Assembly (NCBI GenBank): GCA_015069185.1
Contig: SVJB01000003.1
Location: 1 to 64,000 of the forward strand
DNA: 64,000 bases
DNA from: Oscillospiraceae bacterium
GTDB taxonomy: Bacteria > Bacillota > Clostridia > UBA1212 > UBA1255
Direction of reading: 5' to 3'
In this document: positions 1 through 64,000 of the stretch, piece after piece
Layout: each line of letters starts with the position of its first letter
Numbering within the stretch: position 1 is the stretch's first letter
The notes under the pieces: generated by a model
What the model was told of the DNA's origin: nothing
Database searches by the model: none
Seen by the model: the letters and a program-made list of their open reading frames with translations, nothing else
Translations under genes and position numbers: made by a program

Positions 1-50
1 AGTACAAGTATGCTCTCTAAATACATCTCACCTGATTCATGAATCGTCAT
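1..50 (-). CDS. DtxR/MntR-family metal-dependent repressor, N-terminus only
   Basis: Only the first 16 codons lie in the window; the rest runs off the left edge. The peptide begins MTIHESGEMYLESILV, which fits the first helix of clostridial DtxR-type regulators, where a His-Glu-Ser start is followed by a Met/Asn-Tyr-Leu-Glu-x-Ile-Leu pattern. These proteins bind iron or manganese and repress metal uptake genes. A GGAGG site (58-62 on the complement) lies seven bases before the ATG. The alternative ATG five bases upstream runs into a stop at once. A DtxR-box-like palindrome in the divergent promoter region at 181-197 supports the assignment. The call rests on a short peptide plus context, so the exact subfamily (iron or manganese) is open. 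Confidence 0.65.
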   Translation of the reverse strand, partial: MTIHESGEMYLESILV

Positions 51-81
51 ATCATAACCTCCAATAAATAACAATATATAA

Positions 82-110
82 AATGTAGCATAATTCCATA
101 TAAAAATCAA
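82..110 (-). promoter_or_regulatory. Promoter of the DtxR-family gene
   Basis: On the complement this reads TTGATT-N17-TACATT, ending about 30 bases before the start codon at 50. It fits a sigma-A promoter with exact 17-base spacing. Confidence 0.45.
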
Positions 111-152
111 TATTTATATAAAACCTTAGTACGAACGAATAAAATTATTTAT

Positions 153-181
153 TTGACATATAATAAAACAAAGAATCTAAT
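153..181 (+). promoter_or_regulatory. Sigma-A type promoter reading toward the 50-codon ORF
   Basis: TTGACA at 153-158, a 17-base spacer and TCTAAT at 176-181. The -35 is perfect. The predicted transcription start near 188 falls inside the palindrome at 181-197, the usual place for a repressor operator. Confidence 0.5.
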
Positions 182-197
182 TAGTTAGACAAACTAA
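181..197. promoter_or_regulatory. DtxR-box-like operator palindrome
   Basis: TTAGTT and AACTAA are exact reverse complements separated by five bases (AGACA). Length, TTAG half-site and spacing resemble the 17-19 bp boxes of DtxR/IdeR proteins (TTAGGTTAG-type arms). The site overlaps the predicted start of a plus-strand transcript and lies about 130 bp from the divergent DtxR-family gene. Binding is inferred. Confidence 0.5.
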
Positions 198-247
198 GTA
201 AATACAAAATGTTTGCTTTGTGAAAAAATCTGAAAGTGTACACTATA

Positions 248-400
248 ATGAAAGAATATGCATGTGATAAATTAAATTCACTCTTAGACGAAACATACAG
301 AACTCTTAAGAAAATGATCCGCGTGTCAACCGAACGCAAATTGCAAAAACCGGTTGATGTGTTAGTTGAGGAACGTTACGAACGTTTTCGTAAGTTCTGA
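248..400 (+). CDS. Small basic protein, 50 aa, unknown
   Basis: An ATG-to-TGA reading frame of 50 codons begins MKEYACDKLNSLLDE and ends in a basic tail with many Arg and Lys. I do not recognise the family. It is rich in helix-forming residues, with no signal peptide or membrane segment. The ribosome site is weak (GAAAG about 11 bases upstream), so translation is uncertain; an internal ATG also lacks one. It is the only frame between the putative metal-regulated promoter at 153-181 and the convergent RNA ligase gene, whose stop is at 405. If the operator at 181-197 is real, this is the gene it controls. It could instead be an untranslated leader or small RNA. Confidence 0.35.
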   Translation: MKEYACDKLNSLLDETYRTLKKMIRVSTERKLQKPVDVLVEERYERFRKF

Positions 401-404
401 CACG

Positions 405-1466
405 TTAGTGCCGGAATGAAGCCATATTGTCATATAAATATCTTATACGATGTGCTTCTTCTAATAAGTAATCATCATTGAGAAGCTCAAAACACAGTGG
501 CTCTGTAGTTCCCTGGTGTATGTAAGCATTTGATTCACTAACAATAATTCCTTTTTTATAATTGCCGCAGGTATATCGTCCCTGAGATTTTTTTATTATT
601 TCTTTTATTGTATAACCGAAGCTGCTTCCTGATTCTTCTATATGAACAGGAGGTAGTTTTATTTGTAGCGCAGCTTTGAGCATGTGTACCAAATCGTAAT
701 ATTTCATTGTGTCTGTCTCCAATATACTACTAATATAAAAGTTATTATCTCTGAGATTCATAGTGTTTGTGCCTGCGTCAGGGCCGCAAAAATATCCGCT
801 GATAGCAATATTTGTGCGAAAACCGGCCAACTTCTGTACAATTTTCTTCTTCTGTACGAATTGCCATAACGGATTATCACTACAAAACACATAATCACCG
901 GTTGCTCCGCAGATACCAAAATTATGTCCTATATAATAAAATGTAATCTCAATCCCATCCGGCTTTGTTGCAATATAGTAGCTCTTATCCTGTAATGCCT
1001 TATAAAGAGTTGGCTTTTCCTGTAATTCTGCTTTTGCTGTATGTAACAGATTACGACTATTTATATTACGCACGGGGTAATTGTTAAACGGATTATATGA
1101 AGTATAAGATTTAAGTCCAAGCAGCTTGTTAATATTTGCTTTCCTGTGCAAAAACTCAGTATTTTCACAGGAAAGGATGCTAAGAGGTAACGCCAGACCT
1201 TGAGAAAGATCTCCCATATATTGTAAATTTGTTATAAGATAGCCATTTTCTTCAGGGATCGGAATGGTATATGGGCGTATAAATTCAAATTGATTATTGG
1301 CTGGCAGCACTGTGCCGCGTCGCACAAATATGCACATATCTCCCGGTTTGAATTTATCGTTCTGTAATAAAACCTGCCAGCCAAGTATATGCGCTACAGG
1401 CATACCACCATGGCAAAACGGAGGGGTTATTTTATTGATTTTCTCAATAGATGCTATTGTAGACAT
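405..1466 (-). CDS. DRB0094/Rnl5-family RNA ligase-like protein, divergent
   Basis: 353 aa, similar in length to Deinococcus DraRnl, which joins RNA 3'-OH and 5'-phosphate ends through a lysyl-AMP intermediate. The N-terminal OB-fold part shows the family pattern: ASIEKI at residues 5-10, HILGWQV at 26-32, KPGDMCIFV at 40-48, SQGLALPLS at 88-96. The nucleotidyltransferase motif I is present as TKPDG with Lys168 the predicted adenylated residue, followed by IEITFYY and NFGICG. Motif IV, normally EG(I/V)VV, reads KKGIIVSES, and motif V, normally FK(V/I), reads CFELLND, so the usual Glu and Lys are not seen. Activity may be lost or altered. The start at 1466 is chosen for the AAGGAGAT site eight bases upstream; the frame extends 15 codons further without support. 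No repair partner gene is adjacent. Confidence 0.7.
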   Translation of the reverse strand: MSTIASIEKINKITPPFCHGGMPVAHILGWQVLLQNDKFKPGDMCIFVRRGTVLPANNQFEFIRPYTIPIPEENGYLITNLQYMGDLSQGLALPLSILSCENTEFLHRKANINKLLGLKSYTSYNPFNNYPVRNINSRNLLHTAKAELQEKPTLYKALQDKSYYIATKPDGIEITFYYIGHNFGICGATGDYVFCSDNPLWQFVQKKKIVQKLAGFRTNIAISGYFCGPDAGTNTMNLRDNNFYISSILETDTMKYYDLVHMLKAALQIKLPPVHIEESGSSFGYTIKEIIKKSQGRYTCGNYKKGIIVSESNAYIHQGTTEPLCFELLNDDYLLEEAHRIRYLYDNMASFRH

Positions 1467-1641
1467 ACGGATCTCCTTGTTATAGTTTTTATTGTAGCTA
1501 CATATATGCAATAGAGTGGAGGAATATTACTGAATTTTATAACATAATTTTATATCATCACTCAATACATTTATTGATTGTTACGGGTATTTGTGATAAA
1601 CTCAAGTATATATACGGTATCAGACATGGGAGGTCTCATTC

Positions 1642-4077
1642 GTGAAAGATAATGCACAAAAGAAAAAGAATACATCGGGACGTGGCAGTAACGGTCAATC
1701 CGGAGTTACGGTTAAGAATACTAAGAAAACAAAGGAAATTGCAGCTGTTGTGCTGTTTTTCTTAGGAATTTTCTTATTCTTTTCCTTTATAAATAAAACA
1801 GGAACTCTTGGCAGGGTTGTTGCAGGTATTATGTACGGAATATTTGGACAACTGGTATCATATGTAATAATGTGCTTCCTTGTTGTGTTGGCATGGACTT
1901 TGCTGCGCAATACAGCCAGTCGTATCTTTGATTTAAAAACATCTGCACTTCTTGTCGCTTTTATTATTCTGTTAGGTGCACTTATTCACACTATCTTCCA
2001 TTCTCCTTCTGATTATAGTGGATTGTCGTTCTTTGAAGGTGTTGCTGAGTTATGGACAAGCAAATATTCAGGAGGATTACTTGGTGGATCTATTTGTTTG
2101 TTGTTATTCAAATTTGTAGAAAAGGTAGGCGCTCTGGTTATTTTGATACCGGCGACGCTTATTGTTGCTATGCTTCTTTTCTCACTTTCATTAATGAATT
2201 TTGCACAAAAAACAGCCGTTGGCTTTTCACATGTATCAGACTGGCTGGGATCTGTAAGAAAAAGATTTGCTGCCTCGCGCAAAGCAAAGAAAGCTCAGAA
2301 GGCAGCTTATATTGCAAATGATATGTATAGCGATTCTATAGATGATAATGATCCGTATCCGGCACCTGTTGCTAATACAGATATTGCATTTGAATCGGCT
2401 GCTACAAGGAAGAAAAAACGTACTGTATTCAGTGATGATAACGCAGATGAGCCTAAGAAACAAAAGCAAGAGCTGCAAAATCAGTTTGGAGATTTAGAAC
2501 CGGAAGAAGAGGAACAACCTGAACCTACAAATGGAGTGCTACCGGGCATGGATAAAACTGTGAAAACAAAGACTCCTACATTTGACACAGAGATTAAGAT
2601 AACCACGAGTAAGAATGAGATTGAATATGTAAAGCCACCTGTGACTTTGCTTCAATCTGTTGAAGAACCAGAATCCACGGGTACAGAATACCGTCTTGCT
2701 GCTACACGTACTGCACGTAAACTTGAAGAAGTAATGAAAAGCTTTGGCATTGAGGCAAAGGTTATACACATCTCACGTGGCTCTAGCATTACAAGATATG
2801 AGCTGCAACCACACTCCGGTGTTAAGGTTTCCAGAATAAAAGGCCTGTCTGAAGATATTGCTCTTAATCTTGCAGCGCCAGGTGTACGTATTGAAGCACC
2901 TATTCCGGGTAAAGCAGCTATAGGTATTGAGATACCAAACTCTGAAACGCGCACAGTGTATCTGAAGGATTTAATAGAAGCAGAGGAATTTACAAATCAC
3001 AAGTCACCATTGGCCTTTTGCTTGGGTGAAGACATAACAGGTGAGCCGATTATTTCAGATATTGCTAAGATGCCACACTTGCTTATAGCAGGATCTACAG
3101 GTTCAGGTAAGAGTGTATGCGTAAACTGTATGATAATGAGCTTGCTGTACAGATCATCACCGGATGACATCAGATTTATCATGATTGATCCCAAGGTTGT
3201 AGAGCTTAGTGTATACAATGGAATCCCTCATTTGCTTATTCCGGTTGTCACCGAGCCTAAGAAAGCGGCGTCCGCATTGGCTTGGGCGGTACAGGAAATG
3301 GAAAATAGATACAGACAATTCTCGCAGTTTAACATCAGAGATATTTCTTCTTATAATATATATGCCGCTAATAATGGAATGGAGACAATGCCCAGAATTG
3401 TAATCATTATTGACGAGCTTGCTGACTTGATGATGGTGGCAAGAGATAGCGTGGAGGAGGCAATTAACCGTATCGCACAGAAGGCAAGAGCAGCCGGTAT
3501 GCACCTTATCGTTGCTACTCAAAGACCATCTGTTGATGTTATCACAGGATTGATTAAAGCAAATATCTCATCAAGAATTGCTTTTAAGGTAGCTTCACAA
3601 GTTGACTCAAAGACGATTCTTGATGTAGGTGGAGCTGAGAAGCTCATAGGACGTGGAGATATGCTTTATTATCCAAATGGCAGCATGAAATTCACCCGTG
3701 TACAGGGTGGCTTTGTCAGTGATAGCGAGATTGAGAGTGTTGTCGAATTCCTGACTTCCGCAAACAGTGAATATGATGAATGTCAGGATCCTTCAGCTGT
3801 ACTTAATTCTGTAAGACCTCTGGGAGAAAAGGCTGGTAAGAGTCCTGATGATCTTGATGAATATTTTGGGAAAGCACTGGCAATTGCTATAGAATCAAAA
3901 CAAATATCTGCTTCATACTTGCAGAGACGATTAAGTGTTGGCTACAGTAGGGCTTCTAGGTTGATTGACCAGATGGAAGAACATGGCTATATAAGTAGCC
4001 GTGATGGCAATAATCCAAGACATGTGCTAGTTGATGAGCTACCGGAGGAATTTGCTGATAGCGCATATGATATTTAA
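1642..4077 (+). CDS. ftsK: DNA translocase FtsK/SpoIIIE
   Basis: 811 aa, normal for the family. It is a hexameric ATP-driven pump that moves chromosomal DNA through the division or sporulation septum. Residues about 30-195 hold four or five hydrophobic membrane segments, followed by an acidic low-complexity linker (about 230-330) and the RecA-like motor. Walker A is GSTGSGKS at 484-491 and Walker B is IIIIDELADLM with Asp591. The C-terminal winged-helix gamma domain (about 738-800, LQRRLSVGYSRASRLID) reads polar DNA motifs. GTG start, preceded by GGGAGG at 1628-1633. Whether it acts as FtsK or SpoIIIE cannot be told from one copy; the neighbouring spoVS makes a sporulation role plausible. Confidence 0.95.
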   Translation: MKDNAQKKKNTSGRGSNGQSGVTVKNTKKTKEIAAVVLFFLGIFLFFSFINKTGTLGRVVAGIMYGIFGQLVSYVIMCFLVVLAWTLLRNTASRIFDLKTSALLVAFIILLGALIHTIFHSPSDYSGLSFFEGVAELWTSKYSGGLLGGSICLLLFKFVEKVGALVILIPATLIVAMLLFSLSLMNFAQKTAVGFSHVSDWLGSVRKRFAASRKAKKAQKAAYIANDMYSDSIDDNDPYPAPVANTDIAFESAATRKKKRTVFSDDNADEPKKQKQELQNQFGDLEPEEEEQPEPTNGVLPGMDKTVKTKTPTFDTEIKITTSKNEIEYVKPPVTLLQSVEEPESTGTEYRLAATRTARKLEEVMKSFGIEAKVIHISRGSSITRYELQPHSGVKVSRIKGLSEDIALNLAAPGVRIEAPIPGKAAIGIEIPNSETRTVYLKDLIEAEEFTNHKSPLAFCLGEDITGEPIISDIAKMPHLLIAGSTGSGKSVCVNCMIMSLLYRSSPDDIRFIMIDPKVVELSVYNGIPHLLIPVVTEPKKAASALAWAVQEMENRYRQFSQFNIRDISSYNIYAANNGMETMPRIVIIIDELADLMMVARDSVEEAINRIAQKARAAGMHLIVATQRPSVDVITGLIKANISSRIAFKVASQVDSKTILDVGGAEKLIGRGDMLYYPNGSMKFTRVQGGFVSDSEIESVVEFLTSANSEYDECQDPSAVLNSVRPLGEKAGKSPDDLDEYFGKALAIAIESKQISASYLQRRLSVGYSRASRLIDQMEEHGYISSRDGNNPRHVLVDELPEEFADSAYDI

Positions 4078-4084
4078 ATATTTC

Positions 4085-4114
4085 TTGACACTCCCTGTTT
4101 ACTTGATGTAAAAT
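4085..4114 (+). promoter_or_regulatory. Promoter for rny
   Basis: TTGACA, an 18-base spacer and TAAAAT, directly after the ftsK stop codon and about 80 bases before the rny start. The leader contains two near-repeats beginning GATAT around 4119 and 4150. Confidence 0.45.
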
Positions 4115-4196
4115 GGACTGGATATGTAGATTCGGCATTCAGATATGTTTGATATATAGATGCGGTACATTGATAATTATACTATTATGAAGGGGA

Positions 4197-5783
4197 GTGT
4201 TCTTTATAGGACCTGTATTAGATATTGTAATCCCCTTAGTTTCAGCAGCAGTTGTTGGTTGCATTTGTTGGATAATTGCAAGAAAGAGATCTTTCAAAAA
4301 AGGTTATGATACACGAAAGGCCGAGGCCGAGGCGATCTTTGGTAGCGCCGAAGCAGAGGGAAAGCGTCTTGTAAGTGAAGCCGTTAAGGAAGGCGAAGCT
4401 AAGAAGCGCGAATTCTTGTTGCTTGCTAAAGAAGAAATACACAAAAGCAGAATTGAACTGGAAAGAGAAATTAAGGATAGAAGAAGTGAGATTCAGAGAA
4501 GTGAACGAAGACTGATTCAAAAAGAGGAAAGTCTTGACAAGAAGCAGGAGTCTTTGGAGTCTAAGGAAGCAATAGTAGCTTCTAAAATTGCAGAGGCTTC
4601 TAAATATGAAGAAGAAGTCAAGAACACATTGGACAAACAGTTAGAGGAACTTCAGAGAATTGTTGGTATGTCCAAGGAAGAGGCAAAGGTATTGCTACTT
4701 TCTAACGTTGAGCAGGATCTTCAGCACGAGACTGTTATGCTTATCAAAGAGTATGAGCAGAAGTGCAAAGATGAAGCCAATGATAAGGCACGTGAGATTA
4801 TTGCTACTGCAATTCAGAAATGTGCTGTTAACTATGTTTCAGAAGCTACCATTTCAGTTGTTGAGCTTCCGAATGATGATATGAAAGGCCGTATTATTGG
4901 TAGAGAAGGTCGTAATATCAGAACTCTTGAGACACTTACAGGTATTGACCTGATTATTGACGATACACCGGAATCTGTTATCCTATCCGGTTATGATCCG
5001 ATCAGAAGAGAAGTTGCCAGACTTGCTTTGGAAAAGCTCATTATTGATGGACGTATTCACCCTGCACGTATTGAGGAAATGGTTGAGAAGGCTAAGAAAG
5101 AAGTTGACCATATCATCAAGCAGGAGGGTGAGAATGCTACTTACGAAACAGGTGTATTTGGTCTCCATTCAGAGATTATTAAGTTGCTGGGTCGTCTCAA
5201 ATATCGTACAAGTTATGGACAGAGTGTGCTTATTCATTCTATTGAGGTTTCTCGCCTTGCCGGCATAATGGCATCAGAGTTAGGCGTTGATGTGGCAATG
5301 GCAAAGAGAGCCGGCTTGTTACATGATATTGGTAAATCAATTGATTTTGAGATGGAAGGTTCGCACATTGAGATTGGTGCGGATATTGCAAAGAAATACA
5401 AAGAGTCTGACATCGTTGTTAATTCTATTATGTCTCACCATGGTGATGCAGAGCCTGAGTCCGTCATAGCAGTACTTGTACAAGCTGCAGATGCTATCTC
5501 AGCATCAAGACCGGGTGCTAGACGTGAGACTCTTGAATCTTATATTAAGAGACTTGAGAAGCTTGAGTCAATTGCAAATTCCTTCCCAGGTATTGAGAAG
5601 ACATATGCAATTCAGGCAGGTAGAGAGATACGTATTATGGTTAAGCCTGATGCAATTTCTGATGACGAGATGATAATGACTTGTCGCGATGTAGTAAAGA
5701 AGATTGAGGATGAGATGGATTATCCGGGACAGATCAAGGTTACTATGATCAGAGAGACAAGATCTGTAGATTACGCTAAGTAA
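4197..5783 (+). CDS. rny: Ribonuclease Y
   Basis: 528 aa. A membrane-anchored endoribonuclease that starts mRNA decay in Firmicutes. One N-terminal membrane helix (about 7-28) is followed by a long charged coiled coil (about 35-200), a KH RNA-binding domain with [10 protein letters not shown] at 231-240, and an HD phosphohydrolase domain with LLHDIGKS whose His376-Asp377 are the metal ligands, then SHHGD. Domain order and length are as expected. The GTG start at 4197 touches the AAGGGGA ribosome site with no spacer, which is poor, yet no better in-frame ATG/GTG/TTG exists before the membrane helix. It is followed one base later by ymdB, a common and functionally linked pairing. Confidence 0.95.
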
Positions 5784-5784
5784 G

Positions 5785-6570
5785 ATGAGTGTTAATGTAT
5801 TATTTATAGGTGATATTTTTGCAAAATCAGGCCGCAGCTGTATAAATAAGCTGCTGCCTGATTTGTTAAAAGAATATAACGTGGATTATTGTATTGCAAA
5901 CGCAGAGAATGCGTCGCATGGCAGAGGTCTATCCATGGCTGCAGCAGATGAGATTCTGGAGGCAGGCGTGGATTTTTTAACTTTAGGTAATCATGCGTGG
6001 AACAATAAAGAAATATTTGACTTTATTGATAGCTATCCTATTGTAAGACCTGCGAACTTTTCACCGGATTTACCCGGAAAAGGATCTTGTGTACAGGTGA
6101 CTGAATTTGGCAATATCGGAATTATTAATATATGTGGCAGAGTATATATGGACCCATGCGATAATCCATTTGAATGTGCTCTCAAACATATTTATAAACT
6201 CAGAGAAAAGACTAGCTTAATATTCGTAGATTTTCATGCCGAGGCAACTGCGGAGAAGATTGCTCTTGCATCATATATAGATGGACTTGTTACAGCTGTT
6301 ATTGGTACTCATACCCATGTTGCCACAAGTGATGAGCGTATATTGCCCGGTGGTACAGCGTTTATAACCGATGTAGGAATGACAGGTGTGCAGGATAGTA
6401 TTATAGGAATGAAAAAAACAGGAGTTATAAACAAATTTGTTTTAGGTATTCCGCAAGTGTTTGAACCGGCAAGTAGTGCTGCTACGTTAAATGCTGTGTT
6501 AATTACTGCTGATGAGAACAGCGGTACGGCTGTTGATATTAAAAGAATTTCAATTTATTCTGGGAAATAA
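5785..6570 (+). CDS. ymdB: YmdB-type metallophosphoesterase
   Basis: 261 aa, typical for this TIGR00282 family. B. subtilis YmdB hydrolyses 2',3'-cyclic AMP and influences biofilm formation and RNase Y-dependent transcripts. Metal-binding motifs are visible in order: GDIFAKSGR near residue 9, NAENASHGRG near 40, GNHAWNNKE near 68, FHAEAT near 152 and GTHTHVAT near 178. The ATG is one base after the rny stop, so the two genes are translationally coupled; no strong ribosome site precedes it. Cytoplasmic, no signal sequence. Confidence 0.93.
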   Translation: MSVNVLFIGDIFAKSGRSCINKLLPDLLKEYNVDYCIANAENASHGRGLSMAAADEILEAGVDFLTLGNHAWNNKEIFDFIDSYPIVRPANFSPDLPGKGSCVQVTEFGNIGIINICGRVYMDPCDNPFECALKHIYKLREKTSLIFVDFHAEATAEKIALASYIDGLVTAVIGTHTHVATSDERILPGGTAFITDVGMTGVQDSIIGMKKTGVINKFVLGIPQVFEPASSAATLNAVLITADENSGTAVDIKRISIYSGK

Positions 6571-6644
6571 TTGGGAAATAATAGACCTGTGCTTTGTTTG
6601 TGTGTATTATACGCCATACATCAATTTAAAGCGGAGGCGATTTT

Positions 6645-6923
6645 ATGAAAAAAATCAGAGTATCAACAACATCGAAATGCGTAATGTTAGCAAATAGCAT
6701 TACAGTAATGCTACAAGAAGATCCAAAACTTCAGATATCAGCTATTGGTGCAGGCGCAGTTAATCAGGCTATTAAAGCGGTTGCTATAGCCAGAGGAATG
6801 ATGTCCAACTATGGTTACGACGTAGTATGTAAACCATCGTTTCGTAATGCATTAATCGATGGTATTGAAAAAACAGTCATGGATATTATTATTGAGGTAT
6901 GTGATATCGGATGTGCCAAATAG
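6645..6923 (+). CDS. spoVS: Stage V sporulation protein S
   Basis: 92 aa. SpoVS is a small Alba-like protein acting in spore coat assembly and dehydration; homologues are widespread in Firmicutes. The diagnostic stretch AIGAGAVNQAIKAVAIARG (about residues 37-55) is almost invariant in the family. The protein starts MKKIRVSTTSK and has a slightly longer C-terminus than the B. subtilis protein, ending in DIGCAK. A strong GGAGGCGA site lies before the ATG. It lies 74 bases after ymdB with no clear promoter, so it may belong to the rny operon; this order is seen in several Clostridia. Confidence 0.95.
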   Translation: MKKIRVSTTSKCVMLANSITVMLQEDPKLQISAIGAGAVNQAIKAVAIARGMMSNYGYDVVCKPSFRNALIDGIEKTVMDIIIEVCDIGCAK

Positions 6924-7030
6924 AGAGATACAACACATACAAGAAGTGTATTTGGCTGAAAAGAAGGTATAAAATCATCCAAATTCCAGGAGGAATTAAT
7001 ATAATTTTAATAAATTTTCTTTCATTTTAT

Positions 7031-7059
7031 TAGTCATAGACAAACATAAGTGATATAAT
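7031..7059 (+). promoter_or_regulatory. Possible promoter for the solute-binding protein gene
   Basis: A perfect TATAAT at 7054-7059 with a weak -35 (TAGTCA) 17 bases upstream. It ends 32 bases before the gene start. Confidence 0.35.
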
Positions 7060-7091
7060 ACATAGGGAAAAGTACTTAAGAACATATGTGA

Positions 7092-8531
7092 ATGAATATG
7101 AAAAGAACGAAAATAATCTTGCTGAACATCCTTATATTATTCTTGCTTGTTTTAGCAGCCTGTACTGTATCATCGGGGCAGGATAATGATACTATTATTT
7201 TCTGGCATTCATATCAAGGATATCAACAACAAATTGTTGATCGCATGGTAACAGAGTATAATAACACAATAGGAAAAGATAATAAGATTACTGTAGAGGC
7301 CAGATACGCCGGTAACACAGATGAAATATCTTATGTATTTAAAAAAGCTTATACTTCTGTCGAAGAACAATCAAAGTTACCTAATATCGCTATTATATCT
7401 AAAGAAACAGCATATACCGCTGTGAAATATGGCTTGATTACATTTGCAGAAACGTATATGAATCAACAGGAATTAAATAAGTATTTTGATGGTTTTTTAG
7501 AAGAAGGACGCTTATCCATGAGATCAAACACTTACTTGTTTCCTGTGTCTAAGCAAATACAACAAACAATAATAAATAGAGATTTATTTCGCAGATTTAA
7601 TAGTGCATATCCAATGTTTTCAGAAGCATCTTTTGCTTCGTGGGAGGAATTAATGAGAATGGCGTCTGCTTATTATGCATGGACAGATGCAATGACTCCG
7701 GAAATTGATAACGATGGTAAAGCTTTCTTTGCAATTGAATCTCTTGAAACTTTCGTTTATACATACACTAATCAACATATTCCTTCGTTGATTCAGTCTG
7801 GATATGATGAAATAACCATAAATGCAAATAAAGACACGTTTAAAGATGCATGGAAAATATATTATGAAGGTGTTGTAAAGGGATATATATCTACTTCTAC
7901 AGATATGGCACACAGCCTGCAGAATGGTAATATAGTATGTTACATAGGGACACCCGGAAAGGTGAAGTACTCTTCTGTGTATATTGATCTTGATGGTAAA
8001 ACAGCTCCTTTTACTGTCTTATCTGCTCAGTATCCCTCTGTTCATGAAAATAGAGTTGTAGTACCTCATTCGGGCCCGGGCGCGGTTGTGGTTGACAAAG
8101 ATGAAGAGACAAATCAAGCATCGTACGACTTCTTAAAATGGTTTACTACAAATCCTAATTTTGTTTACATCTGTTTTGCAGGATATGAAGTACCTGCGTG
8201 CTCCGAAATTGCATCTTCAGAAAAGACTTTAAATGAAATTGCCGGATTGGTAACAAAAAACGAATTGCAATATAATTTGCTTGTATGCGAATACAATCAG
8301 GTGCTGTCTTTCTCAACATACTCGCCGGCAGCTTTTACTGGATTCGATGAACTTGGTAAGAATATGAGTTCTTACTTATTGAATGAATCAAAAAGTGGTA
8401 AGAGCATGTTGGAAAATTACTTGTTGAATGGTATTGCGTATGATGAAGCTGTTAATATGGTATGTTCAGAGGCTTCCTTTGAGAGATGGTTCGCTGGCAT
8501 TCTAGATATTGTAGAGGGAGTTAATAGCTGA
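7092..8531 (+). CDS. Orphan family-1 solute-binding lipoprotein (sugar type)
   Basis: 479 aa. A lipoprotein signal with lipobox LAAC gives a lipidated Cys near residue 23. The mature part opens with TIIFWHSYQGYQQQIVDRM, the usual first strand and helix of ABC carbohydrate-binding proteins (DTITFWH-type). The C-terminal half has SGPGAVVVDK followed by ASYDFLKWFT, as in the family's conserved hinge and helix. No permease or ATPase gene is near, which is unusual for an uptake protein. Instead the stop is three bases before a cell-wall amidase gene, so it may serve as a sensor or glycan-binding partner. ATG start with a poor ribosome site; Met3 is an alternative. Confidence 0.8.
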   Translation: MNMKRTKIILLNILILFLLVLAACTVSSGQDNDTIIFWHSYQGYQQQIVDRMVTEYNNTIGKDNKITVEARYAGNTDEISYVFKKAYTSVEEQSKLPNIAIISKETAYTAVKYGLITFAETYMNQQELNKYFDGFLEEGRLSMRSNTYLFPVSKQIQQTIINRDLFRRFNSAYPMFSEASFASWEELMRMASAYYAWTDAMTPEIDNDGKAFFAIESLETFVYTYTNQHIPSLIQSGYDEITINANKDTFKDAWKIYYEGVVKGYISTSTDMAHSLQNGNIVCYIGTPGKVKYSSVYIDLDGKTAPFTVLSAQYPSVHENRVVVPHSGPGAVVVDKDEETNQASYDFLKWFTTNPNFVYICFAGYEVPACSEIASSEKTLNEIAGLVTKNELQYNLLVCEYNQVLSFSTYSPAAFTGFDELGKNMSSYLLNESKSGKSMLENYLLNGIAYDEAVNMVCSEASFERWFAGILDIVEGVNS

Positions 8532-8534
8532 TTT

Positions 8535-10067
8535 ATGGAATATAGAAATTATCGGTTTACAATTTGCAAATTAATACAGATAATTATTATATCTTTTTTT
8601 GTTGTTATGTATTTTTTCGGTGCAAAGACAATGAATTACGTCTCTTCCAATATTGTCCATGCGGATTCTGATATTGTTATAGTATTAGATCCGGGCCACG
8701 GAGGTAAAGATGTAGGAGCAGAATCTTTATCCGGTATTGCTGAGGCTACATATAATGAAAAAATTGCCGGATATATAGCACAGGAATTGGAAAATTATGA
8801 AGGTATTACCGTGTATTTCACTAGATATGAAAAAGTTGGTGTGATACAAGATCGTCACACTTTGCTTGCAAGGGTACAATTTGGTAAAGACGTGGACGCA
8901 GATTTATTCGTTTCTCTTCATTGTAATGGGTCAAAAAGTACTTCTGATAATGGAGCATTAATTATTTTATCAAAGGGAGAATTTAAGCCTGAATTAAATA
9001 AAATACCATCAATATTAGCACCAAGAATACTGCAACGTTTTGAATCAGAAGTAGGAATAAAAAATTGCGATATAATGCTTCGTGATTCGGAAAGTAAATA
9101 CTACGACTATATCGATGAAAATGGTAAAAGATATAATGCTGATTATTATGGGATTATAAGAAATGGTGTTTTACTTGATATCCCTACTATGTTGATCGAA
9201 CATGGATACATAACAGGAAGTTCTGATATTAAGATATTGGACGATGATTCAAATCTTCAAAAGCTGGGTGCTATAACGGCAACAGAAATTGCTGAATATT
9301 TTAACCTGCAGAAGAGAAATGATAATACGAAGCCAAACTTTGTAGAATTAAAACCACAAGAAGAACTTTTCATGTCAGAAGATATACCTAAGACGGTATA
9401 CACTAGTGATGGTTTTGTTGATTTATCCAGTTTTGGTGGCAGCGGAAATGGAGATATATTCTATGAAAGCTCTGATTGGGCTATTTTTACGATAGAAGGG
9501 AATAAGGCTATAATTGTTGGTAACGAAGGTTCTGCACAGATAACTGTGACCAAGAAGACTGATGGTGTATATTCCAGCAATTCGAGTAAAGGTTATACTA
9601 TTACTGTGAAAGAGGCTACGGCGACTCCTAAGCCCACGGCTACGGCGACGCCCAAACCCACGGCTACGGCGACTCCCAAACCCACGGCTACGGCGACGCC
9701 CAAACCCACGGCTACGGCGACTCCCAAACCCACAGCTACGGCGACTCCTAAGCCCACGGCTACCCCTACCACAAAGCCTACGATAGCAGCTACCGCTACG
9801 CAAGCGACTACTACAGAGCCAACCAGCAGTCCGACAGTAACACAAAGTACCACGGTATTACTAACTTTTACCCCGGAACAGACTGAAGACATAACAATAC
9901 AGCCTACTGTAACAAATAGTAATAATCAACCCACAACATTAGATAATACCAAATCTAATTCCTGTATCAATATGAATGATAATACTGCGTTTGTTATTAT
10001 CGTGGTGGAAATAGCGTTGTTAGCAGTTATTGGAATAATTGTTGTAGTAAAGAGGTCAAGAAAATAA
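8535..10067 (+). CDS. Membrane-anchored N-acetylmuramoyl-L-alanine amidase with Pro-Thr repeat stalk
   Basis: 510 aa. An N-terminal signal/anchor helix (about 13-33) precedes an amidase_3 catalytic domain: VIVLDPGHGGKDVGA (about 46-60) with the zinc His, a Glu in NEKIAGYIAQELE, DLFVSLHCNGS with the second His, and MLIEHGYITG with the catalytic Glu. It cleaves the bond between muramic acid and the stem peptide. A bacterial Ig-like segment (about 285-355) follows, then the ATATPKPT repeats at 9615-9758, a Thr-rich stretch, and a C-terminal helix IIVVEIALLAVIGIIVVV followed by KRSRK, which would hold the protein in the membrane. Coupled to the upstream solute-binding lipoprotein. Its stop lies one base from the convergent miaB stop. 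Confidence 0.9.
   Translation: MEYRNYRFTICKLIQIIIISFFVVMYFFGAKTMNYVSSNIVHADSDIVIVLDPGHGGKDVGAESLSGIAEATYNEKIAGYIAQELENYEGITVYFTRYEKVGVIQDRHTLLARVQFGKDVDADLFVSLHCNGSKSTSDNGALIILSKGEFKPELNKIPSILAPRILQRFESEVGIKNCDIMLRDSESKYYDYIDENGKRYNADYYGIIRNGVLLDIPTMLIEHGYITGSSDIKILDDDSNLQKLGAITATEIAEYFNLQKRNDNTKPNFVELKPQEELFMSEDIPKTVYTSDGFVDLSSFGGSGNGDIFYESSDWAIFTIEGNKAIIVGNEGSAQITVTKKTDGVYSSNSSKGYTITVKEATATPKPTATATPKPTATATPKPTATATPKPTATATPKPTATATPKPTATPTTKPTIAATATQATTTEPTSSPTVTQSTTVLLTFTPEQTEDITIQPTVTNSNNQPTTLDNTKSNSCINMNDNTAFVIIVVEIALLAVIGIIVVVKRSRK
9615..9758 (+). repeat. Six perfect-length 24-bp tandem repeats inside the amidase gene
   Basis: Six 24-base units starting GCTACGGCGAC encode ATATPKPT each. 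Units 1 and 6 are identical and use CCTAAG; units 2-5 use CCCAAA and alternate ACG/ACT, so two-unit blocks appear duplicated. A degenerate seventh unit follows at 9759-9782. Unit number is likely to vary between strains by slippage while keeping frame. Confidence 0.95.
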
Positions 10068-10068
10068 G

Positions 10069-11538
10069 TTACATCTTACCATCAAGAGACCAAGTCTGAA
10101 TACCGGCAATCTCTACCTTGATAATCTTGCCGATGATATCTTCCTTAGATATTTTTGATTCATCAACAACAAAATTAACGATCTTATTTTCAGATGTCCT
10201 GCCTGTATAATGCTCAGGATCTGTTTTACTGGGTCCGTCTACTAAAATCTCAACTGTTTTACCTAAATAAGTATCATTTATTTCACGACAAATAGTGTTA
10301 TGAGCATCAAGCAGACGGTTGAAACGATTCTTAACCGTCTCTTCATCAATCTGGTTATCGTATGATGCTGCAGGAGTGCCTACACGAGGTGAGTAGATGA
10401 AGGTGTACGCGCTGTCATATCTGACTTGCTTAACAAGAGAAACAGTATCTTCAAAGTCCTGCTCTGTTTCACCGGGGAAGCCTACGATGATGTCTGTGGA
10501 CAAGGCGATGGACGGTATACGAGCACGTATTTTATCGACTAACGCAAGGTATTGCTCACGTGAGTAACGTCTATTCATACGGCGGAGGATCTCTGTGCTA
10601 CCGGATTGGACAGGCAAATGCAATTGGTTACAGATTTGCGATCTTCTTGCCATTACATCAATAAGCTGATCTGACAAATCCTTGGGGTGCGATGTCATAA
10701 AACGGATTCTTTTAATATTAGCAGACTCTTTCTTGTCCAACATATCACAAATATCATCTAAAAGCAGAGCAAAGGAGCAAGGCTTGTCATTTGCTCTGGC
10801 AAGATCTTTACCGTATGAGTTAACATTCTGCCCTAATAATGTAATCTCCTTGAAGCCTTCACGGTCAAGCTTGTCAATCTCTGCCAGAATATCCTGTGGG
10901 GAACGAGACCTTTCTCGTCCTCTTACGTATGGAACGATGCAGTAGGAGCAGAAATTATTACAGCCATACATAACAGTTACCCAAGCCTTAGTATTGTCCT
11001 CGCGGCGGATAGGTAGGCCCTCGGGTACCTCATGCATATCGCCGCGTGTACTTGATATGTCGTAAACATTCTTATTTGCAGCCAGCGTTTTCTCCAACAT
11101 AGCAGGAAATCTGTGAATATCGTGCGTGCCAAATACCAGATTAACATGTTTATGCTTTTTCTTTATAATGTCAACGATGTGAGGCTGCTCAGTCATACAT
11201 CCGCATACAGCAATAATCATTTCCTGGTTAGAACGCTTAATCATCTTAAGCTCTCCAAGTCTTCCCAGCACTTTGCCTTCTGCATTTTCACGTATGCAAC
11301 AAGTATTGAAGATAACCAGATCTGCTTTCTGTGATTTATAGTCATCGATAATAGTATAACCCATCTGTTCCAACATACCTGCCAGCTTCTCGCTGTCATG
11401 TTCATTCATTTGACAGCCTAATGTACGTACCACTGCGTATGATGGGCTCTTTATCATGCGCCTGACAGATGACATATGCTCATATGCATCTGAAATCTCG
11501 CTCTCAGGAACAATATTTGTGTTAATAAATGTATCCAT
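10069..11538 (-). CDS. miaB: tRNA-2-methylthio-N6-dimethylallyladenosine synthase MiaB
   Basis: 489 aa. A radical-SAM methylthiotransferase that modifies A37 of tRNAs reading UNN codons. The N-terminal UPF0004 domain carries the three Cys for the second iron-sulfur cluster: RTLGCQMNEHD (Cys42), NTCCIREN and VCGCMTEQP. The radical-SAM triad is GCNNFCSYCIVPYVRGRE. A TRAM domain closes the protein (DTYLGKTVEILVDG). A GAGGAT site precedes the ATG. About 30 residues longer at the N-terminus than the E. coli enzyme, common in Firmicutes. Single gene with its own promoter, convergent with the amidase. Confidence 0.96.
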   Translation of the reverse strand: MDTFINTNIVPESEISDAYEHMSSVRRMIKSPSYAVVRTLGCQMNEHDSEKLAGMLEQMGYTIIDDYKSQKADLVIFNTCCIRENAEGKVLGRLGELKMIKRSNQEMIIAVCGCMTEQPHIVDIIKKKHKHVNLVFGTHDIHRFPAMLEKTLAANKNVYDISSTRGDMHEVPEGLPIRREDNTKAWVTVMYGCNNFCSYCIVPYVRGRERSRSPQDILAEIDKLDREGFKEITLLGQNVNSYGKDLARANDKPCSFALLLDDICDMLDKKESANIKRIRFMTSHPKDLSDQLIDVMARRSQICNQLHLPVQSGSTEILRRMNRRYSREQYLALVDKIRARIPSIALSTDIIVGFPGETEQDFEDTVSLVKQVRYDSAYTFIYSPRVGTPAASYDNQIDEETVKNRFNRLLDAHNTICREINDTYLGKTVEILVDGPSKTDPEHYTGRTSENKIVNFVVDESKISKEDIIGKIIKVEIAGIQTWSLDGKM

Positions 11539-11570
11539 TTAACTATCCTCGCAAATAAGTTTACTGCTGA

Positions 11571-11599
11571 AATATACCATATCCAATATATTTATTCAA
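11571..11599 (-). promoter_or_regulatory. Promoter for miaB
   Basis: Complement reads TTGAAT-N17-TATATT, with the -10 about 33 bases before the miaB ATG. It lies back to back with the ABC transporter promoter at 11637-11665. Confidence 0.5.
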
Positions 11600-11636
11600 G
11601 GTTGATATTTTTCGGCGAATTTCGTCTTGGATAAGG

Positions 11637-11665
11637 TTGAAATGACTTTGTAAATATAATATAAT
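11637..11665 (+). promoter_or_regulatory. Promoter for the amino acid ABC operon
   Basis: TTGAAA, 17 bases, TATAAT; a second TATAAT overlaps one register upstream. The predicted start near 11672 leaves a leader of about 55 bases. Confidence 0.65.
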
Positions 11666-11726
11666 CTATCAGTTAAGATATGCTCATGTAGAGCCTATTA
11701 AAAATTAATTGAGAGGATGTAACAAA

Positions 11727-12566
11727 ATGAAAAAAATTATTGCTGCAGTTTTATGTTTAGTATTAGTTTTAGCATGTGTTGGTATGACTTCTTGTAAATC
11801 AGCTGCTGAGAAGCAGAGTGTTGACGCAATCAAGAAGGCAGGAGTACTCACAATGTACACAAACGCTGAATTCCCTCCTTTTGAGTATATGAAAGGTACT
11901 GAGGTTAAGGGTGTTGATGTTGATATCGCACAGGCAATTGCTGATAAATTAGGCGTTGAGCTTGAGATTAAGAACGTTAAGTTTGACACTATTATTGGTT
12001 CTATCCAGTCAGGTAAAGGTTCTATCGGTGCTGCCGGTATTACGGTTACTGAAGAGAGAAAAGAGAGTGTTGACTTTTCAATTGAATATACAACAAGTAA
12101 ACAGTATATCATCGTTCCTACTGATTCAACAGTTGCAAAGATTGAAGACCTTGCAGGCATGAAGATCGGTGTACAGCTTGGTACAACAGGTGACTTTATT
12201 ATTACTGATGAGATTAACGGCTATGAGTCAGATGGCGAGCAGCAGAAGGGTGTACTGCAGGATACAGGTGCCAGCGTTGTTACATACAACAGTGCAGCTG
12301 ACGCAGCTATTGCTCTTAATTCTGGCAAGATCGGTGCTGTAGTTATTGACAAGCTTCCTGCTGAGATTGTTGCAGGTAACTATGATAACCTTAAGGCAAT
12401 TGAGCTTGTTTATGCTGATGGCAGCAACACAGAAGAGTCATACGCAATTTGCGTAGCAAAGGGCAATGAATCACTTCTTAAAGTTATCAATGAAGTGATT
12501 GAAGAACTTAAAGCAAGTGGTAAGATTGATGAATTTATCATCACACACACAGGCGCTGCTTCTTAA
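11727..12566 (+). CDS. Polar amino acid ABC transporter, substrate-binding lipoprotein
   Basis: 279 aa. A lipoprotein signal ends in MTSC. The mature domain is a family-3 solute-binding protein: VLTMYTNAEFPPFEYM is the canonical first strand, GVDVDIAQAIADKLGVELEI the first helix, and VEFSIEYT-like VDFSIEYTTSKQYIIV the hinge. Such proteins deliver glutamine, histidine, arginine or cystine; the substrate cannot be read with confidence. The start at 11727 is chosen over an upstream TTG because GAGAGGATG lies 8-16 bases before it. First gene of a three-gene operon with a permease and an ATPase. Confidence 0.92.
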   Translation: MKKIIAAVLCLVLVLACVGMTSCKSAAEKQSVDAIKKAGVLTMYTNAEFPPFEYMKGTEVKGVDVDIAQAIADKLGVELEIKNVKFDTIIGSIQSGKGSIGAAGITVTEERKESVDFSIEYTTSKQYIIVPTDSTVAKIEDLAGMKIGVQLGTTGDFIITDEINGYESDGEQQKGVLQDTGASVVTYNSAADAAIALNSGKIGAVVIDKLPAEIVAGNYDNLKAIELVYADGSNTEESYAICVAKGNESLLKVINEVIEELKASGKIDEFIITHTGAAS

Positions 12567-12600
12567 TTTGTTTAAATAATACATAAAAGGTTGGTTTAGT

Positions 12601-13308
12601 ATGCAAATCATAAATTATCTTACAGAAATGTTTGAGAAAACATTTATAAGAGATGACCGCTACAAGCTGTTTCTTGATGGCTTCAAGAATACTCTTGTCA
12701 TAGCGATATTTGCCACACTTATTGGTGTACTCATCGGATTGATTGTTGCTGTTGTCAAGGTATGGCATAAACAATATCCTAAAAATGTATTTTTGAAGAT
12801 TCTGAATATTGTTGCAGAGGTATATACAACGATTATCAGGGGAACCCCTGTTGTTGTACAGCTTATGATTGCATACTTTATTATCTTTGCTTTCTCAGAT
12901 CGTGCGGTGTTAGTTGGTATTATTGCTTTCAGCTTTAACTCAGGCGCTTACGTATCTGAGATTATCAGAGCAGGTATCAATGCGGTAGATAAAGGACAGA
13001 CAGAGGCCGGCAGGTCTCTGGGCTTGTCTCAGTTTACCACTATGAAAAGCATTGTGCTCCCACAGGCATTTAAGAATATATTGCCTGCGTTGGGAAATGA
13101 ATTTATTGCAATTTTGAAGGAAACATCAGTTATCGGCTACCTTGGTGTAGTTGATCTTACCAAAGCAGGTGAGATGGTACGTTCACGTACAGCTGATGCT
13201 TTCTTCTCTCTTATTTTTGTAGCAATCGTTTACCTGGTATTGGTACTCGGTTTATCAGCTTTATTTAAGGCACTTGAGAGGAGGCTGTCCAAAAGTGATA
13301 GAAGTTAA
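12601..13308 (+). CDS. Polar amino acid ABC transporter, permease
   Basis: 235 aa, the usual size of His/Glu/Gln/Arg-family permeases. Hydrophobic segments lie near residues 25-48, 75-100, 102-118 and 200-225. The ATPase-docking EAA loop is [18 protein letters not shown], matching the family consensus. RGTPVVVQL, another signature of this family, is near residue 81. A single permease gene suggests a homodimeric channel. It overlaps the following ATPase gene by 14 bases. Confidence 0.93.
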
Positions 13309-14020
13309 TGGTTTATATAAATCATTTGATAATAAAAAAATGGTATTAAACGGAATCACTGAGACTATCCAACAAGGTGAGAAGGTGGTTATCATTGGCC
13401 CCTCTGGTTCAGGAAAGAGTACTTTCCTGCGTTGTCTCAATCTCCTTGAGACTCCTACAAAAGGAAATATACTTTTCAAAGGTGTTGATATAACAGATTC
13501 CAAAACTGACATCAATAAATTGCGTCAGCAGATGGGAATGGTGTTCCAGCATTTTAATTTATTTCCACATATGACTATTTTAAAGAATATAGCTTTTGCT
13601 CCGGCAAAGCTTGGCTTACAAACGAAAGAAGAGGCTGAGGAAAATGCACGTCGCTTATTGGGCAGAATCGGCCTAATAGATAAAATAGACAGCTATCCAA
13701 ATCAGTTATCAGGAGGACAGAAGCAGAGAATTGCTATTGTAAGAGCTTTAGCTATGAATCCGTCTGTTATGCTGTTTGACGAACCAACATCCGCACTTGA
13801 TCCGGAAATGGTAGGCGAAGTTTTGGAGCTTATGTCAGAATTAGCACAAGACGGCATGACAATGGTGGTTGTCACACACGAAATGGGATTTGCTAAGGAA
13901 GTGGCAAATCGTGTTATATTCATGGATGAAGGTGTTATTGTAGAACAGGGAACACCTGATGAGATATTTAACAATCCTAAGAATCAGAGAACACAGGATT
14001 TCCTTGCAAAAGTTTTATAA
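13295..14020 (+). CDS. Polar amino acid ABC transporter, ATPase
   Basis: 241 aa from the GTG at 13295, which follows a GGAGG site; an upstream TTG would add seven residues but leave no ribosome site. The protein starts [11 protein letters not shown]. Walker A is GPSGSGKST, the Q-loop is [13 protein letters not shown], the ABC signature is [14 protein letters not shown], Walker B is [13 protein letters not shown] and the H-loop is [10 protein letters not shown]. All are intact, and the GlnQ/HisP-type length fits. The gene overlaps the permease and ends 20 bases before scpA, so the ABC operon may read into the chromosome-segregation genes. Confidence 0.95.
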
Positions 14021-14040
14021 TTTTCACGTAGGGGTGTACT

Positions 14041-14859
14041 TTGGACGGCGAGAATCAAAGCTATAATATAAAATTAGACGTTTTCGAAGGCCCCTTCGAT
14101 CTTTTGCTTACCCTTTTAGAGAAGAATAAGATTGACATTGCGGATATAAATATTTGTGCCATTGCAGATCAGTACATTGAGATATTGCAGGAAAATTTCA
14201 ATATGGAGATTGCATCTGAGTTTCTTGTAATGGCATCCTGGTTATTGCGTCTTAAATCAAAGCGATTATTACCACAAGAAGAAAAAGAAGAGGAAGAAAT
14301 CTCAGAAGAAGAGCTTATCAGGCGTCTTAATGAGTATAAGAAATATAAAGATATTACACCTCAAATTACAGAAATGTACAGTATGTGGTCCAAAGCATAC
14401 TACAAAATGCCTGAGAAAATTAATTTCCCCAAAAGATATTTACCTATTACAATTGATCCTGATAATCTTGCCAATTGTTATAGTGATCTTGCCAAAAGAT
14501 ATGAGGACAAGCATAATGACAACAGGGAAAAAATGGATGATATTCTCAAGACTGAGAAGGTTAGCTTGCGTGCCAAGATGCGTCAGGTTGTATCGCATAT
14601 AGTGAAGAGAGTTAAGACTACATTTTCATCTATTTTCACCAAGAAAGAAAGTAAAGCGGAAGTTGTTACAGGTTTCCTTGCCGTGCTGGAGCTTAACAAG
14701 CGTAAGAAGATATTAACGCATCAGGAGGAGAATTTCGGTGAGATTACTATTACACCGGGGTCTGATATAGAGACAGAGGATGATTTTCTTAATATGGATG
14801 ATACAAGTGATTTTGAAAGCGATGAGGAGGACAGCATATGGAGCCAGTTACAGAAGTAA
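14041..14859 (+). CDS. scpA: Segregation and condensation protein A
   Basis: 272 aa. ScpA is the kleisin subunit that bridges Smc heads and helps condense and separate chromosomes. The N-terminus carries the family signature DVFEGPFDLLLTLLEKNKID, then ASEFLVMASWLLRLKSKRLLP. The C-terminal winged-helix (VVTGFLAVLELNKRKKI) is followed by an acidic tail rich in Asp and Glu. TTG start with GTAGGGGTG upstream. It overlaps scpB by 22 bases, the normal coupling of these partners. Confidence 0.95.
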   Translation: MDGENQSYNIKLDVFEGPFDLLLTLLEKNKIDIADINICAIADQYIEILQENFNMEIASEFLVMASWLLRLKSKRLLPQEEKEEEEISEEELIRRLNEYKKYKDITPQITEMYSMWSKAYYKMPEKINFPKRYLPITIDPDNLANCYSDLAKRYEDKHNDNREKMDDILKTEKVSLRAKMRQVVSHIVKRVKTTFSSIFTKKESKAEVVTGFLAVLELNKRKKILTHQEENFGEITITPGSDIETEDDFLNMDDTSDFESDEEDSIWSQLQK

Positions 14860-15494
14860 AATACAGCAAGAATGAAGCTATAATAGAAGCTCTTTTGTTT
14901 GCCACAGGTGAGAAAGTGACTATAGATGAGATGTCTGTAGCACTTAAACTGACACGTAAGGAAACGGAAGCTGTGGCACAGAGGCTCATGTCACGTTATG
15001 AAAATCGTGGAGGTGGCGTTATAATGCGCAAGCTGACAGACGGGTATATTTTATCTACCCGCCCGGAGTTGCACGAAGATATACGTGATTATTTTGAACT
15101 TGCATCTATGTCAGCTCTTAGCCGTGCGGCTATGGAAACGCTGTCTATTATCGCATATAACCAGCCTGTAACACGTGCCGGTATTGAGATGGTAAGAGGC
15201 GTCAACAGTGACGGTGTACTGGCAAAGCTATTAGAGCGTGGCCTTGTATGTGAGAAGGGCAGAAAAGACACTCCCGGCAGACCGATGCTCTACGGCACTA
15301 CAGAACTGTTCTTAAAGAGTCTCGGTATATCAGATATTTCTGAATTGCCTCCTGTAGAGGTGATGGACCCTGAAAAAAATGAGCCTGATACTACAGATAA
15401 GCCAACTGATACCACCAACGAGGCAGTGGATACTGTTAGTTCTGCTGCTCCTGTTGATCTGTTTGATTCTGCTGACGACACTTTGCCTCTGTAA
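14838..15494 (+). CDS. scpB: Segregation and condensation protein B
   Basis: 218 aa. ScpB dimers bind ScpA in the Smc complex. Two winged-helix domains are visible: EALLFATGEKVTIDEMSVAL near residue 13 and AALSRAAMETL-like ALSRAAMETLSIIAYNQPVTR near 95, then RPMLYGTTELFLKSLG near 150. GAGGAGGA precedes the ATG. The last 60 residues are Thr/Asp-rich and seem disordered. The final 59 bases overlap the end of the convergent ytfJ/gerW gene on the other strand, so both proteins' tails are written in the same DNA. Confidence 0.95.
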   Translation: MEPVTEVKYSKNEAIIEALLFATGEKVTIDEMSVALKLTRKETEAVAQRLMSRYENRGGGVIMRKLTDGYILSTRPELHEDIRDYFELASMSALSRAAMETLSIIAYNQPVTRAGIEMVRGVNSDGVLAKLLERGLVCEKGRKDTPGRPMLYGTTELFLKSLGISDISELPPVEVMDPEKNEPDTTDKPTDTTNEAVDTVSSAAPVDLFDSADDTLPL

Positions 15495-15936
15495 GCTTTG
15501 TAATAGAATCTGATATTTTATCTACCATGTCGGGGATTGCTTCTAAAAGCTTCTCCGACGTTGTTTTTTTATCTATAGGTATGAGTTGAACATTTGCTCC
15601 CTGTGGATTTTGAGAATTGGATGCAAATATAAATGCAATCGGTGTGATTGATACACCTGCTGCACTGCCTCCTGCAAAAGGATATTTTATAGGCACTATA
15701 AATTTATCATCAAGTGTAGTATTTTGCGTGTTAGCACGGGCGGCGGCATTTGCAAAGTCTACATTGCCGCTGTATTGACCTCCACCGGCAGCCAGACCAA
15801 ATGAAACTTTAGAGACAGGGATTATCGTTGTGCCATCAGGTGTAGATACAGGATTTCCTATGATAGTATCCACATCTATCATTTCTTTTAGATTTGTCAT
15901 TGAGGTTATCATTACTTCATTTATAGGATTTTCCAT
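15436..15936 (-). CDS. ytfJ: Sporulation protein GerW/YtfJ family
   Basis: 166 aa. Homologues of B. subtilis YtfJ (GerW) are made in the forespore and needed for normal germination. The family core is visible: MENPINEVMITSMTNLKEMI at the start, DVDTIIGNP, GTTIIPVSKVSFGLAAGGG (a near-invariant glycine-rich strand) and GGSAAGVSITPIAFI. The C-terminal tail is Gln/Asn-rich. It starts inside the last 20 bases of the DUF2953 gene, a pairing also found as ytfI-ytfJ in Bacillus. The tail is convergent with and overlaps scpB. Confidence 0.9.
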   Translation of the reverse strand: MENPINEVMITSMTNLKEMIDVDTIIGNPVSTPDGTTIIPVSKVSFGLAAGGGQYSGNVDFANAAARANTQNTTLDDKFIVPIKYPFAGGSAAGVSITPIAFIFASNSQNPQGANVQLIPIDKKTTSEKLLEAIPDMVDKISDSITKLTEAKCRQQNQTDQQEQQN

Positions 15937-16423
15937 TATGCTTGCTTCTCCTTATACTTATTATTGCCTTGATAGTTGCAAACATAATATATACTAAATT
16001 GAAGTTAAATATACATTGGACAAGCATATTCGCTGTTGTCTCGGAATATTGGGGTACTACATTAATATAAGAAACCTCCAGTTCCTTCAGCTTGGAGTTC
16101 AAATAAGATATTACATTACCGAAGACAATATATGCACCGCCTGCAAGCATAGCTGTAGTCGTGGCATCATCCGCGCCTAAAGAACAATCAATTGAGAATT
16201 TATTTACTTTTAATTTTGACGCAATATCAAGAAGATTTTTATAAACTAAATTCTTTGACCGGCCATGAACTATTTTATTAAAGACTTTTTTAAGAAAAGT
16301 TTGCTGTTTGCTTAACGTTTTATATGTGCTGAGTGTAAAGAATAATAACTTTACTCTAAGTCCGTATTTTATAACACGAGTCTCGCTTTTTAAATCGATA
16401 TACGATGTGAAAACAACTTTTAT
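15917..16423 (-). CDS. DUF2953 (YtfI-like) protein with no ATG/GTG/TTG start
   Basis: An open frame of 168 codons begins immediately after the prmC stop codon and in the same frame. It reads IKVVFTSYIDLKSETRVIKYG, then LRVKLLFFTL, a Lys-rich loop, FSIDCSLGADDATTTAMLAGG and a C-terminal hydrophobic segment NFNLVYIMFATIKAII. The LGADDA...ML.GG motif marks DUF2953, and the position before ytfJ matches Bacillus ytfI. No ATG, GTG or TTG occurs before Met at 16150, which would remove half the domain. AAGGGTGAG, formed by the last prmC codons, lies six bases before an ATA codon at 16421-16423, so a non-standard ATA start, stop-codon readthrough or a broken gene are the options. The N-terminal membrane helix usual for the family is absent. 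Confidence 0.6.
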   Translation of the reverse strand: MKVVFTSYIDLKSETRVIKYGLRVKLLFFTLSTYKTLSKQQTFLKKVFNKIVHGRSKNLVYKNLLDIASKLKVNKFSIDCSLGADDATTTAMLAGGAYIVFGNVISYLNSKLKELEVSYINVVPQYSETTANMLVQCIFNFNLVYIMFATIKAIISIRRSKHNGKSYK

Positions 16424-17254
16424 TTACTTCTCACCCTTTACAACACGGTCTATTCCTGATAAATCTTTGAGTATTTCAATGTTTTTAAAATTGCGCTCCA
16501 TCAAAGTAGCTACCTGTGCTGCTTGATTATAGCCTACTTCGAAGGCAAGTATACCGCCTTGACAGAGATGCTTTGGGGCATCAGATATCAGAATACGATA
16601 AGCATCAAGTCCATCTTCTCCGCCATCCAGTGCCAGGTGGGGTTCAAAATCTCTGACCTGAGGCATTAAATCCGGAATATCGTTTTTCTCAATATACGGA
16701 GGATTCGATACTATAATATCAAAAGTATCAGAACTTGGTATGAACTTACTAAAATAGTTTGTCTCCACAAATGAAACACGCTTTTCACCAAGAGAGGCTG
16801 CGTTCTCACTTGCAATCTTGAGAGCTGCAGGTGAAATATCTGCGCAGATTGCTTTGAGCTTCTTATCAGGAATCTCATGTAATACACTCAAAGCAATACA
16901 CCCCGAACCACAGCACATATCCAACATGTTTGTGTATCCATGGGCTTTTATAGCATCTATCGCAAAGGAGGCAAGAGTCTCTGTGTCGCTGCGGGGAATA
17001 AGTACATCCTGCGTGACTTTGACTCTGATATTCATAAAATCAGCATATCCTAAAATGTATTGAATCGGTTCGTTGGCTGCCAGCCTGCGAAGATATTCAG
17101 ACAACTTAGACTCTTGTAATTCCGTTAGGGGTCTGTTTGTATGGATAAACAAATAAGATCTGGGTACCTTGAGAAGGTGACCCAGAATCATATCTGCGCT
17201 GTGTGTGTCATTAGTTATTTGAGTTATCTGTAGTTTCGCTTGTGATATCGTCAT
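16424..17254 (-). CDS. prmC: Peptide chain release factor N5-glutamine methyltransferase
   Basis: 276 aa, standard length. PrmC (HemK) methylates the Gln of the GGQ motif of release factors RF1 and RF2. The N-terminal helical domain (LAANEPIQYILGYADFM near residue 58) is followed by LIPRSDTETL, the SAM-binding LDMCCGSGCIALS (near 110) and the catalytic VSNPPYIEKND (near 184). The gene start overlaps the upstream DUF1385 gene by 44 bases, with no strong ribosome site, so translation is likely coupled. The TAA stop is directly followed in frame by the DUF2953 sequence. Confidence 0.95.
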   Translation of the reverse strand: MTISQAKLQITQITNDTHSADMILGHLLKVPRSYLFIHTNRPLTELQESKLSEYLRRLAANEPIQYILGYADFMNIRVKVTQDVLIPRSDTETLASFAIDAIKAHGYTNMLDMCCGSGCIALSVLHEIPDKKLKAICADISPAALKIASENAASLGEKRVSFVETNYFSKFIPSSDTFDIIVSNPPYIEKNDIPDLMPQVRDFEPHLALDGGEDGLDAYRILISDAPKHLCQGGILAFEVGYNQAAQVATLMERNFKNIEILKDLSGIDRVVKGEK

Positions 17255-18272
17255 GTTCTGTAGTATTGTCAGACTCGGTATTTTCTATACATTCATCTTC
17301 ATTAGACTTTGATTTGATAGTCTCACAACATGGTACTGCCTTGCCGTTCTCAAAATCAAGAGCCTTCTTGAGGGCAATTATAGCAACCTCGATCATGTCG
17401 TCGTCTGGCTCTTTTGTTGTGAAACGTTGCATTGCCATACCGGGAGCTCTCAGAATTCGTGTGATAAGATTGTTATGTAATCCGGCAAATCTGTTAAATT
17501 CATATGCAATACCTGCTACAACAGGAAGCATAAGGATTCTCAATCCCATATTGAGGAATACATTACCAAAACGAGGCAACAATGAATATACAATTATGCT
17601 TATAACCATTACCACAAATAAGAATGCAGTACCACATCTTGGATGATGTTTTGAATGTTTACGAACATTCTCTACTGTAAGCTCATCTTCATGCTCGTAG
17701 CAATGAATTGTTTTATGCTCTGCACCGTGATACATATACACACGTTTAATATCTTTCATCAGAGCTACCAGTATCATATACCCAAAGAAAAGTACAATTC
17801 TCACTAATCCTTCAAACAGATTATATAAAATCTTTGGTGAAGAGTCAGGGATAATCAATGATGACAGGAAGTTAGGCAGCAGGAAGAATAGCCCTACTGA
17901 AAATGCCAAGGCAATCAAAAGTGAGAAGCCCATCATCGCACCCATAGCTTTCTCGCTGGGCGCTGTAGATTTGCCATTCTCATCTTCCTCTTCCATAGCG
18001 ATATCTGCCGAATAAAACAGAGCCTGCATACCTCTTATCATTGATGATATAAGGCTAACACCACCTCTGATTATAGGCCACCCAAGAATTGTATATTTTC
18101 GTGTAAGTAATTCTATTTTTTCTGTCTTAACAACTATATCACCTTGAGGATTGCGTACTACCTGCGCCATTCCGTTGGGGCCCAGCATCATAATACCTTC
18201 CATAAGTGCCTGTCCGCCTACAGAACATATACGCTTTCCTTCTGTGTTTTTTTGCTTTTTATCGTTAGCCAT
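17211..18272 (-). CDS. DUF1385 membrane protein (YqhQ-like)
   Basis: 353 aa from the ATG at 18272, which has GGAGGAACAAGC before it; the frame extends 21 codons upstream without a site. The family opening is ICSVGGQALMEGIMM, followed by GGVSLISSMIRGMQAL. At least four hydrophobic segments lie between residues about 120 and 270, and YMYHGAEHKTIHCYEHEDEL (near 200) is the conserved His-rich loop. The C-terminus is acidic and Asn/Thr-rich. Function is unknown; homologues are often next to prmC and prfA in Clostridia, as here with prmC. Confidence 0.88.
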   Translation of the reverse strand: MANDKKQKNTEGKRICSVGGQALMEGIMMLGPNGMAQVVRNPQGDIVVKTEKIELLTRKYTILGWPIIRGGVSLISSMIRGMQALFYSADIAMEEEDENGKSTAPSEKAMGAMMGFSLLIALAFSVGLFFLLPNFLSSLIIPDSSPKILYNLFEGLVRIVLFFGYMILVALMKDIKRVYMYHGAEHKTIHCYEHEDELTVENVRKHSKHHPRCGTAFLFVVMVISIIVYSLLPRFGNVFLNMGLRILMLPVVAGIAYEFNRFAGLHNNLITRILRAPGMAMQRFTTKEPDDDMIEVAIIALKKALDFENGKAVPCCETIKSKSNEDECIENTESDNTTEHDDITSETTDNSNN

Positions 18273-18335
18273 TGCTTGTTCCTCCAAATAAATGCATATA
18301 TGGGACAGTATATAACTAATATAGAAAAAAATCAA

Positions 18336-19985
18336 TTATTTCAGCTGCGTATAGGCAATTTTACCTACTTTTGTCATAGGAAGACTTTCTGGAAATTCTA
18401 TTATTTTTGGCTGTGAAAATTTAGCAATATTTTCACGGCAGTATTGGAAGAATTCTTCTCGCAGCAGGTTTGTATCACTTTTGTCAACATTTTCCTTTAA
18501 TACTATAAAAGCCTTGAGCTTAGTCATTTCATATGAATCTTCAACTCCTATGACACATGACATGGATACCTTGGGATGCGCATTGAGCACCGCTTCTATC
18601 TGTGATGGATATATTGAATAACCACGGCATTTGATCATACGTTTGATTCTGGATTTAAAGTATATAAAACCGTCCTGATCCATATATCCTAAATCTCCTG
18701 TGTGAAGCCATGTGTCTCCGTCCTCGTGAATACGTAGTACCCGAGCAGTTTCCTCAGGCTCATTGAGATATCCTAGCATAACGGTAGGACCTTTTAGCAC
18801 AATCTCACCGTCTGTCATAGCGGGTAGGGGAGTATACGGACCATTCTCACAGTCCAAAGCCACAATTTTATATGTTATACCCTCATACGGGAGCCCTACG
18901 CTGCCCTTTCTGTAGTCATCTCCCGGTGTCAAGGCACTTGCTGTGACACATTCAGTAAGGCCATAGCCCTCCCTTAGCAGTACAGAACTGTTATTTTCCT
19001 TAAGACATTTATCAAAAGCCGTTTTAATCTCATATGGTAATGTGTCGCCACCTGCAAAAGCGCCTTTGAGACAGGAACAATCTACGTTTTTCATACGATT
19101 GTTTCTTAGCAATGCCTCGTAAAGAGTAGGGACTCCTACGATAACAGCCGGCTTTTTCTTCTTTATTAGCTTTGCGCACACATCTGCGTTGAACCTGGGC
19201 ACCAACACAATTGTAGCTCCTGCGTATACAGACGAATGAATACAAACACCCAGTCCGAAGCCGTGAAACATAGGCAGTATTGCCAGCATCTTATCTCCTG
19301 CGCTAAGGGTAGGGCAGCCGTGCTGTATGGTAAGCTTTGCCAAGGCGTTGATGTTATAATGTGACAGCTGAATACCCTTTTGTTTGCCTGATGTACCACC
19401 GCTGTATAGGATAACCGCCTCATGCTTAGGATCAGATTCCGATTTTTCCTGTGAAAGGGTGTCGTCGGCTCCGGTCATAAATGTTTTCCATGACATAACA
19501 CATTGCTTTTCACCGATTTTTTGTATTTTCCTGCCTTGAGTAAGCCAAAATCCAAATTTTGTAATCGGCGCCAGATAATCACCGGCACTTGAATAAATAA
19601 TTGTCTTGAGCGTAGGACAGTTGATTCCGATGGTCTTATCATAAAAACTATCTAGTACAAACAGACAGTTTGATTTGGCAACATTTACTGCAAACTCAAT
19701 CTCGGGACCGGCACTTAGCGGGTGAATCATATTAGCTACTGCGCCTATGGAAAGGACTGCATAGAATGCAATTACAGATTGTGGTATGTTGGGGAGGCAA
19801 ATTGTTACTCTGCTACCTGGCTTCACACCAATTGCAAGCAAGCTGTCTGCACATTTATCTACCAGCTCCAGCAGCTTTCTGTATGATATTTTCGTGTTCA
19901 TATAATCAATTGCGGTTACGCCTGGGTTTGCTTTTGCAGCTTTGCGAAGTACTGCCGGTATGGTAATATTAAAATCAGGTGACAT
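18336..19985 (-). CDS. Acyl-CoA synthetase (AMP-forming), AMP-binding family
   Basis: 549 aa from the ATG at 19985, preceded by GAGGAGC. ANL-superfamily ligase that activates a carboxylic acid, probably a fatty acid, via an acyl-AMP. Motif A3 is ILYSGGTSGKQKGIQLSH, motif A5 is GYGLTECVTAS, A7 is WLHTGDLGYMD and A8 is KRMIKCRGYSIYPSQIE; the catalytic C-terminal Lys is in PMTKVGKIAYTQL. The chain-length specificity cannot be read. Monocistronic, with a promoter divergent from uvrC. Confidence 0.9.
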   Translation of the reverse strand: MSPDFNITIPAVLRKAAKANPGVTAIDYMNTKISYRKLLELVDKCADSLLAIGVKPGSRVTICLPNIPQSVIAFYAVLSIGAVANMIHPLSAGPEIEFAVNVAKSNCLFVLDSFYDKTIGINCPTLKTIIYSSAGDYLAPITKFGFWLTQGRKIQKIGEKQCVMSWKTFMTGADDTLSQEKSESDPKHEAVILYSGGTSGKQKGIQLSHYNINALAKLTIQHGCPTLSAGDKMLAILPMFHGFGLGVCIHSSVYAGATIVLVPRFNADVCAKLIKKKKPAVIVGVPTLYEALLRNNRMKNVDCSCLKGAFAGGDTLPYEIKTAFDKCLKENNSSVLLREGYGLTECVTASALTPGDDYRKGSVGLPYEGITYKIVALDCENGPYTPLPAMTDGEIVLKGPTVMLGYLNEPEETARVLRIHEDGDTWLHTGDLGYMDQDGFIYFKSRIKRMIKCRGYSIYPSQIEAVLNAHPKVSMSCVIGVEDSYEMTKLKAFIVLKENVDKSDTNLLREEFFQYCRENIAKFSQPKIIEFPESLPMTKVGKIAYTQLK

Positions 19986-20022
19986 GAAATGCTCCTCAAT
20001 AGTTTGAAAGAATAACAAATAA

Positions 20023-20051
20023 AGTATAGCAAAAAAATGCGAATGTAACAA
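20023..20051 (-). promoter_or_regulatory. Promoter for the acyl-CoA synthetase gene
   Basis: Complement reads TTGTTA-N17-TATACT, ending 37 bases before the chosen start codon, which supports that start. Confidence 0.55.
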
Positions 20052-20234
20052 GGGAGAAGGGATGTTTGGATAGTGTCGAGCTTTTATTAGTTTTTGAATT
20101 TTCCTGCACTAGATTCAAAAACCGGCTATGTTTTTTTTATTAACACTTAGCTATACTAAAAAAACGGGCAGTTGGTGCATAATATAAACTTAATATCTTT
20201 ATTACCCCACAGAATCTTTACTCAATTTCCCGAC

Positions 20235-20263
20235 TTGATATTTCCCAACCGATGTGCCATACT
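20235..20263 (+). promoter_or_regulatory. Promoter for uvrC
   Basis: TTGATA, 17 bases, CATACT, about 35 bases before the uvrC start. The rest of the 20052-20297 spacer is AT-rich and shows nothing else I can name. Confidence 0.5.
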
Positions 20264-20297
20264 AACAAGGTAGCAATAATCCCGCAGAGGTATATTT

Positions 20298-22181
20298 ATG
20301 AACAAAGACTTTAATATTCAAGAAGAATTAAAGCTGCTTCCGGATAAACCGGGGGTGTACCTTATGCATGGTGAGAATGATGAGATTATATACGTTGGCA
20401 AGGCAAAGATACTAAAAAACAGGGTAAAGTCATACTTTGTCAATACTCCTCACAGCGCGCATATTACTGTTATGATATCACAAATAACCCGTTTCGAATA
20501 TGTGGTGTGTGACAGCGAATATGAAGCACTTCTGCTGGAAAACAATCTGATAAAGAAGCATAAGCCAAAGTACAATGTGCTCCTCAAAGACGACAAAGGC
20601 TTTCCATATATTAAGGTCACCACGAATGAAGATTATCCACGGGTGATGATGGTACGCAAAGTCAGGAAAGATGGCGCCACATATTTTGGCCCGTATCATA
20701 GTGTACAGACAATTAATTCCACTCTGGATGCGCTGAAAAGTATACTGCCACTCCGCCTTTGTAACAAGAAAATCAGACCAGACGGCAATGATAGAGTCTG
20801 CCTCAATTATCATATAGGTTTATGCCCGGGCATATGCGCAGGAAAGATAAAATATGAGGAATACATGAAAACTGTATCTATGGTATTGTCGTTTCTTAGC
20901 GGTAATACAAAGGAGATTGAACAGAAGCTACGTGAGAAAATGCTTGCTTGTGCGGCGGATCTTAACTTTGAGATGGCTGCTGTGTACAGAAAGCGTCTGG
21001 AGACTCTTGAGGTTTTCAAAGAAAGCCAGAAAATAACATCTGTAAACGACGCAGATTACGATATGATTGCCGTAGGGCAGAACGGCGTAGACGCTGTGCT
21101 GCAAATATTCTTTATACGGGCAGGCAATGTCAGTGGCAGAGAATATTTCACCTTCCCAGGAGGAGGAGATCTGTACCCGGAGGAAATTACAGTGTCATTT
21201 ATTAAACAATTTTATGGTGAAAATCAATTGATACCACCGCGAATTTATACAAAGACGCTACTGCCTGATGAGGAACGGACAGGCATAGAAGAGATGCTCT
21301 CTAATATTCGTGGCAAGAAATGCGAGATTGCCACACCTATGCGTGGTGAGAAGTTAAAGCTAGCTCAAATGGTAGAGCAGAATGCAAATATTGTACTACA
21401 GAATGCTCAAATTGCCGGATTAGAAGGCAGAAATGTTGAGAATCTTAAGACTTTAGATCGCCTAAGACAAGTCCTTCAATTACAGAAAATGCCACTTATT
21501 ATTGAAGCATACGATATATCCAATCTGGGAAGTAGCGAGATAAATGCTTCTATGGTGGTATTTCGCAGTGGCACTGCCAGCAAGAAAGATTATAAACTTT
21601 TCAAAATAAAGAGTCTTGATATACAAAATGACTACGCCTCAATGGAAGAAGTACTTACCAGGCGATTTACGAGACTCAAAGAAGGAAGCCATGGTTTTAC
21701 AGATGTACCTGATGTAATATTTATTGATGGTGGTATAGGTCAAGTGCGCGCAGCTCAAAAGGCCTTGGCCAATATTGACACGGATATTGCTATGCTTCCG
21801 GTTTTTGGTATGGAAAAAGATGACAGACACAGAACAAAATCCATCATAATCCCGGAGGATGACGATAATTACACAGAATATGAACTGAAAAAGGATCCGG
21901 AGCTATGGCGTTTCGTAGGTTCTGTACAGAACGAAGCACATAGGTTTGCTATTGAATATAACAGAAAGCTTACTAAAAAACGCTACCGCAAATCCATACT
22001 TGATGATATTCCGGGTGTGGGTGAGAAACGAAAGCTGGCAATATATAAACATTTTGGCTCTCTTACTGCTATTAAGAATGCCACCTGTGAAGAGATTGCA
22101 TCTGTCCCCGGTATAGGCAAAGCTGCCGCCGGCGTCATATACAATCATATAAACGGTAACGCGCAAAGGAGGGAACCGTAA
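20298..22181 (+). CDS. uvrC: Excinuclease ABC subunit C
   Basis: 627 aa, full length. UvrC makes both incisions in nucleotide excision repair. The N-terminal GIY-YIG nuclease is PGVYLMHGENDEIIYVGKAK (about 18-37). KAKRLEEL-like UVR helix lies near 205-240 (KLREKMLACAADLNFEMAA). The RNase H-like C-terminal nuclease begins IIEAYDISNLG and has VIFIDGGIGQV. Two helix-hairpin-helix motifs end the protein (IPGVGEKRKLAIYKHFGS and VPGIGKAAAGVIYNHI). The stop codon is followed directly by the ATG of the phosphoesterase gene. Confidence 0.97.
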   Translation: MNKDFNIQEELKLLPDKPGVYLMHGENDEIIYVGKAKILKNRVKSYFVNTPHSAHITVMISQITRFEYVVCDSEYEALLLENNLIKKHKPKYNVLLKDDKGFPYIKVTTNEDYPRVMMVRKVRKDGATYFGPYHSVQTINSTLDALKSILPLRLCNKKIRPDGNDRVCLNYHIGLCPGICAGKIKYEEYMKTVSMVLSFLSGNTKEIEQKLREKMLACAADLNFEMAAVYRKRLETLEVFKESQKITSVNDADYDMIAVGQNGVDAVLQIFFIRAGNVSGREYFTFPGGGDLYPEEITVSFIKQFYGENQLIPPRIYTKTLLPDEERTGIEEMLSNIRGKKCEIATPMRGEKLKLAQMVEQNANIVLQNAQIAGLEGRNVENLKTLDRLRQVLQLQKMPLIIEAYDISNLGSSEINASMVVFRSGTASKKDYKLFKIKSLDIQNDYASMEEVLTRRFTRLKEGSHGFTDVPDVIFIDGGIGQVRAAQKALANIDTDIAMLPVFGMEKDDRHRTKSIIIPEDDDNYTEYELKKDPELWRFVGSVQNEAHRFAIEYNRKLTKKRYRKSILDDIPGVGEKRKLAIYKHFGSLTAIKNATCEEIASVPGIGKAAAGVIYNHINGNAQRREP

Positions 22182-22883
22182 ATGTCTTTGTATGTAATAG
22201 GGGACTTACATCTTGGTAGCGCAATAGATAAGCCTATGGATATTTTTGGCGAAAATTGGAGCAACCATCAACAAAAAATTGCAGACAACTGGACCGGCAA
22301 GATCAAAGACAGCGACTGGGTAGTCCTTGCGGGAGATCATTCGTGGGGTACCAAAGATACAGATATTATTCCTGATCTTACATTTATTAATAATCTGCCC
22401 GGAAATAAAATATTACTCAAAGGTAATCATGATATATGGTGGAAAACAACTAAAAAGAATAATGAATTCCTTGAGAAATACAAATTAGACCGTTTGCATA
22501 TGCTTTCTTACGGTGCTATGCGTATTGAGAATTTAATTGTATGTACTTTTCGTGGTTGGCTTTGTCCGGGCTCTGAAAATTATACAGAGTCTGATCGGAA
22601 AATATATAACAGAGAAGTTCTCAAACTGAGGGAATCAATTCGCAGAGCACAAGATCTCAGACATGGAAATGAAGAGATTATCTTATTCATGCATTTCCCT
22701 CCTTGTATAAATGGCGAAAAGAATGAAATCACACAAATAATTGAAGAAAACGATATAAAACGCTGCTATTTTGGCCATATACATGGAATAAATAACAAGG
22801 ACTGTGATATACACAGTCCCGTTACTAAATACAAATTAATTTCTGCGGATTTTATTGGTTTTGATCCTGTTCTTGTGGAGTAA
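22182..22883 (+). CDS. Calcineurin-like metallophosphoesterase
   Basis: 233 aa. The fold's metal-binding motifs are visible: YVIGDLHLG (residues 4-12), VVLAGDHSWG near 46, LLKGNHDIWW near 77, LFMHFPP near 168 and CYFGHIHG near 193. The second motif has GDHSWG where GDISW is the usual reading in this subfamily. Such proteins are predicted phosphohydrolases; the substrate is unknown. AAAGGAGGG precedes the ATG within uvrC, so it is co-transcribed. The last 32 bases overlap the convergent diacylglycerol kinase gene. Confidence 0.85.
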   Translation: MSLYVIGDLHLGSAIDKPMDIFGENWSNHQQKIADNWTGKIKDSDWVVLAGDHSWGTKDTDIIPDLTFINNLPGNKILLKGNHDIWWKTTKKNNEFLEKYKLDRLHMLSYGAMRIENLIVCTFRGWLCPGSENYTESDRKIYNREVLKLRESIRRAQDLRHGNEEIILFMHFPPCINGEKNEITQIIEENDIKRCYFGHIHGINNKDCDIHSPVTKYKLISADFIGFDPVLVE

Positions 22884-23811
22884 ACATCTTTTCAGTACGT
22901 TTTACATTTGTTGGGATTAACAGATTAACCGCTTTGGGAATAACCTTAACATGAAGCGGCAGTCCTCCTCCGTTCTCACCGTCATAGTCAACATGATACT
23001 CATCTATTTCCTCTGCGGGCCTTACGTATAATTCCTTGACTCTATGATATTCTGCATGAACGTTTTCTTCCAGTGAGCCATTTAAAACACGCACTGCCAC
23101 ACCTGCAGCTTGTACAATGTTGATTTTATCTACAATATACAGATCAAGATATCCGTCGTCTAGTGTGGCTTTTGGGGCTATTTTATGGAAACCACCTACG
23201 CTCTTTGAGTTAGAAACAAAGAAGAAGAAATTATCATGTACTTCTGTTTCTTTTCCGTCAATTGTGAAAATCAGCTTAGTAGTTGGCCAATTTATATGAG
23301 CAAGTTTCTTAAGCCCTACTGTGTAATATCCTACCATACCATATTTTGTCTTAATATCTCTTGTCACACTATGAGCTACGTCAGATAACATGCCGCCTGC
23401 TGCAACATTAAGGAAATATGAATCGTTGAATGATGCTATATCTATGGTTTTATATGTAAAGCTCTTTACCATATTATACAGACAAGGAGCTGTAGGCTTG
23501 ATACCTACTGAATACGCAAAATCATTTGAAGTACCGGCAGGCAAGATCGCAAGTGGGATAGTGCTATTGGATTTATACAAACCAAGGACAGCTTCGTTTA
23601 TAGTGCCGTCACCGCCGACTGCAACTACAAAATCATATCCTGTCTCCTGCGCAGTCAGAGCTTTGTTATAAGCATCATCTTTGCCTCTGGTATAGAACAC
23701 ATCAGCTTGACTGAGAGTACCGTCTTTAAGCAACATCTGCATAGCAGATAGTGCAGCGTTCTGAGCTTTGCCGTTGCCACTAACAGGATTTATTATGAAT
23801 AACGCGTACAT
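22852..23811 (-). CDS. Diacylglycerol/lipid kinase (DagK, YegS/DgkB family)
   Basis: 319 aa. Soluble lipid kinase that returns diacylglycerol to phosphatidic acid, salvaging lipid released when teichoic acids or lipoproteins are modified. Motifs: FIINPVSGNGKA (residues 5-16), VAVGGDGTINEAV (near 63), LPAGTSNDFAYSVG (near 88) and DDGYLDLYIV near 216. AGGAGATG precedes the ATG. It follows the sigma-like/propeller gene by 34 bases and, with cardiolipin synthase further upstream, makes a three-gene minus-strand envelope lipid operon. Confidence 0.9.
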   Translation of the reverse strand: MYALFIINPVSGNGKAQNAALSAMQMLLKDGTLSQADVFYTRGKDDAYNKALTAQETGYDFVVAVGGDGTINEAVLGLYKSNSTIPLAILPAGTSNDFAYSVGIKPTAPCLYNMVKSFTYKTIDIASFNDSYFLNVAAGGMLSDVAHSVTRDIKTKYGMVGYYTVGLKKLAHINWPTTKLIFTIDGKETEVHDNFFFFVSNSKSVGGFHKIAPKATLDDGYLDLYIVDKINIVQAAGVAVRVLNGSLEENVHAEYHRVKELYVRPAEEIDEYHVDYDGENGGGLPLHVKVIPKAVNLLIPTNVKRTEKMFTPQEQDQNQ

Positions 23812-23845
23812 AGTACATCTCCTAAATATATTTTCACCGAAAATT

Positions 23846-25552
23846 TCAATATATTACCATAGGTGAACTGTCGCTTATTTTATATGATATTAAGTGCCTT
23901 GTCGAGTCTTTTTTTCCATCTGAATAATAACAGAATATATAATCCTCTGTTACAAGGAAATCTGTTATAGCGTTATCAAGAGTCTTTGATACAACAAGCT
24001 CAGGCTTGCCACCATCAAATCCAACTTTATAAATGCCGTCTTTGGCTGCGAAATATGTGACAGTATTTACCACCTGGAAGGCTCCGGTCTCCAGTATAAT
24101 CGGATCGCCTTCATAAGTAAGTGGTGCATTGATCGTATCGTACGTTGAATATGTCCTGCCAACTGTGAAAATTCTCTGTGTTTCAAGATTTATTTTATAT
24201 AAATTAATTTCGTTCTTTACTACATAATCAAAGTAAAGGTATTCGTTATCATACATAATTGTATATGCTTCATCTGTAAAGAGGCCCTGGTTAAGGGGTG
24301 TGCCTTCGTAAGTGTATATCTCATGTATTCCTTTTCCGGCACCACTACAGAAATAAACTGTACCATCAGCGCCTACTTCAAGGTCTACGCAGAATAGTGA
24401 ACTGTCTTGTGTTGTGTCCAGTATTAGTTCAGGCTCTGCAGCAGATAAATCGGGAGATGCAAGATTGACACGATATATACCACCGGTAGAACCGAAATAA
24501 ATATGATTGTCATGGATATCTAAAGAAACTCCCGGCATATATGATATTCTCATCGGCTCTGCGCCATCTGTTGATGTTTTATAAATGTAACCATCGCTTT
24601 GATTCCTATAGTACAGATATGTACCATCTGTAACGATTTCTTTAGGATAAGCTCCTGTAACAATCACTTTGCCTGTTGCATCTTTGGATGGATTGATACT
24701 GCATAAGTCCTTACCATTCTCGCTACAGTAATATAAATGGCTACCTAAACTTATCATGGCAGTTGTGTTTTCATATTGGATAACAGTAGAGTCGTATGTG
24801 TCAGGTGACTCCTTATCTTTGAAGAAGAAATAAATTACTAAAGTAACAAGAGATACTAACAAAATAACAATAAAGCAGGTGAGTATAATACGACGACTTG
24901 CCTTGGGTGTTTCTTCGTTGTTTGTAATATCAATTTTTTCTACATAATTTATGCTCTCGTCAGACAGACCTGCCATTTGTTCTGAACTGTCAGATTCGAT
25001 ATATGCCCAGTAATCAGGACACGCCTTGATAGCATCTTCCTTCAAAATAGATATAATTTCATTCTTTGAGTAGTAATTGTTTTTTATCTTAAGTTGAGTA
25101 ATACCTCTGTTGTATTCAGCTTTACACGAGGATTTATAATAATTAAGCAGTTTTGCAATATCGCTTTGGCGGAGCGAACTTAACAAACGAAGTAATATAA
25201 TGGAAGCACGGTCGTTTTTTGAATTGTTTATCAATTCACCGAGTAGCAAAGAAGCGTTGTCAATTCTTTGCCTGGCAAGTTGGTTTTGCAGCGCGGGTGT
25301 TGTCAGCGCGTTGCAGCTGAGCCTGTATGCTATGTCTAAAATCCAATATTCACCATTCAGGTCAGTATCAAACTTATAGGCAGATTGCTTGATGCGCTTA
25401 AACGTCTCTGCAGCAATGTCGCGGGCAATACTTTTATTCTTTACAATGCTGAGGGAAAGTGAATATACACTAACTTTCATTTTCTGATAGAGTTCATGAA
25501 AATCTTCCTGTGACTCTTTGGCTACACCGACAATTAAATACTCAATATTCAT
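23846..25552 (-). CDS. Membrane-spanning sigma-70-like protein with extracytoplasmic beta-propeller (DUF5050-like)
   Basis: 568 aa with an unusual make-up. Residues about 10-80 resemble sigma region 2 of ECF factors (LYQKMKVSVYSLSLSIVKNK, ARDIAAETFKRI, YWILDIAYRLS). Residues about 112-158 resemble region 4, ending in a helix-turn-helix-like LRQSDIAKLLNYYKSSCKAE. One membrane helix lies at about 220-246 (IILTCFIVILLVSLVTLVIY) after basic RR. The outer part (about 255-568) has repeated strands of the type YLYYRNQSDGYIYK, HIYFGSTGGIYRV, TVYFCSGAG, the pattern of DUF5050-type propellers. I infer that a sensor outside the membrane is tied directly to a DNA- or polymerase-binding inner half. The region 2 and 4 resemblance is by eye and divergent. 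Flanked by cardiolipin synthase and lipid kinase genes. Confidence 0.7.
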   Translation of the reverse strand: MNIEYLIVGVAKESQEDFHELYQKMKVSVYSLSLSIVKNKSIARDIAAETFKRIKQSAYKFDTDLNGEYWILDIAYRLSCNALTTPALQNQLARQRIDNASLLLGELINNSKNDRASIILLRLLSSLRQSDIAKLLNYYKSSCKAEYNRGITQLKIKNNYYSKNEIISILKEDAIKACPDYWAYIESDSSEQMAGLSDESINYVEKIDITNNEETPKASRRIILTCFIVILLVSLVTLVIYFFFKDKESPDTYDSTVIQYENTTAMISLGSHLYYCSENGKDLCSINPSKDATGKVIVTGAYPKEIVTDGTYLYYRNQSDGYIYKTSTDGAEPMRISYMPGVSLDIHDNHIYFGSTGGIYRVNLASPDLSAAEPELILDTTQDSSLFCVDLEVGADGTVYFCSGAGKGIHEIYTYEGTPLNQGLFTDEAYTIMYDNEYLYFDYVVKNEINLYKINLETQRIFTVGRTYSTYDTINAPLTYEGDPIILETGAFQVVNTVTYFAAKDGIYKVGFDGGKPELVVSKTLDNAITDFLVTEDYIFCYYSDGKKDSTRHLISYKISDSSPMVIY

Positions 25553-25600
25553 TAAGAAAACCTTCCAAATAATACTTACCTAGGCAGTATACCATAAAAA

Positions 25601-27178
25601 CTATAGCATGGGGGAGAAAAAGTTCAGAAAACGTTGTTTTATTTTCATAAAAATAGGTCTTTTTTTCCAATTGTTGTATTCTATTTGCTTTGAGAGGGCC
25701 AGCGTCTGTAGAAAATCACTCTTTATATCTGATACACTTTGTGTACCGCACAACCATACTGCATTTTCATAATGTAAGAAAAACGAGCGGAAATCCATGT
25801 TTATGGTGCCAACAATAGCGGATGTATCGTCTGTAACAAGATTTTTAGCATGTATAAAGCCAGGAGTGTATTCATAAATTTTCACGCCGGCCTCAAGCAG
25901 TCTTCCGTAATGCGAATTAGTGACTAAATATACGTATTTTTTGTCCGGTATGCTTGGTGTGATAATACGCACATCTACTCCACTTTGTGCAGCTATGATC
26001 AATGCAGTTTGCATTTCGTTATCAAGAACAAGATAGGGCGTTGTAATGAAAATGTAATTCCGGGCAGAATTTATCATCTGCATATACATATGTTCTGCAG
26101 TATTGTTTACTGTCTGATTGCATGGTCCGTTACAAAAAGGCTGAACGAACCCCGCCTTTTCACCGTGAAAAGGTGGCTTAGGGGCATACTCATGCAATTT
26201 ATCTCTATACGATATCATTTCGTTTTTATCGCGGGCATATTGCCACATTTGAAGAAACATTATTGTCATACTCCACACCGCATCTCCTTCGAGACGTATA
26301 CCCGAATCTTTCCAATGACCAAATGCTTCTACAAGATTTGCATATTCATCTGCAATATTAACTCCACCGGTATATGCAATGTTACCGTCAATAACACAAA
26401 TTTTCTGATGATTTCTATAGTTAAGATAGAAATTGTTTACAAAAGGACGAGCTTTATTAAAAGCAGCTGCCTGAATACCATACTGCTTCATTCTTGCCGG
26501 AAAATTCTTGGGAAGTGTTGATATACAGCCCATATCATCGTATAGTAACTTAATCTCAACGCCTTCTCTTGCCTTTTCGGAAAGAATTTCCATTAATTCA
26601 TCAAGAATATTTCCGCTTGAAACAATAAAATATTCTAAAAAAATAAATTTTTCTGCTTTTTTGATATCATCAAATAATGCTGTAAAATATTCATCTCCTA
26701 TTGCAAAATACTTAGTTGCGGTGTTCTCATAAATAGGGAAGCCGGCTTTGTTCAGATGAACCATACGGCGTTCCATTTCAGGATATTGTTCAACCAGTCT
26801 GCTGCGTGTTTGAGGATTCCATTTGTATAGAGGAATTGTCATTTCTGATATAATAGGTATGCGGCGTTTTAACACTTTTGATTGATGTGGCTGGCCCCAC
26901 ATCAGATAGCATATCAGTCCAAAAATTGGTATGATAATAAGTACTGTTATCCATGCTATTTTATATGATGCTTTACGCTTGTCCACTACAATATTAAGAG
27001 CTGTCATTGCTGTTAGAAAATGGATAATAATATATGATGTAAGAGCAAATATGTTCAAGGAGAAAAAGGCCCATATCAGGAATACTATCTGGAATAAAAC
27101 AAATATTGCAGATATAATAAGTCTAGAGTAATTTCCTTTGCGCCTACGTGGTTTGTTGTAATCTGATGTACTATCCAT
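25601..27178 (-). CDS. cls: Cardiolipin synthase (phospholipase D family)
   Basis: 525 aa from the ATG at 27178, which has AGGAGGTG eight bases upstream; 31 further upstream codons lack support. It makes cardiolipin from two phosphatidylglycerols. Two N-terminal membrane helices (about 20-80) include the family's LIPIFGLICYLMWG. Both HKD motifs are intact: HQKICVIDGNIAYTGGVN and HAKNLVTDDTSAIVGTIN. First gene of an apparent operon with the sigma-like/propeller protein (48 bases downstream) and the lipid kinase. Confidence 0.93.
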   Translation of the reverse strand: MDSTSDYNKPRRRKGNYSRLIISAIFVLFQIVFLIWAFFSLNIFALTSYIIIHFLTAMTALNIVVDKRKASYKIAWITVLIIIPIFGLICYLMWGQPHQSKVLKRRIPIISEMTIPLYKWNPQTRSRLVEQYPEMERRMVHLNKAGFPIYENTATKYFAIGDEYFTALFDDIKKAEKFIFLEYFIVSSGNILDELMEILSEKAREGVEIKLLYDDMGCISTLPKNFPARMKQYGIQAAAFNKARPFVNNFYLNYRNHQKICVIDGNIAYTGGVNIADEYANLVEAFGHWKDSGIRLEGDAVWSMTIMFLQMWQYARDKNEMISYRDKLHEYAPKPPFHGEKAGFVQPFCNGPCNQTVNNTAEHMYMQMINSARNYIFITTPYLVLDNEMQTALIIAAQSGVDVRIITPSIPDKKYVYLVTNSHYGRLLEAGVKIYEYTPGFIHAKNLVTDDTSAIVGTINMDFRSFFLHYENAVWLCGTQSVSDIKSDFLQTLALSKQIEYNNWKKRPIFMKIKQRFLNFFSPML

Positions 27179-27204
27179 GAAATAACACCTCCTGATGTGA
27201 ATAA

Positions 27205-27232
27205 AGTATACCCTTGAAATAAAATCATGCAA
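27205..27232 (-). promoter_or_regulatory. Promoter for the cls operon
   Basis: Complement reads TTGCAT-N16-TATACT, ending 26 bases before the cls start codon. Confidence 0.5.
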
Positions 27233-27264
27233 AATCTTTACCTTATCATGTATGTTTATTGCCA

Positions 27265-27293
27265 TTGACACTATAAAAACAGAGTGCTAAAAT
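27265..27293 (+). promoter_or_regulatory. Promoter for the ferredoxin gene
   Basis: TTGACA, 17 bases, TAAAAT; perfect -35. Predicted start near 27300, a leader of about 25 bases. Confidence 0.6.
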
Positions 27294-27325
27294 TAAGGGG
27301 CAAAATTTTTCGGAGGTGCATTACG

Positions 27326-27496
27326 ATGGCATACATAATTACTGATGATTGTATTAGCTGTGGTGCTTGTGCAGGCGAATGTCCTGTAGAGGCTATCAGT
27401 GAAGGCGATGGCAAGTACGTTATTAACGCTGACACATGTATTGAGTGTGGCGCTTGTGCAGACGCTTGTCCTGTTGACGCTCCAAAGGCTGAATAA
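27326..27496 (+). CDS. 2[4Fe-4S] ferredoxin
   Basis: 56 aa, the size of classical clostridial ferredoxin, an electron carrier for pyruvate oxidoreductase and hydrogenase. Two CxxCxxCxxxCP motifs are intact: CISCGACAGECPVEAIS and CIECGACADACPVDAP, with the expected internal pseudo-twofold repeat. CGGAGGTG precedes the ATG at 27326. Own promoter upstream. An inverted repeat AGACCCCG/CGGGGTCT at 27508-27544 follows but has no T-run. Confidence 0.95.
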   Translation: MAYIITDDCISCGACAGECPVEAISEGDGKYVINADTCIECGACADACPVDAPKAE

Positions 27497-27575
27497 TTAA
27501 TTTACACAGACCCCGTATTATGCCAAGGCAAAGAAGCGGGGTCTAAGTGTATCTACGAGCAAACGGAGGTATATT

Positions 27576-28295
27576 TTGGCAATTGATTCTTTTATGCAAC
27601 CAGGGGAGACTCTAGACGACCTGCAAATCAACGGATTGTTTATTTTACAAAAGGAAAAGGCTTTTCGTTTTGGCACTGACGCAGTCGCTTTGTCCAACTA
27701 TGCCGCAAAATATATATACAAGGGAAAGAAAGTGCTGGATATTGGTACCGGCACAGGTATAATTCCTATTCTCCTATCTGCAAAGACCGGAGCAGCCGAG
27801 TTTGTAGGTGTAGAGATACAGGAAGATATTGCCGATATGGCACGACGTAGCGTTGACCTTAATATTGCAAATGGCACACTGTCTCCAGATCGTATAAAGA
27901 TTATTAATAATGATATAAAAGAAATGGCTGCTGACCGGTCCTGGTATGATCAATTTGATTGTGTGGTCACAAATCCTCCGTATTATAAGCTGGGTACCGG
28001 CTACCTTAACGATCGTGATTCACTTCTGCTTGCCCGTCACGAAATGACTTGTACTTTGGATGATATTATATGTGCATCTTCGCGCTTGTTAAAACAATTA
28101 GGACGCTTTATGATGATAAATAGACCGGAACGCCTGGCTGATACAATAGAATCTATGCGTAAACACGGTCTGGAACCAAAAGAAATCCAATTCGTATATT
28201 CGCAAGCTACCCAGCGGCCTGTTATGTTCCTTATATATGGAGTTCGTGGCGGAGGCCGCCAACTGATAATAGAGAAAGGTCTGGTGATTAACTGA
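27576..28295 (+). CDS. tRNA1(Val) A37 N6-methyltransferase-like protein (YabB/TrmN6 family)
   Basis: 239 aa. SAM-dependent methyltransferase with VLDIGTGTGIIPILLS (near residue 52) and the amino-methyltransferase catalytic motif VVTNPPYYK (near 130), preceded by the family's LQINGLFILQKEKAFRFGTDAV. The target, inferred from family members, is adenine in tRNA. TTG start after an ACGGAGG site. Its TGA stop overlaps the ATG of rsmI by one base; the same two genes are neighbours in many Firmicutes. Confidence 0.9.
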   Translation: MAIDSFMQPGETLDDLQINGLFILQKEKAFRFGTDAVALSNYAAKYIYKGKKVLDIGTGTGIIPILLSAKTGAAEFVGVEIQEDIADMARRSVDLNIANGTLSPDRIKIINNDIKEMAADRSWYDQFDCVVTNPPYYKLGTGYLNDRDSLLLARHEMTCTLDDIICASSRLLKQLGRFMMINRPERLADTIESMRKHGLEPKEIQFVYSQATQRPVMFLIYGVRGGGRQLIIEKGLVIN

Positions 28296-29137
28296 TGTTG
28301 TATGTGGTACCTACCCCTATAGGGAATCTGGGAGATATTACATTCCGGGCTCTTGATGTTCTTCGTGATTGCGATCTGATAGCAGCAGAAGATACTCGTC
28401 ATACTCTTAAATTACTCACCCATTTTGATATAAAGAAAAGAGTCATCAGTTATTTTGAACATAACAAAATAACGCGGGGCCAGGAACTTTTGAATCATCT
28501 ACTGGCAGGTGCAAATGTTGCTGTAGTCTCTGATGCCGGTATGCCAGGTATATCAGATCCCGGCGCAGATCTTATAAAACTTGCTGTTGAAAACAATATT
28601 GAGGTATGCGTATTGCCCGGTGCATGTGCAGGAATAACCGCACTGGTCTCTTCTGCGCTACCTACAGACAAGTTTGTTTTTGAAGGCTTTATAGGCACGG
28701 ATAACAAGAAGATTGCAGCCTTTTCACAGATGATCCGTGTAGAGAAACGTACTGTTATCATATATGAAGCACCTCACAGAATTATGAAAACTTTAGAATT
28801 ACTTAAAGATAATATCGGTAATCGTAAGATTGCTGTATGCAGAGAACTTACAAAACTTCATGAGGAAATCTTCAGAGGTACTCCGGATGAGGCTATTTTG
28901 CATTTTACTGAAAATGCGCCCAGAGGTGAGTTTGTGATAATTATCGAGGGCGCAGGTGAAGAGGTACCCTTAGCAGAAGAAATACAAATGTCAGATGAGG
29001 AAATATATCAGGAAGTAAACCGGCTAAGGAGCCAGGGTATGGGCAAGAATGAAGCTTTGAAGAAGGTTTCTGATGTGTGTGGCAAGTCAAGAAATGAAAT
29101 ATATTCAATTTGTGAAAAAGTGAAAAAAGGATATTGA
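28295..29137 (+). CDS. rsmI: 16S rRNA (cytidine-1402-2'-O)-methyltransferase
   Basis: 280 aa. RsmI adds the ribose methyl at C1402 in the decoding centre. The start LYVVPTPIGNLGDITFRAL and AAEDTRHTLKLLTHF are near-invariant; VSDAGMPGISDPG (near residue 80) and LPGACAGITALV form the tetrapyrrole-methylase fold's SAM site. The C-terminal extension with LRSQGMGKNEALKKVS is typical for Firmicutes. Translation is coupled to the preceding methyltransferase. Confidence 0.96.
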   Translation: MLYVVPTPIGNLGDITFRALDVLRDCDLIAAEDTRHTLKLLTHFDIKKRVISYFEHNKITRGQELLNHLLAGANVAVVSDAGMPGISDPGADLIKLAVENNIEVCVLPGACAGITALVSSALPTDKFVFEGFIGTDNKKIAAFSQMIRVEKRTVIIYEAPHRIMKTLELLKDNIGNRKIAVCRELTKLHEEIFRGTPDEAILHFTENAPRGEFVIIIEGAGEEVPLAEEIQMSDEEIYQEVNRLRSQGMGKNEALKKVSDVCGKSRNEIYSICEKVKKGY

Positions 29138-29162
29138 CATAAGACGCGTTGGGCGTTAAGAT
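29134..29162 (+). promoter_or_regulatory. Possible promoter for the Tad locus
   Basis: TTGACA, 17 bases, TAAGAT; the -35 overlaps the rsmI stop codon. It would give a leader of about 70 bases. Confidence 0.35.
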
Positions 29163-29236
29163 TTATCTACGGTATCTGATTTATTCGATGTTCAAAAAGG
29201 CAGGCAGAGTTCTGCACGTTTTGGGCATCTTTTTTT

Positions 29237-30349
29237 GTGAACAATAAATATTTTACAGAGATAGTTGACAGTTATGTTGCCGGTCGCATGGATATGACAA
29301 AGCAGTATACTGATAGTGAACTCAAAGAGCTGATACAACAGGTAGCTCTTGAACTCTTTGAACGTATTCCGATAGGTGTTGTCAATCCTGAAGCCGTTAC
29401 TACAGAAGTCTATAACAATAAAAAGAAGTCAGGATTGATACAACCACTCCTGGACGATGACACTGTCAATGAGATAATGATTAATGGTACTGATGGCATT
29501 TATGTGGAGAAGTCCGGTACTCTAATAGAGTATGGTGTACGATACAGTGATAAGGATGCTTTGTTTAATACTGTTCAGATGATGCTTTCCTGGGCGAACA
29601 GGACAGTAAATGAGAGTAATCCTATTGTAGATGCAAGGCTGGCTAATGGCTCTAGGATCAATGTTGTATTGCCACCGGTTGCTGTGAATGGCCCTATTGT
29701 GACTGTGAGAAAATTCCGTGATACACAATTCACTATGGAAGATTTCATTGCAAGAGGTATGTTGAGCCGCAGGCAATCTCAGTATTTGATACAATGCATC
29801 GCACATCGGAAAAATATTATTATTTCCGGAGCTACATCTTCCGGAAAAACTACATTTCTAAACGTACTTGCAGGATATATCCCAATAACAAAGAGGATTA
29901 TTACAGTGGAGGATACGGTAGAGTTAAGATTAACTCAGCCTAATGTTGTCAGATTAGAAACTAGAAATGCTAATACTGAAGGGCGGGGAGAGATTCGGAT
30001 GAGAGACCTTATCAAAGCTGCTTTGCGAATGAGACCTGATCACTTGATAATAGGAGAAGTGAGAGATGAGAGTGCTCTGGATATGCTTACTGCTCTGTGT
30101 ACCGGGCATGATGGCTCTATGTCAACGGCTCATGCCAACTCTGCGGCTGATGTTTTATTGCGGTTGGAGACTATGGCTTTATGGGAGGGACACGTTAGTA
30201 GCACTGCTATAAAACAAATGATCGTATCGGGTGTTCATGTGGTAGTACAGCTAGATAGAACAGAATCTTCTGAGAGGATTGTCAGAGAAATAGTGGAGGT
30301 GGTTGGATATGAAGATGGTAAGATCCTTCTTAGACCGGCTGCTATATAG
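29237..30349 (+). CDS. cpaF: Tad/Flp pilus ATPase CpaF (TadA)
   Basis: 370 aa. Secretion ATPase that powers assembly, and perhaps retraction, of Flp pili. The N-terminal domain has LIQPLLDDDTVNEIMINGTD, typical of CpaF. Walker A is GATSSGKT at residues 198-205, Walker B region is LIIGEVRDESALDML, and the His box is MSTAHANSA. GTG start directly after a T-run without a good ribosome site, so expression may be low or the start may be further in. First gene of a five-gene locus. Confidence 0.88.
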   Translation: MNNKYFTEIVDSYVAGRMDMTKQYTDSELKELIQQVALELFERIPIGVVNPEAVTTEVYNNKKKSGLIQPLLDDDTVNEIMINGTDGIYVEKSGTLIEYGVRYSDKDALFNTVQMMLSWANRTVNESNPIVDARLANGSRINVVLPPVAVNGPIVTVRKFRDTQFTMEDFIARGMLSRRQSQYLIQCIAHRKNIIISGATSSGKTTFLNVLAGYIPITKRIITVEDTVELRLTQPNVVRLETRNANTEGRGEIRMRDLIKAALRMRPDHLIIGEVRDESALDMLTALCTGHDGSMSTAHANSAADVLLRLETMALWEGHVSSTAIKQMIVSGVHVVVQLDRTESSERIVREIVEVVGYEDGKILLRPAAI

Positions 30350-31088
30350 TATGAGGACATACTATCGTAACTTATTTATCCGGAAATATATGGAGTTCAC
30401 TATATATATGCTGTTATGTATGGCTTCTTCTGCTCTTATCGCATGGACTATGTTTGAGTTATGGTATGTGACAATTATTGTAATGATATGCGGTGTGCCG
30501 TTGTTTGCTTTTAAAATAAAGAAATATATGGAAAAACGCATGAGTAAACAACAAAGTCTGGAATTTGCACTATTCCTACGCAAACTCAGTAGTTGTCTGG
30601 CCGCCGGAATGACTGTAAAAAATGCTGTTGCAGAGATTGTAATTCATAATAAAAGTGAATATTCGGTACTTTATTCCGAGTTAGAGAGAATGTACAGGCT
30701 TATGGAGTACAATTATTCTGTGACACAGGCTTTTGCAGAAATGGCAAAGAGATGTGATTGCAGTGATATGAAGATTTTTTCTGATTGTATCAGTTATGCT
30801 ATTCCTTCAGGGGTAGATCTGGTTAATCTGATCAGATATATTTCTGCTTCGATGGATGTAAAGCATGATACTCAAAGAGATATAGACCAGATTCTGAATT
30901 TGCCAAGATATAACAATCGGATTCTGTTATGTGCACCTGTGGGCTGTATAATAATGATACGTAATATTGCGCCAGACTATATAGCTCCTTTATATAATGG
31001 GTCAGGTAGAATAATAATGGTAATCGTTGCGATCATTTTATTATCAGCAGCATTCATGGGAAATCGTATATCAGATGTAAAATATTAG
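30309..31088 (+). CDS. Tad pilus inner-membrane protein TadB-like
   Basis: 259 aa from the ATG at 30309, which has GTGGAGGTGG at the right distance inside the end of cpaF. Hydrophobic pairs lie at about 30-70 and 195-255, around a cytoplasmic type II secretion F domain (LRKLSSCLAAGMTVKNAVAEI, then SVTQAFAEMAKRC). TadB forms the platform with TadC. The overlap with cpaF (41 bases) and partner gene order support the call. Confidence 0.8.
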   Translation: MKMVRSFLDRLLYSMRTYYRNLFIRKYMEFTIYMLLCMASSALIAWTMFELWYVTIIVMICGVPLFAFKIKKYMEKRMSKQQSLEFALFLRKLSSCLAAGMTVKNAVAEIVIHNKSEYSVLYSELERMYRLMEYNYSVTQAFAEMAKRCDCSDMKIFSDCISYAIPSGVDLVNLIRYISASMDVKHDTQRDIDQILNLPRYNNRILLCAPVGCIIMIRNIAPDYIAPLYNGSGRIIMVIVAIILLSAAFMGNRISDVKY

Positions 31089-31107
31089 TTCATAAGAGAG
31101 GGTGTGT

Positions 31108-31743
31108 ATGAAAAAAAGAAGTAATCGAAAGGCACTATATGGAGTGCTTGGCTTTGCTGTTGCTTTCATTTTTATGGTCATAAGTGGAAATCATTTACTT
31201 GCGGGTTTTGCAGTAGCAGTTGTTGTTGGTGTTATCTGCTTCTTTATCGATAATATGTTGCAAAATAAAGCGAAAAACAAAGTGAAGCAAAGTTATGATA
31301 TGGATATACCTGAATTATTGGTTAATGTGGCTATGCTTATGGAAGCAGGAGTAAATGTTTGGGAGGCTATAGGCGTGTGTGCCTCTTTGGGGGATAAAAG
31401 CAGACCACTATACATTGCATTGGAGCGTGCTGTCAGAGCTGTATCCAGTGGCAAGTGCAGAGATTATTATGAGGCATTAGAACAGATGGCAGTCGAATGT
31501 GGGACTTCTTCGGTAAGTAGTTTCGTGTCAATGGTTATACAGAACTCTCAAAAAGGGAATAACCGTATGGCAGAGGTTTTTATGAACTCGGCTTCATTTT
31601 ACAGAAGTGAAAGAAAAAACACCGCTACGAAACTTGCCGGACAGGCAACAACCTTGATGCTGTTGCCATCTGCTGCAATTTTAATTGCTATGATATTACT
31701 TATGGTCGCACCGGCGGCTATTCAAATGATTGGAGGTTTATAA
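31108..31743 (+). CDS. Tad pilus inner-membrane protein TadC-like
   Basis: 211 aa from the ATG at 31108, preceded by GAGAGGG. Two hydrophobic segments at about 10-50, the F domain with DIPELLVNVAMLMEAGVNVWEAI (near 68) and a C-terminal helix TTLMLLPSAAILIAMILLMVAPA. Partner of the TadB-like protein. The stop overlaps the start of the pilin-like gene by one base. Confidence 0.82.
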   Translation: MKKRSNRKALYGVLGFAVAFIFMVISGNHLLAGFAVAVVVGVICFFIDNMLQNKAKNKVKQSYDMDIPELLVNVAMLMEAGVNVWEAIGVCASLGDKSRPLYIALERAVRAVSSGKCRDYYEALEQMAVECGTSSVSSFVSMVIQNSQKGNNRMAEVFMNSASFYRSERKNTATKLAGQATTLMLLPSAAILIAMILLMVAPAAIQMIGGL

Positions 31744-31979
31744 TGTTATTTATATATATGCTGATACAAAGAGTAATGATCAAGCTGAGATTACTTAGCA
31801 AGAGTTTTTATAAACGTATTATGTATGATGAGTCAGGCATGGGAACGATAGAGGTGATCATAATTATTGCAGTGCTTGTTGCATTAGCTCTGATATTCAG
31901 GACTTTTATAATGGATCTTGCGTCCGGTATTTTTGATAAAATAAAAGACAAAACCGATGCAACAATTGATGGATTATGA
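31743..31979 (+). CDS. Flp/type IVb pilin-like protein
   Basis: 78 aa. A basic N-terminal leader (about 30 residues) precedes ESGMGTIEVIIIIAVLVALALIF, where the Gly-Met-Gly-Thr-Ile-Glu pattern resembles a prepilin cleavage site with Glu at +4 or +5 of the hydrophobic helix, as in Flp1-type pilins of Firmicutes. The C-terminus is short and charged. It is the likely structural subunit of the locus. No prepilin peptidase gene is in the window. A second Met at codon 5 is an alternative start. Confidence 0.75.
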   Translation: MLFIYMLIQRVMIKLRLLSKSFYKRIMYDESGMGTIEVIIIIAVLVALALIFRTFIMDLASGIFDKIKDKTDATIDGL

Positions 31980-31998
31980 TATGTTAGGAGGTGAATAT

Positions 31999-33006
31999 AT
32001 GAAACTTAGTAAAGAACGATTTGGTACGAAAATCACATGTAATAATGATTTGAGTTTTTCGGAGTTAAAGGAAATATTCCGTGTCTGCGGGGAGAAATAC
32101 AAGACACTATATGTGCCCCTCGATATTACGATGGAAAGTAACGGATACTCATTTTACATTGCCCATCGGCAATCACTTAAAGAATACATAGTAAAGAACA
32201 GTATAACCATTGATGAATTTGTTAGCCTTATATATAGAATAAATCAATTGTATATAGATTGTGGCCGGGATTTCCACAATATTTTATTTGATTATGAGTG
32301 CATTTTCTATGGTGTTTCTATGGATGATACAGAGTTTGTGTACGCTCCTCAATCAGGTCAAAGAGAGATAAATGACAACAGATGCAGCGATATGCTTTGT
32401 ATTGTCTCTCTGATGATTAATTTTACTAATGATAGAGATAAAGATATCATAAAAGATATTTTAAGCTTTATATCTGAATGGGAGGACGCTATATTATCAA
32501 ATAATACAGAATTCCGGCATGACTCTTTTCAGACAGTTATTAATTATGTGAATGATAAAATACAAAGTAGAACTAGCCTGCAGCAAGGAGGCTTATCTGC
32601 ATTTGTAAACAGATTTAAGCAAATAACAACCACAGTACTTAATAAGTTAGCTGATAATAACAAATATGACAATACTGAACCACAAGCAAATATTAAGAAA
32701 AAAAGTTTGACTATAAAAGGAGAGAATGCTTTTGATAATATTATTTTTAATGGAGACACAGATCAAATATATGTTGGCAGAGATCCAACATGGGCGGATA
32801 TTATTCTCGGAGCTAGCTTTGTCAGTCGCAAACATGCTATGATTTTTTGCGAAAATGGAAAGTGGTTCGTACAGGACCTTAAATCGTTAAATGGTACATT
32901 CCTTAATAATAAAAAAATAGGCGAGGACAAGGCTGTGCGTCTTCGCCATAATAGCATATTACATTTTGGGATAGAGGAGGGGAAATTACGCGTTTGCTTA
33001 CGATAA
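31999..33006 (+). CDS. DUF6382-like protein with C-terminal FHA domain
   Basis: 335 aa from the ATG at 31999, with TTAGGAGGTGA upstream. The N-terminal half (about 1-170) resembles the DUF6382 domain found next to Tad genes and FHA domains in Clostridia. The C-terminal FHA domain (about 245-335), a phosphothreonine reader, is clear: IYVGRDPTWADIIL, FVSRKHAMIFCENGKW, VQDLKSLNGTFLNNKKIG. The Arg of GRD, Ser-Arg-Lys-His and Asn-Gly-Thr residues are kept. I infer that it links Ser/Thr kinase signalling to the pilus. No membrane helix. Convergent with mreB, stops ten bases apart. Confidence 0.78.
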   Translation: MKLSKERFGTKITCNNDLSFSELKEIFRVCGEKYKTLYVPLDITMESNGYSFYIAHRQSLKEYIVKNSITIDEFVSLIYRINQLYIDCGRDFHNILFDYECIFYGVSMDDTEFVYAPQSGQREINDNRCSDMLCIVSLMINFTNDRDKDIIKDILSFISEWEDAILSNNTEFRHDSFQTVINYVNDKIQSRTSLQQGGLSAFVNRFKQITTTVLNKLADNNKYDNTEPQANIKKKSLTIKGENAFDNIIFNGDTDQIYVGRDPTWADIILGASFVSRKHAMIFCENGKWFVQDLKSLNGTFLNNKKIGEDKAVRLRHNSILHFGIEEGKLRVCLR

Positions 33007-33015
33007 CCAATATTA

Positions 33016-34035
33016 TTAATCACTGATCGCAAAACGGCGTTTCTTTGCTGAACTCATCTCACTGAGAATTTGCATAGAACCACGAACCACGCAGTACTGA
33101 GGATCTGTTGCAATCATAACATCCACACCGGTGCTTTTGCGTATTAGCTCATCAAATCCGGAAAGTTGAGCACCTCCGCCTGTCATTACAATGCCTTTGC
33201 AGTAAATATCTGCTGCCAGCTCCGGAGGTGTCTCTTCTAATACAGCATGTATACCATCTAAAATCGGTACTGCGGTATCAATCATTACTTCAAGTAATTC
33301 ATCAGAGGTAATTACTCTCTCGCGTGGAAGACCAGTGAGTATATCACTTCCTCTGATCTCAATAGAGTTAGATACTATTCCATGATATAGGCAACCTACT
33401 TCGATTTTGATTTGTTCCGCAGTGGTATCGCCTACCATCAGATTGTGTTTTTTCTTAAGATAATTCTTAACTGTCTCATCAAATGTATCGCCGCCTACCT
33501 TTACACTCTTGCTTGTGACAATACCATCATATGATATCACTGCTATGTCAGTAGTACCTCCTCCGATATCAACGATCATATTACCTGTAGGACGAGATAT
33601 ATCAATACCTGCACCAATAGCAGCTGCCAAAGGCTCTTCGACAAGAAATACACGGCGGGCTACACTGCCTGCAGCCTGGAAAACAGCACGTTTCTCCACG
33701 TTTGTTGTCTTACTTGGTATAGCAATTAACAGATCGGGTTTGAACTTTTTCTTTATTGGATTAGTAATAGCCTTGTCTACATAGTAAGCAATCATTGCTT
33801 TTGTTACAGTGTAGCTAGAAATAACACCATTTTGCACAGGCCTGACTGTTGTAATATCAAACGGAGTACGTCCCATCATCAGTCTTGCCTCATCACCGAT
33901 AGCAAGTACTTCGTTAGTACCTTCCTTTACGGCAACAATAGAAGGTGCTTTAATAACCACACCTTTGCCATCTACACATACCAACACAGTGGCAGTCCCT
34001 AAATCTATTGCAATATTTTGTTTGAAATAACCCAT
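33016..34035 (-). CDS. mreB: Rod-shape-determining protein MreB/Mbl
   Basis: 339 aa. Bacterial actin that guides side-wall synthesis. Actin-fold signatures: IAIDLGTATVLVCVDGKG (phosphate 1), FLVEEPLAAAIGAG, MIVDIGGGTTDIAVIS (phosphate 2), VGGDTFDETVKNYLKKK and VMTGGGAQLSGFDELI (adenosine). It has no mreC or mreD next to it, so it may be an Mbl- or MreBH-like paralogue. The residue after IDLGTA is Thr-Val where Asn-Thr is most common. Confidence 0.92.
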   Translation of the reverse strand: MGYFKQNIAIDLGTATVLVCVDGKGVVIKAPSIVAVKEGTNEVLAIGDEARLMMGRTPFDITTVRPVQNGVISSYTVTKAMIAYYVDKAITNPIKKKFKPDLLIAIPSKTTNVEKRAVFQAAGSVARRVFLVEEPLAAAIGAGIDISRPTGNMIVDIGGGTTDIAVISYDGIVTSKSVKVGGDTFDETVKNYLKKKHNLMVGDTTAEQIKIEVGCLYHGIVSNSIEIRGSDILTGLPRERVITSDELLEVMIDTAVPILDGIHAVLEETPPELAADIYCKGIVMTGGGAQLSGFDELIRKSTGVDVMIATDPQYCVVRGSMQILSEMSSAKKRRFAISD

Positions 34036-34071
34036 AACTGTTAAAATCCCTTCTAAAAGAAACTGTATTCA

Positions 34072-34100
34072 ATGATACCACCAAATAAAGATAACATCAA
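34072..34100 (-). promoter_or_regulatory. Promoter for mreB
   Basis: Complement reads TTGATG-N17-TATCAT, about 37 bases before the mreB start. Confidence 0.45.
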
Positions 34101-34245
34101 GATTGACGTGATAATTCCTATTATTTTTCACGTATAAAAATATATTCAAAAAGTAGCTGGAACCAAAAAAATATTTTCATTGTTTGAATGTAAATGTAGT
34201 AAATTAAAACAGTGTAATATTCAAATTTGTCTATAAATCAGAATC

Positions 34246-34273
34246 TTGACTTTTCGTTTATAGATTTTATAAT
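34246..34273 (+). promoter_or_regulatory. Promoter for the sugar isomerase-like gene
   Basis: TTGACT, 16 bases, TATAAT, ending 31 bases before the GTG at 34305, which supports that start rather than codons further upstream. Confidence 0.55.
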
Positions 34274-34304
34274 TACGATAAAATTAATTATTGAGGTGAT
34301 AAGT

Positions 34305-35153
34305 GTGAAGATAGGAATATATGCAGGCCCGGAATTTACTAGTTTTTACGGAGATAAAAGATATGAAAAGATTAAAACACTTGGTTTTTCATATGTTGAT
34401 TTTAGCAATTCAGACGTTAGGAAATACCCGTATAATGCTTCTTTGAGAGATGCGGAGGCCTTCTTTAAAAACGAAAGAAAAATGATGGAGCAGGCAGATG
34501 TCATTCCATCTCAAATGCACGGACCGTGGTATTCTGCAAGTAATATTACACAGGAAGAAAGAGACGAACTTTTCGGATACTTTTGTCAATCTTTACAATT
34601 TGCTTCTTATATGGAATGTAAATATTGGGTCATTCATCCTGTTTTTGCTTTTGGTACCAAATCTTTACCGGAAAACGAAGAAGAAACGAGGAAAATAAAT
34701 GTTGAATTTGCCAAGAGACTTGTTGATGTAGCAAAGCCTCTCGGAGTAACGATTTGTCTTGAAAATATGCCGTTTCCAAGCTTTTGTATCTCTAAACCTC
34801 TTGAGATATATTCAATTATCAAGGAAGTTAACGATGAAAACTATAAGATGTGCTTTGATACAGGACATGTGAATGTTTTTAAGGATCTTGATGTTGCAAA
34901 GTGCTTTTACGATGTGGCTGATGAGGTTGCCGTTTTGCATGTACATGATAATTGTGGTGATACAGATTCGCATTTATTTCCAACTTTTGGAAGTATTGAT
35001 TGGAAATCGTTTTATAAGGCTCTGTGCAATACGGGCTTTGATGGTGTTTTTTCTCTTGAGACCTCTCCGAAGAATTATGCAAACATAGATGAGTTTGAAA
35101 ATTCTGCCGGTGAACTTTATTCTATCGCAAAGAGAATCACTGAATTTAATTAA
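34305..35153 (+). CDS. Sugar phosphate isomerase/epimerase-like TIM-barrel protein
   Basis: 282 aa from the GTG at 34305 with TTGAGGTGAT upstream. AP-endonuclease-2/xylose-isomerase-like fold: KIGIYAGPE opens strand 1; ICLENMPFPSF carries a metal-binding Glu; KMCFDTGHVNVF has the Asp/His pair; AVLHVHDNCGDTDSHLFPTFGSIDW has the next His ligands; GVFSLETSPKNY the last Glu. Members act on sugars, inosose or related polyols; the substrate cannot be assigned. Single gene. Confidence 0.85.
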   Translation: MKIGIYAGPEFTSFYGDKRYEKIKTLGFSYVDFSNSDVRKYPYNASLRDAEAFFKNERKMMEQADVIPSQMHGPWYSASNITQEERDELFGYFCQSLQFASYMECKYWVIHPVFAFGTKSLPENEEETRKINVEFAKRLVDVAKPLGVTICLENMPFPSFCISKPLEIYSIIKEVNDENYKMCFDTGHVNVFKDLDVAKCFYDVADEVAVLHVHDNCGDTDSHLFPTFGSIDWKSFYKALCNTGFDGVFSLETSPKNYANIDEFENSAGELYSIAKRITEFN

Positions 35154-35203
35154 AAGATAAATCAGAAAGAAATTATTTACACTATCTGATACGATTAATC
35201 CGG

Positions 35204-35232
35204 TTGACACTAAAAGAGATTAATAGTAAAAT
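35204..35232 (+). promoter_or_regulatory. Promoter for the Fe-S scaffold/GGGtGRT operon
   Basis: TTGACA, 17 bases, TAAAAT. A short inverted repeat around GTGCTC/GAGCAT (35242-35262) lies in the leader. Confidence 0.6.
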
Positions 35233-35296
35233 CACAAAGTATGTGCTCGTGAAAATGAGCATTCTCTTAATATTTGGAAAGGGGCTTATTTAGCAA

Positions 35297-35989
35297 ATGA
35301 ATTATTCACATGAAGTAGAAAAAATGTGCACAGTAAGACAAGGCACAAATCACGGCCCGGCACCGATCCCAGAAGAGGGACAGTGGGTTAAAGCAAAACA
35401 AATTACTGATATTTCAGGTTTATCACACGGTATCGGTTGGTGTGCTCCTCAGCAAGGTACTTGCAAGCTCACACTTAACGTTAAGAACGGTATCATAGAA
35501 GAAGCTCTTGTTGAGACACTTGGTTGTTCAGGTATGACACACTCAGCAGCTATGGCAGCAGAGATTTTAGGTGGTAAGACACTTTTAGAGGCTCTCAATA
35601 CTGACCTTGTTTGTGATGCTATCAACGTAGCTATGCGTGAGATTTTCCTCCAGTTAGTATACGGAAGAACACAGTCAGCTTTCTCGGAAGATGGTCTGCC
35701 GGTTGGTGCAGGTCTTGAGGATTTAGGTAAAGGCCTCCGCTCACAGGTTGGTACAATGTTTGGTACTAAAGCAAAGGGTGTTAGATATCTTGAGATGGCA
35801 GAGGGTTATGTTCTCAATATCGCTCTTGATGAGAATGATGAAGTTATCGGCTACAAGTTCGTTCACCTTGGCAAGATGATGGAAGCTATCAAGAAGGGCG
35901 TTGATCCTAAGGAAGCTTATGAAAAGAACATAGGTACATACGGCAGATTTGCTGATGCTGCTAAGGTCATTGACCCGAGAATGGAATAA
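35297..35989 (+). CDS. NifU/IscU-like iron-sulfur cluster scaffold-related protein
   Basis: 230 aa. The middle resembles NifU N-terminal scaffolds: GIGWCAPQQGTCKLTLNVKNG, IIEEALVETLGCSGMTHSAAMAAEI and a later helical part. It carries Cys residues at positions fitting cluster binding, but no His-Cys pair in the usual third place. In Clostridia and other anaerobes this protein is regularly encoded next to the GGGtGRT protein, as here, 13 bases downstream. Codon use is strongly biased, with many GGT/GTT/AAG codons, suggesting high expression. The function of the pair is not established. Confidence 0.8.
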   Translation: MNYSHEVEKMCTVRQGTNHGPAPIPEEGQWVKAKQITDISGLSHGIGWCAPQQGTCKLTLNVKNGIIEEALVETLGCSGMTHSAAMAAEILGGKTLLEALNTDLVCDAINVAMREIFLQLVYGRTQSAFSEDGLPVGAGLEDLGKGLRSQVGTMFGTKAKGVRYLEMAEGYVLNIALDENDEVIGYKFVHLGKMMEAIKKGVDPKEAYEKNIGTYGRFADAAKVIDPRME

Positions 35990-36002
35990 GGAGGACAAGA
36001 CC

Positions 36003-37001
36003 ATGATAAGATTTGAAGGTTATGAAAGAAGAATTGACGGTATCAACAAGGCTATGGCTGAGTACGGTATCGAATCTTTAGAAGATGCTGTTGCTATTTG
36101 CGAAGCAAGAGGTATTGATGTAGCAGGTATCGTTAAGGGTGTACAGCCTATCGCTTTTGAAAATGCTGTATATGCTTATACTTTAGGTTGTGCTATCGCA
36201 ATTAAGAAAGGTATTAAAAATGCAAGTGAAGCTGCAGCTGCTATCGGTATTGGTCTGCAGGCATTCTGTATCCCCGGATCTGTTGCTGATGCAAGAAACG
36301 TAGGTCTTGGACACGGTAACTTAGCTGCTATGCTTCTTAGTGAAGATACAAAGTGTTTCTGCTTCCTGGCAGGCCACGAATCATTTGCTGCTGCTGAGGG
36401 TGCAATCGGTATTGCAAGAACAGCTAACAAAGTTAGAAAACAGCCTCTCCAGGTTATCCTTAATGGTCTTGGTAAGGATGCTGCATATGTTATTTCAAGA
36501 ATCAACGGCTTTACATACGTTAAGACAGACTTCAACTACACTACAAGAGAGCTTACAGTATTAGAAACAAAGGCTTTCTCAAACGGTGACAGAGCAAACG
36601 TACGTTGCTACGGTGCTAATGATGTAAACGAAGGCGTTGCTATCATGCAGAAAGAAGCTGTAGAAGTATCCATCACAGGTAACTCAACCAACCCAACAAG
36701 ATTCCAACACTTAGTTGCAGGTACATATAAGAAATGGGCTACTGAGAATGGCAAGAAATACTTCTCAGTTGCATCAGGCGGCGGCACAGGTCGTACACTT
36801 CATCCTGATAACGTTGCTGCAGGTCCTGCTTCATATGGTCTTACAGACTCTATGGGACGTATGCATGGTGATGCACAGTTTGCAGGTTCATCTTCTGTTC
36901 CGGCTCACGTAGAGATGATGGGTCTCATCGGTGCAGGTAACAACCCAATGGTTGGTATGACAGTTGCATGCGCAGTTGCTATTGAAGAATCCAGCAAATA
37001 A
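36003..37001 (+). CDS. GGGtGRT protein, function unknown
   Basis: 332 aa from the ATG at 36003 after AAGGAGGAC. Named for the motif seen here as SGGGTGRTLHPDN (near residue 259). Other conserved stretches are CAIAIKKGIKNASEAAAAIG, CIPGSVADARNVGLGHGNLAAML and CFCFLAGHESFAAAEGAIG. The glycine-rich, regular sequence suggests a nucleotide- or cofactor-binding fold, but no catalytic role is known. Co-transcribed with the scaffold-like protein upstream, and followed by a strong terminator. Codon bias implies an abundant protein. Confidence 0.9.
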   Translation: MIRFEGYERRIDGINKAMAEYGIESLEDAVAICEARGIDVAGIVKGVQPIAFENAVYAYTLGCAIAIKKGIKNASEAAAAIGIGLQAFCIPGSVADARNVGLGHGNLAAMLLSEDTKCFCFLAGHESFAAAEGAIGIARTANKVRKQPLQVILNGLGKDAAYVISRINGFTYVKTDFNYTTRELTVLETKAFSNGDRANVRCYGANDVNEGVAIMQKEAVEVSITGNSTNPTRFQHLVAGTYKKWATENGKKYFSVASGGGTGRTLHPDNVAAGPASYGLTDSMGRMHGDAQFAGSSSVPAHVEMMGLIGAGNNPMVGMTVACAVAIEESSK

Positions 37002-37030
37002 GATAATTGGATAATAATTAAAAATAAAGT

Positions 37031-37071
37031 GGACACATCTTTGTTAGAAACAGAAGATGTGTCCGCTTTTT
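37031..37071 (+). terminator. Rho-independent terminator of the GGGtGRT operon
   Basis: GGACACATCT at 37031-37040 pairs with AGATGTGTCC at 37055-37064, followed by GCTTTTT. An A-rich run precedes the hairpin, so it may also stop the convergent LRR lipoprotein transcript. Confidence 0.85.
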
Positions 37072-37074
37072 ATA

Positions 37075-38064
37075 CTATAAATTTATTCTATATGAAATAT
37101 TTCCGTCTGTACAATGTATAACAGCCGTAGCAAAGAAAGAATCAACAGGCGATATACTGTTATTCATTAAAGCATTCCACTCCTTTTTTGTACCACAGAA
37201 TGAAATGTCAGAAAGTCTTGGACAACTACTTCTTGAAGTTAAATCCAATTCCAGTTTTTTACTTAAAATAGTCAGCTCTGTTAATTTATCACATCCATTG
37301 AATGCCGACAGATCAAGATACGTTGTTTCTGATGGGATTGTAATACTTTCGAGATTAAAACAAAACTCAAAAGCTGCACCCCCAATTGTTGTGAGCGAGT
37401 CGGGCAGTATTATACTTGTCAGTTGAGTACAGCAACGAAAAGCCCTGTCCTCTATGTAAACAACATTCTTAGGTAATACACATCTTCCTGATGCACTTGG
37501 ATAAGCGTAAATTGATTTTTTGTCTTTGTAAAATATTATACTGTCTTTCGCATAATATTGTTTGTTCTCTTTATCAATCGATATTTCGGTAAGCTTATTA
37601 CATTCAGTAAAAGCACCGGGCAACATAAGGTCTACTCTGCTTGGAATCATAACTTTTTTTAGATTGTTGCACCCGATAAATGCATCGGAGGCAATGGTGA
37701 GTGCTGCTATGCCTTCTTCGATAACAACTGATTCTAGTTTTATACAGTTTCCAAAGGCAAATCTTTCAATTGAAGACACTGTGCCCGGAATTGTAATACT
37801 CGTTATATCTTTGCGATCACCGAATGCGTTGCTTTCTATGGTAGTAACTGTATATCCATCGATTTGCTCAGGAATAGTTACATCTGAATCTGTTATTATA
37901 CTGCCCTGGATGATGGCACAGGTATTCTCGCCAGTGATCTTGTATGCCAATTCTGTTTTTATCACAGGTTTTATCTTATCTGCATTTGATGGTTGACATG
38001 ATACTGAAAAAAGACAAATCGTGCATAGAAGAATCACTACAAAACCAACGGATTTTAATTTCAT
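37075..38064 (-). CDS. Leucine-rich repeat (BspA-type, LRR_5) lipoprotein
   Basis: 329 aa from the ATG at 38064, with GAGGTG upstream; 41 upstream codons lack a site. The signal peptide ends in the lipobox FSVSC. Repeats of the BspA/Treponema type follow from about residue 60: ITSITIPGTVSSIERFAFGNC, LESVVIEEG, AFIGCNNLKKVMIP, LTSIILPDSLTTIGGAAFEFC, LESITIPSET. Such surface proteins bind host or microbial polymers. About nine repeats, the last ones degenerate. Divergent from the GH43-like lipoprotein gene, with an overlapping promoter. Confidence 0.9.
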   Translation of the reverse strand: MKLKSVGFVVILLCTICLFSVSCQPSNADKIKPVIKTELAYKITGENTCAIIQGSIITDSDVTIPEQIDGYTVTTIESNAFGDRKDITSITIPGTVSSIERFAFGNCIKLESVVIEEGIAALTIASDAFIGCNNLKKVMIPSRVDLMLPGAFTECNKLTEISIDKENKQYYAKDSIIFYKDKKSIYAYPSASGRCVLPKNVVYIEDRAFRCCTQLTSIILPDSLTTIGGAAFEFCFNLESITIPSETTYLDLSAFNGCDKLTELTILSKKLELDLTSRSSCPRLSDISFCGTKKEWNALMNNSISPVDSFFATAVIHCTDGNISYRINL

Positions 38065-38093
38065 GAAAACACCTCGAATACTAGAATATAAGC

Positions 38094-38122
38094 AGTATAT
38101 CATAGTACCCGATGTTTGACAA
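38094..38122 (-). promoter_or_regulatory. Promoter for the LRR lipoprotein gene
   Basis: Complement reads TTGTCA-N17-TATACT. Its -35 hexamer (38117-38122) shares five of six positions with the plus-strand -35 at 38116-38121. Confidence 0.6.
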
Positions 38123-38143
38123 ACCGACACACTTTGATATAAT
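38116..38143 (+). promoter_or_regulatory. Promoter for the GH43-like lipoprotein gene
   Basis: TTGACA, 16 bases, TATAAT; both hexamers match consensus exactly. Confidence 0.7.
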
Positions 38144-38221
38144 ACCGAGTAATATGAGTTTAATTTGTCGCTTTTCGTATTCGACACAGTGAAGATTGCA
38201 TGTAAAATAGTGAGTGAGAAA

Positions 38222-39907
38222 ATGAATAAAACAAACGCTTTATATTTAAAACGAATAATACTGCTTCTTGCTTTAGTACTAATGCTGAATGCGGCAGTAT
38301 CGTGTAATGATGCAAATAACTTACCTTCAGAAACAACACCGGATATGATAGGAGAGAATGAAATGTACGTACCTCAATTGTCAACTACATGGTATAATGC
38401 ACAAAAGATTGTAGGAGAGGATGGCTCTGAATTTCTAAGTGATTTTCTATTAATAAAAGATACAAAGAGTCGTTGGCACTGTATAGGCATAGGCGGACAA
38501 GGTCATATACAGGATTCTTTTTTTCATGCTATAGGAGATGATTTGTTGGCGCCATTTACATATACAGACAGAGTGTACAGTAATGGTTCAACAAGTCTGA
38601 GTACTACAGATTGGATGTGGGCTCCATATGCAATTTATACAAAAGATGGTAAGACTGCATATATGTATTACCACCATCAGACTAAAAGTCATCGATCAGA
38701 AATGCGTATGTTGCAATCAGTGGATCCTACTCTGGAACAATGGATACCTGCAAACATAAATGATCTGGAAGAAAACTGTATTGCGTTTACGGGGGATTCT
38801 TGTCGTGATGCTTGCGTGTTTTATGACGAGGAAGCATGCAAATATCTTATGTATTACGCAACTGTTAATATTTGTCTGAGAACATCAGATGATCTGATTC
38901 ATTGGTCAGAGCCTACTATAGTAATGACGCCTCCCGATGGTTTTCAGGCGGCAGAATCCCCATACGTTGTGAAACGTCACGGATACTATTATCTGTTTGT
39001 GAGTGGATATGATTATGGACGGGTAGCAGTATATGCGTCTAAAGATTACAGTGATTTTGGTCATCCAGTAAGAGACCTCCTGGGAGAACTTAATGGTCAT
39101 GCTCCGGAGATCGTAAGTGTGGATGGCAAAGATTATATTGCATGTGCTGCCATTAATGCTACAGACGGTAAAGATGTTTATCCGGGAGGCAAACCGGGTG
39201 AACACAATATTTCAGGTGTGTATATTCAGGAGTTAAAGTGGGTACCGAAATCACAGGCACAATGGTTAAAACTCCCAGCTCCTGTTGTTGAAGAAGAACA
39301 TCATATCATTACTGCTGAGCCTGACTATTACTGGAGCTTTGATGGTAACTTGATAGAACAAATTACTGACACACAAACGGAATTCACATCAACCCGAGAG
39401 AATACTATTGATGGTGTTGTTAATGAGGCTTTGTGGTTTGATGGCGAATCAAAGTATATTATGCCGCAATTTGATTTCATACTTGAAAAGAATTTTACAA
39501 TTTCATTTTACATTGTGATGGATGAAAAAAACGGAGATTTTAATGTTTTGTTATCAAAAGGAGACAAGACTACAGGCCATTTGGAAATTTATGTTACACC
39601 GTCTGGCACGATTAGCTTTTACCAAAACGAGATAGGTATACATGATACAACCGGCATGGTTTGTGATGGCAAATGGCATCATGTGGTTTTCACATATGAC
39701 GGTAATACTCTTATGGGATATCTTGATGGCGAAAAAATATATACTGCAAATGTAATTGCAGTGCCTCAAAATGTAGATGACACACAGCTTGTCTTTGGCT
39801 GTATGTCTCCACGTCCGCCGGAAGCATTTTATTACTTTAATGGTGGTATTGATGAACTGAAAGTATTTAATAGGGTTCTGACAGATACAGAGTTGGGTAT
39901 AAATTAA
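38222..39907 (+). CDS. Lipoprotein with glycosidase beta-propeller (GH43/GH32-like) and LamG domain
   Basis: 561 aa from the ATG at 38222. The lipoprotein signal has lipobox NAAVSC. Residues about 50-350 show a five-bladed propeller of the GH43/GH32 kind: WHCIGIGGQG, WMWAPYAIYTKDGKTAYMYYH, DACVFYDEEACKYLMYYAT, TSDDLIHWSEPTIV, AESPYVVKRHGYYYLFVSG. The DDLIHWSEP and AESPYV motifs are classic. Residues about 370-555 form a LamG/concanavalin domain (GKWHHVVFTYDGNTLMGYLDG). Likely binds or cleaves plant or microbial polysaccharide at the cell surface; substrate unknown. A TTG start at 38164 would place a poor extension before the signal peptide. Followed 28 bases later by ispD. Confidence 0.85.
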   Translation: MNKTNALYLKRIILLLALVLMLNAAVSCNDANNLPSETTPDMIGENEMYVPQLSTTWYNAQKIVGEDGSEFLSDFLLIKDTKSRWHCIGIGGQGHIQDSFFHAIGDDLLAPFTYTDRVYSNGSTSLSTTDWMWAPYAIYTKDGKTAYMYYHHQTKSHRSEMRMLQSVDPTLEQWIPANINDLEENCIAFTGDSCRDACVFYDEEACKYLMYYATVNICLRTSDDLIHWSEPTIVMTPPDGFQAAESPYVVKRHGYYYLFVSGYDYGRVAVYASKDYSDFGHPVRDLLGELNGHAPEIVSVDGKDYIACAAINATDGKDVYPGGKPGEHNISGVYIQELKWVPKSQAQWLKLPAPVVEEEHHIITAEPDYYWSFDGNLIEQITDTQTEFTSTRENTIDGVVNEALWFDGESKYIMPQFDFILEKNFTISFYIVMDEKNGDFNVLLSKGDKTTGHLEIYVTPSGTISFYQNEIGIHDTTGMVCDGKWHHVVFTYDGNTLMGYLDGEKIYTANVIAVPQNVDDTQLVFGCMSPRPPEAFYYFNGGIDELKVFNRVLTDTELGIN

Positions 39908-39935
39908 GTTATAAATTATAAGAAGAGAGGTTAAC

Positions 39936-40637
39936 ATGAATATTGCATTAATACTTGCCGGAGGAACAGGTGTCCGAGCAAAAGGTGATAAACCGAAACA
40001 GTTTATCGATATAAACGGAACACCAATGTTGATACGGACTATTAACTGTTTTAAGCAGGTACCGCAAATAGACAGCATCTGTGTGGTAGTACCAAAAGAG
40101 TATATAACACTTACGGAAAATATGATGCGTGCATACAATATGAGTGTGGATCATCTGATTGCAGGCGGTAAGGATAGAAGAGAGTCTTCGTATATCGGAG
40201 TAAAATATCTGGCTGATATTTTCACAGAAGAGGATATTGTGCTTATTCATGACGGAGCAAGACCGAATGTAAACCAGCGTATTATAATAGACAATATAAA
40301 TGTTGCAAGACGCAATGGAGCTGCTGTTACGGCTATTCGAGGACAGGATACGTTACTAATAGGTGATTGTGAAAATAATGTGGCAGGTTATGTTAACCGT
40401 GAGAATGCATACATGGTGCAAACGCCTCAAAGTTTCAGACTAGGCTTAATAAAACATGCTCATGAAAAAATTCAAGAGGAAATAATCGACGGGAAAATTA
40501 ACCCCGGAGAAATAACAGATGATAGTCGTATTGCTGTACTTGCGGAAAATAAAGTTACTATTGTCGCAGGAGATAAATTTAATATAAAAGTGACGACACA
40601 GGAGGACTTTGGCATAATTTGTAACATAATGGAATAA
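39936..40637 (+). CDS. ispD: IspD/TarI-family cytidylyltransferase
   Basis: 233 aa. Transfers CMP to a polyol phosphate: methylerythritol phosphate in isoprenoid synthesis (IspD) or ribitol phosphate in teichoic acid synthesis (TarI). Motifs: ALILAGGTGVRAKGDKPKQF (residues 4-23), LIHDGARPNV (near 104) and YMVQTPQSFRLGLI (near 151), EITDDSRIA. AAGAAGAGAGG lies before the ATG. The sequence alone does not settle IspD versus TarI; the KGDKPKQF loop differs from most IspD. A bona fide ispH exists at the window end, so the MEP pathway operates in this organism. Confidence 0.85.
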   Translation: MNIALILAGGTGVRAKGDKPKQFIDINGTPMLIRTINCFKQVPQIDSICVVVPKEYITLTENMMRAYNMSVDHLIAGGKDRRESSYIGVKYLADIFTEEDIVLIHDGARPNVNQRIIIDNINVARRNGAAVTAIRGQDTLLIGDCENNVAGYVNRENAYMVQTPQSFRLGLIKHAHEKIQEEIIDGKINPGEITDDSRIAVLAENKVTIVAGDKFNIKVTTQEDFGIICNIME

Positions 40638-40653
40638 ACAGGCAGGTGATAAA

Positions 40654-40884
40654 ATGCTCGCACGTGACTGTTATATAATCACAGCAGAACAGGCACAGAA
40701 TAAGGCAAGCCTGATTGTACGATTGCTAAGCAAGAATGGCATTGAGGGACAGATAACTTCAACCCCAAAAGAATATACCGGAAAAGCGTGCGCATATAGC
40801 GTGAGAATAGCTGCTTCGTCAGCGGTGCAGGCAGAAGATATTATAAGACGAAGCAATATTAAGGCACAGCTTTTTTGCAAATAG
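40654..40884 (+). CDS. DUF3343 protein, putative Se/S carrier-like
   Basis: 76 aa. The family is small, has a ferredoxin-like fold and often ends in a Cys-containing tail; some members sit near selenium or sulfur genes. Here the protein starts LARDCYIITAEQAQNKASLIV and ends AQLFCK. Two Cys near the termini and one in KACAYSVRI could carry a persulfide, but that role is only suggested for the family. GGCAGGTGA precedes the ATG. Follows ispD by 16 bases; the 6S RNA promoter begins 13 bases after its stop. Confidence 0.8.
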   Translation: MLARDCYIITAEQAQNKASLIVRLLSKNGIEGQITSTPKEYTGKACAYSVRIAASSAVQAEDIIRRSNIKAQLFCK

Positions 40885-40897
40885 TAACAATTTCCTG

Positions 40898-40926
40898 TTG
40901 CATAAAATAAGGGCAGTGCGTATAAT
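40898..40926 (+). promoter_or_regulatory. Promoter of 6S RNA
   Basis: TTGCAT, 17 bases, TATAAT. Predicted transcription start near 40933. Confidence 0.65.
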
Positions 40927-40932
40927 ATAAAC

Positions 40933-41165
40933 AACAGGATACGAGAATTACTTCCTGGGGTGTGCGACAAGAACCCGTATTTTGAACCTACATCACATAA
41001 GAGGGACTCTTAAGTTAGATGATTTTAAAATCGGGCCGCAAGCTAATTCCGTAACGGTCAGGCCGACGGCAGCGGATGATTGCGATATCACACAAGATAC
41101 CCACCTAGCATAGCTAGGTGTCAAAATCCGGGGGCGGCATTTCGGGAGTTAATTCGAATATCCAT
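40933..41165 (+). ncRNA. ssrS: 6S RNA (SsrS)
   Basis: A non-coding stretch of about 230 bases. GGATA and GAATTA at 40938-40950 pair with TAATTC and TATCC at 41150-41163 to close a long rod. The 5' arm has CCTGGGGTGTGCG and the Firmicute-type GAACCTACAT; the 3' arm ends GGGGGCGGCATTTCGGGAG, close to the GCGGCATCTCGG ending of E. coli 6S RNA. An internal hairpin CACCTAGC/GCTAGGTG lies at 41102-41120. 6S RNA mimics an open promoter and holds sigma-A RNA polymerase in stationary phase. Own promoter and terminator. Exact ends are estimates. Confidence 0.85.
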
Positions 41166-41175
41166 ATAATGGTAA

Positions 41176-41211
41176 GCAGCGCATAACAGTATGTTATGCG
41201 CTGCTCTTTTT
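41176..41211 (+). terminator. Terminator of the 6S RNA transcript
   Basis: A perfect 13-bp stem (41176-41188 with 41192-41204), three-base loop and TCTTTTT. One of the strongest hairpins in the window. Confidence 0.92.
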
Positions 41212-41284
41212 CACGGAAGATTATTGTGTCAGGTTTGAGAGGCTTATGCATATTATTAAGATGTAAAGTCGTTAAAATACTTAA

Positions 41285-41313
41285 TTGTCATCATTGTTTT
41301 TATGTGATACAAT
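41285..41313 (+). promoter_or_regulatory. Promoter for cysE-cysS
   Basis: TTGTCA, 17 bases, TACAAT. No T-box-like leader is present in the 40-base leader, so cysteine control at this step is not visible. Confidence 0.55.
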
Positions 41314-41359
41314 GAACTATGTGTGCAGTTAATCTGTAAACAGGAAAGAGGGTAGGATT

Positions 41360-42019
41360 ATGGGACTTATTAAGGATGCAAAGTTAATAGCTAAGAGAGA
41401 CCCTGCGGCGCGCAACGCGGCAGAAGTTTTCTTTCTGTATCCGGGTTTTCATGCGTTGATATACTTTAGAATTTCCTCATTCTTTTACAGATGTCACATG
41501 AAGTTTATTGCAAGATGGATATCACAAATCGGCAGTAGACGTACTGGGGTAGAGATACATCCTGGTGCGAAGATTGGTAACGGTTTGTTTATTGACCACG
41601 GTCATGGCATTGTTATTGGTGAGACGGCTGTTATTGGTGATAACTGTACAATATACCATCAGGTAACGTTAGGTGGTAACGGAAGAGAAAAAAATGCTAA
41701 GCGACATCCTACAGTAGGTAATAATGTGTTGATAGGAGCAGGCGCTAAGATTCTTGGTCCTGTTACGATAGGAGATCATTCACAGATAGGAGCCGGTTCT
41801 GTTGTTTTGATAGATGTACCGGAGTATTCTACTGTGGCAGGAGTAAAGGCTCGTGTTATTAAGCTGCAGGGAGAGAGAGTCAAACCTGAAAATGAGCCCT
41901 CCGTAGCACTTGAACACAACAAGATTCCGGACCCTGTTGCGCAGGAAATGGCACAACTCAGACAACAAATCGAAGAAATGCAGAAGAAGCTTGATAAAAT
42001 AGAGAAGCAAGAAAGGTGA
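41360..42019 (+). CDS. cysE: Serine O-acetyltransferase
   Basis: 219 aa. Makes O-acetylserine, the first step of cysteine synthesis. Hexapeptide-repeat left-handed helix: IHPGAKIGNGLFIDHGHGIVIGE with the catalytic Asp-His, then YHQVTLGGNG and HPTVGNNVLIGAGAKILG. The N-terminal helical part is short, as in Firmicute CysE. A Lys/Glu coiled-coil tail ends the protein. Overlap of the stop region with cysS leader: cysS starts five bases after the TGA. Confidence 0.94.
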   Translation: MGLIKDAKLIAKRDPAARNAAEVFFLYPGFHALIYFRISSFFYRCHMKFIARWISQIGSRRTGVEIHPGAKIGNGLFIDHGHGIVIGETAVIGDNCTIYHQVTLGGNGREKNAKRHPTVGNNVLIGAGAKILGPVTIGDHSQIGAGSVVLIDVPEYSTVAGVKARVIKLQGERVKPENEPSVALEHNKIPDPVAQEMAQLRQQIEEMQKKLDKIEKQER

Positions 42020-42024
42020 CAATT

Positions 42025-43503
42025 ATGGCAGGAAAATTAATGGTTTACAATACATTGACAAGAAGAAAGGAAGAGCTCAGGCCTTTATCAGGTAACGAAA
42101 TATCAATTTATTCTTGTGGCCCTACAGTATATAACTACGCACATATAGGTAATCTGAGAACATATATATTTATGGATACTTTGAGAAGAGTCCTCAAGTA
42201 TAATGGATACAAGCTTAAACACGTTATGAATATTACTGATGTAGGTCATCTTGTATCAGATGCTGACGATGGAGAGGACAAGATGGTAAAGGCTGCTAAG
42301 GAACAGCAGAAGTCACCTTGGGAAATCGCAGAGTATTATACAGGTATATTCTTTAAGGATCTTGCAAAGCTCAATATTGATTTGCCTGAGATAATAGAGA
42401 AAGTCACTAACCATATCAACGATATGATTGAGTTTGTGGAGAAGCTCCTTGAAGTTGGTGTTGCATACGAGACAAGCGATGGTATTTACTATGACATTTC
42501 AAAATTCCATAACTACGGTAAACTCTCACGTATGAATTTTGAAGAGCAGATTGCAGGTGCCAGCGAGCGTGTTGATGAGAATGTTGAGAAGCGTCATCCG
42601 TCTGACTTTGCGTTGTGGATCAAGGCTCCTAAGGAACACATTATGCAGTGGCCCAGTCCTTGGGGCATGGGTTATCCGGGTTGGCATATTGAATGTTCTA
42701 CTTTGGCAAAGCTGTATCTCGGTGATGAATTTGACATTCATACAGGTGGTGTAGACCATATACCGATTCACCATGAGAATGAAATCGCTCAATCAGAGGC
42801 TCTGACAGGCAAGAAAGTAACTCAGTACTGGATGCACGCCGAGTTCTTGCTGGTAAATAACGGAAAGATGTCCAAAAGTCTGGGCAACACATATACAATT
42901 GATAATTTGGCAGAAAAAGGTTTCTCACCACTTTGCTATAGATATTTCTGCCTGAATGGCAACTATAGAAACAAGCTTAACTTTACATGGGATTCACTGT
43001 CTGCGGCCAAGTCATCCCTCCAGCATTTTTACGAGGCACTTAAGAAGCATAAGGATGCAGGTGATATTGCCATAGACGAAGTGATTGGTGAAGATAGTAA
43101 AATGGCCGGATATAACGATGAAAATGTGGGCAAGAATATTCTTGATGTGTACAAATCAGAGTTCGATAATGCGGTAAATGATGATCTTAACATTCCTCTT
43201 GCACTTGGTGTTGTATGGAATGCTTTGAGATATCCTGTGAAAAGTAAAAAAATCTATGACTTCGTTGTTGCTACAGACGAAATTTTAGGTTTAGACATGG
43301 AAAAAGAAGTTGAGCTCCTTAGTAAAGATGTAGATGAGGAACAGATATTTTCACCTGAGATAATGGAACTTGTGGCTCAAAGAACACAGGCTAAGAAGGA
43401 TAAACAATATGCCCTGGCTGACGAGATTCGCGCAAAGCTTCTTGATATGGGCATTGTACTTACAGATACGAAGGATGGCGTAAAGGTTGCCTATAAACAA
43501 TAA
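42025..43503 (+). CDS. cysS: Cysteinyl-tRNA synthetase
   Basis: 492 aa from the ATG at 42025 after GAAAGGTGAC. Class I synthetase charging tRNA-Cys. The HIGH-type motif is AHIGNLRTY (about 39-47) beside the zinc ligand Cys31; the later zinc ligands lie in HIECSTLAKLYLG and the GGVDHIPIHHENE motif; KMSKS is at 281-285. The C-terminal anticodon-binding part is normal. cysE-cysS is a common Firmicute order. The end overlaps the sigH start by 17 bases. Confidence 0.96.
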   Translation: MAGKLMVYNTLTRRKEELRPLSGNEISIYSCGPTVYNYAHIGNLRTYIFMDTLRRVLKYNGYKLKHVMNITDVGHLVSDADDGEDKMVKAAKEQQKSPWEIAEYYTGIFFKDLAKLNIDLPEIIEKVTNHINDMIEFVEKLLEVGVAYETSDGIYYDISKFHNYGKLSRMNFEEQIAGASERVDENVEKRHPSDFALWIKAPKEHIMQWPSPWGMGYPGWHIECSTLAKLYLGDEFDIHTGGVDHIPIHHENEIAQSEALTGKKVTQYWMHAEFLLVNNGKMSKSLGNTYTIDNLAEKGFSPLCYRYFCLNGNYRNKLNFTWDSLSAAKSSLQHFYEALKKHKDAGDIAIDEVIGEDSKMAGYNDENVGKNILDVYKSEFDNAVNDDLNIPLALGVVWNALRYPVKSKKIYDFVVATDEILGLDMEKEVELLSKDVDEEQIFSPEIMELVAQRTQAKKDKQYALADEIRAKLLDMGIVLTDTKDGVKVAYKQ

Positions 43504-44059
43504 CGAATATAGCGATGAATATTATGTTGACCTTGTACGCAAGGGAGACGAGACAGCTTGTGAATATCTGTTGGATAAGTACAAGCCTACTGTTCGTGTT
43601 GTTACGAGAAGCTTCTATTTGGTAGGTGCAGAGGGCGATGATATTGTTCAGGAAGGTATGATTGGCTTATATAAGGCTATATGTAGTTACAGTAGTGATA
43701 AGAATGTACCCTTTGCCGCATATGCCAAGCTTTGTATCAGAAGCCAGATTATTACAGCAATTAAAAATGCATCTCGTATGAAACATAAACCGCTTAATGA
43801 ATATGTATCCATAGAGGATCAGGGTCTGCTATCAATGGAGGTCGGAGGCCCGGAGGAACAGTTTATTACAGAAGAATCTTATGAGATTCTAAGTAATAGG
43901 ATAAACGACATTTTAAGTAAGTTTGAGATATCTGTTTTACAGCTTTATCTTGGTGGCAAGACGTATCGTGAGATATCAGAGCTGCTGGATAAGGATATAA
44001 AAGCAATAGATAATGCGCTTCAGAGAATTAAAAGCAAACTGAGAAAATGGAAAGAATAA
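43487..44059 (+). CDS. sigH: RNA polymerase sigma-H factor (Spo0H)
   Basis: 190 aa. Transition-phase sigma factor that starts sporulation gene expression. Region 2 is visible with DIVQEGMIGLYKAICSYSSDKNVPFAAYAKLCIRSQI (read in part), and region 4 with ISELLDKDIKAIDNALQRIKSKL. The cysS-sigH neighbourhood matches the B. subtilis region. Region 2 is well kept; TTG start inside cysS, where the AAAGG site is very close to the codon, so the true start is not certain. No alternative in-frame start is better. Confidence 0.9.
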   Translation: MPINNNEYSDEYYVDLVRKGDETACEYLLDKYKPTVRVVTRSFYLVGAEGDDIVQEGMIGLYKAICSYSSDKNVPFAAYAKLCIRSQIITAIKNASRMKHKPLNEYVSIEDQGLLSMEVGGPEEQFITEESYEILSNRINDILSKFEISVLQLYLGGKTYREISELLDKDIKAIDNALQRIKSKLRKWKE

Positions 44060-44069
44060 CAGGTAATAA

Positions 44070-45125
44070 ATGGTAAAGATTAGGTCGTTTACAGAAAAAT
44101 ATGTAAAACAATTCGCAATTGTTGTGTTAGTTGCGACTGTTGTAGCTACGGCCTTTATCTCCCATTACAGAGTAAATTCATATAGCATAGGTTATGAAGA
44201 AGCTATTATTTTGGGGCAGCTTGGTATTTTCACAGGTTACGAGGAAGGAATTGACGATACAGAATTTCGTGATTTTCTGCAATCCAAGGCCAGCGTAAAC
44301 ACTGCCATTTTGTCTTTTAAGCGTATGCAGGGTGCGTATAATATTAATGGTGTTGACGGGTCAATATTAAATGAAGATGACATGTTTCTGTATTATAAGT
44401 ACCTGGATATTGATGCTGTGCCGGATTTGATGCCTGCAGGTAAGGACGCGAAGGACAGGATTTCTGCTCGCGAGGCGTATTACATGGCGGTGAGAGCTCT
44501 GGGGTATAGCGAGTATGATTATAGCGGATTTGCTTCGGATGAATCAGACGGTCTGCTTGAGTTCATACAGCATCTTCAGTTTGGATTCACACTTCCTGTT
44601 GATGAAGTTGAGGAACTGACAAACGGCGAACTTGCATGCATTATTTACGAAACCTTCTACGCTATTCCCGATGGAGCTGATATTCAGGTGTACAGAATCC
44701 GCGCAAATATTAATTCTGACTTCAAGCGTCTCCTGCTGGAACACGGCTTATATGATGATATACCTGTAACATACGTGCCGCTTTTCGTAAATGGCGTATA
44801 CGCTCAGGATACTTTTTTTGCTTTTATGGGTGAAAATGCTGAGGGTACTTTGCCAAAGAACGAGTGGGGAGCAACATACAGTTACGCGTCACAAATGGAC
44901 GCTGATGACTATATTGAGTTATTGAAGACAAACGGTTACACAGTGGATTCCCAGTATAATATGGAACACACAGATGACTTTGGTATGACATACAACTACA
45001 TCATTACGTTAATGTACAAAGAAGTAAGCTGTCCATATAAAGGTGAGAATATAGAAATGACTGCTTACTGTGTACTGAAATACGATATAGATAACGATAC
45101 GCTGGAATGGAATTTATTAATATAA
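44070..45125 (+). CDS. Unknown exported or membrane-anchored protein
   Basis: 351 aa. A hydrophobic segment at residues about 14-32 acts as signal anchor. The rest is acidic. Residues about 40-140 contain helical stretches of the S-layer-homology flavour (EEAIILGQLGIFTGYEEG, ISAREAYYMAVRALGY) but not a full SLH triad. The last 100 residues have mixed alpha/beta character (ENIEMTAYCVLKYDIDNDTLEW). I do not recognise a family. It lies ten bases after sigH and 21 bases before thyA, so it is co-transcribed with both. Confidence 0.8.
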   Translation: MVKIRSFTEKYVKQFAIVVLVATVVATAFISHYRVNSYSIGYEEAIILGQLGIFTGYEEGIDDTEFRDFLQSKASVNTAILSFKRMQGAYNINGVDGSILNEDDMFLYYKYLDIDAVPDLMPAGKDAKDRISAREAYYMAVRALGYSEYDYSGFASDESDGLLEFIQHLQFGFTLPVDEVEELTNGELACIIYETFYAIPDGADIQVYRIRANINSDFKRLLLEHGLYDDIPVTYVPLFVNGVYAQDTFFAFMGENAEGTLPKNEWGATYSYASQMDADDYIELLKTNGYTVDSQYNMEHTDDFGMTYNYIITLMYKEVSCPYKGENIEMTAYCVLKYDIDNDTLEWNLLI

Positions 45126-45146
45126 TATTATTTGGAGGAGAAGAAA

Positions 45147-45977
45147 ATGAGTAGTGCAGACATAGCTTTTATTAACACTTGTAGAGATATTATTGCAAAT
45201 GGTGTCAAGGTTACTGAGGGAAATGTAAGACCTAAGTGGGCTGATGGTACACCGGCATATACTATTAAGAAATTTGGTGTGGTTAACAGATACGATTTAA
45301 GTAAAGAGTTTCCTCTTATTACCATACGGCCCATTAAGCTGTCTGCTGCCATTGATGAAATTCTCTGGATATGGCAGAAGAAGTCTAACAATATTAAGGA
45401 CCTGAACAGTCATATTTGGGACAGTTGGGCAGATGAAAATGGCTCTATCGGTAAAGCTTACGGCTACCAGATGGGCGTGAAACATAAGTATAAGGAAGGC
45501 GAGTTTGATATGGTTGATAGGGTTCTTTACGACCTGAAGCACAATCCTGCAAGTCGCCGTATTATGACAAACTTGTATAATTTTGAGGATTTACATGAAA
45601 TGGCGCTGTATCCTTGTGCCTACAGCATGACATTTAATGTAACAGGTGGCAAGCTCTGTGCCATTCTCAATCAACGTTCGCAGGATATGTTGGCGGCAAA
45701 TGCGTGGAACGTCGCTCAATATGCTGCTCTTGTTTACATGATAGCTCAGGTGTCTGACCTGGAGCCCGGTGAGTTTGTTCATGTTATTGCAGATGCTCAT
45801 ATTTATGATAGACATATCCCAATTGTTGAGGAAATTATTAATCGCCCTGTGTATGACGCTCCAAAAGTTACTTTAGACAAGTCTATCAAGGATTTCTATC
45901 AGTTTACACCGGAGAGTTTTACGGTAGAGAATTATGTACACGGTGATAAAGTCGGAAAATTTGAAGTTGCTATATAA
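45147..45977 (+). CDS. thyA: Thymidylate synthase ThyA
   Basis: 276 aa from the ATG at 45147; the upstream TTG at 45132 belongs to the TTTGGAGGAG site. Makes dTMP from dUMP with methylene-tetrahydrofolate. Visible: KTN-type AYTIKKFGVVNRYDL, ATIRP-like FPLITIRPIK, the catalytic Cys in YPCAYSMTFNV, the QRSQD substrate loop and HVIADAHIYDRHI. The usual PPCH and PFN stretches read YPCA and ANAWN, as in a subgroup of Firmicute enzymes. Followed by folA ten bases on, its recycling partner. Confidence 0.92.
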   Translation: MSSADIAFINTCRDIIANGVKVTEGNVRPKWADGTPAYTIKKFGVVNRYDLSKEFPLITIRPIKLSAAIDEILWIWQKKSNNIKDLNSHIWDSWADENGSIGKAYGYQMGVKHKYKEGEFDMVDRVLYDLKHNPASRRIMTNLYNFEDLHEMALYPCAYSMTFNVTGGKLCAILNQRSQDMLAANAWNVAQYAALVYMIAQVSDLEPGEFVHVIADAHIYDRHIPIVEEIINRPVYDAPKVTLDKSIKDFYQFTPESFTVENYVHGDKVGKFEVAI

Positions 45978-45986
45978 AGGAGATTT

Positions 45987-46493
45987 GTGAAAATGAATTT
46001 AATCGTTGCAGTAGATAAAGAATGGGGAATCGGCTATAAAGGAGATCTGTTGGTTCGCTCAAAAGATGACCTTAAGAACTTTGCAGCTTTGACAACAGGT
46101 AAAGTGGTGATATTGGGATCTAATACTTTGGCTACTTTTCCAGGTGGCAGAGTGCTCAAGAATAGGGTAAATATAGTGTTGCATCCTTCTTCTGACTACG
46201 CACCTGAGGGTGCTGTTGTCGCTCACAGTATTGATGAGGCTGTCCGGATTGCAAAACAATATAATTCAGACGATGTTTTTGTTATCGGAGGAGCCAGTGT
46301 ATACAAGCAAATGCTTCCTTATTGCGATCGTGCATATGTTACAAAGTTCGAGAAGTCTTACATAAAGGATGCGTATTTTCCTAACCTGGACGAAGATCCA
46401 CAGTGGCATCTTGACAAGGTAAGTGAACTTGTTCATTCAGAATCTGATGGGCAGGAATGTAATTTTTATTTCACGGAATACGTAAGAAGTTGA
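45987..46493 (+). CDS. folA: Dihydrofolate reductase
   Basis: 168 aa. Regenerates tetrahydrofolate after the ThyA reaction. MNLIVAVDKEWGIGYKGDL opens the fold; GKVVILGSNTLATFPGG and FVIGGASVYKQML bind NADPH. The acidic substrate residue lies in RSKDDLKNF, where most enzymes have LPxDLxxF, so the loop is divergent. GTG at 45987 or ATG at 45993 could be the start; AAAGGAGA serves either. Last gene of the sigH-thyA-folA stretch. Confidence 0.9.
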   Translation: MKMNLIVAVDKEWGIGYKGDLLVRSKDDLKNFAALTTGKVVILGSNTLATFPGGRVLKNRVNIVLHPSSDYAPEGAVVAHSIDEAVRIAKQYNSDDVFVIGGASVYKQMLPYCDRAYVTKFEKSYIKDAYFPNLDEDPQWHLDKVSELVHSESDGQECNFYFTEYVRS

Positions 46494-46559
46494 CATAAAA
46501 AAGACAATTTATGAGGATAGAATAGCGCCTGTAAGATAAAATATCTTAGAGGTGCTTTC

Positions 46560-48482
46560 TTGTTTACTGGTAAGAAAATAGTTAAATCAATAATTTCATG
46601 TGTCATTATAGTTTGTGTCTTGTGTTTGTGCGGATGCATAAGAAAAGTAAATGACAACCTTTTCACAGGCTCGCCCACATTTCCGGTCGGAGACAGCAAT
46701 ACACCGGATACATCCACGTTGCTTGAGGATGTTAAGTCAGATGTTGAGGTTGAGTATAGTGATTTTGATGTTAAGGATGCTGTAGGAGATGCGGCGCCGG
46801 AGGCTGTTCGGATTGTTTTAAATGACAGCAATACGTATGTTGATGCAGAAAGCTTTACAGGAATTGCAGTGTCCAACGAAAACAATCAGTGCATAGTGTC
46901 GATTACTGAGGGCGGCACTTATTTGCTATCTGGTAAATTAAGTGACGGACAGATTTATGTTGAGGCCGGTGAAAATCAGGTTCGTTTGATTCTTGACGGC
47001 GTTGATATTTACTGTTCTGATAGCGCGCCTATTTATTTGAATAATGGGAAGAAGACTGTAATTACGCTTGCTTCTGGCAGTGTGAATACTTTGACCGATA
47101 CTAAGAATTATGAGTATGCGGTGACGAAGACTAACGAAGAGACAGGCGAGGTAAGTTATGAGCCTAATGGCGCACTTTTCAGCAAGAAAAGTCTGACAAT
47201 TAATGGTAGCGGCTCTCTTATAATTGAAGGGAATTGTAATAATGGTTTGTCGTGTAAAGACGAACTTAAGATTATTGATGCTACTGTTACTGTTAGTGCA
47301 GTGAATAATGGTATTAAAGGCAATGATTTCGTTGTTATTCGTGATAGCAATATTACTGTAGAGTCTAACGGTGATGGCATTAAGTCTGATAAGGAAGATA
47401 ATGCGCTTAAAGGATTTATTTGTATTGATGGCGGAAATGTAAATGTAACGGCAGCAGAAGATGGGCTGCAGGCTGTTACGACTGTTGCTATATATGATGG
47501 CCAAGTAATAGTAAAGGCAGTGGCAAAGGGGATCAAGTCCGATAATGCAATGCTTATTGCAGGTGGCAGTGTTGAGGTGACTGCGGATGATGATACGTTG
47601 CATGCTAATGATTTTATTGATATTATTGACGGTAATATTACTTTGAGTGCAAAAGATGATGGTATTCATGCAGATAATGCTATTACTATAAGTGGAGGAA
47701 ATATTGAAATAGTACGTTCATACGAGGGCGTAGAAGCAGCTTGTATTGTGATTGATGGCGGCAACATTGATTTGGTGGCAAGTGACGATGGATTTAATGC
47801 CTCCAACGGTCTTGGAATGGGCGGTATGGGTGGTCCTGGCGGCGGTGGCGGCATGGGAAGACCCGGCAGCTTCGGCGGATATTATGGTGACTATGGTGCT
47901 ACTGAGGACAATGGATCTACTATAACTCAGTGTTCTCTTACGATCAACAATGGATATGTATATGTAAATGCATCTGGCGATGGCCTTGATTCTAACGGCA
48001 GCATTACAATTAATGGCGGTACTACCATTGTAAACGGACCTACTAATAGCGGTAATGGAGCATTAGATAGTGGAGATGGTGGATATGAGATACTGGTAAA
48101 TGGAGGTACTCTTGTTGCTGCCGGTGCCAGTGGTATGGCAGAGGTGCCATCGTCAAACTCCAAACAATATATTGTTTCAATTAACGTGAGTGCCTCAGAT
48201 AGTGATCTTGCAATTGTGGATTCCAACGGAAACAGTGTTATTCAATTTGATGCAATTAAACAGTATCAATCCGTGATAATAAGTAGTCCTTCTTTGATTA
48301 AAGGAGAGACGTACAGTATATATTTAAGAAATAATTCCGATTCCTCCAGTGGCACTGAGCTTGCGTCGTTTACGATCTCTTCGGTGATTACAACAATTGG
48401 CTCCGGTGGAGGCATGGGTGGCGGCATGGGCGGCGGCTTTGGCGGTGGTCCCGGCGGCGGTGGCAGGCCGGGTCGCTGGTAA
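46560..48482 (+). CDS. Beta-helix carbohydrate-binding lipoprotein (DUF4353, Cthe_2159-like)
   Basis: 640 aa. TTG start after AGAGGTG. The lipoprotein signal ends LCLCGC. From about residue 75 on, short repeats such as ITISGGNIEI, DGIHADNAI, SNGDGIKSD and ASGDGLDSNGSITINGG give the ladder of a parallel beta-helix. This pattern matches the DUF4353 group, whose member Cthe_2159 binds cellulose and acidic polysaccharide with calcium. Two Gly-rich stretches interrupt it (about 420-440 and the C-terminal 40 residues), rich in Gly, Met and Pro. Role inferred: surface polysaccharide binding. A palindromic terminator follows. Confidence 0.85.
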   Translation: MFTGKKIVKSIISCVIIVCVLCLCGCIRKVNDNLFTGSPTFPVGDSNTPDTSTLLEDVKSDVEVEYSDFDVKDAVGDAAPEAVRIVLNDSNTYVDAESFTGIAVSNENNQCIVSITEGGTYLLSGKLSDGQIYVEAGENQVRLILDGVDIYCSDSAPIYLNNGKKTVITLASGSVNTLTDTKNYEYAVTKTNEETGEVSYEPNGALFSKKSLTINGSGSLIIEGNCNNGLSCKDELKIIDATVTVSAVNNGIKGNDFVVIRDSNITVESNGDGIKSDKEDNALKGFICIDGGNVNVTAAEDGLQAVTTVAIYDGQVIVKAVAKGIKSDNAMLIAGGSVEVTADDDTLHANDFIDIIDGNITLSAKDDGIHADNAITISGGNIEIVRSYEGVEAACIVIDGGNIDLVASDDGFNASNGLGMGGMGGPGGGGGMGRPGSFGGYYGDYGATEDNGSTITQCSLTINNGYVYVNASGDGLDSNGSITINGGTTIVNGPTNSGNGALDSGDGGYEILVNGGTLVAAGASGMAEVPSSNSKQYIVSINVSASDSDLAIVDSNGNSVIQFDAIKQYQSVIISSPSLIKGETYSIYLRNNSDSSSGTELASFTISSVITTIGSGGGMGGGMGGGFGGGPGGGGRPGRW

Positions 48483-48512
48483 ACAAGAGTGTATTTTTTT
48501 GATTTTATTTTA

Positions 48513-48539
48513 GTGTTCAGTATACTGAACACTTTTTTG
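48513..48539 (+). terminator. Palindromic terminator after the beta-helix gene
   Basis: AGTGTTCAG and CTGAACACT are exact complements around TATA, followed by a run of T. It may double as a regulatory palindrome, because its core GTTCA-TATA-TGAAC recurs in a changed form at 48642-48657. Confidence 0.75.
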
Positions 48540-48641
48540 TACTTGCGTGATACATTTGTAATGTTTTGATACTTTTTCACCATGTAATAATATAAAAAAT
48601 GCATTTGAAATTTATATTTATTAGTATATGACAAAAAGACG

Positions 48642-48657
48642 GTTCAATATATTGAAC
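48642..48657. promoter_or_regulatory. Palindrome GTTCAATATATTGAAC
   Basis: A perfect 16-bp inverted repeat. It differs from the core of the hairpin at 48516-48531 only by a symmetric pair of changes (G/C to A/T). No T-run follows. It lies 58 bases before the 32-codon ORF and could be an operator. Confidence 0.5.
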
Positions 48658-48715
48658 AATAAAAAATAATGCAAAAAAACATGTTATTTCCTGTTGCTGA
48701 AATATAGTCACATCA

Positions 48716-48814
48716 ATGAACAGTGTAAATATAAACGAATTAACAGAAGCAGATTTAGCTTACTACAACAAGGTTGTAAAGCGCATCAATAAGAAGTTGG
48801 AAAATCTTGACTAA
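48716..48814 (+). CDS. Possible 32-aa small protein
   Basis: An ATG-to-TAA frame reading MNSVNINELTEADLAYYN then KVVKRINKKLENLD. It looks like a short amphipathic helix with a basic second half. There is no good ribosome site, so it may not be translated; the stretch could be a small RNA ending in the strong hairpin at 48818-48852. The independent terminator and the spacing from both neighbours suggest a separate transcription unit. Family unknown. Confidence 0.35.
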   Translation: MNSVNINELTEADLAYYNKVVKRINKKLENLD

Positions 48815-48817
48815 CAA

Positions 48818-48852
48818 ACAAGGCCTCTTATACGAAAGGGGCCTTGTTTCTT
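48818..48852 (+). terminator. Terminator after the 32-codon ORF
   Basis: ACAAGGCCTCTT pairs with AAGGGGCCTTGT (12 pairs with one G-T) around a six-base loop, then TTCTTTATT. Confidence 0.85.
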
Positions 48853-48896
48853 TATTGACATACAAAATCTTGCTACTCTCATATCGGTATTAACTA

Positions 48897-48925
48897 TTGA
48901 TTTTCTTCGTAAAAAATGATACATT
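48897..48925 (+). promoter_or_regulatory. Promoter for the 203-aa lipoprotein
   Basis: TTGATT, 17 bases, TACATT, ending 30 bases before the chosen start codon at 48955. Confidence 0.5.
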
Positions 48926-48954
48926 ACAATCGAAACTTAAAGGAGGAAAAAACT

Positions 48955-49566
48955 ATGAAAAAATTACTATCTTTATTTGTTTGTGTTTTATTAATGGTTT
49001 CAATGATATTTGTTTTAACAAGTTGCGGAGAGCCTGATGCTGAGCCTACAATTGTTGGCAAGTGGACAGCTACTGTAGATGTTGACGAATTAATTACTGA
49101 AGGCATGGGTCAGAGTATGGAAGACGCTGCTCAGTTCTTTGAGTTTAAAAATCTGAGTTTAGTAATGAACGCTGAGTTTACAGCAGACAGCAAAGTGACT
49201 ATGAAGGTTGATGAAGCATCTATTGACGCCCTTTTTGATGAACTTAAAAAGTGCATGAAAAACGGCATGGAAGATTATCTTAATGATTTATTACAAAAAA
49301 GTGGTGCAAATATGACTCTTGAACAGTATTTGGCACAGACAAATCAAACAATTGATTCCTTAGTTGACGCTGCTATGAGTCAAGTACCAAGAGATTCTTT
49401 AGAGTTAGATATGACAGGTACATACAAAATAGAAGGTAACAAGATCGCTCTTGCAGAAGACGGCGAAGACTTCGATGAGTACAATGAATTTGAATTAACC
49501 AGTAACACTCTTACAGTAGATACCGGAGATGAAATGGGTATCCTGGAGTTTACAAGAGTTAAGTAA
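48955..49566 (+). CDS. Unknown lipoprotein
   Basis: 203 aa from the ATG at 48955 with AAAGGAGGA. The signal peptide ends VLTSC. The mature part starts with a short linker and TIVGKWTATVDV, then ends GTYKIEGNKIALAEDG, LTSNTLTV and MGILEFTRV, a pattern of beta strands common in lipocalin-like lipoproteins of gut Clostridia that carry an IxGxW opening. The middle (about 60-140) is helical and acidic. I do not assign a function. Own promoter and terminator. Confidence 0.85.
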   Translation: MKKLLSLFVCVLLMVSMIFVLTSCGEPDAEPTIVGKWTATVDVDELITEGMGQSMEDAAQFFEFKNLSLVMNAEFTADSKVTMKVDEASIDALFDELKKCMKNGMEDYLNDLLQKSGANMTLEQYLAQTNQTIDSLVDAAMSQVPRDSLELDMTGTYKIEGNKIALAEDGEDFDEYNEFELTSNTLTVDTGDEMGILEFTRVK

Positions 49567-49585
49567 AAAATAATTGTTGTGTAAA

Positions 49586-49616
49586 GCACCCGCTTGATTT
49601 TGACGGGTGCTTTTTT
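49586..49616 (+). terminator. Terminator after the 203-aa lipoprotein
   Basis: GCACCCG and CGGGTGC stem at 49586-49592 and 49604-49610, followed by six T. Confidence 0.9.
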
Positions 49617-49653
49617 ATGGCAAAATCCCAACACACTCTGCGTTATTTTTTCG

Positions 49654-49683
49654 TTGACACCAATATACACTCAGTGCTATAAT
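49654..49683 (+). promoter_or_regulatory. Promoter of the TPP-controlled operon
   Basis: TTGACA, 18 bases, TATAAT. The start near 49690 is just before the riboswitch. Confidence 0.65.
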
Positions 49684-49690
49684 CCGCATA

Positions 49691-49804
49691 CATGCTAGGG
49701 GAGCTGCTTTCCCGCCCAACATAACAGGCAAAGAAGCGGCTGAGAATGTCACCGGTGACGTACCCTCATTACTTGATCCGATTAATGTCGGCGTAGGGAA
49801 GCAT
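49691..49804 (+). promoter_or_regulatory. TPP riboswitch (THI element)
   Basis: The conserved parts are in order: CTAGGGGAGC at the P1/P2 side, GCGGCTGAGAATG with the pyrimidine-sensing CTGAGA at 49740-49745, TACCCTCATTACTTGATCCG-type segment that holds the pyrophosphate arm, and GGCGTAGGGAAGC closing P1. An intrinsic terminator lies 30 bases downstream, so high thiamine pyrophosphate should stop transcription. It controls the three ABC genes that follow. Confidence 0.95.
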
Positions 49805-49834
49805 AACAATTAAGCAACTAATTGATTATGGTCT

Positions 49835-49868
49835 CCTTACATGTAAGATAAGCATGTAAGGCTTTTTT
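49835..49868 (+). terminator. Riboswitch-controlled terminator
   Basis: CCTTACATG pairs with CATGTAAGG (49853-49861), then CTTTTTTATTTT. It sits between the TPP aptamer and the first gene, as expected of an expression platform. Confidence 0.85.
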
Positions 49869-49899
49869 ATTTTACCCCAAAGGTGTTGATTGTAGGCAA

Positions 49900-50679
49900 A
49901 TGAAACAAACAATCAAGAAAATACTAAGTAAATCATACGCGCTTATTGGTATCGTAGCATTAATAGGAGTATGGCAGCTTGTATGTAGCCTGGAAATAGT
50001 ACCTGGCTTCATGTTGCCGTCCCCCGGAGCTGTAGTAAAAGCACTCATAGAAGACTTTGACCTTCTAATGATGCACGCAAAGACCACACTTTTAGAAGCA
50101 CTTTTTGGGCTGTTAATAGGTGTTATTATCGGATTTTTACTGGCGGTAATGATGGATTCCTTCAAATTATTAAGGAAAATTACATATCCGCTGCTTGTAA
50201 TATCACAAACAATACCTACAGTAGCCATTGCGCCACTTTTGGTACTGTGGTTTGGCTACGAAATGCTACCAAAAGTTGTTTTAATAGTACTCACAACATT
50301 TTTCCCGGTAGCAATCGGCCTTTACGAAGGATTTAGCTCTTGCGACAGGGACTGTATTAACTTGCTCCGCTCAATGGGCGCAAATAGATTACAGATATTC
50401 GGCTATGTGAAAATCCCGGCCAGCATTACACCTTTCTTTTCTGCACTCAAGATTTCAGCATCATACTCAATTGTAGGCGCGGTTATCTCTGAATGGTTAG
50501 GTGGATTTGAAGGATTAGGTGTATATATGACCAGGGTGAAAAATGCATACCGTTACGATAAAATGTTTGCAGTTATTATAATAATATCATTGCTTAGTTT
50601 GATTTTGATGGGAATAATATCATTTGTACACAAAAAATTAACGCCATGGGAAAGAACAACGAAAAAAGGAGAGGACTAA
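49900..50679 (+). CDS. ABC transporter permease, thiamine-precursor type (ThiX-like)
   Basis: 259 aa. SsuC/TauC-type permease with about six hydrophobic segments; the EAA loop reads LLRSMGANRLQIFGYVKIPAS. GIWQL-like VWQLVCSLEIVPGFMLPSPG opens it. Under TPP riboswitch control and next to an NMT1-type binding protein, it most likely imports a hydroxymethylpyrimidine precursor such as formylaminopyrimidine. The ribosome site is weak. The stop overlaps the leader of the next gene. Confidence 0.9.
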   Translation: MKQTIKKILSKSYALIGIVALIGVWQLVCSLEIVPGFMLPSPGAVVKALIEDFDLLMMHAKTTLLEALFGLLIGVIIGFLLAVMMDSFKLLRKITYPLLVISQTIPTVAIAPLLVLWFGYEMLPKVVLIVLTTFFPVAIGLYEGFSSCDRDCINLLRSMGANRLQIFGYVKIPASITPFFSALKISASYSIVGAVISEWLGGFEGLGVYMTRVKNAYRYDKMFAVIIIISLLSLILMGIISFVHKKLTPWERTTKKGED

Positions 50680-50681
50680 TT

Positions 50682-51671
50682 ATGAAAAAGCAATATATAA
50701 TTTTACTTCTTGTGTTCTGTATGGCAATAGCATTAATACTGCCGGGTTGTGGCTCAGAGAAAACCGCAACAGATATAACCTTTGTATTGGACTGGACACC
50801 AAACACCAATCATACAGGCTTATACGTAGCAGAAGCTCTTGGATATTTTGAAGAAGAGGGTTTGAATGTAACAATAGTACAGCCTCCGGAGGATGGTGCA
50901 GAGATGCTGGTTGCATCAGGTAAAGCACAGTTTGGTGTATCTTTCCAAGATACAATGTCAGCTTTAGTAAGCGGTAGCGGCAAATTACCTGTTACAGCAG
51001 TAGCAGCGGTAATACAGCATAATACTTCGGGTATCATATCACGTAAAGGCGAAGGTGCCCACACGCCCAAAGGTATGGAAGGAATGAAATATGCTACATG
51101 GGAGTGGCCTATCGAACAAGAGATTATCAAAAATGTTGTAGAGGCCGATGGTGGTGATTACAGCAAGATAACTATGATTCCCAGCACAGTTACTGATGAG
51201 ATCTCAGCACTCAAATCAGGAACTATTGATTGCATATGGATATACTATGCATGGGCAGGCATTGCAACAGAAGTAAATAATTATCCTGTAGATTACTTTG
51301 CCTTCAAAGATATTAATCCTGCATTTGACTATTACACACCTGTAATAATCGCAAATGACACTTATCTTGAGGAAAATCCGGAGCTGGCCAAGAAATTTAT
51401 GAAGGCACTGTCCAAAGGGTATGAATATGCCATAGCACATCCCAAGGAGGCGGCCGATATTCTGTGCGAGGCAGCACCGGAACTGGACTATGACCTTGTC
51501 TATGCAAGTCAATTATGGCTTCAGGATCAGTATCAAGCTGAGGCTGACAAGTGGGGATATATAGATCCTGCTCGCTGGAATGCGTTTTATACATGGCTAA
51601 ACGACAACAATCTTGTTGAAAATGTTATCCCTGAAAACGCCGGCTTTTCAAACGAATTTTTACCGCAATAA
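50682..51671 (+). CDS. ABC transporter substrate-binding lipoprotein, NMT1/ThiY-like
   Basis: 329 aa from the ATG at 50682 after AAAAGGAGAGG. Lipobox LPGC. The mature protein begins ITFVLDWTPNTNHTGLYVA, the diagnostic opening of NMT1/THI5-like pyrimidine-binding proteins, then EALGYFEEEGLNV and GVSFQDTM. These bind thiamine pyrimidine precursors outside the cell. Context (TPP riboswitch, permease, ATPase) agrees. The exact ligand cannot be read. Confidence 0.92.
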   Translation: MKKQYIILLLVFCMAIALILPGCGSEKTATDITFVLDWTPNTNHTGLYVAEALGYFEEEGLNVTIVQPPEDGAEMLVASGKAQFGVSFQDTMSALVSGSGKLPVTAVAAVIQHNTSGIISRKGEGAHTPKGMEGMKYATWEWPIEQEIIKNVVEADGGDYSKITMIPSTVTDEISALKSGTIDCIWIYYAWAGIATEVNNYPVDYFAFKDINPAFDYYTPVIIANDTYLEENPELAKKFMKALSKGYEYAIAHPKEAADILCEAAPELDYDLVYASQLWLQDQYQAEADKWGYIDPARWNAFYTWLNDNNLVENVIPENAGFSNEFLPQ

Positions 51672-51694
51672 ATTAGCTAAGGAAGCGCAGTAAT

Positions 51695-52450
51695 ATGAAT
51701 AAACTTGAGACGATCAATATAACAAAATCCTTTGATGGACGCACCGTAATAGAAGATGTATCTATAGCCGTAGACCAGGGACAGATAGTAAGCTTGCTGG
51801 GAGAGAGTGGCTGTGGTAAGACTACACTTTTTAACATAATATCCGGTATGTTCATGCCTGATAGAGGATCTGTTATGATTGACGGGACAGACGTTACCGG
51901 CAAGACCGGCATCGTCGGCTATAGCTTTCAGAAAGACTTGCTCCTTCCTCACAGAACGGTAATCGACAACGTTATCCTGCCCTTGTTATTAAAGGGCAGG
52001 AACAAGAAAGACGCGCGTAAGACAGCTACAGAATATTTTCCGCTCTTTGGTTTAGAAGGCACCCAAAATCTGTATCCGAATGCCATTTCGGGAGGGATGA
52101 GACAGAGAGCCAGTTTACTTCGCACATATCTTTATTCGCCGGAAATAATGCTTTTAGATGAGCCTTTTTCAGCCTTAGATGCACTTACTAAAAGCAAAAT
52201 GCATCAGTGGTATCTGGAAGTTTCTATGCAATACAATCAATCAACTCTTATGATAACTCATGACATTGATGAAGCTGTATACATGTCAGATGTAGTGTAT
52301 ATATTATCTCCCTGTGAAAATAGTGCATCCTCAATAAAAGCGCGCATAGATATCAACAAAAAAAGAGAGGAGCGCAATGGCTTTGATTTAACCGATGAAT
52401 TCCTCTCGTACAAAAAGCAAATCAATGAACTTCTAACGGATAATAACTAA
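51695..52450 (+). CDS. ABC transporter ATPase, thiamine-precursor type (ThiZ-like)
   Basis: 251 aa. Walker A GESGCGKTT, Q-loop SFQKDLLLPH, signature ISGGMRQRASLLRT, Walker B MLLDEPFSALD and switch His in LMITHDIDEAV, all intact. The family is the nitrate/taurine/pyrimidine type. Last gene of the riboswitch operon; its final 18 bases overlap the end of the convergent permease gene, so no room is left for a separate terminator. Confidence 0.93.
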   Translation: MNKLETINITKSFDGRTVIEDVSIAVDQGQIVSLLGESGCGKTTLFNIISGMFMPDRGSVMIDGTDVTGKTGIVGYSFQKDLLLPHRTVIDNVILPLLLKGRNKKDARKTATEYFPLFGLEGTQNLYPNAISGGMRQRASLLRTYLYSPEIMLLDEPFSALDALTKSKMHQWYLEVSMQYNQSTLMITHDIDEAVYMSDVVYILSPCENSASSIKARIDINKKREERNGFDLTDEFLSYKKQINELLTDNN

Positions 52451-53536
52451 ACAAAAGCCTATCATCAGAGCAAGAAATGCAAAATTGATACCGGTAAATT
52501 CCAGGAAGTACCTCACCTTTTCACCAGGATAGTAATTTGTATACTGACGGAATGTAATCAATGACGCCAGTGATGCAATCAACGTACCTGTGCCACCGAT
52601 GTTAACGCCTACAAGCAACGCTTTCCAATTATCGGTAAATTGTGACAGTAATATTGCGGACGGAACATTTGACATAAACTGGCAACTCAAAGTAGACGCC
52701 AGCAGAGTGTTTCTCTCCAAAAGGGGCGTGATAAAATTACTTACAGCATCTATTCTTGATATATTTCCTGCAAATATAAAGAATGCAACAAATGTAAGTA
52801 ACAGTGGATAATCCACCTTAGCCAGTGCATGGCGATCCATTATAAACAGAACTACAGTAACTAAAATAATACCTATAATATATGGTATGAAACGGAAGAC
52901 AATAGCAATAGATAAGGCAAATAGCACTAAATATATTACTGTGTTCTTCTTGGGTAGTCTGATTTCATCAAAGGATGCAATGGACAGCTTGTCATTTTTC
53001 ACAAAAATAAAACAAGCAATTGTTATAAGTGCAATGGCAAACAGGAAAGGCAGTAGCATTACCAACATGAAGCTACCTGTAGATATATCAAAGAACGAAT
53101 ATAAGTAAAGATTCTGAGGATTGCCAAAAGGGGTCAGCATACCGCCCAGGTTTGCCGCTATGTTCTGCATAATAAATGTAAAAGCCATGTATTTATCGTT
53201 GTTAGTGCGATGCAATACTATATACCCCAGAGGAAGAAAAGTGATAAGCGCCATATCATTTGCTATGAGCATAGATCCGATAAATGTTATATAAACAATC
53301 CCAAGTACAGCTGTGCGCAGACTACCGGCAATTGTAATTATTTTTCGGGCAACATATGTAAAAAACTTAATATCTCTCAGTGCCATGACAACTGCCAGTA
53401 CACAATAAAGACAGCTTATTGTTTTATAGTCAATATATTTTGCATAACCGCTATCCGGCGGCACGAAGAACATAGATATACCCGCAGCCAGCAGGGCGAT
53501 TATAAGGACTGTATTCTTTTTTAAAATATTTATCAT
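52433..53536 (-). CDS. Ion/anion permease of the SLC13/ArsB (IT) superfamily
   Basis: 367 aa with about ten hydrophobic segments. Superfamily hallmarks are two loops with Asn/Pro/Gly: MLIANDMALITFLPLG and LLVGVNIGGTGTLIAS, plus LGGMLTPFGNPQNLYLYS, a pattern like that in citrate or arsenite permeases. Substrate unknown; the family moves dicarboxylates, citrate or oxyanions. Shorter than most SLC13 members (around 450). No regulator or partner is nearby. Confidence 0.8.
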   Translation of the reverse strand: MINILKKNTVLIIALLAAGISMFFVPPDSGYAKYIDYKTISCLYCVLAVVMALRDIKFFTYVARKIITIAGSLRTAVLGIVYITFIGSMLIANDMALITFLPLGYIVLHRTNNDKYMAFTFIMQNIAANLGGMLTPFGNPQNLYLYSFFDISTGSFMLVMLLPFLFAIALITIACFIFVKNDKLSIASFDEIRLPKKNTVIYLVLFALSIAIVFRFIPYIIGIILVTVVLFIMDRHALAKVDYPLLLTFVAFFIFAGNISRIDAVSNFITPLLERNTLLASTLSCQFMSNVPSAILLSQFTDNWKALLVGVNIGGTGTLIASLASLITFRQYTNYYPGEKVRYFLEFTGINFAFLALMIGFCLVIIR

Positions 53537-53894
53537 TTAATCATCTTCTTGTTTGCAAAGTTAATACAAAACCACGTCATGCTATCACATCTATGTAGAA
53601 AGTCAAGCGAAATATTTATTCCTATATGTAGTTGCTAATACACATTTTGAATAAATTTCTTGATGTGTGCAAGTTTGGTAAACAGTGGGTTGTTTCTATG
53701 AAGACTATGTGTAGAGAATACGGAAATCCGCGAATATAATATTGAATTTAATTATGCATCTGATAAGAAATTGCTTTTATAAAATTATCCATGTTTTGTC
53801 CATGTAATCATAAAAAAAATCCATTTAATTTACTGGAATTACGTGATAGACTGAGTACAATATTGAGATTCATACTATAAAGAGGAGGCTTCAT
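53537..53894. other. 358-bp spacer before the glycan locus
   Basis: AT-rich, with no reading frame I would support. It contains TATAAT at 53735-53740 and TACAAT near 53857 but neither has a convincing -35. A promoter for the downstream operon must lie here or be activator-dependent. GAGGAGGC precedes the next ATG. Confidence 0.4.
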
Positions 53895-55976
53895 ATGTTG
53901 AAGAAATACATTATTCTCATAGTTTTAGCGGCTGTTATGTTGACCAGTTTTGTGCCGACAACTGTGTATGCAAATGAAGTAGATATCAATAGTGCTCAAA
54001 TTACTATAGACCCAAGCACATGGGTGGCGGTAGACGGTCTTGGCAGGACAGTCAATACATATGAAACAGTAGGAGGGCCCCGTGAGAATAAATATGTGGG
54101 TATCTTTTATTGGGACTGGTTTACAAGTGAATCACAACAAAAGAAAATATATAATGTAACTGAGATAATGAATGCAAACCCTGATACATTTGAGGATGCA
54201 CTTTATGATTTTGATCATCCTATATGGGGAAACACTTCATCCGGTACTTCGTATTTCTGGGACGAACCAATTTTTGGATATTATATAAGTAATGATAGAT
54301 ATGTTGCAAGGAAACATGCAGAGCTACTGGCAGATGCTAATGTGGATGTAATAATATTTGACTGTACAAATGGTACTTTTTTATGGCAGGAAGGATATGA
54401 AACAATATTTGAGGTGTTTACAGAAGCAAAGGCTGATGGTATTGACGTTCCTCAAGTTGCATTTATGTTGAATTTTGGGCCTAATGAAAATTCCAAGTTA
54501 GAGCTTTTGAACTTATACAGACACATATATTCCAAAGGTAAATGGCAGGATTTGTGGTTCATGTGGGAAGGAAAGCCGCTTATAATGGCGCATCCTGAAT
54601 GCCTAAACACAGACAGAACAACAGAAGCCGAAATAAGTCAATTTTTTACATTTCGCCGAAATAATGCGGCGTACAATGCTGCGGATAGTATGATAGACCA
54701 GAGTCAGTGGGGATGGTTATCAATATACCCTCAGACAAAGTTTGGTATAAGAGAAGATGGCAGTGTAGAGCAAATGACAGTAGGTGTTGCTCAAAATGCT
54801 TCTGATAATGCAATGCCTGTAGCTATGAATGACTATAAAAGATTGGGTGTGGTGTATGGAAGAGCATATGCCAAAGGTGATTATTCATATTCATATACAT
54901 ACCAGAATAAAACAGTAAATGTAACAAAAGATATGGAAAATGCCTATTTTTATGGCATTAATTTCCAACAACAATGGGACTATGCACTATCAATTGATCC
55001 GGACTTTATTTTTGTTACAGGCTGGAATGAATGGACAGCCGGAAGATGGAAGACAGAGTGGGGCGATGTAAATTCTTTCCCGGATCAGTTTAATACATAT
55101 TATAGTCGTGACTGCGAACCCTCTCGCGGTATATTAAAAGACCATTATTATTGTCAGCTGGTAAGCAATATAAGAAAATTCAAAGGTGTTAGCAAACCGG
55201 CTATCGCTGACCAGTCCACCAATGTTAATAAAACAATTGATATTAACAGCTCGGTTGACCAGTGGGCAGATGTCACTCATGGATATGCACATTATGCCGG
55301 TATTTATTCACGGGATGCCAGAGGTTGGGAACGCACCAAGTACGAAACTAACACTATGAGAAACGACATAGTACTGTCAAAAGTTGCATATGACGATAAT
55401 AATGTGTATTTCATGGTAGAGACTACAAATGATATGACAACACCATCAGATCCTGCGTGGATGCGTTTGTTAATCGATACAGACCCTACAGATGTTTCAG
55501 ATAACTGGGAAGGATTTGAATATATAATCAACAGAACTTCACCGACAGATGGCAATGCTGTAGTTGAACGTTCTACAGGTGGTTGGGCATTTGAACAAAG
55601 TGGCACTGCAACATTCTCAGTAAGTGGTAAGCGTTTGCAAATAGCAGTACCCAGAGAGGCTTTGGGAATGACTGTTGGATCAGATGCTCCGCAATTTAAC
55701 TTCAAATGGGCAGATAATACAAGAAAAGATGGTACAACAGAAGATACCGGCGATATTATGGACTTTTATCAGTATGGCGATGTAGCACCCGGCGGACGTT
55801 TCATGTTTGCTTTTAGTACTGTAGCCAAGGAATACAATCCTCCTGTAGTAGCTACTGATAATAATTTCTCACCTATAATATGGATATGTGCAGCTGCAGC
55901 ACTGGTTCTTATTATAGCAGTTGTAGTAGTTATAGTAATAATCAGTAAGAAAAAAGCCAAGGCAGTTGTGCAATAA
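53895..55976 (+). CDS. Surface glycoside hydrolase-like protein (GH71/GH99-like barrel, CBM9-like domain, C-terminal anchor)
   Basis: 693 aa. A signal peptide (1-26, ending VYA). Residues about 55-430 resemble GH71/GH99/WbsX-type TIM barrels: YVGIFYWDWF, ADANVDVIIFDCTNG, WFMWEGKPLIMAHPE, FVTGWNEWTAGRW. Residues about 455-640 resemble a CBM9/DOMON carbohydrate-binding sandwich (DNNVYFMVETTND, RLLIDTDPT). The C-terminus has the helix IWICAAAALVLIIAVVVVIV followed by KKKAK, anchoring it in the membrane. Catalytic acids are not assigned. First of three genes with short spacers (36 and 21 bases), all with surface features. Fold by resemblance, substrate unknown. Confidence 0.75.
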   Translation: MLKKYIILIVLAAVMLTSFVPTTVYANEVDINSAQITIDPSTWVAVDGLGRTVNTYETVGGPRENKYVGIFYWDWFTSESQQKKIYNVTEIMNANPDTFEDALYDFDHPIWGNTSSGTSYFWDEPIFGYYISNDRYVARKHAELLADANVDVIIFDCTNGTFLWQEGYETIFEVFTEAKADGIDVPQVAFMLNFGPNENSKLELLNLYRHIYSKGKWQDLWFMWEGKPLIMAHPECLNTDRTTEAEISQFFTFRRNNAAYNAADSMIDQSQWGWLSIYPQTKFGIREDGSVEQMTVGVAQNASDNAMPVAMNDYKRLGVVYGRAYAKGDYSYSYTYQNKTVNVTKDMENAYFYGINFQQQWDYALSIDPDFIFVTGWNEWTAGRWKTEWGDVNSFPDQFNTYYSRDCEPSRGILKDHYYCQLVSNIRKFKGVSKPAIADQSTNVNKTIDINSSVDQWADVTHGYAHYAGIYSRDARGWERTKYETNTMRNDIVLSKVAYDDNNVYFMVETTNDMTTPSDPAWMRLLIDTDPTDVSDNWEGFEYIINRTSPTDGNAVVERSTGGWAFEQSGTATFSVSGKRLQIAVPREALGMTVGSDAPQFNFKWADNTRKDGTTEDTGDIMDFYQYGDVAPGGRFMFAFSTVAKEYNPPVVATDNNFSPIIWICAAAALVLIIAVVVVIVIISKKKAKAVVQ

Positions 55977-56012
55977 TTATGTTTTATATTATTCAAAGAC
56001 AGGAGTGAAGAT

Positions 56013-57518
56013 ATGTACATAAAGATTTCGTTGCTTTTGATATTGGCTGCTATGCTTGTCGTACTTGCATGGTGCTTATATATCCGTAAATATATACGTA
56101 TTAAATCAGCTGCGATAATGTCTGTCTGTTTCATGTTGCTGATAAGTGCTGTTGGTACATATATGTTTCTGACAGATAATGCACATTATCAGTCAGAAAA
56201 AGAACGTACTATTGTTAGCAGAAGTGAAGACAATAGAGTTATGGACATGATAATGTGGTACGATATAGATATAGGTCCATCAAATGCAAGACCACTTAAT
56301 GGTTGGTGGACACTTAATCCTAATCATCCTGACACTGTTAATATTGGTGGTTGTTATCGTGCTACAACTTCTGTTCTGGGATTATATGATCTTGGTGATT
56401 CTGATGTATCAAGACAGCATCTATATTGGATGTCGGCGTTGGGATGTAATGGTGTTGCGGTAGACTGGACTAACTATACATCGTATAGAGACCTTACCGT
56501 TAATAATGTTTCATATAATACTGGAGTTTATCGCAATACAGAAGTGCTCCTGAAAACAGCCAAAAACGAAAAGGATTTTGATACACCGGGAGTATATGTA
56601 ACAGTTCGTTTGTCAGGAACGAATTTTAAAAAATTAAAAGAAACAATAGATGATGTATATGCATTATATGAAAAATATTCTGACTCTTGGTATTATTTTG
56701 ATGATGGTACTGAAAATGCAGATAAACCGTTCTTGGTTATATTTACTGATTGGGACGTAATAGATGCATACATAATGCAGGACGATGTATTATATGAAGA
56801 TGATAGATTCAATATTAGGTTTAGTAATGGATTCTTATCTTCAAGGGCAAATTTGGAAAAGGATGGTACACGTTCTATCGCGGGTAATATACCTTTATGG
56901 CTTTTTATAGAAAATGAGATGGATGATTCTGCCGGAGAAGGCATGTACAGAACATTTCACAAAGATGGTTCTGATGGAAAAGTAGAACAGATGATTGCAT
57001 GGGCTTCGGTGTACAAGGGCGGCACTAAATGGGACGGACTTAATAATATAATAAACAATCAGACTACATTTGAACGCACACTGAGAAATGTAGATGAATT
57101 GTCACCTAAGGCTCTGCTTATCTGTAGATTCAACTATCCTGTTGTTTGGTTAGAAGAACCTCAGGAGGGTGTTTCGCTTTATGGAAGCACACACATAGAG
57201 CCTAATAAAGATTTTGGCTTTTTAGTATTTGACAATGTAAGAAAGAATTTATACAGGTTGAACTACTGGGAAGAAAAGGTTCCGGGAGGACCAACTATAA
57301 ATAACATAAGTGATAATGCGATTTTTCTTGATTTTGATGAATATATTACTGAATATCGTATTTCTGTTTTATCAGGTGAGATGGGAGATTGGGAGTATTA
57401 CAACATAAATAGTGGTATTGAGATATTGGATGAATGGATAGGGAAAACTATATACATACAGACAAGGAATTCTTTTGGTGAGAGTACAGTAACAGAGTAC
57501 ACTTTAAGTGCAGATTGA
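56013..57518 (+). CDS. Membrane-anchored GH71/GH99-like protein
   Basis: 501 aa after AGGAGTGAAG. Two N-terminal hydrophobic segments (about 3-22 and 30-52) anchor it. The rest faces outward and looks like a second barrel of the same kind: DMIMWYDIDIG, NGWWTLNP, GGCYRATTSVLGLYD, MSALGCNGVAVDWTNYTSY, then PLWLFIENEMDDSAGEG, MIAWASVYKGGTKWDG. The C-terminal 100 residues form short strands (ITEYRISVLSGEMGDWEYY), perhaps an Ig-like domain. Related to, but not a copy of, the preceding protein. Enzyme activity is only a suggestion. Confidence 0.65.
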   Translation: MYIKISLLLILAAMLVVLAWCLYIRKYIRIKSAAIMSVCFMLLISAVGTYMFLTDNAHYQSEKERTIVSRSEDNRVMDMIMWYDIDIGPSNARPLNGWWTLNPNHPDTVNIGGCYRATTSVLGLYDLGDSDVSRQHLYWMSALGCNGVAVDWTNYTSYRDLTVNNVSYNTGVYRNTEVLLKTAKNEKDFDTPGVYVTVRLSGTNFKKLKETIDDVYALYEKYSDSWYYFDDGTENADKPFLVIFTDWDVIDAYIMQDDVLYEDDRFNIRFSNGFLSSRANLEKDGTRSIAGNIPLWLFIENEMDDSAGEGMYRTFHKDGSDGKVEQMIAWASVYKGGTKWDGLNNIINNQTTFERTLRNVDELSPKALLICRFNYPVVWLEEPQEGVSLYGSTHIEPNKDFGFLVFDNVRKNLYRLNYWEEKVPGGPTINNISDNAIFLDFDEYITEYRISVLSGEMGDWEYYNINSGIEILDEWIGKTIYIQTRNSFGESTVTEYTLSAD

Positions 57519-57539
57519 TTATGCAAGGAGAAATAAATT

Positions 57540-58691
57540 ATGAAATGTAGATTTTTGACAGCTTTGCTAATAATTATTATTTTAATGGGGACTTTTTCTG
57601 TTAATGCTGATGACAATAATACAGAAGAAGCTTCGCCTGAATGGATGGAAATGTATGGCGTAGATTTTGAGGACTTTCTTGAAGATGGGGAGTTTAATTA
57701 CATCTACGATATATACGATATGAATATATCAAATATAAAAACGAAAAATGGCAACACTTATTTCAATTCTCAATGGCCTAAAGGCTCAGTGATAAAGAGT
57801 AAAGATCCTTTATCTAAGTATATGATTGAATTTGAAATGCAGACAAATGCTCTGAATTCAAATAATAACGGTTATAAAGCGGGCCTTGCTTTACAGATTA
57901 TAGAAGGTGAACAAGCCTTTGTGATGGAACCGGATAATGGTGATGAAGATCCGACTTCATACTTGGGAACATCTGGTGTGTATCTGTTTTTTTACAACAA
58001 GACTTTGGAAGTAGTTATTCACAGCAACAAAGATGGTGGCACTGCAGGTCCTGTAAACGGTAGCGGAAAAACAACTATTGTGAACTCCTCTGCAGACCGA
58101 TTGTTTGGTGTTTATGGCGTCTCATATTTATTTACCCTACCGTCCGGCATAAACTTTACAAATAATTTTGTGGATGTAAGAGTTGAGGTTTGTGAGAATA
58201 TAATAGAAGTTTATATGCAAGATAATATTCATATTTGTTCTATTGAACTGTCAAATATACAGGATACTGTGACATATTGTAATGAAAAATACTGGCAAGA
58301 GGCGTGGAGAGGATCGGAACTGGTTGACGGAAGTTGTTACAATACTGCGATTGTAAAAAATGCTGAGGGCGAAGTAGTGCTTACAGTAGATAATGCAGTT
58401 GTACCTGTAGAGGGCTTGTTTGCTTTTACACACAGATGCAGTGGATTCAATATTGATAACATTGTGTTATACGAAGAATATGTAGAGGCGACACCTACTC
58501 CGGAAACTAAGCCATCTCCTACACCGTCTGCGACGGATGCTCCAGAAACGGATAGCGAGGCTGAAACAAATAATAATACTGCCGGTATTTCAGGCGATGA
58601 TATTATAATTTCAATACTGATTGCTGCTATTGTTCTTGTAGGTATTACTATTGCATTTGTATTAGTAGCAGGAAAGAAGAGGGCTTATTAA
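57540..58691 (+). CDS. Surface protein with jelly-roll (DUF1080/LamG-like) domain and C-terminal anchor
   Basis: 383 aa after CAAGGAG. Signal peptide (1-23, ending VNA). Residues about 45-310 have the pattern of a concanavalin-like sandwich: KDPLSKYMIEFEMQTN, GYKAGLALQI, FVDVRVEVCENIIEVYMQD, FAFTHRCSGFNIDNIVLYEE. A Thr-Pro linker (about 315-345) leads to the helix DIIISILIAAIVLVGITIAF and KKRAY, a membrane anchor. It likely binds a glycan handled by the two preceding proteins. A hairpin with T-run follows. Confidence 0.7.
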   Translation: MKCRFLTALLIIIILMGTFSVNADDNNTEEASPEWMEMYGVDFEDFLEDGEFNYIYDIYDMNISNIKTKNGNTYFNSQWPKGSVIKSKDPLSKYMIEFEMQTNALNSNNNGYKAGLALQIIEGEQAFVMEPDNGDEDPTSYLGTSGVYLFFYNKTLEVVIHSNKDGGTAGPVNGSGKTTIVNSSADRLFGVYGVSYLFTLPSGINFTNNFVDVRVEVCENIIEVYMQDNIHICSIELSNIQDTVTYCNEKYWQEAWRGSELVDGSCYNTAIVKNAEGEVVLTVDNAVVPVEGLFAFTHRCSGFNIDNIVLYEEYVEATPTPETKPSPTPSATDAPETDSEAETNNNTAGISGDDIIISILIAAIVLVGITIAFVLVAGKKRAY

Positions 58692-58713
58692 GGTCAGAAC
58701 CTAATAATTCAAA

Positions 58714-58742
58714 TTGACAAAATCACACATCATTGATATTAT
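58714..58742 (+). promoter_or_regulatory. Promoter for proBA, embedded in a hairpin
   Basis: TTGACA, 17 bases, TATTAT. The spacer is made of the left arm and loop of the terminator at 58719-58760, and the predicted start falls in its right arm. Confidence 0.6.
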
Positions 58743-58760
58743 CAAGGATGTGTGATTTTT
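58719..58760 (+). terminator. Terminator of the glycan operon
   Basis: AAAATCACACATC pairs exactly with GATGTGTGATTTT (58747-58759), followed by T residues. It overlaps the proBA promoter. Confidence 0.8.
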
Positions 58761-58782
58761 GTTATTTAAGAAGGTATTATAA

Positions 58783-59619
58783 ATGGATATAGTTACAAAA
58801 GATAGAGAAGCAGAGTACAGAGCGAAGCTGACAAAAGCACATAAAGTAGTTATTAAAATCGGCACCTCTTCTCTAATGTATGAATCAGGAGGGATTAATC
58901 TCAAACGTATACACAAACTGGCAGAGATTATTTCTGATATGATGAATGAAGGTCGCGATGTTATACTCGTATCCTCTGGTGCCATTGGTGTGGGCGTGAA
59001 AATGCTAAGACTCTCAGAAAAGCCAAAGACAGTAGAGGGACGTCAGGCGGTTGCTGCTGTAGGCCAGGTTGACCTGATGAAGTTATACAGTATGGCTTTT
59101 GCAGATTACGGATATTCTGTAGGACAGATTCTGCTTACAAAAAACATTTTGGATAACGGAGAGTCAAAGAAACACTCTGTAAACACGTTCTCACAACTGC
59201 TTAAGATGCGTATCGTGCCGATTGTTAATGAAAATGACACAGTGGCAGTAGACGAGATTAAGTTTGGAGATAATGATAGCCTGTCTTATATGGTTGCTAC
59301 TATAAACAATGCTGATTTGCTTATTATACTTACTGATATAGATGGATTTTACTCTAACAATCCTAATGAAGACCCTGATGCAGTACTATATCATACAATC
59401 GAAGATTTATCTGAGAAAATAGAGGAAGCAGCAGGTGGTGCCGGCAGCAAGCTTGGCACAGGCGGTATGCTTACCAAGGTGCATGCCAGCAGACTTGCTG
59501 CATCAATGGGTACTGATGCGGTTATCGCAAACGGTGATCACCCTGAGATTATTTACGATATACTTGATGGAAAAGATGTTGGCACGCTATTTGTTGCCCA
59601 GGGAAAGGATGAAAAGTAA
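58783..59619 (+). CDS. proB: Glutamate 5-kinase
   Basis: 278 aa. First enzyme of proline synthesis; phosphorylates glutamate. VVIKIGTSSLM opens the amino acid kinase fold; LVSSGAIGVGVKML, AVAAVGQVDLMKLY, VPIVNENDTVAVDEIKFGDND and GTGGMLTKVHASRLA are all typical. It lacks the C-terminal PUA domain of longer forms (about 370 aa), as in a short Firmicute type. AAGAAGGTA before the ATG. The stop overlaps the proA ATG. Confidence 0.95.
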   Translation: MDIVTKDREAEYRAKLTKAHKVVIKIGTSSLMYESGGINLKRIHKLAEIISDMMNEGRDVILVSSGAIGVGVKMLRLSEKPKTVEGRQAVAAVGQVDLMKLYSMAFADYGYSVGQILLTKNILDNGESKKHSVNTFSQLLKMRIVPIVNENDTVAVDEIKFGDNDSLSYMVATINNADLLIILTDIDGFYSNNPNEDPDAVLYHTIEDLSEKIEEAAGGAGSKLGTGGMLTKVHASRLAASMGTDAVIANGDHPEIIYDILDGKDVGTLFVAQGKDEK

Positions 59620-60908
59620 TGTCTCAATACACAGAATATCTTGAAAATTATGGTAAGAGAGCGAAGAAAGCCGCTGCAGAGCTTGCGGTACTTCCTGTAC
59701 AAATAAAGAATAATATATTAAGAACCGCTGCTGATATGCTTGTGTCAAACAGCGCTGAGATAATCGCAGCTAACAATCTTGACCTTGAGAACGCAAAGAC
59801 AAATGGTATGAGCGTGTCCATGCAGGACCGTCTCCGCTTGACAGAAGCCCGTCTTGAAGGAATGGCTGACGGTCTGCTTAAATTGGTCGCACTTAAGGAC
59901 CCTGTAGGCAATGTGATAGGCGGCCATACGTGTGAAAATGGTTTACAAATCATCAAGAAAACTGTTCCGTTGGGCGTTTTAGGCATAATTTTCGAAGCTC
60001 GTCCGAATGTAACAGCAGATGCTGCAGGTTTATCCATAAAATCAGGTAATGCCTGTATTTTGAGAGGCGGCAAGGAAGCTATAAATTCAAACCTTGCAGT
60101 AGCAAAGATTTTTTCACAGGCCCTTGAAGCAAATGGTGTATCACCGGATTGCGTACAGCTCATAGATAATACATCACGAGAAGTGGCGACGGAATTGATG
60201 CAGATGAATAAATATGTAGATGTGCTCATCCCAAGAGGTGGCAGAGGGTTGATTGAGTCTGTGGTTAAGAATTCTACTGTGCCTGTTATTCAAACCGGTA
60301 CAGGCAACTGTCATATATATGTTGATGAAGATGCCGACTTAAAAATGGCACTTGATGTTATCATCAATGCAAAGACACAACGTCCATCTGTTTGTAACGC
60401 AGTTGAGACTGTCCTGATTAGCAGTGTTATCGCAGATATTTTCATTCCTGCAATGGCAAGAGAACTTATAGAACGCAACACGCAACTTCGTGTATGTAAG
60501 GAAACAATGTCAGCTATTAAGGCATCTGGGTGTGAGAATATTGACATGTCGTATGTTATAGAGGCTCAGGATGCAGATTGGGATACTGAGTATAACGACT
60601 ATATATTAGCATTGAAAATTGTTAATGATGTGGATGAGGCCATCTCTCATATTAATGAACATGGTACAAGACATTCAGAGGCAATCATTACAGAGAATTT
60701 TACAACAGCTGTAAAGTTCCAGGAACTTGTAGATGCATCTTGCGTATATGTAAATGCGTCAACACGTTTCACCGATGGATTTGAATTTGGCCTTGGTGCA
60801 GAGATTGGCATCAGTAATCAAAAATTACACGCAAGAGGTCCCATGGGTCTTTGTGAACTCACAACGTATAAATATATAATTAACGGTAAAGGTCAGATTC
60901 GTAAATAA
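59619..60908 (+). CDS. proA: Gamma-glutamyl phosphate reductase
   Basis: 429 aa. Second proline enzyme; aldehyde-dehydrogenase fold with the catalytic Cys in QRPSVCNAVETVLI and the NADPH-binding PLGVLGIIFEARPNVTADA. The C-terminal FGLGAEIGISNQKLHARGPMG is near-invariant. Coupled to proB by a stop-start overlap. Followed ten bases later by the hutP-family gene. Confidence 0.96.
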   Translation: MSQYTEYLENYGKRAKKAAAELAVLPVQIKNNILRTAADMLVSNSAEIIAANNLDLENAKTNGMSVSMQDRLRLTEARLEGMADGLLKLVALKDPVGNVIGGHTCENGLQIIKKTVPLGVLGIIFEARPNVTADAAGLSIKSGNACILRGGKEAINSNLAVAKIFSQALEANGVSPDCVQLIDNTSREVATELMQMNKYVDVLIPRGGRGLIESVVKNSTVPVIQTGTGNCHIYVDEDADLKMALDVIINAKTQRPSVCNAVETVLISSVIADIFIPAMARELIERNTQLRVCKETMSAIKASGCENIDMSYVIEAQDADWDTEYNDYILALKIVNDVDEAISHINEHGTRHSEAIITENFTTAVKFQELVDASCVYVNASTRFTDGFEFGLGAEIGISNQKLHARGPMGLCELTTYKYIINGKGQIRK

Positions 60909-60918
60909 GGAGTATATT

Positions 60919-61323
60919 ATGGGAAGTAAAGAAGTAGCCGCAGCAGCTATAAAAGTTGCAGTAACACAAGATAGGAATCAGGAAAAGGCAGTACAAGAAG
61001 CTTTGATAGTAGACGGCATTCAGGCTGTTGCTGTTGATTTTGGCGGTGAATTTATTTCTTCGATTACAAAAATAATTGAAAGAGCAATTGTTGCTGCCAG
61101 ACGAGAAGGTCTGATAGATGAATCTCACATAGATGAAGGAGCAGTTGCAGGAGCAGCCAAAGAGGCTGTTTCACAAATAATGAATAAAGCAATCGGCCTT
61201 AATGTAGGTGGTAAGATTGCTGTGGCGCGCTGTGGTGAACATATTAGCGTAGCTGTGTTTTTCGGTATCGGCTTATTGCATCTTAATGAAGTTGCGGTAG
61301 GTGTAGGACATAGAGTTCTGTGA
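60919..61323 (+). CDS. hutP: HutP-family RNA-binding antiterminator-like protein
   Basis: 134 aa. B. subtilis HutP binds hut mRNA with histidine and a metal ion to prevent termination. The clostridial group is recognised from GSKEVAAAAIKVAVTQ, AVAVDFGGEFISSI, EGAVAGAAKEAVSQIM, IGLNVGGKIAVARCG and the end VAVFFGIGLLHLNEVAVGVGHR. Several His residues that could take part in metal binding are present (SHIDEG, GEHIS, GHR). No hut genes lie nearby. The gene stands between proA and cmk, so its target may be another transcript or this operon. GGAG precedes the ATG. Confidence 0.9.
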   Translation: MGSKEVAAAAIKVAVTQDRNQEKAVQEALIVDGIQAVAVDFGGEFISSITKIIERAIVAARREGLIDESHIDEGAVAGAAKEAVSQIMNKAIGLNVGGKIAVARCGEHISVAVFFGIGLLHLNEVAVGVGHRVL

Positions 61324-61332
61324 GGTGGGAAT

Positions 61333-62013
61333 ATGAAAAAAGAATTTTATGCAATAGCAATTGATGGCCCGTCAGGAGCCGGAAAGAGTACAATGGCCAA
61401 GATCCTTGCGGCTAATCTTAAGATAACTTATCTCGATACAGGCGCTATGTATAGAGCAGCAGCGGTCTATGCTACAAAACAAGGTATAGATGTAAATGAC
61501 CGTGTCAATGTAATTAAGCTTCTTGATACACTGGATATAGGTATTTCCTATGAAGATGGACATCAAACTGTATCTCTGAACGGAGAGGATGTAAGTCTCA
61601 CTATCAGAGAACCATGGGTATCAATGAAAGCCTCGGATATATCAAAGATTCCTGAGGTGCGCACAAAGTTAGTGGACCTCCAGAGAAAGATAGCTGCAGG
61701 TAAGAATGTAGTCATGGATGGACGTGATATTGCTACATGTGTATTACCTGATGCTCAGGTGAAAATATTCTTGACAGCAAGTGCTGAAGCAAGAGCTCAA
61801 CGCAGGCATGCAGAATTACTTGAGAAAGGAAATAATATATCATATCAAGAAGTATATGAAGATATAATTAGAAGGGATGAGAATGATATGAATCGCGCGG
61901 TATCTCCTTTGCGACAAGCAGAAGATGCGATTTTATTAGACACCTCAGACCTTAACATAGAACAAAGTGTCATGGCTATTGAAGAAATTGTAAAACAAAG
62001 AGGTGTTTTATGA
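61333..62013 (+). CDS. cmk: Cytidylate kinase
   Basis: 226 aa. Phosphorylates CMP and dCMP. P-loop IDGPSGAGKSTMAKILA, LDTGAMYRAAAVYA, WVSMKASDISKIPEVR, VVMDGRDIATCVLPDA and the LID region RDENDMNRAVSPLR are present. Overlaps plsC by four bases (ATGA type). In many Clostridia cmk, plsC and ispH-rpsA are consecutive, as here. Confidence 0.96.
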   Translation: MKKEFYAIAIDGPSGAGKSTMAKILAANLKITYLDTGAMYRAAAVYATKQGIDVNDRVNVIKLLDTLDIGISYEDGHQTVSLNGEDVSLTIREPWVSMKASDISKIPEVRTKLVDLQRKIAAGKNVVMDGRDIATCVLPDAQVKIFLTASAEARAQRRHAELLEKGNNISYQEVYEDIIRRDENDMNRAVSPLRQAEDAILLDTSDLNIEQSVMAIEEIVKQRGVL

Positions 62014-62624
62014 AAAAGAAATGGTACATGGAGTTTTACCGTGGGATTGTAACATGCTTTTTTGCATTGTTTATGCCTTTGAAGGTATACGATAAAGAAA
62101 AACTCATAAAAGAAGGCGGAGGTATTATTGCTTCCAATCATAGGTCTATGCTTGATATGTTTATGATTGGCGTACGTATCCCGAGATATCCTCATTGGAT
62201 GGCCAAAAAAGAACTTTTTAAAAACAAAATCTTTGCAAAGATAATTACAGGCTGTGGCGCGTTTCCTGTTGATAGAGGCAATGCTGATGTTGGAGCTACT
62301 AAAACAGCTATTGGCTTGCTTAAAAGCGGAGAATTGGTAGGCATCTTTCCTGAAGGCACCAGAAATAAAGATGGTAAACAGAAACTTAAAGTTCATGTTG
62401 GTGTTGCTAAGTTTGCTATAGAAGCCGGTGTACCGGTGCAGCCGGTAGCAGTATGGGGGAAATACCGTATCTTTAGTAGAGTATATGTTCGCTTTGGTGA
62501 TCCTTTCTATTTGCCTGAGAATGATCCTGAAAAACCATATACTAAAGCTGATTATATTAAGTTTGCAAATGAAATAATGGATAAATGCTACAGTCTTATG
62601 GAGGATAACAGTGGAAATAATTAA
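62010..62624 (+). CDS. plsC: 1-acyl-glycerol-3-phosphate acyltransferase
   Basis: 204 aa. Adds the second acyl chain to make phosphatidic acid. An N-terminal hydrophobic stretch (about 8-25) associates with the membrane. The catalytic NHRSMLDMFM (HX4D) is near residue 46, GAFPVDRGNAD near 85, and FPEGTRNKDGK near 113. Overlaps cmk at its start and ispH at its end (14 bases). Confidence 0.94.
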   Translation: MKKKWYMEFYRGIVTCFFALFMPLKVYDKEKLIKEGGGIIASNHRSMLDMFMIGVRIPRYPHWMAKKELFKNKIFAKIITGCGAFPVDRGNADVGATKTAIGLLKSGELVGIFPEGTRNKDGKQKLKVHVGVAKFAIEAGVPVQPVAVWGKYRIFSRVYVRFGDPFYLPENDPEKPYTKADYIKFANEIMDKCYSLMEDNSGNN

Positions 62625-64000
62625 AGCTCCCTCTGCCGGATTTTGCTTTGGCGTTGCCAAGGCGGTCAATGCTGCTTATGATGCAATTGCAAATAAGAAA
62701 AATAAAGTATATTGTTGCGGAGAGCTTATACACAATCAAACTGTAACAGACGAACTTGCAGACTATGGCATGATAACAGTAGCCTCGCCGGAACAGCTAC
62801 CTGAGGCAGAGACCGGTGATACTGTTCTCCTCAGAGCTCATGGAGTGGCTCCGTCTGTATACAAAGCAATTGAAGACAAAGGTTATGAAATAATAGACGC
62901 TACATGTCCTTTTGTCAGTAAGATTCACAACCTTGTGAGATACGAATATGAAAAGGGTAGACAGATAATTATTGTGGGTGATAAAAATCATCCTGAAGTA
63001 ATAGGAATCAATGGTTTTTGTGAGAATAATGCTATAATAATCAACTCTTTTGAGGAGTTTCAAGATTTTTTTTACAGCCAGAAAAATAGTCAACACAATA
63101 TATTGTATAGTGTTGTGGCTCAAACTACTTTTTCACAAAAAAAATTTGCTGAAATTGTAAATTTTTTTAAAAATTCCTTTGACAATATGCAATTTTTTGA
63201 TACAATATGCAGTGCTACATCTTTGCGACAGCAGGATACTGTAAGAATTGCATCAGAAGTTGATTTGATGGTTGTTGTGGGTAGCCGTGTGAGTTCCAAT
63301 ACTCGCAAGCTATTTGACATAAGCGCTGAGTTATGCCCTCATGCTGTTCTTGTAGAATCAGCCCAGGAGCTGGATGGTGTGCGCAAAAATGTATTTAAAA
63401 AAGTGGGAGTGACTGCAGGTGCATCTACGCCTGATAAGGTCATCGAGGAGGTCATTGGTTATATGAGCGAAGAAATTAATAACGTAGTTGAAGAAGTTAA
63501 CGAGGCTACAGAGGAAGTTGTAGCTGAGGAAACTGTCGAGGTTACAGAGGCAGCAGAAGTTGCAGAGGTTGCTACAGAGGAAGTTGCAGAAGAGTCAGAG
63601 AATAGTTTTGAAGATATGCTTAACAGCAGTCTGACAACTATCACAAGCGGACAGGTTATTACAGGACCTATCAGCAAGATTGATTCAAAGGGTGTTTATA
63701 TTGATTTAGGCTTTAAGTTTGAAGGCTTTATCGCTATGGACGAATTTGCAGAGGTTCCCGGTTTTGATATTGAGCAGCTTAAGATCGGCGATGAAGTAGA
63801 GGCTATGGTCGTTAAGGTAAGCGACAAAGACGGTGAAGCTATTTTGTCAAAGAGACGTGTTGATAACAAGAAGAATATGAAGCTTCTTGAAGATTCATTC
63901 GCAAACCAGACTCCTGTATCAGTAAGAGTTGCAGAAGTAGTAAACGGTGGTGTAGTTGCATATCTTGGTTCAGTACGCATCTTCATCCCTGCATCACAGC
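62611..64000 (+). CDS. ispH: IspH fused to ribosomal protein S1 domains, C-terminus cut by the window
   Basis: The GTG at 62611 lies inside plsC after TATGGAGGA. Residues 1-283 are IspH (LytB), the 4Fe-4S reductase ending the MEP isoprenoid pathway: EIIKAPSAGFCFGVAKAV, DATCPFVSKIH and the third Cys in ICSATSLRQQ. A 45-residue acidic linker of Glu, Val, Ala and Thr follows, then S1 RNA-binding domains (ITSGQVITGPISKIDSKGVY, IDLGF, LKIGDEVEAMVVKVSDKDG), the second just begun at the edge. This IspH-S1 fusion is known from Clostridia. The gene continues beyond position 64000. Confidence 0.95.
   Translation, partial: MEIIKAPSAGFCFGVAKAVNAAYDAIANKKNKVYCCGELIHNQTVTDELADYGMITVASPEQLPEAETGDTVLLRAHGVAPSVYKAIEDKGYEIIDATCPFVSKIHNLVRYEYEKGRQIIIVGDKNHPEVIGINGFCENNAIIINSFEEFQDFFYSQKNSQHNILYSVVAQTTFSQKKFAEIVNFFKNSFDNMQFFDTICSATSLRQQDTVRIASEVDLMVVVGSRVSSNTRKLFDISAELCPHAVLVESAQELDGVRKNVFKKVGVTAGASTPDKVIEEVIGYMSEEINNVVEEVNEATEEVVAEETVEVTEAAEVAEVATEEVAEESENSFEDMLNSSLTTITSGQVITGPISKIDSKGVYIDLGFKFEGFIAMDEFAEVPGFDIEQLKIGDEVEAMVVKVSDKDGEAILSKRRVDNKKNMKLLEDSFANQTPVSVRVAEVVNGGVVAYLGSVRIFIPASQ

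Follow-up and report, generated by a model that had tools for sequence, protein, structure and literature searches.

Proteins in which an ECF sigma factor is fused to its anti-sigma factor are uncommon and are known mainly from Pseudomonas and Streptomyces. In IutY of Pseudomonas putida (group ECF243) the sigma and anti-sigma parts share one chain, and both an active sigma factor and its release by proteolysis were shown (PMC5411451). The one-chain ECF/anti-sigma proteins of groups ECF48, ECF52 and ECF53 are also thought to act by proteolytic release (PMC8999054). We analysed a stretch of 64,000 nucleotides from an Oscillospiraceae bacterium, referred to as the window, which encodes such a fusion at 23846..25552 on the minus strand. 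The open reading frame and its orthologues delineate a protein of 568 amino acids that joins a sigma-like part, an anti-sigma segment, a membrane helix and a beta-propeller. That this is a fused sigma/anti-sigma/sensor architecture we hold with high confidence, and the sigma part and the anti-sigma segment lie in one frame with the membrane helix, which is what defines a fused ECF/anti-sigma protein. An earlier note on this DNA had placed sensor and sigma-like part in a single chain, and this was borne out by profile matches, structure models and conservation.

The gene, read from 25552 to 23846, is one intact open frame of 568 codons that starts with ATG and is preceded by the Shine-Dalgarno-like sequence GGAAGG. 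In its product a helical N-terminal part is followed by one membrane helix and then by a C-terminal part made of beta-sheet, and an AlphaFold2 model of the whole protein (30 orthologues) reached a mean pLDDT of 86.8. The same fusion, which the note had proposed to look for in related genomes, is present as one full-length, one-frame copy in 30 of the 31 genomes of the order, and the orthologues are 24-62% identical to the window protein. Each of the 29 orthologues from other genomes is a single open frame with no stops. These full-length frames in independent genomes exclude two genes joined through a frameshift, an objection that the note itself had raised, and make any such artefact, including misassembly or a chance frame, exceedingly improbable. 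The one genome of the order in which no full-length fusion was found, G016, is 84% complete; its locus L067 (2262-3872) encodes a membrane helix with a DUF5050 propeller and a dockerin. We considered this match as a variant fusion and rejected it, as it has no sigma part and is not an orthologue. Outside the order no full-length fusion was found among the 391 class-wide and 349 phylum-wide genomes sampled, where the matches were stand-alone ECF sigma factors or DUF5050-like proteins. Nine named MAG contigs that carry the fusion are mostly from rumen or gut Clostridia, and one is labelled Mageeibacillus sp. UBA1255. The best conserved part of the family is the sigma2 domain, with a mean pairwise identity of 42% vs 29% for the propeller, and therefore the sigma half is under constraint and not decaying.

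The sigma half comprises a sigma2-like domain (residues 2-88; 25289..25549, minus strand) and a sigma4-like domain (residues 112-157; 25082..25219, minus strand), the latter with the HTH equivalent at residues 125-157 and with E146; profiles, structure models and Foldseek agree that both folds are present. The reading of the N-terminal residues as divergent ECF regions 2 and 4, made in the earlier note, thus stands. Residues 1-157 match the NCBIfam ECF models SigX, SigK and SigW with E-values of 1e-8 to 1e-9, far under the curated cut-offs. The Pfam match to Sigma70_r2 is weak and below cut-off (E = 0.033 for the whole protein and 0.006 for the half alone), and the N-terminal part scores 16.8 of 24 bits for it and 21.8 of 42.9 bits for TIGR02937. 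The solved SigK was matched with E = 0.001 by the single sequence and with 1.6e-12 by the family profile, which also matched the solved SigW (1.8e-11). The absence of a sigma fold, which the note had named as decisive against it, was not observed: the AlphaFold2 model of residues 1-205 (mean pLDDT 92.0, pTM 0.90) matches solved ECF sigma factors, and Foldseek returned inhibitor-bound structures first. These were SigW-RsiW (5wuq, E = 1.9e-4, TM 0.67 on target), CnrH-CnrY (TM 0.72 on target), SigK-RskA, AlgU-MucA and RpoE-NepR, and the PhyR-NepR fold was also matched. The sigma2-like domain matched region 2 of sigma-E (4lup) with a TM of 0.86 on target, and sigma factors from initiation complexes align to the model of residues 1-205 only with an rmsd near 22-29. 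That the model is closed does not prove inhibition, because AlphaFold may be expected to draw ECF factors closed in general. Fusions of one genus, g2 (L004, L016, L021, L022 and L023), are without the helix that joins sigma2 and sigma4, and their region-4 turn is shorter by 4-5 residues.

Directly after the sigma4 domain the linker carries, throughout the family, the motif ExxxxLxxDxxxxCPDYxxxI (residues 163-188; 24989..25066, minus strand), and the N-termini of RsgI_M-type anti-sigma factors have a common motif like EIExKIxxAVxxxVPDVLDSIL. We delimited this segment by hhalign, hmmsearch and the structure model, in which the helix of residues 163-177 has a pLDDT of about 95. With single sequences the best match of an anti-sigma HMM fell on the linker in 19 of the 30 fusions, and since the signal was weak in about a third of the members, a profile-profile test was run. 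Here hhalign aligned a profile of 25 fusions, the short genus-g2 form left out, to RsgI-type anti-sigma N-termini with a probability of 94.4, P = 9.3e-8 and a score of 32.2, vs a best score of 12.9 in 200 column-permuted controls. Applied to the 512 long frames in 20 neighbourhoods, the HMM ranked the fusion linker of four genomes first to fourth. The P179-D180 of the motif is retained in the fusions, and no match to a zinc-finger anti-sigma domain was found in the fusion with Pfam or NCBIfam. As judged from these profile comparisons, residues 163-188 and the segment at the N-terminus of RsgI-type anti-sigma factors are homologous. The statement that an anti-sigma factor is missing held for the adjacent genes, which encode a diacylglycerol kinase and a cardiolipin-synthase-like PLD protein and no separate anti-sigma factor, but it did not hold for the chain, which contains its own.

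When the sigma half by itself was searched against the class, the best matches outside the order were stand-alone ECF sigma factors (examples are in genomes G251, G236, G064, G231, G146, G063, G265, G305, G302, G191, G075 and G099), and an independent search located RsgI_M-type anti-sigma genes directly downstream of these ECF genes, with 4-bp overlaps or short gaps. In a midpoint-rooted tree the 30 sigma domains of the fusions formed one clade (support 99/98) beside the closest stand-alone ECFs, and the join was supported by 93/87. Because of the linker homology, the ECF/RsgI_M gene pairs and the tree, we conclude on sequence grounds that the fusion descends, as one chain, from an ECF sigma/RsgI-type anti-sigma operon and has a DUF5050 propeller as its outside part.

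Several other sigma factor loci were seen in these genomes. On contig 13 of the window's genome (G000; L072, 1848-3166) a stand-alone ECF gene overlaps the gene of a 261-aa membrane protein, the C-terminal tail of which resembles the anti-sigma motif by eye, perhaps in reverse topology; this anti-sigma candidate is plausible by eye and was missed by the motif HMM. Genus g4 (L107, L110, L111, L113, L115, L117, L123, L125 and L131) has many pairs of an ECF factor and a one-helix anti-sigma protein of 527-626 aa, with diverse outside parts and, at the N-terminus, a short motif like LxxYMKxLPxDxLxE. The window itself holds, at 43487-45125, a sigma-H-like gene followed by a gene of 351 aa.

The single transmembrane helix of the earlier note was confirmed at residues 220-245 (24818..24895, minus strand), with 222-242 by hydropathy, which is strongly hydrophobic there and shows no comparable stretch elsewhere in the protein. 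By the positive-inside rule one expects a cytosolic sigma part and an outside propeller, because the family mean net charge of the 15 flanking residues is +4.9 on the N side of the helix and -0.2 on its C side. The note's extracytoplasmic, propeller-like part corresponds to a DUF5050-like beta-propeller at residues 258-568 (23849..24781, minus strand). Its membership in this family is evident both from Pfam, where the DUF5050 match at residues 253-366 is above cut-off (E = 1e-11), and from the fold, as the full-length model returned beta-propellers, including 3s25 and BamB.

The DNA-facing surface of the sigma half was compared with the 18 closest stand-alone ECFs and with 33 ECFs from genomes of the order, four of which are in both sets. 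In the equivalent of region 2.3-2.4 (residues 61-85; 25298..25372, minus strand) the net charge is reversed to acidic in the alignment, with -5 to -1 in 30 of 30 fusions; the closest ECFs range from +3 to +6 and those of the order from -1 to +5, so that near-neutral values also occur in a few of the order's ordinary ECFs. T73 is replaced by D or E in 29 of the 30 fusions, N77 is kept in 14 of them (vs 18/18 closest ECFs and 31/33 ECFs of the order), and K/R146 of the -35 recognition helix in region 4 became E in 29/30. The basic promoter-contact surface formed by regions 2.3-2.4 and 4.2 is hence absent in the fusions, and because this feature was tested and not found, we class the protein as a fused ECF/anti-sigma receptor and not as an ECF sigma factor proper. 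The promoter contacts of ECF factors differ among groups. In region 2.2 the Q48 residue (Q/N/H at this position) is lost in all 30 fusions, and D/E45 and E49, as well as R149 of region 4, are mostly kept; from what is known of region 2.2 of sigma70 and ECF factors, we take positions 45, 48 and 49 to be core-polymerase-binding. Some contact with RNA polymerase or DNA could persist, because 45 and 49 are acidic and R149 is mostly kept. Several buried positions are retained (Y22, L34, A43, W70 and L78).

Charges were also exchanged between the two domains, where position 62, mostly K/R, became D, position 115 changed from E to R and position 122 from H to R/K, a pattern that would fit a tightening of the closed sigma2-sigma4 form. 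In the CnrH-CnrY structure sigma4 is buried against the -10 surface of sigma2, and this structure superimposes on PhyR-NepR (PMC4598750). A new conserved polar set, R53, N81 and E146, is found in the fusions. In L021, of genus g2, R53, N81, E146 and R149 are all lost together. The joint loss of R53 and E146 is only a hint at a salt bridge between sigma2 and sigma4, because L021 is also without N81 and R149.

In the window the genes of the PLD protein, the fusion and the diacylglycerol kinase are co-directional. The kinase gene (DagK; DAGK_cat and YegS_C; 22852..23811, minus strand) starts 34 bp downstream of the fusion and is its direct downstream neighbour in 19 of 20 genomes, and the cardiolipin-synthase-like PLD gene (25601..27271, minus strand) lies 48 bp upstream and is a neighbour in 12 of the 20. 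Other recurrent neighbours are a metallophosphoesterase (15 genomes) and UvrC (12). The conserved lipid-gene neighbours, as an association only, hint at control of membrane lipids or the envelope.

We propose that sigma2-sigma4 lie in the cytosol, followed by their own anti-sigma segment, the membrane helix and the DUF5050 propeller, which would be the sensor outside the cell. The anti-sigma segment would keep the cytosolic part closed until a signal received by the propeller loosens or cleaves it. Because the DNA-facing surfaces are remodelled, protein contact by a membrane-tethered sigma mimic would be a likelier output than promoter recognition, and the pathway would be tied to phospholipid/diacylglycerol turnover. 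We regard an output through protein contacts as evenly balanced between right and wrong, and rate the tethered mimic somewhat likelier than a promoter-reading sigma factor freed by proteolysis. The complete proposal, of an order-wide, membrane-anchored pseudo-sigma that reads no promoters, acts by protein contact and couples a surface propeller to membrane-lipid metabolism, is put forward tentatively.

Alternatively, the protein may be a tethered but active ECF sigma factor. Site-1/site-2 cleavage would then follow a signal at the propeller, the freed sigma factor would direct RNA polymerase to a regulon, and its anti-sigma segment would be trimmed by cytosolic proteases, as for IutY of Pseudomonas putida; this account has a substantial minority chance of being correct. 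The order of the parts is the same as in IutY (PMC5411451) and in ECF48/52/53 (PMC8999054), which speaks for this account. So do the retained D/E45 and E49 of region 2.2 and the RseP-type site-2 protease model, which had a match in each of the 29 genomes searched, above cut-off in 25. RseP-type protease genes occur in most bacteria. A freed, promoter-reading sigma is doubtful, because region 2.3-2.4 is acidic and the K/R of the -35 helix is now Glu. Such loss or reversal of promoter-facing residues throughout the family speaks against an active sigma factor, and so do the partly deleted region-4 turn of genus g2 and, as a weak test, the AAC-N-CGT promoters of the ECF type upstream of the fusion, which are not in excess (3 vs 5.1 expected), an autoregulatory promoter being rejected as none was above chance. 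The earlier note had the sigma half either working at the membrane or released by proteolysis; both options presuppose promoter reading, and the residues by which its closest stand-alone relatives face promoter DNA are replaced throughout the family.

The mimic could also take the specific form of a PhyR-like partner switch, in which the sigma-like part is a decoy that captures an anti-sigma factor in trans and thereby frees another sigma factor. There is a precedent in PhyR, the sigma-like domain of which binds an anti-sigma factor and has no sigma action (PMC4598750, PMC8999054), and the structure search returned the CnrH-CnrY and PhyR-NepR folds. However, neither the window's genome (85% complete) nor several other fusion carriers yielded an RsgI_M-type anti-sigma factor, and no receiver domain was found in the fusion with Pfam. 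We consider such a switch improbable. It is likewise unlikely that the sigma fold is a mere structural domain in the cytosol of a propeller receptor with DagK and cardiolipin synthase as its direct targets. The conserved neighbourhood and the remodelled sigma surface would fit such a receptor, but the retention of P179-D180 and of the new polar set suggests a switch and not a passive scaffold.

With a nearly universal single-copy gene in one order of Clostridia from the gut and rumen, and a clear two-gene ancestor, the fusion shows a two-gene switch turning into one receptor. A full-text literature search for sigma factors together with DUF5050 gave a single paper, which judging by title and abstract deals with something else. 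If the sigma half lost promoter binding, the protein would represent a transmembrane type of sigma mimic, without description in the literature searched, and, if the proposal is true, it would offer a way into the control of envelope lipids in a group that has hardly any genetics.

Compared with the ECF groups, through the descriptions given in reviews, the fusion has another anti-sigma segment and another outside domain than IutY, ECF48/52/53 and ECF57. Like IutY (PMC5411451) it combines a sigma domain, a single membrane helix and an extracytoplasmic regulatory part in one chain, whereas IutY belongs to a Gram-negative iron-siderophore system with an outer-membrane receptor and no propeller, and the RsgI-type anti-sigma segment and the remodelled DNA-facing surface distinguish the window fusion from it. 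In ECF48, ECF52 and ECF53 of Actinobacteria, such as SCO4117, the ECF is likewise fused C-terminally to an anti-sigma-like region, a membrane helix and an outside domain (PMC8999054), but these proteins have a zinc-finger anti-sigma domain and SCO4117 also a carbohydrate-binding outside part, neither of which was found in the window fusion. ECF57 of Planctomycetes is similar in that an ECF is joined to propeller-type (WD40-like) repeats, and differs in its phylum and in its suggested action by protein interaction; an RsgI-type anti-sigma segment is unmentioned in the review (PMC8999054). When read as a mimic, the fusion resembles PhyR of Alphaproteobacteria, the sigma-like domain of which has no sigma activity, yet PhyR is a soluble response regulator with an anti-sigma partner in trans, NepR, and the fusion is a transmembrane protein with no receiver domain. 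The closest stand-alone relatives of its sigma domain and anti-sigma segment are the ECF/RsgI_M-type operons of Clostridia, which consist of two genes, keep the promoter-facing residues intact and have an RsgI_M outside part, often with PepSY, in place of the DUF5050 propeller of the fusion.
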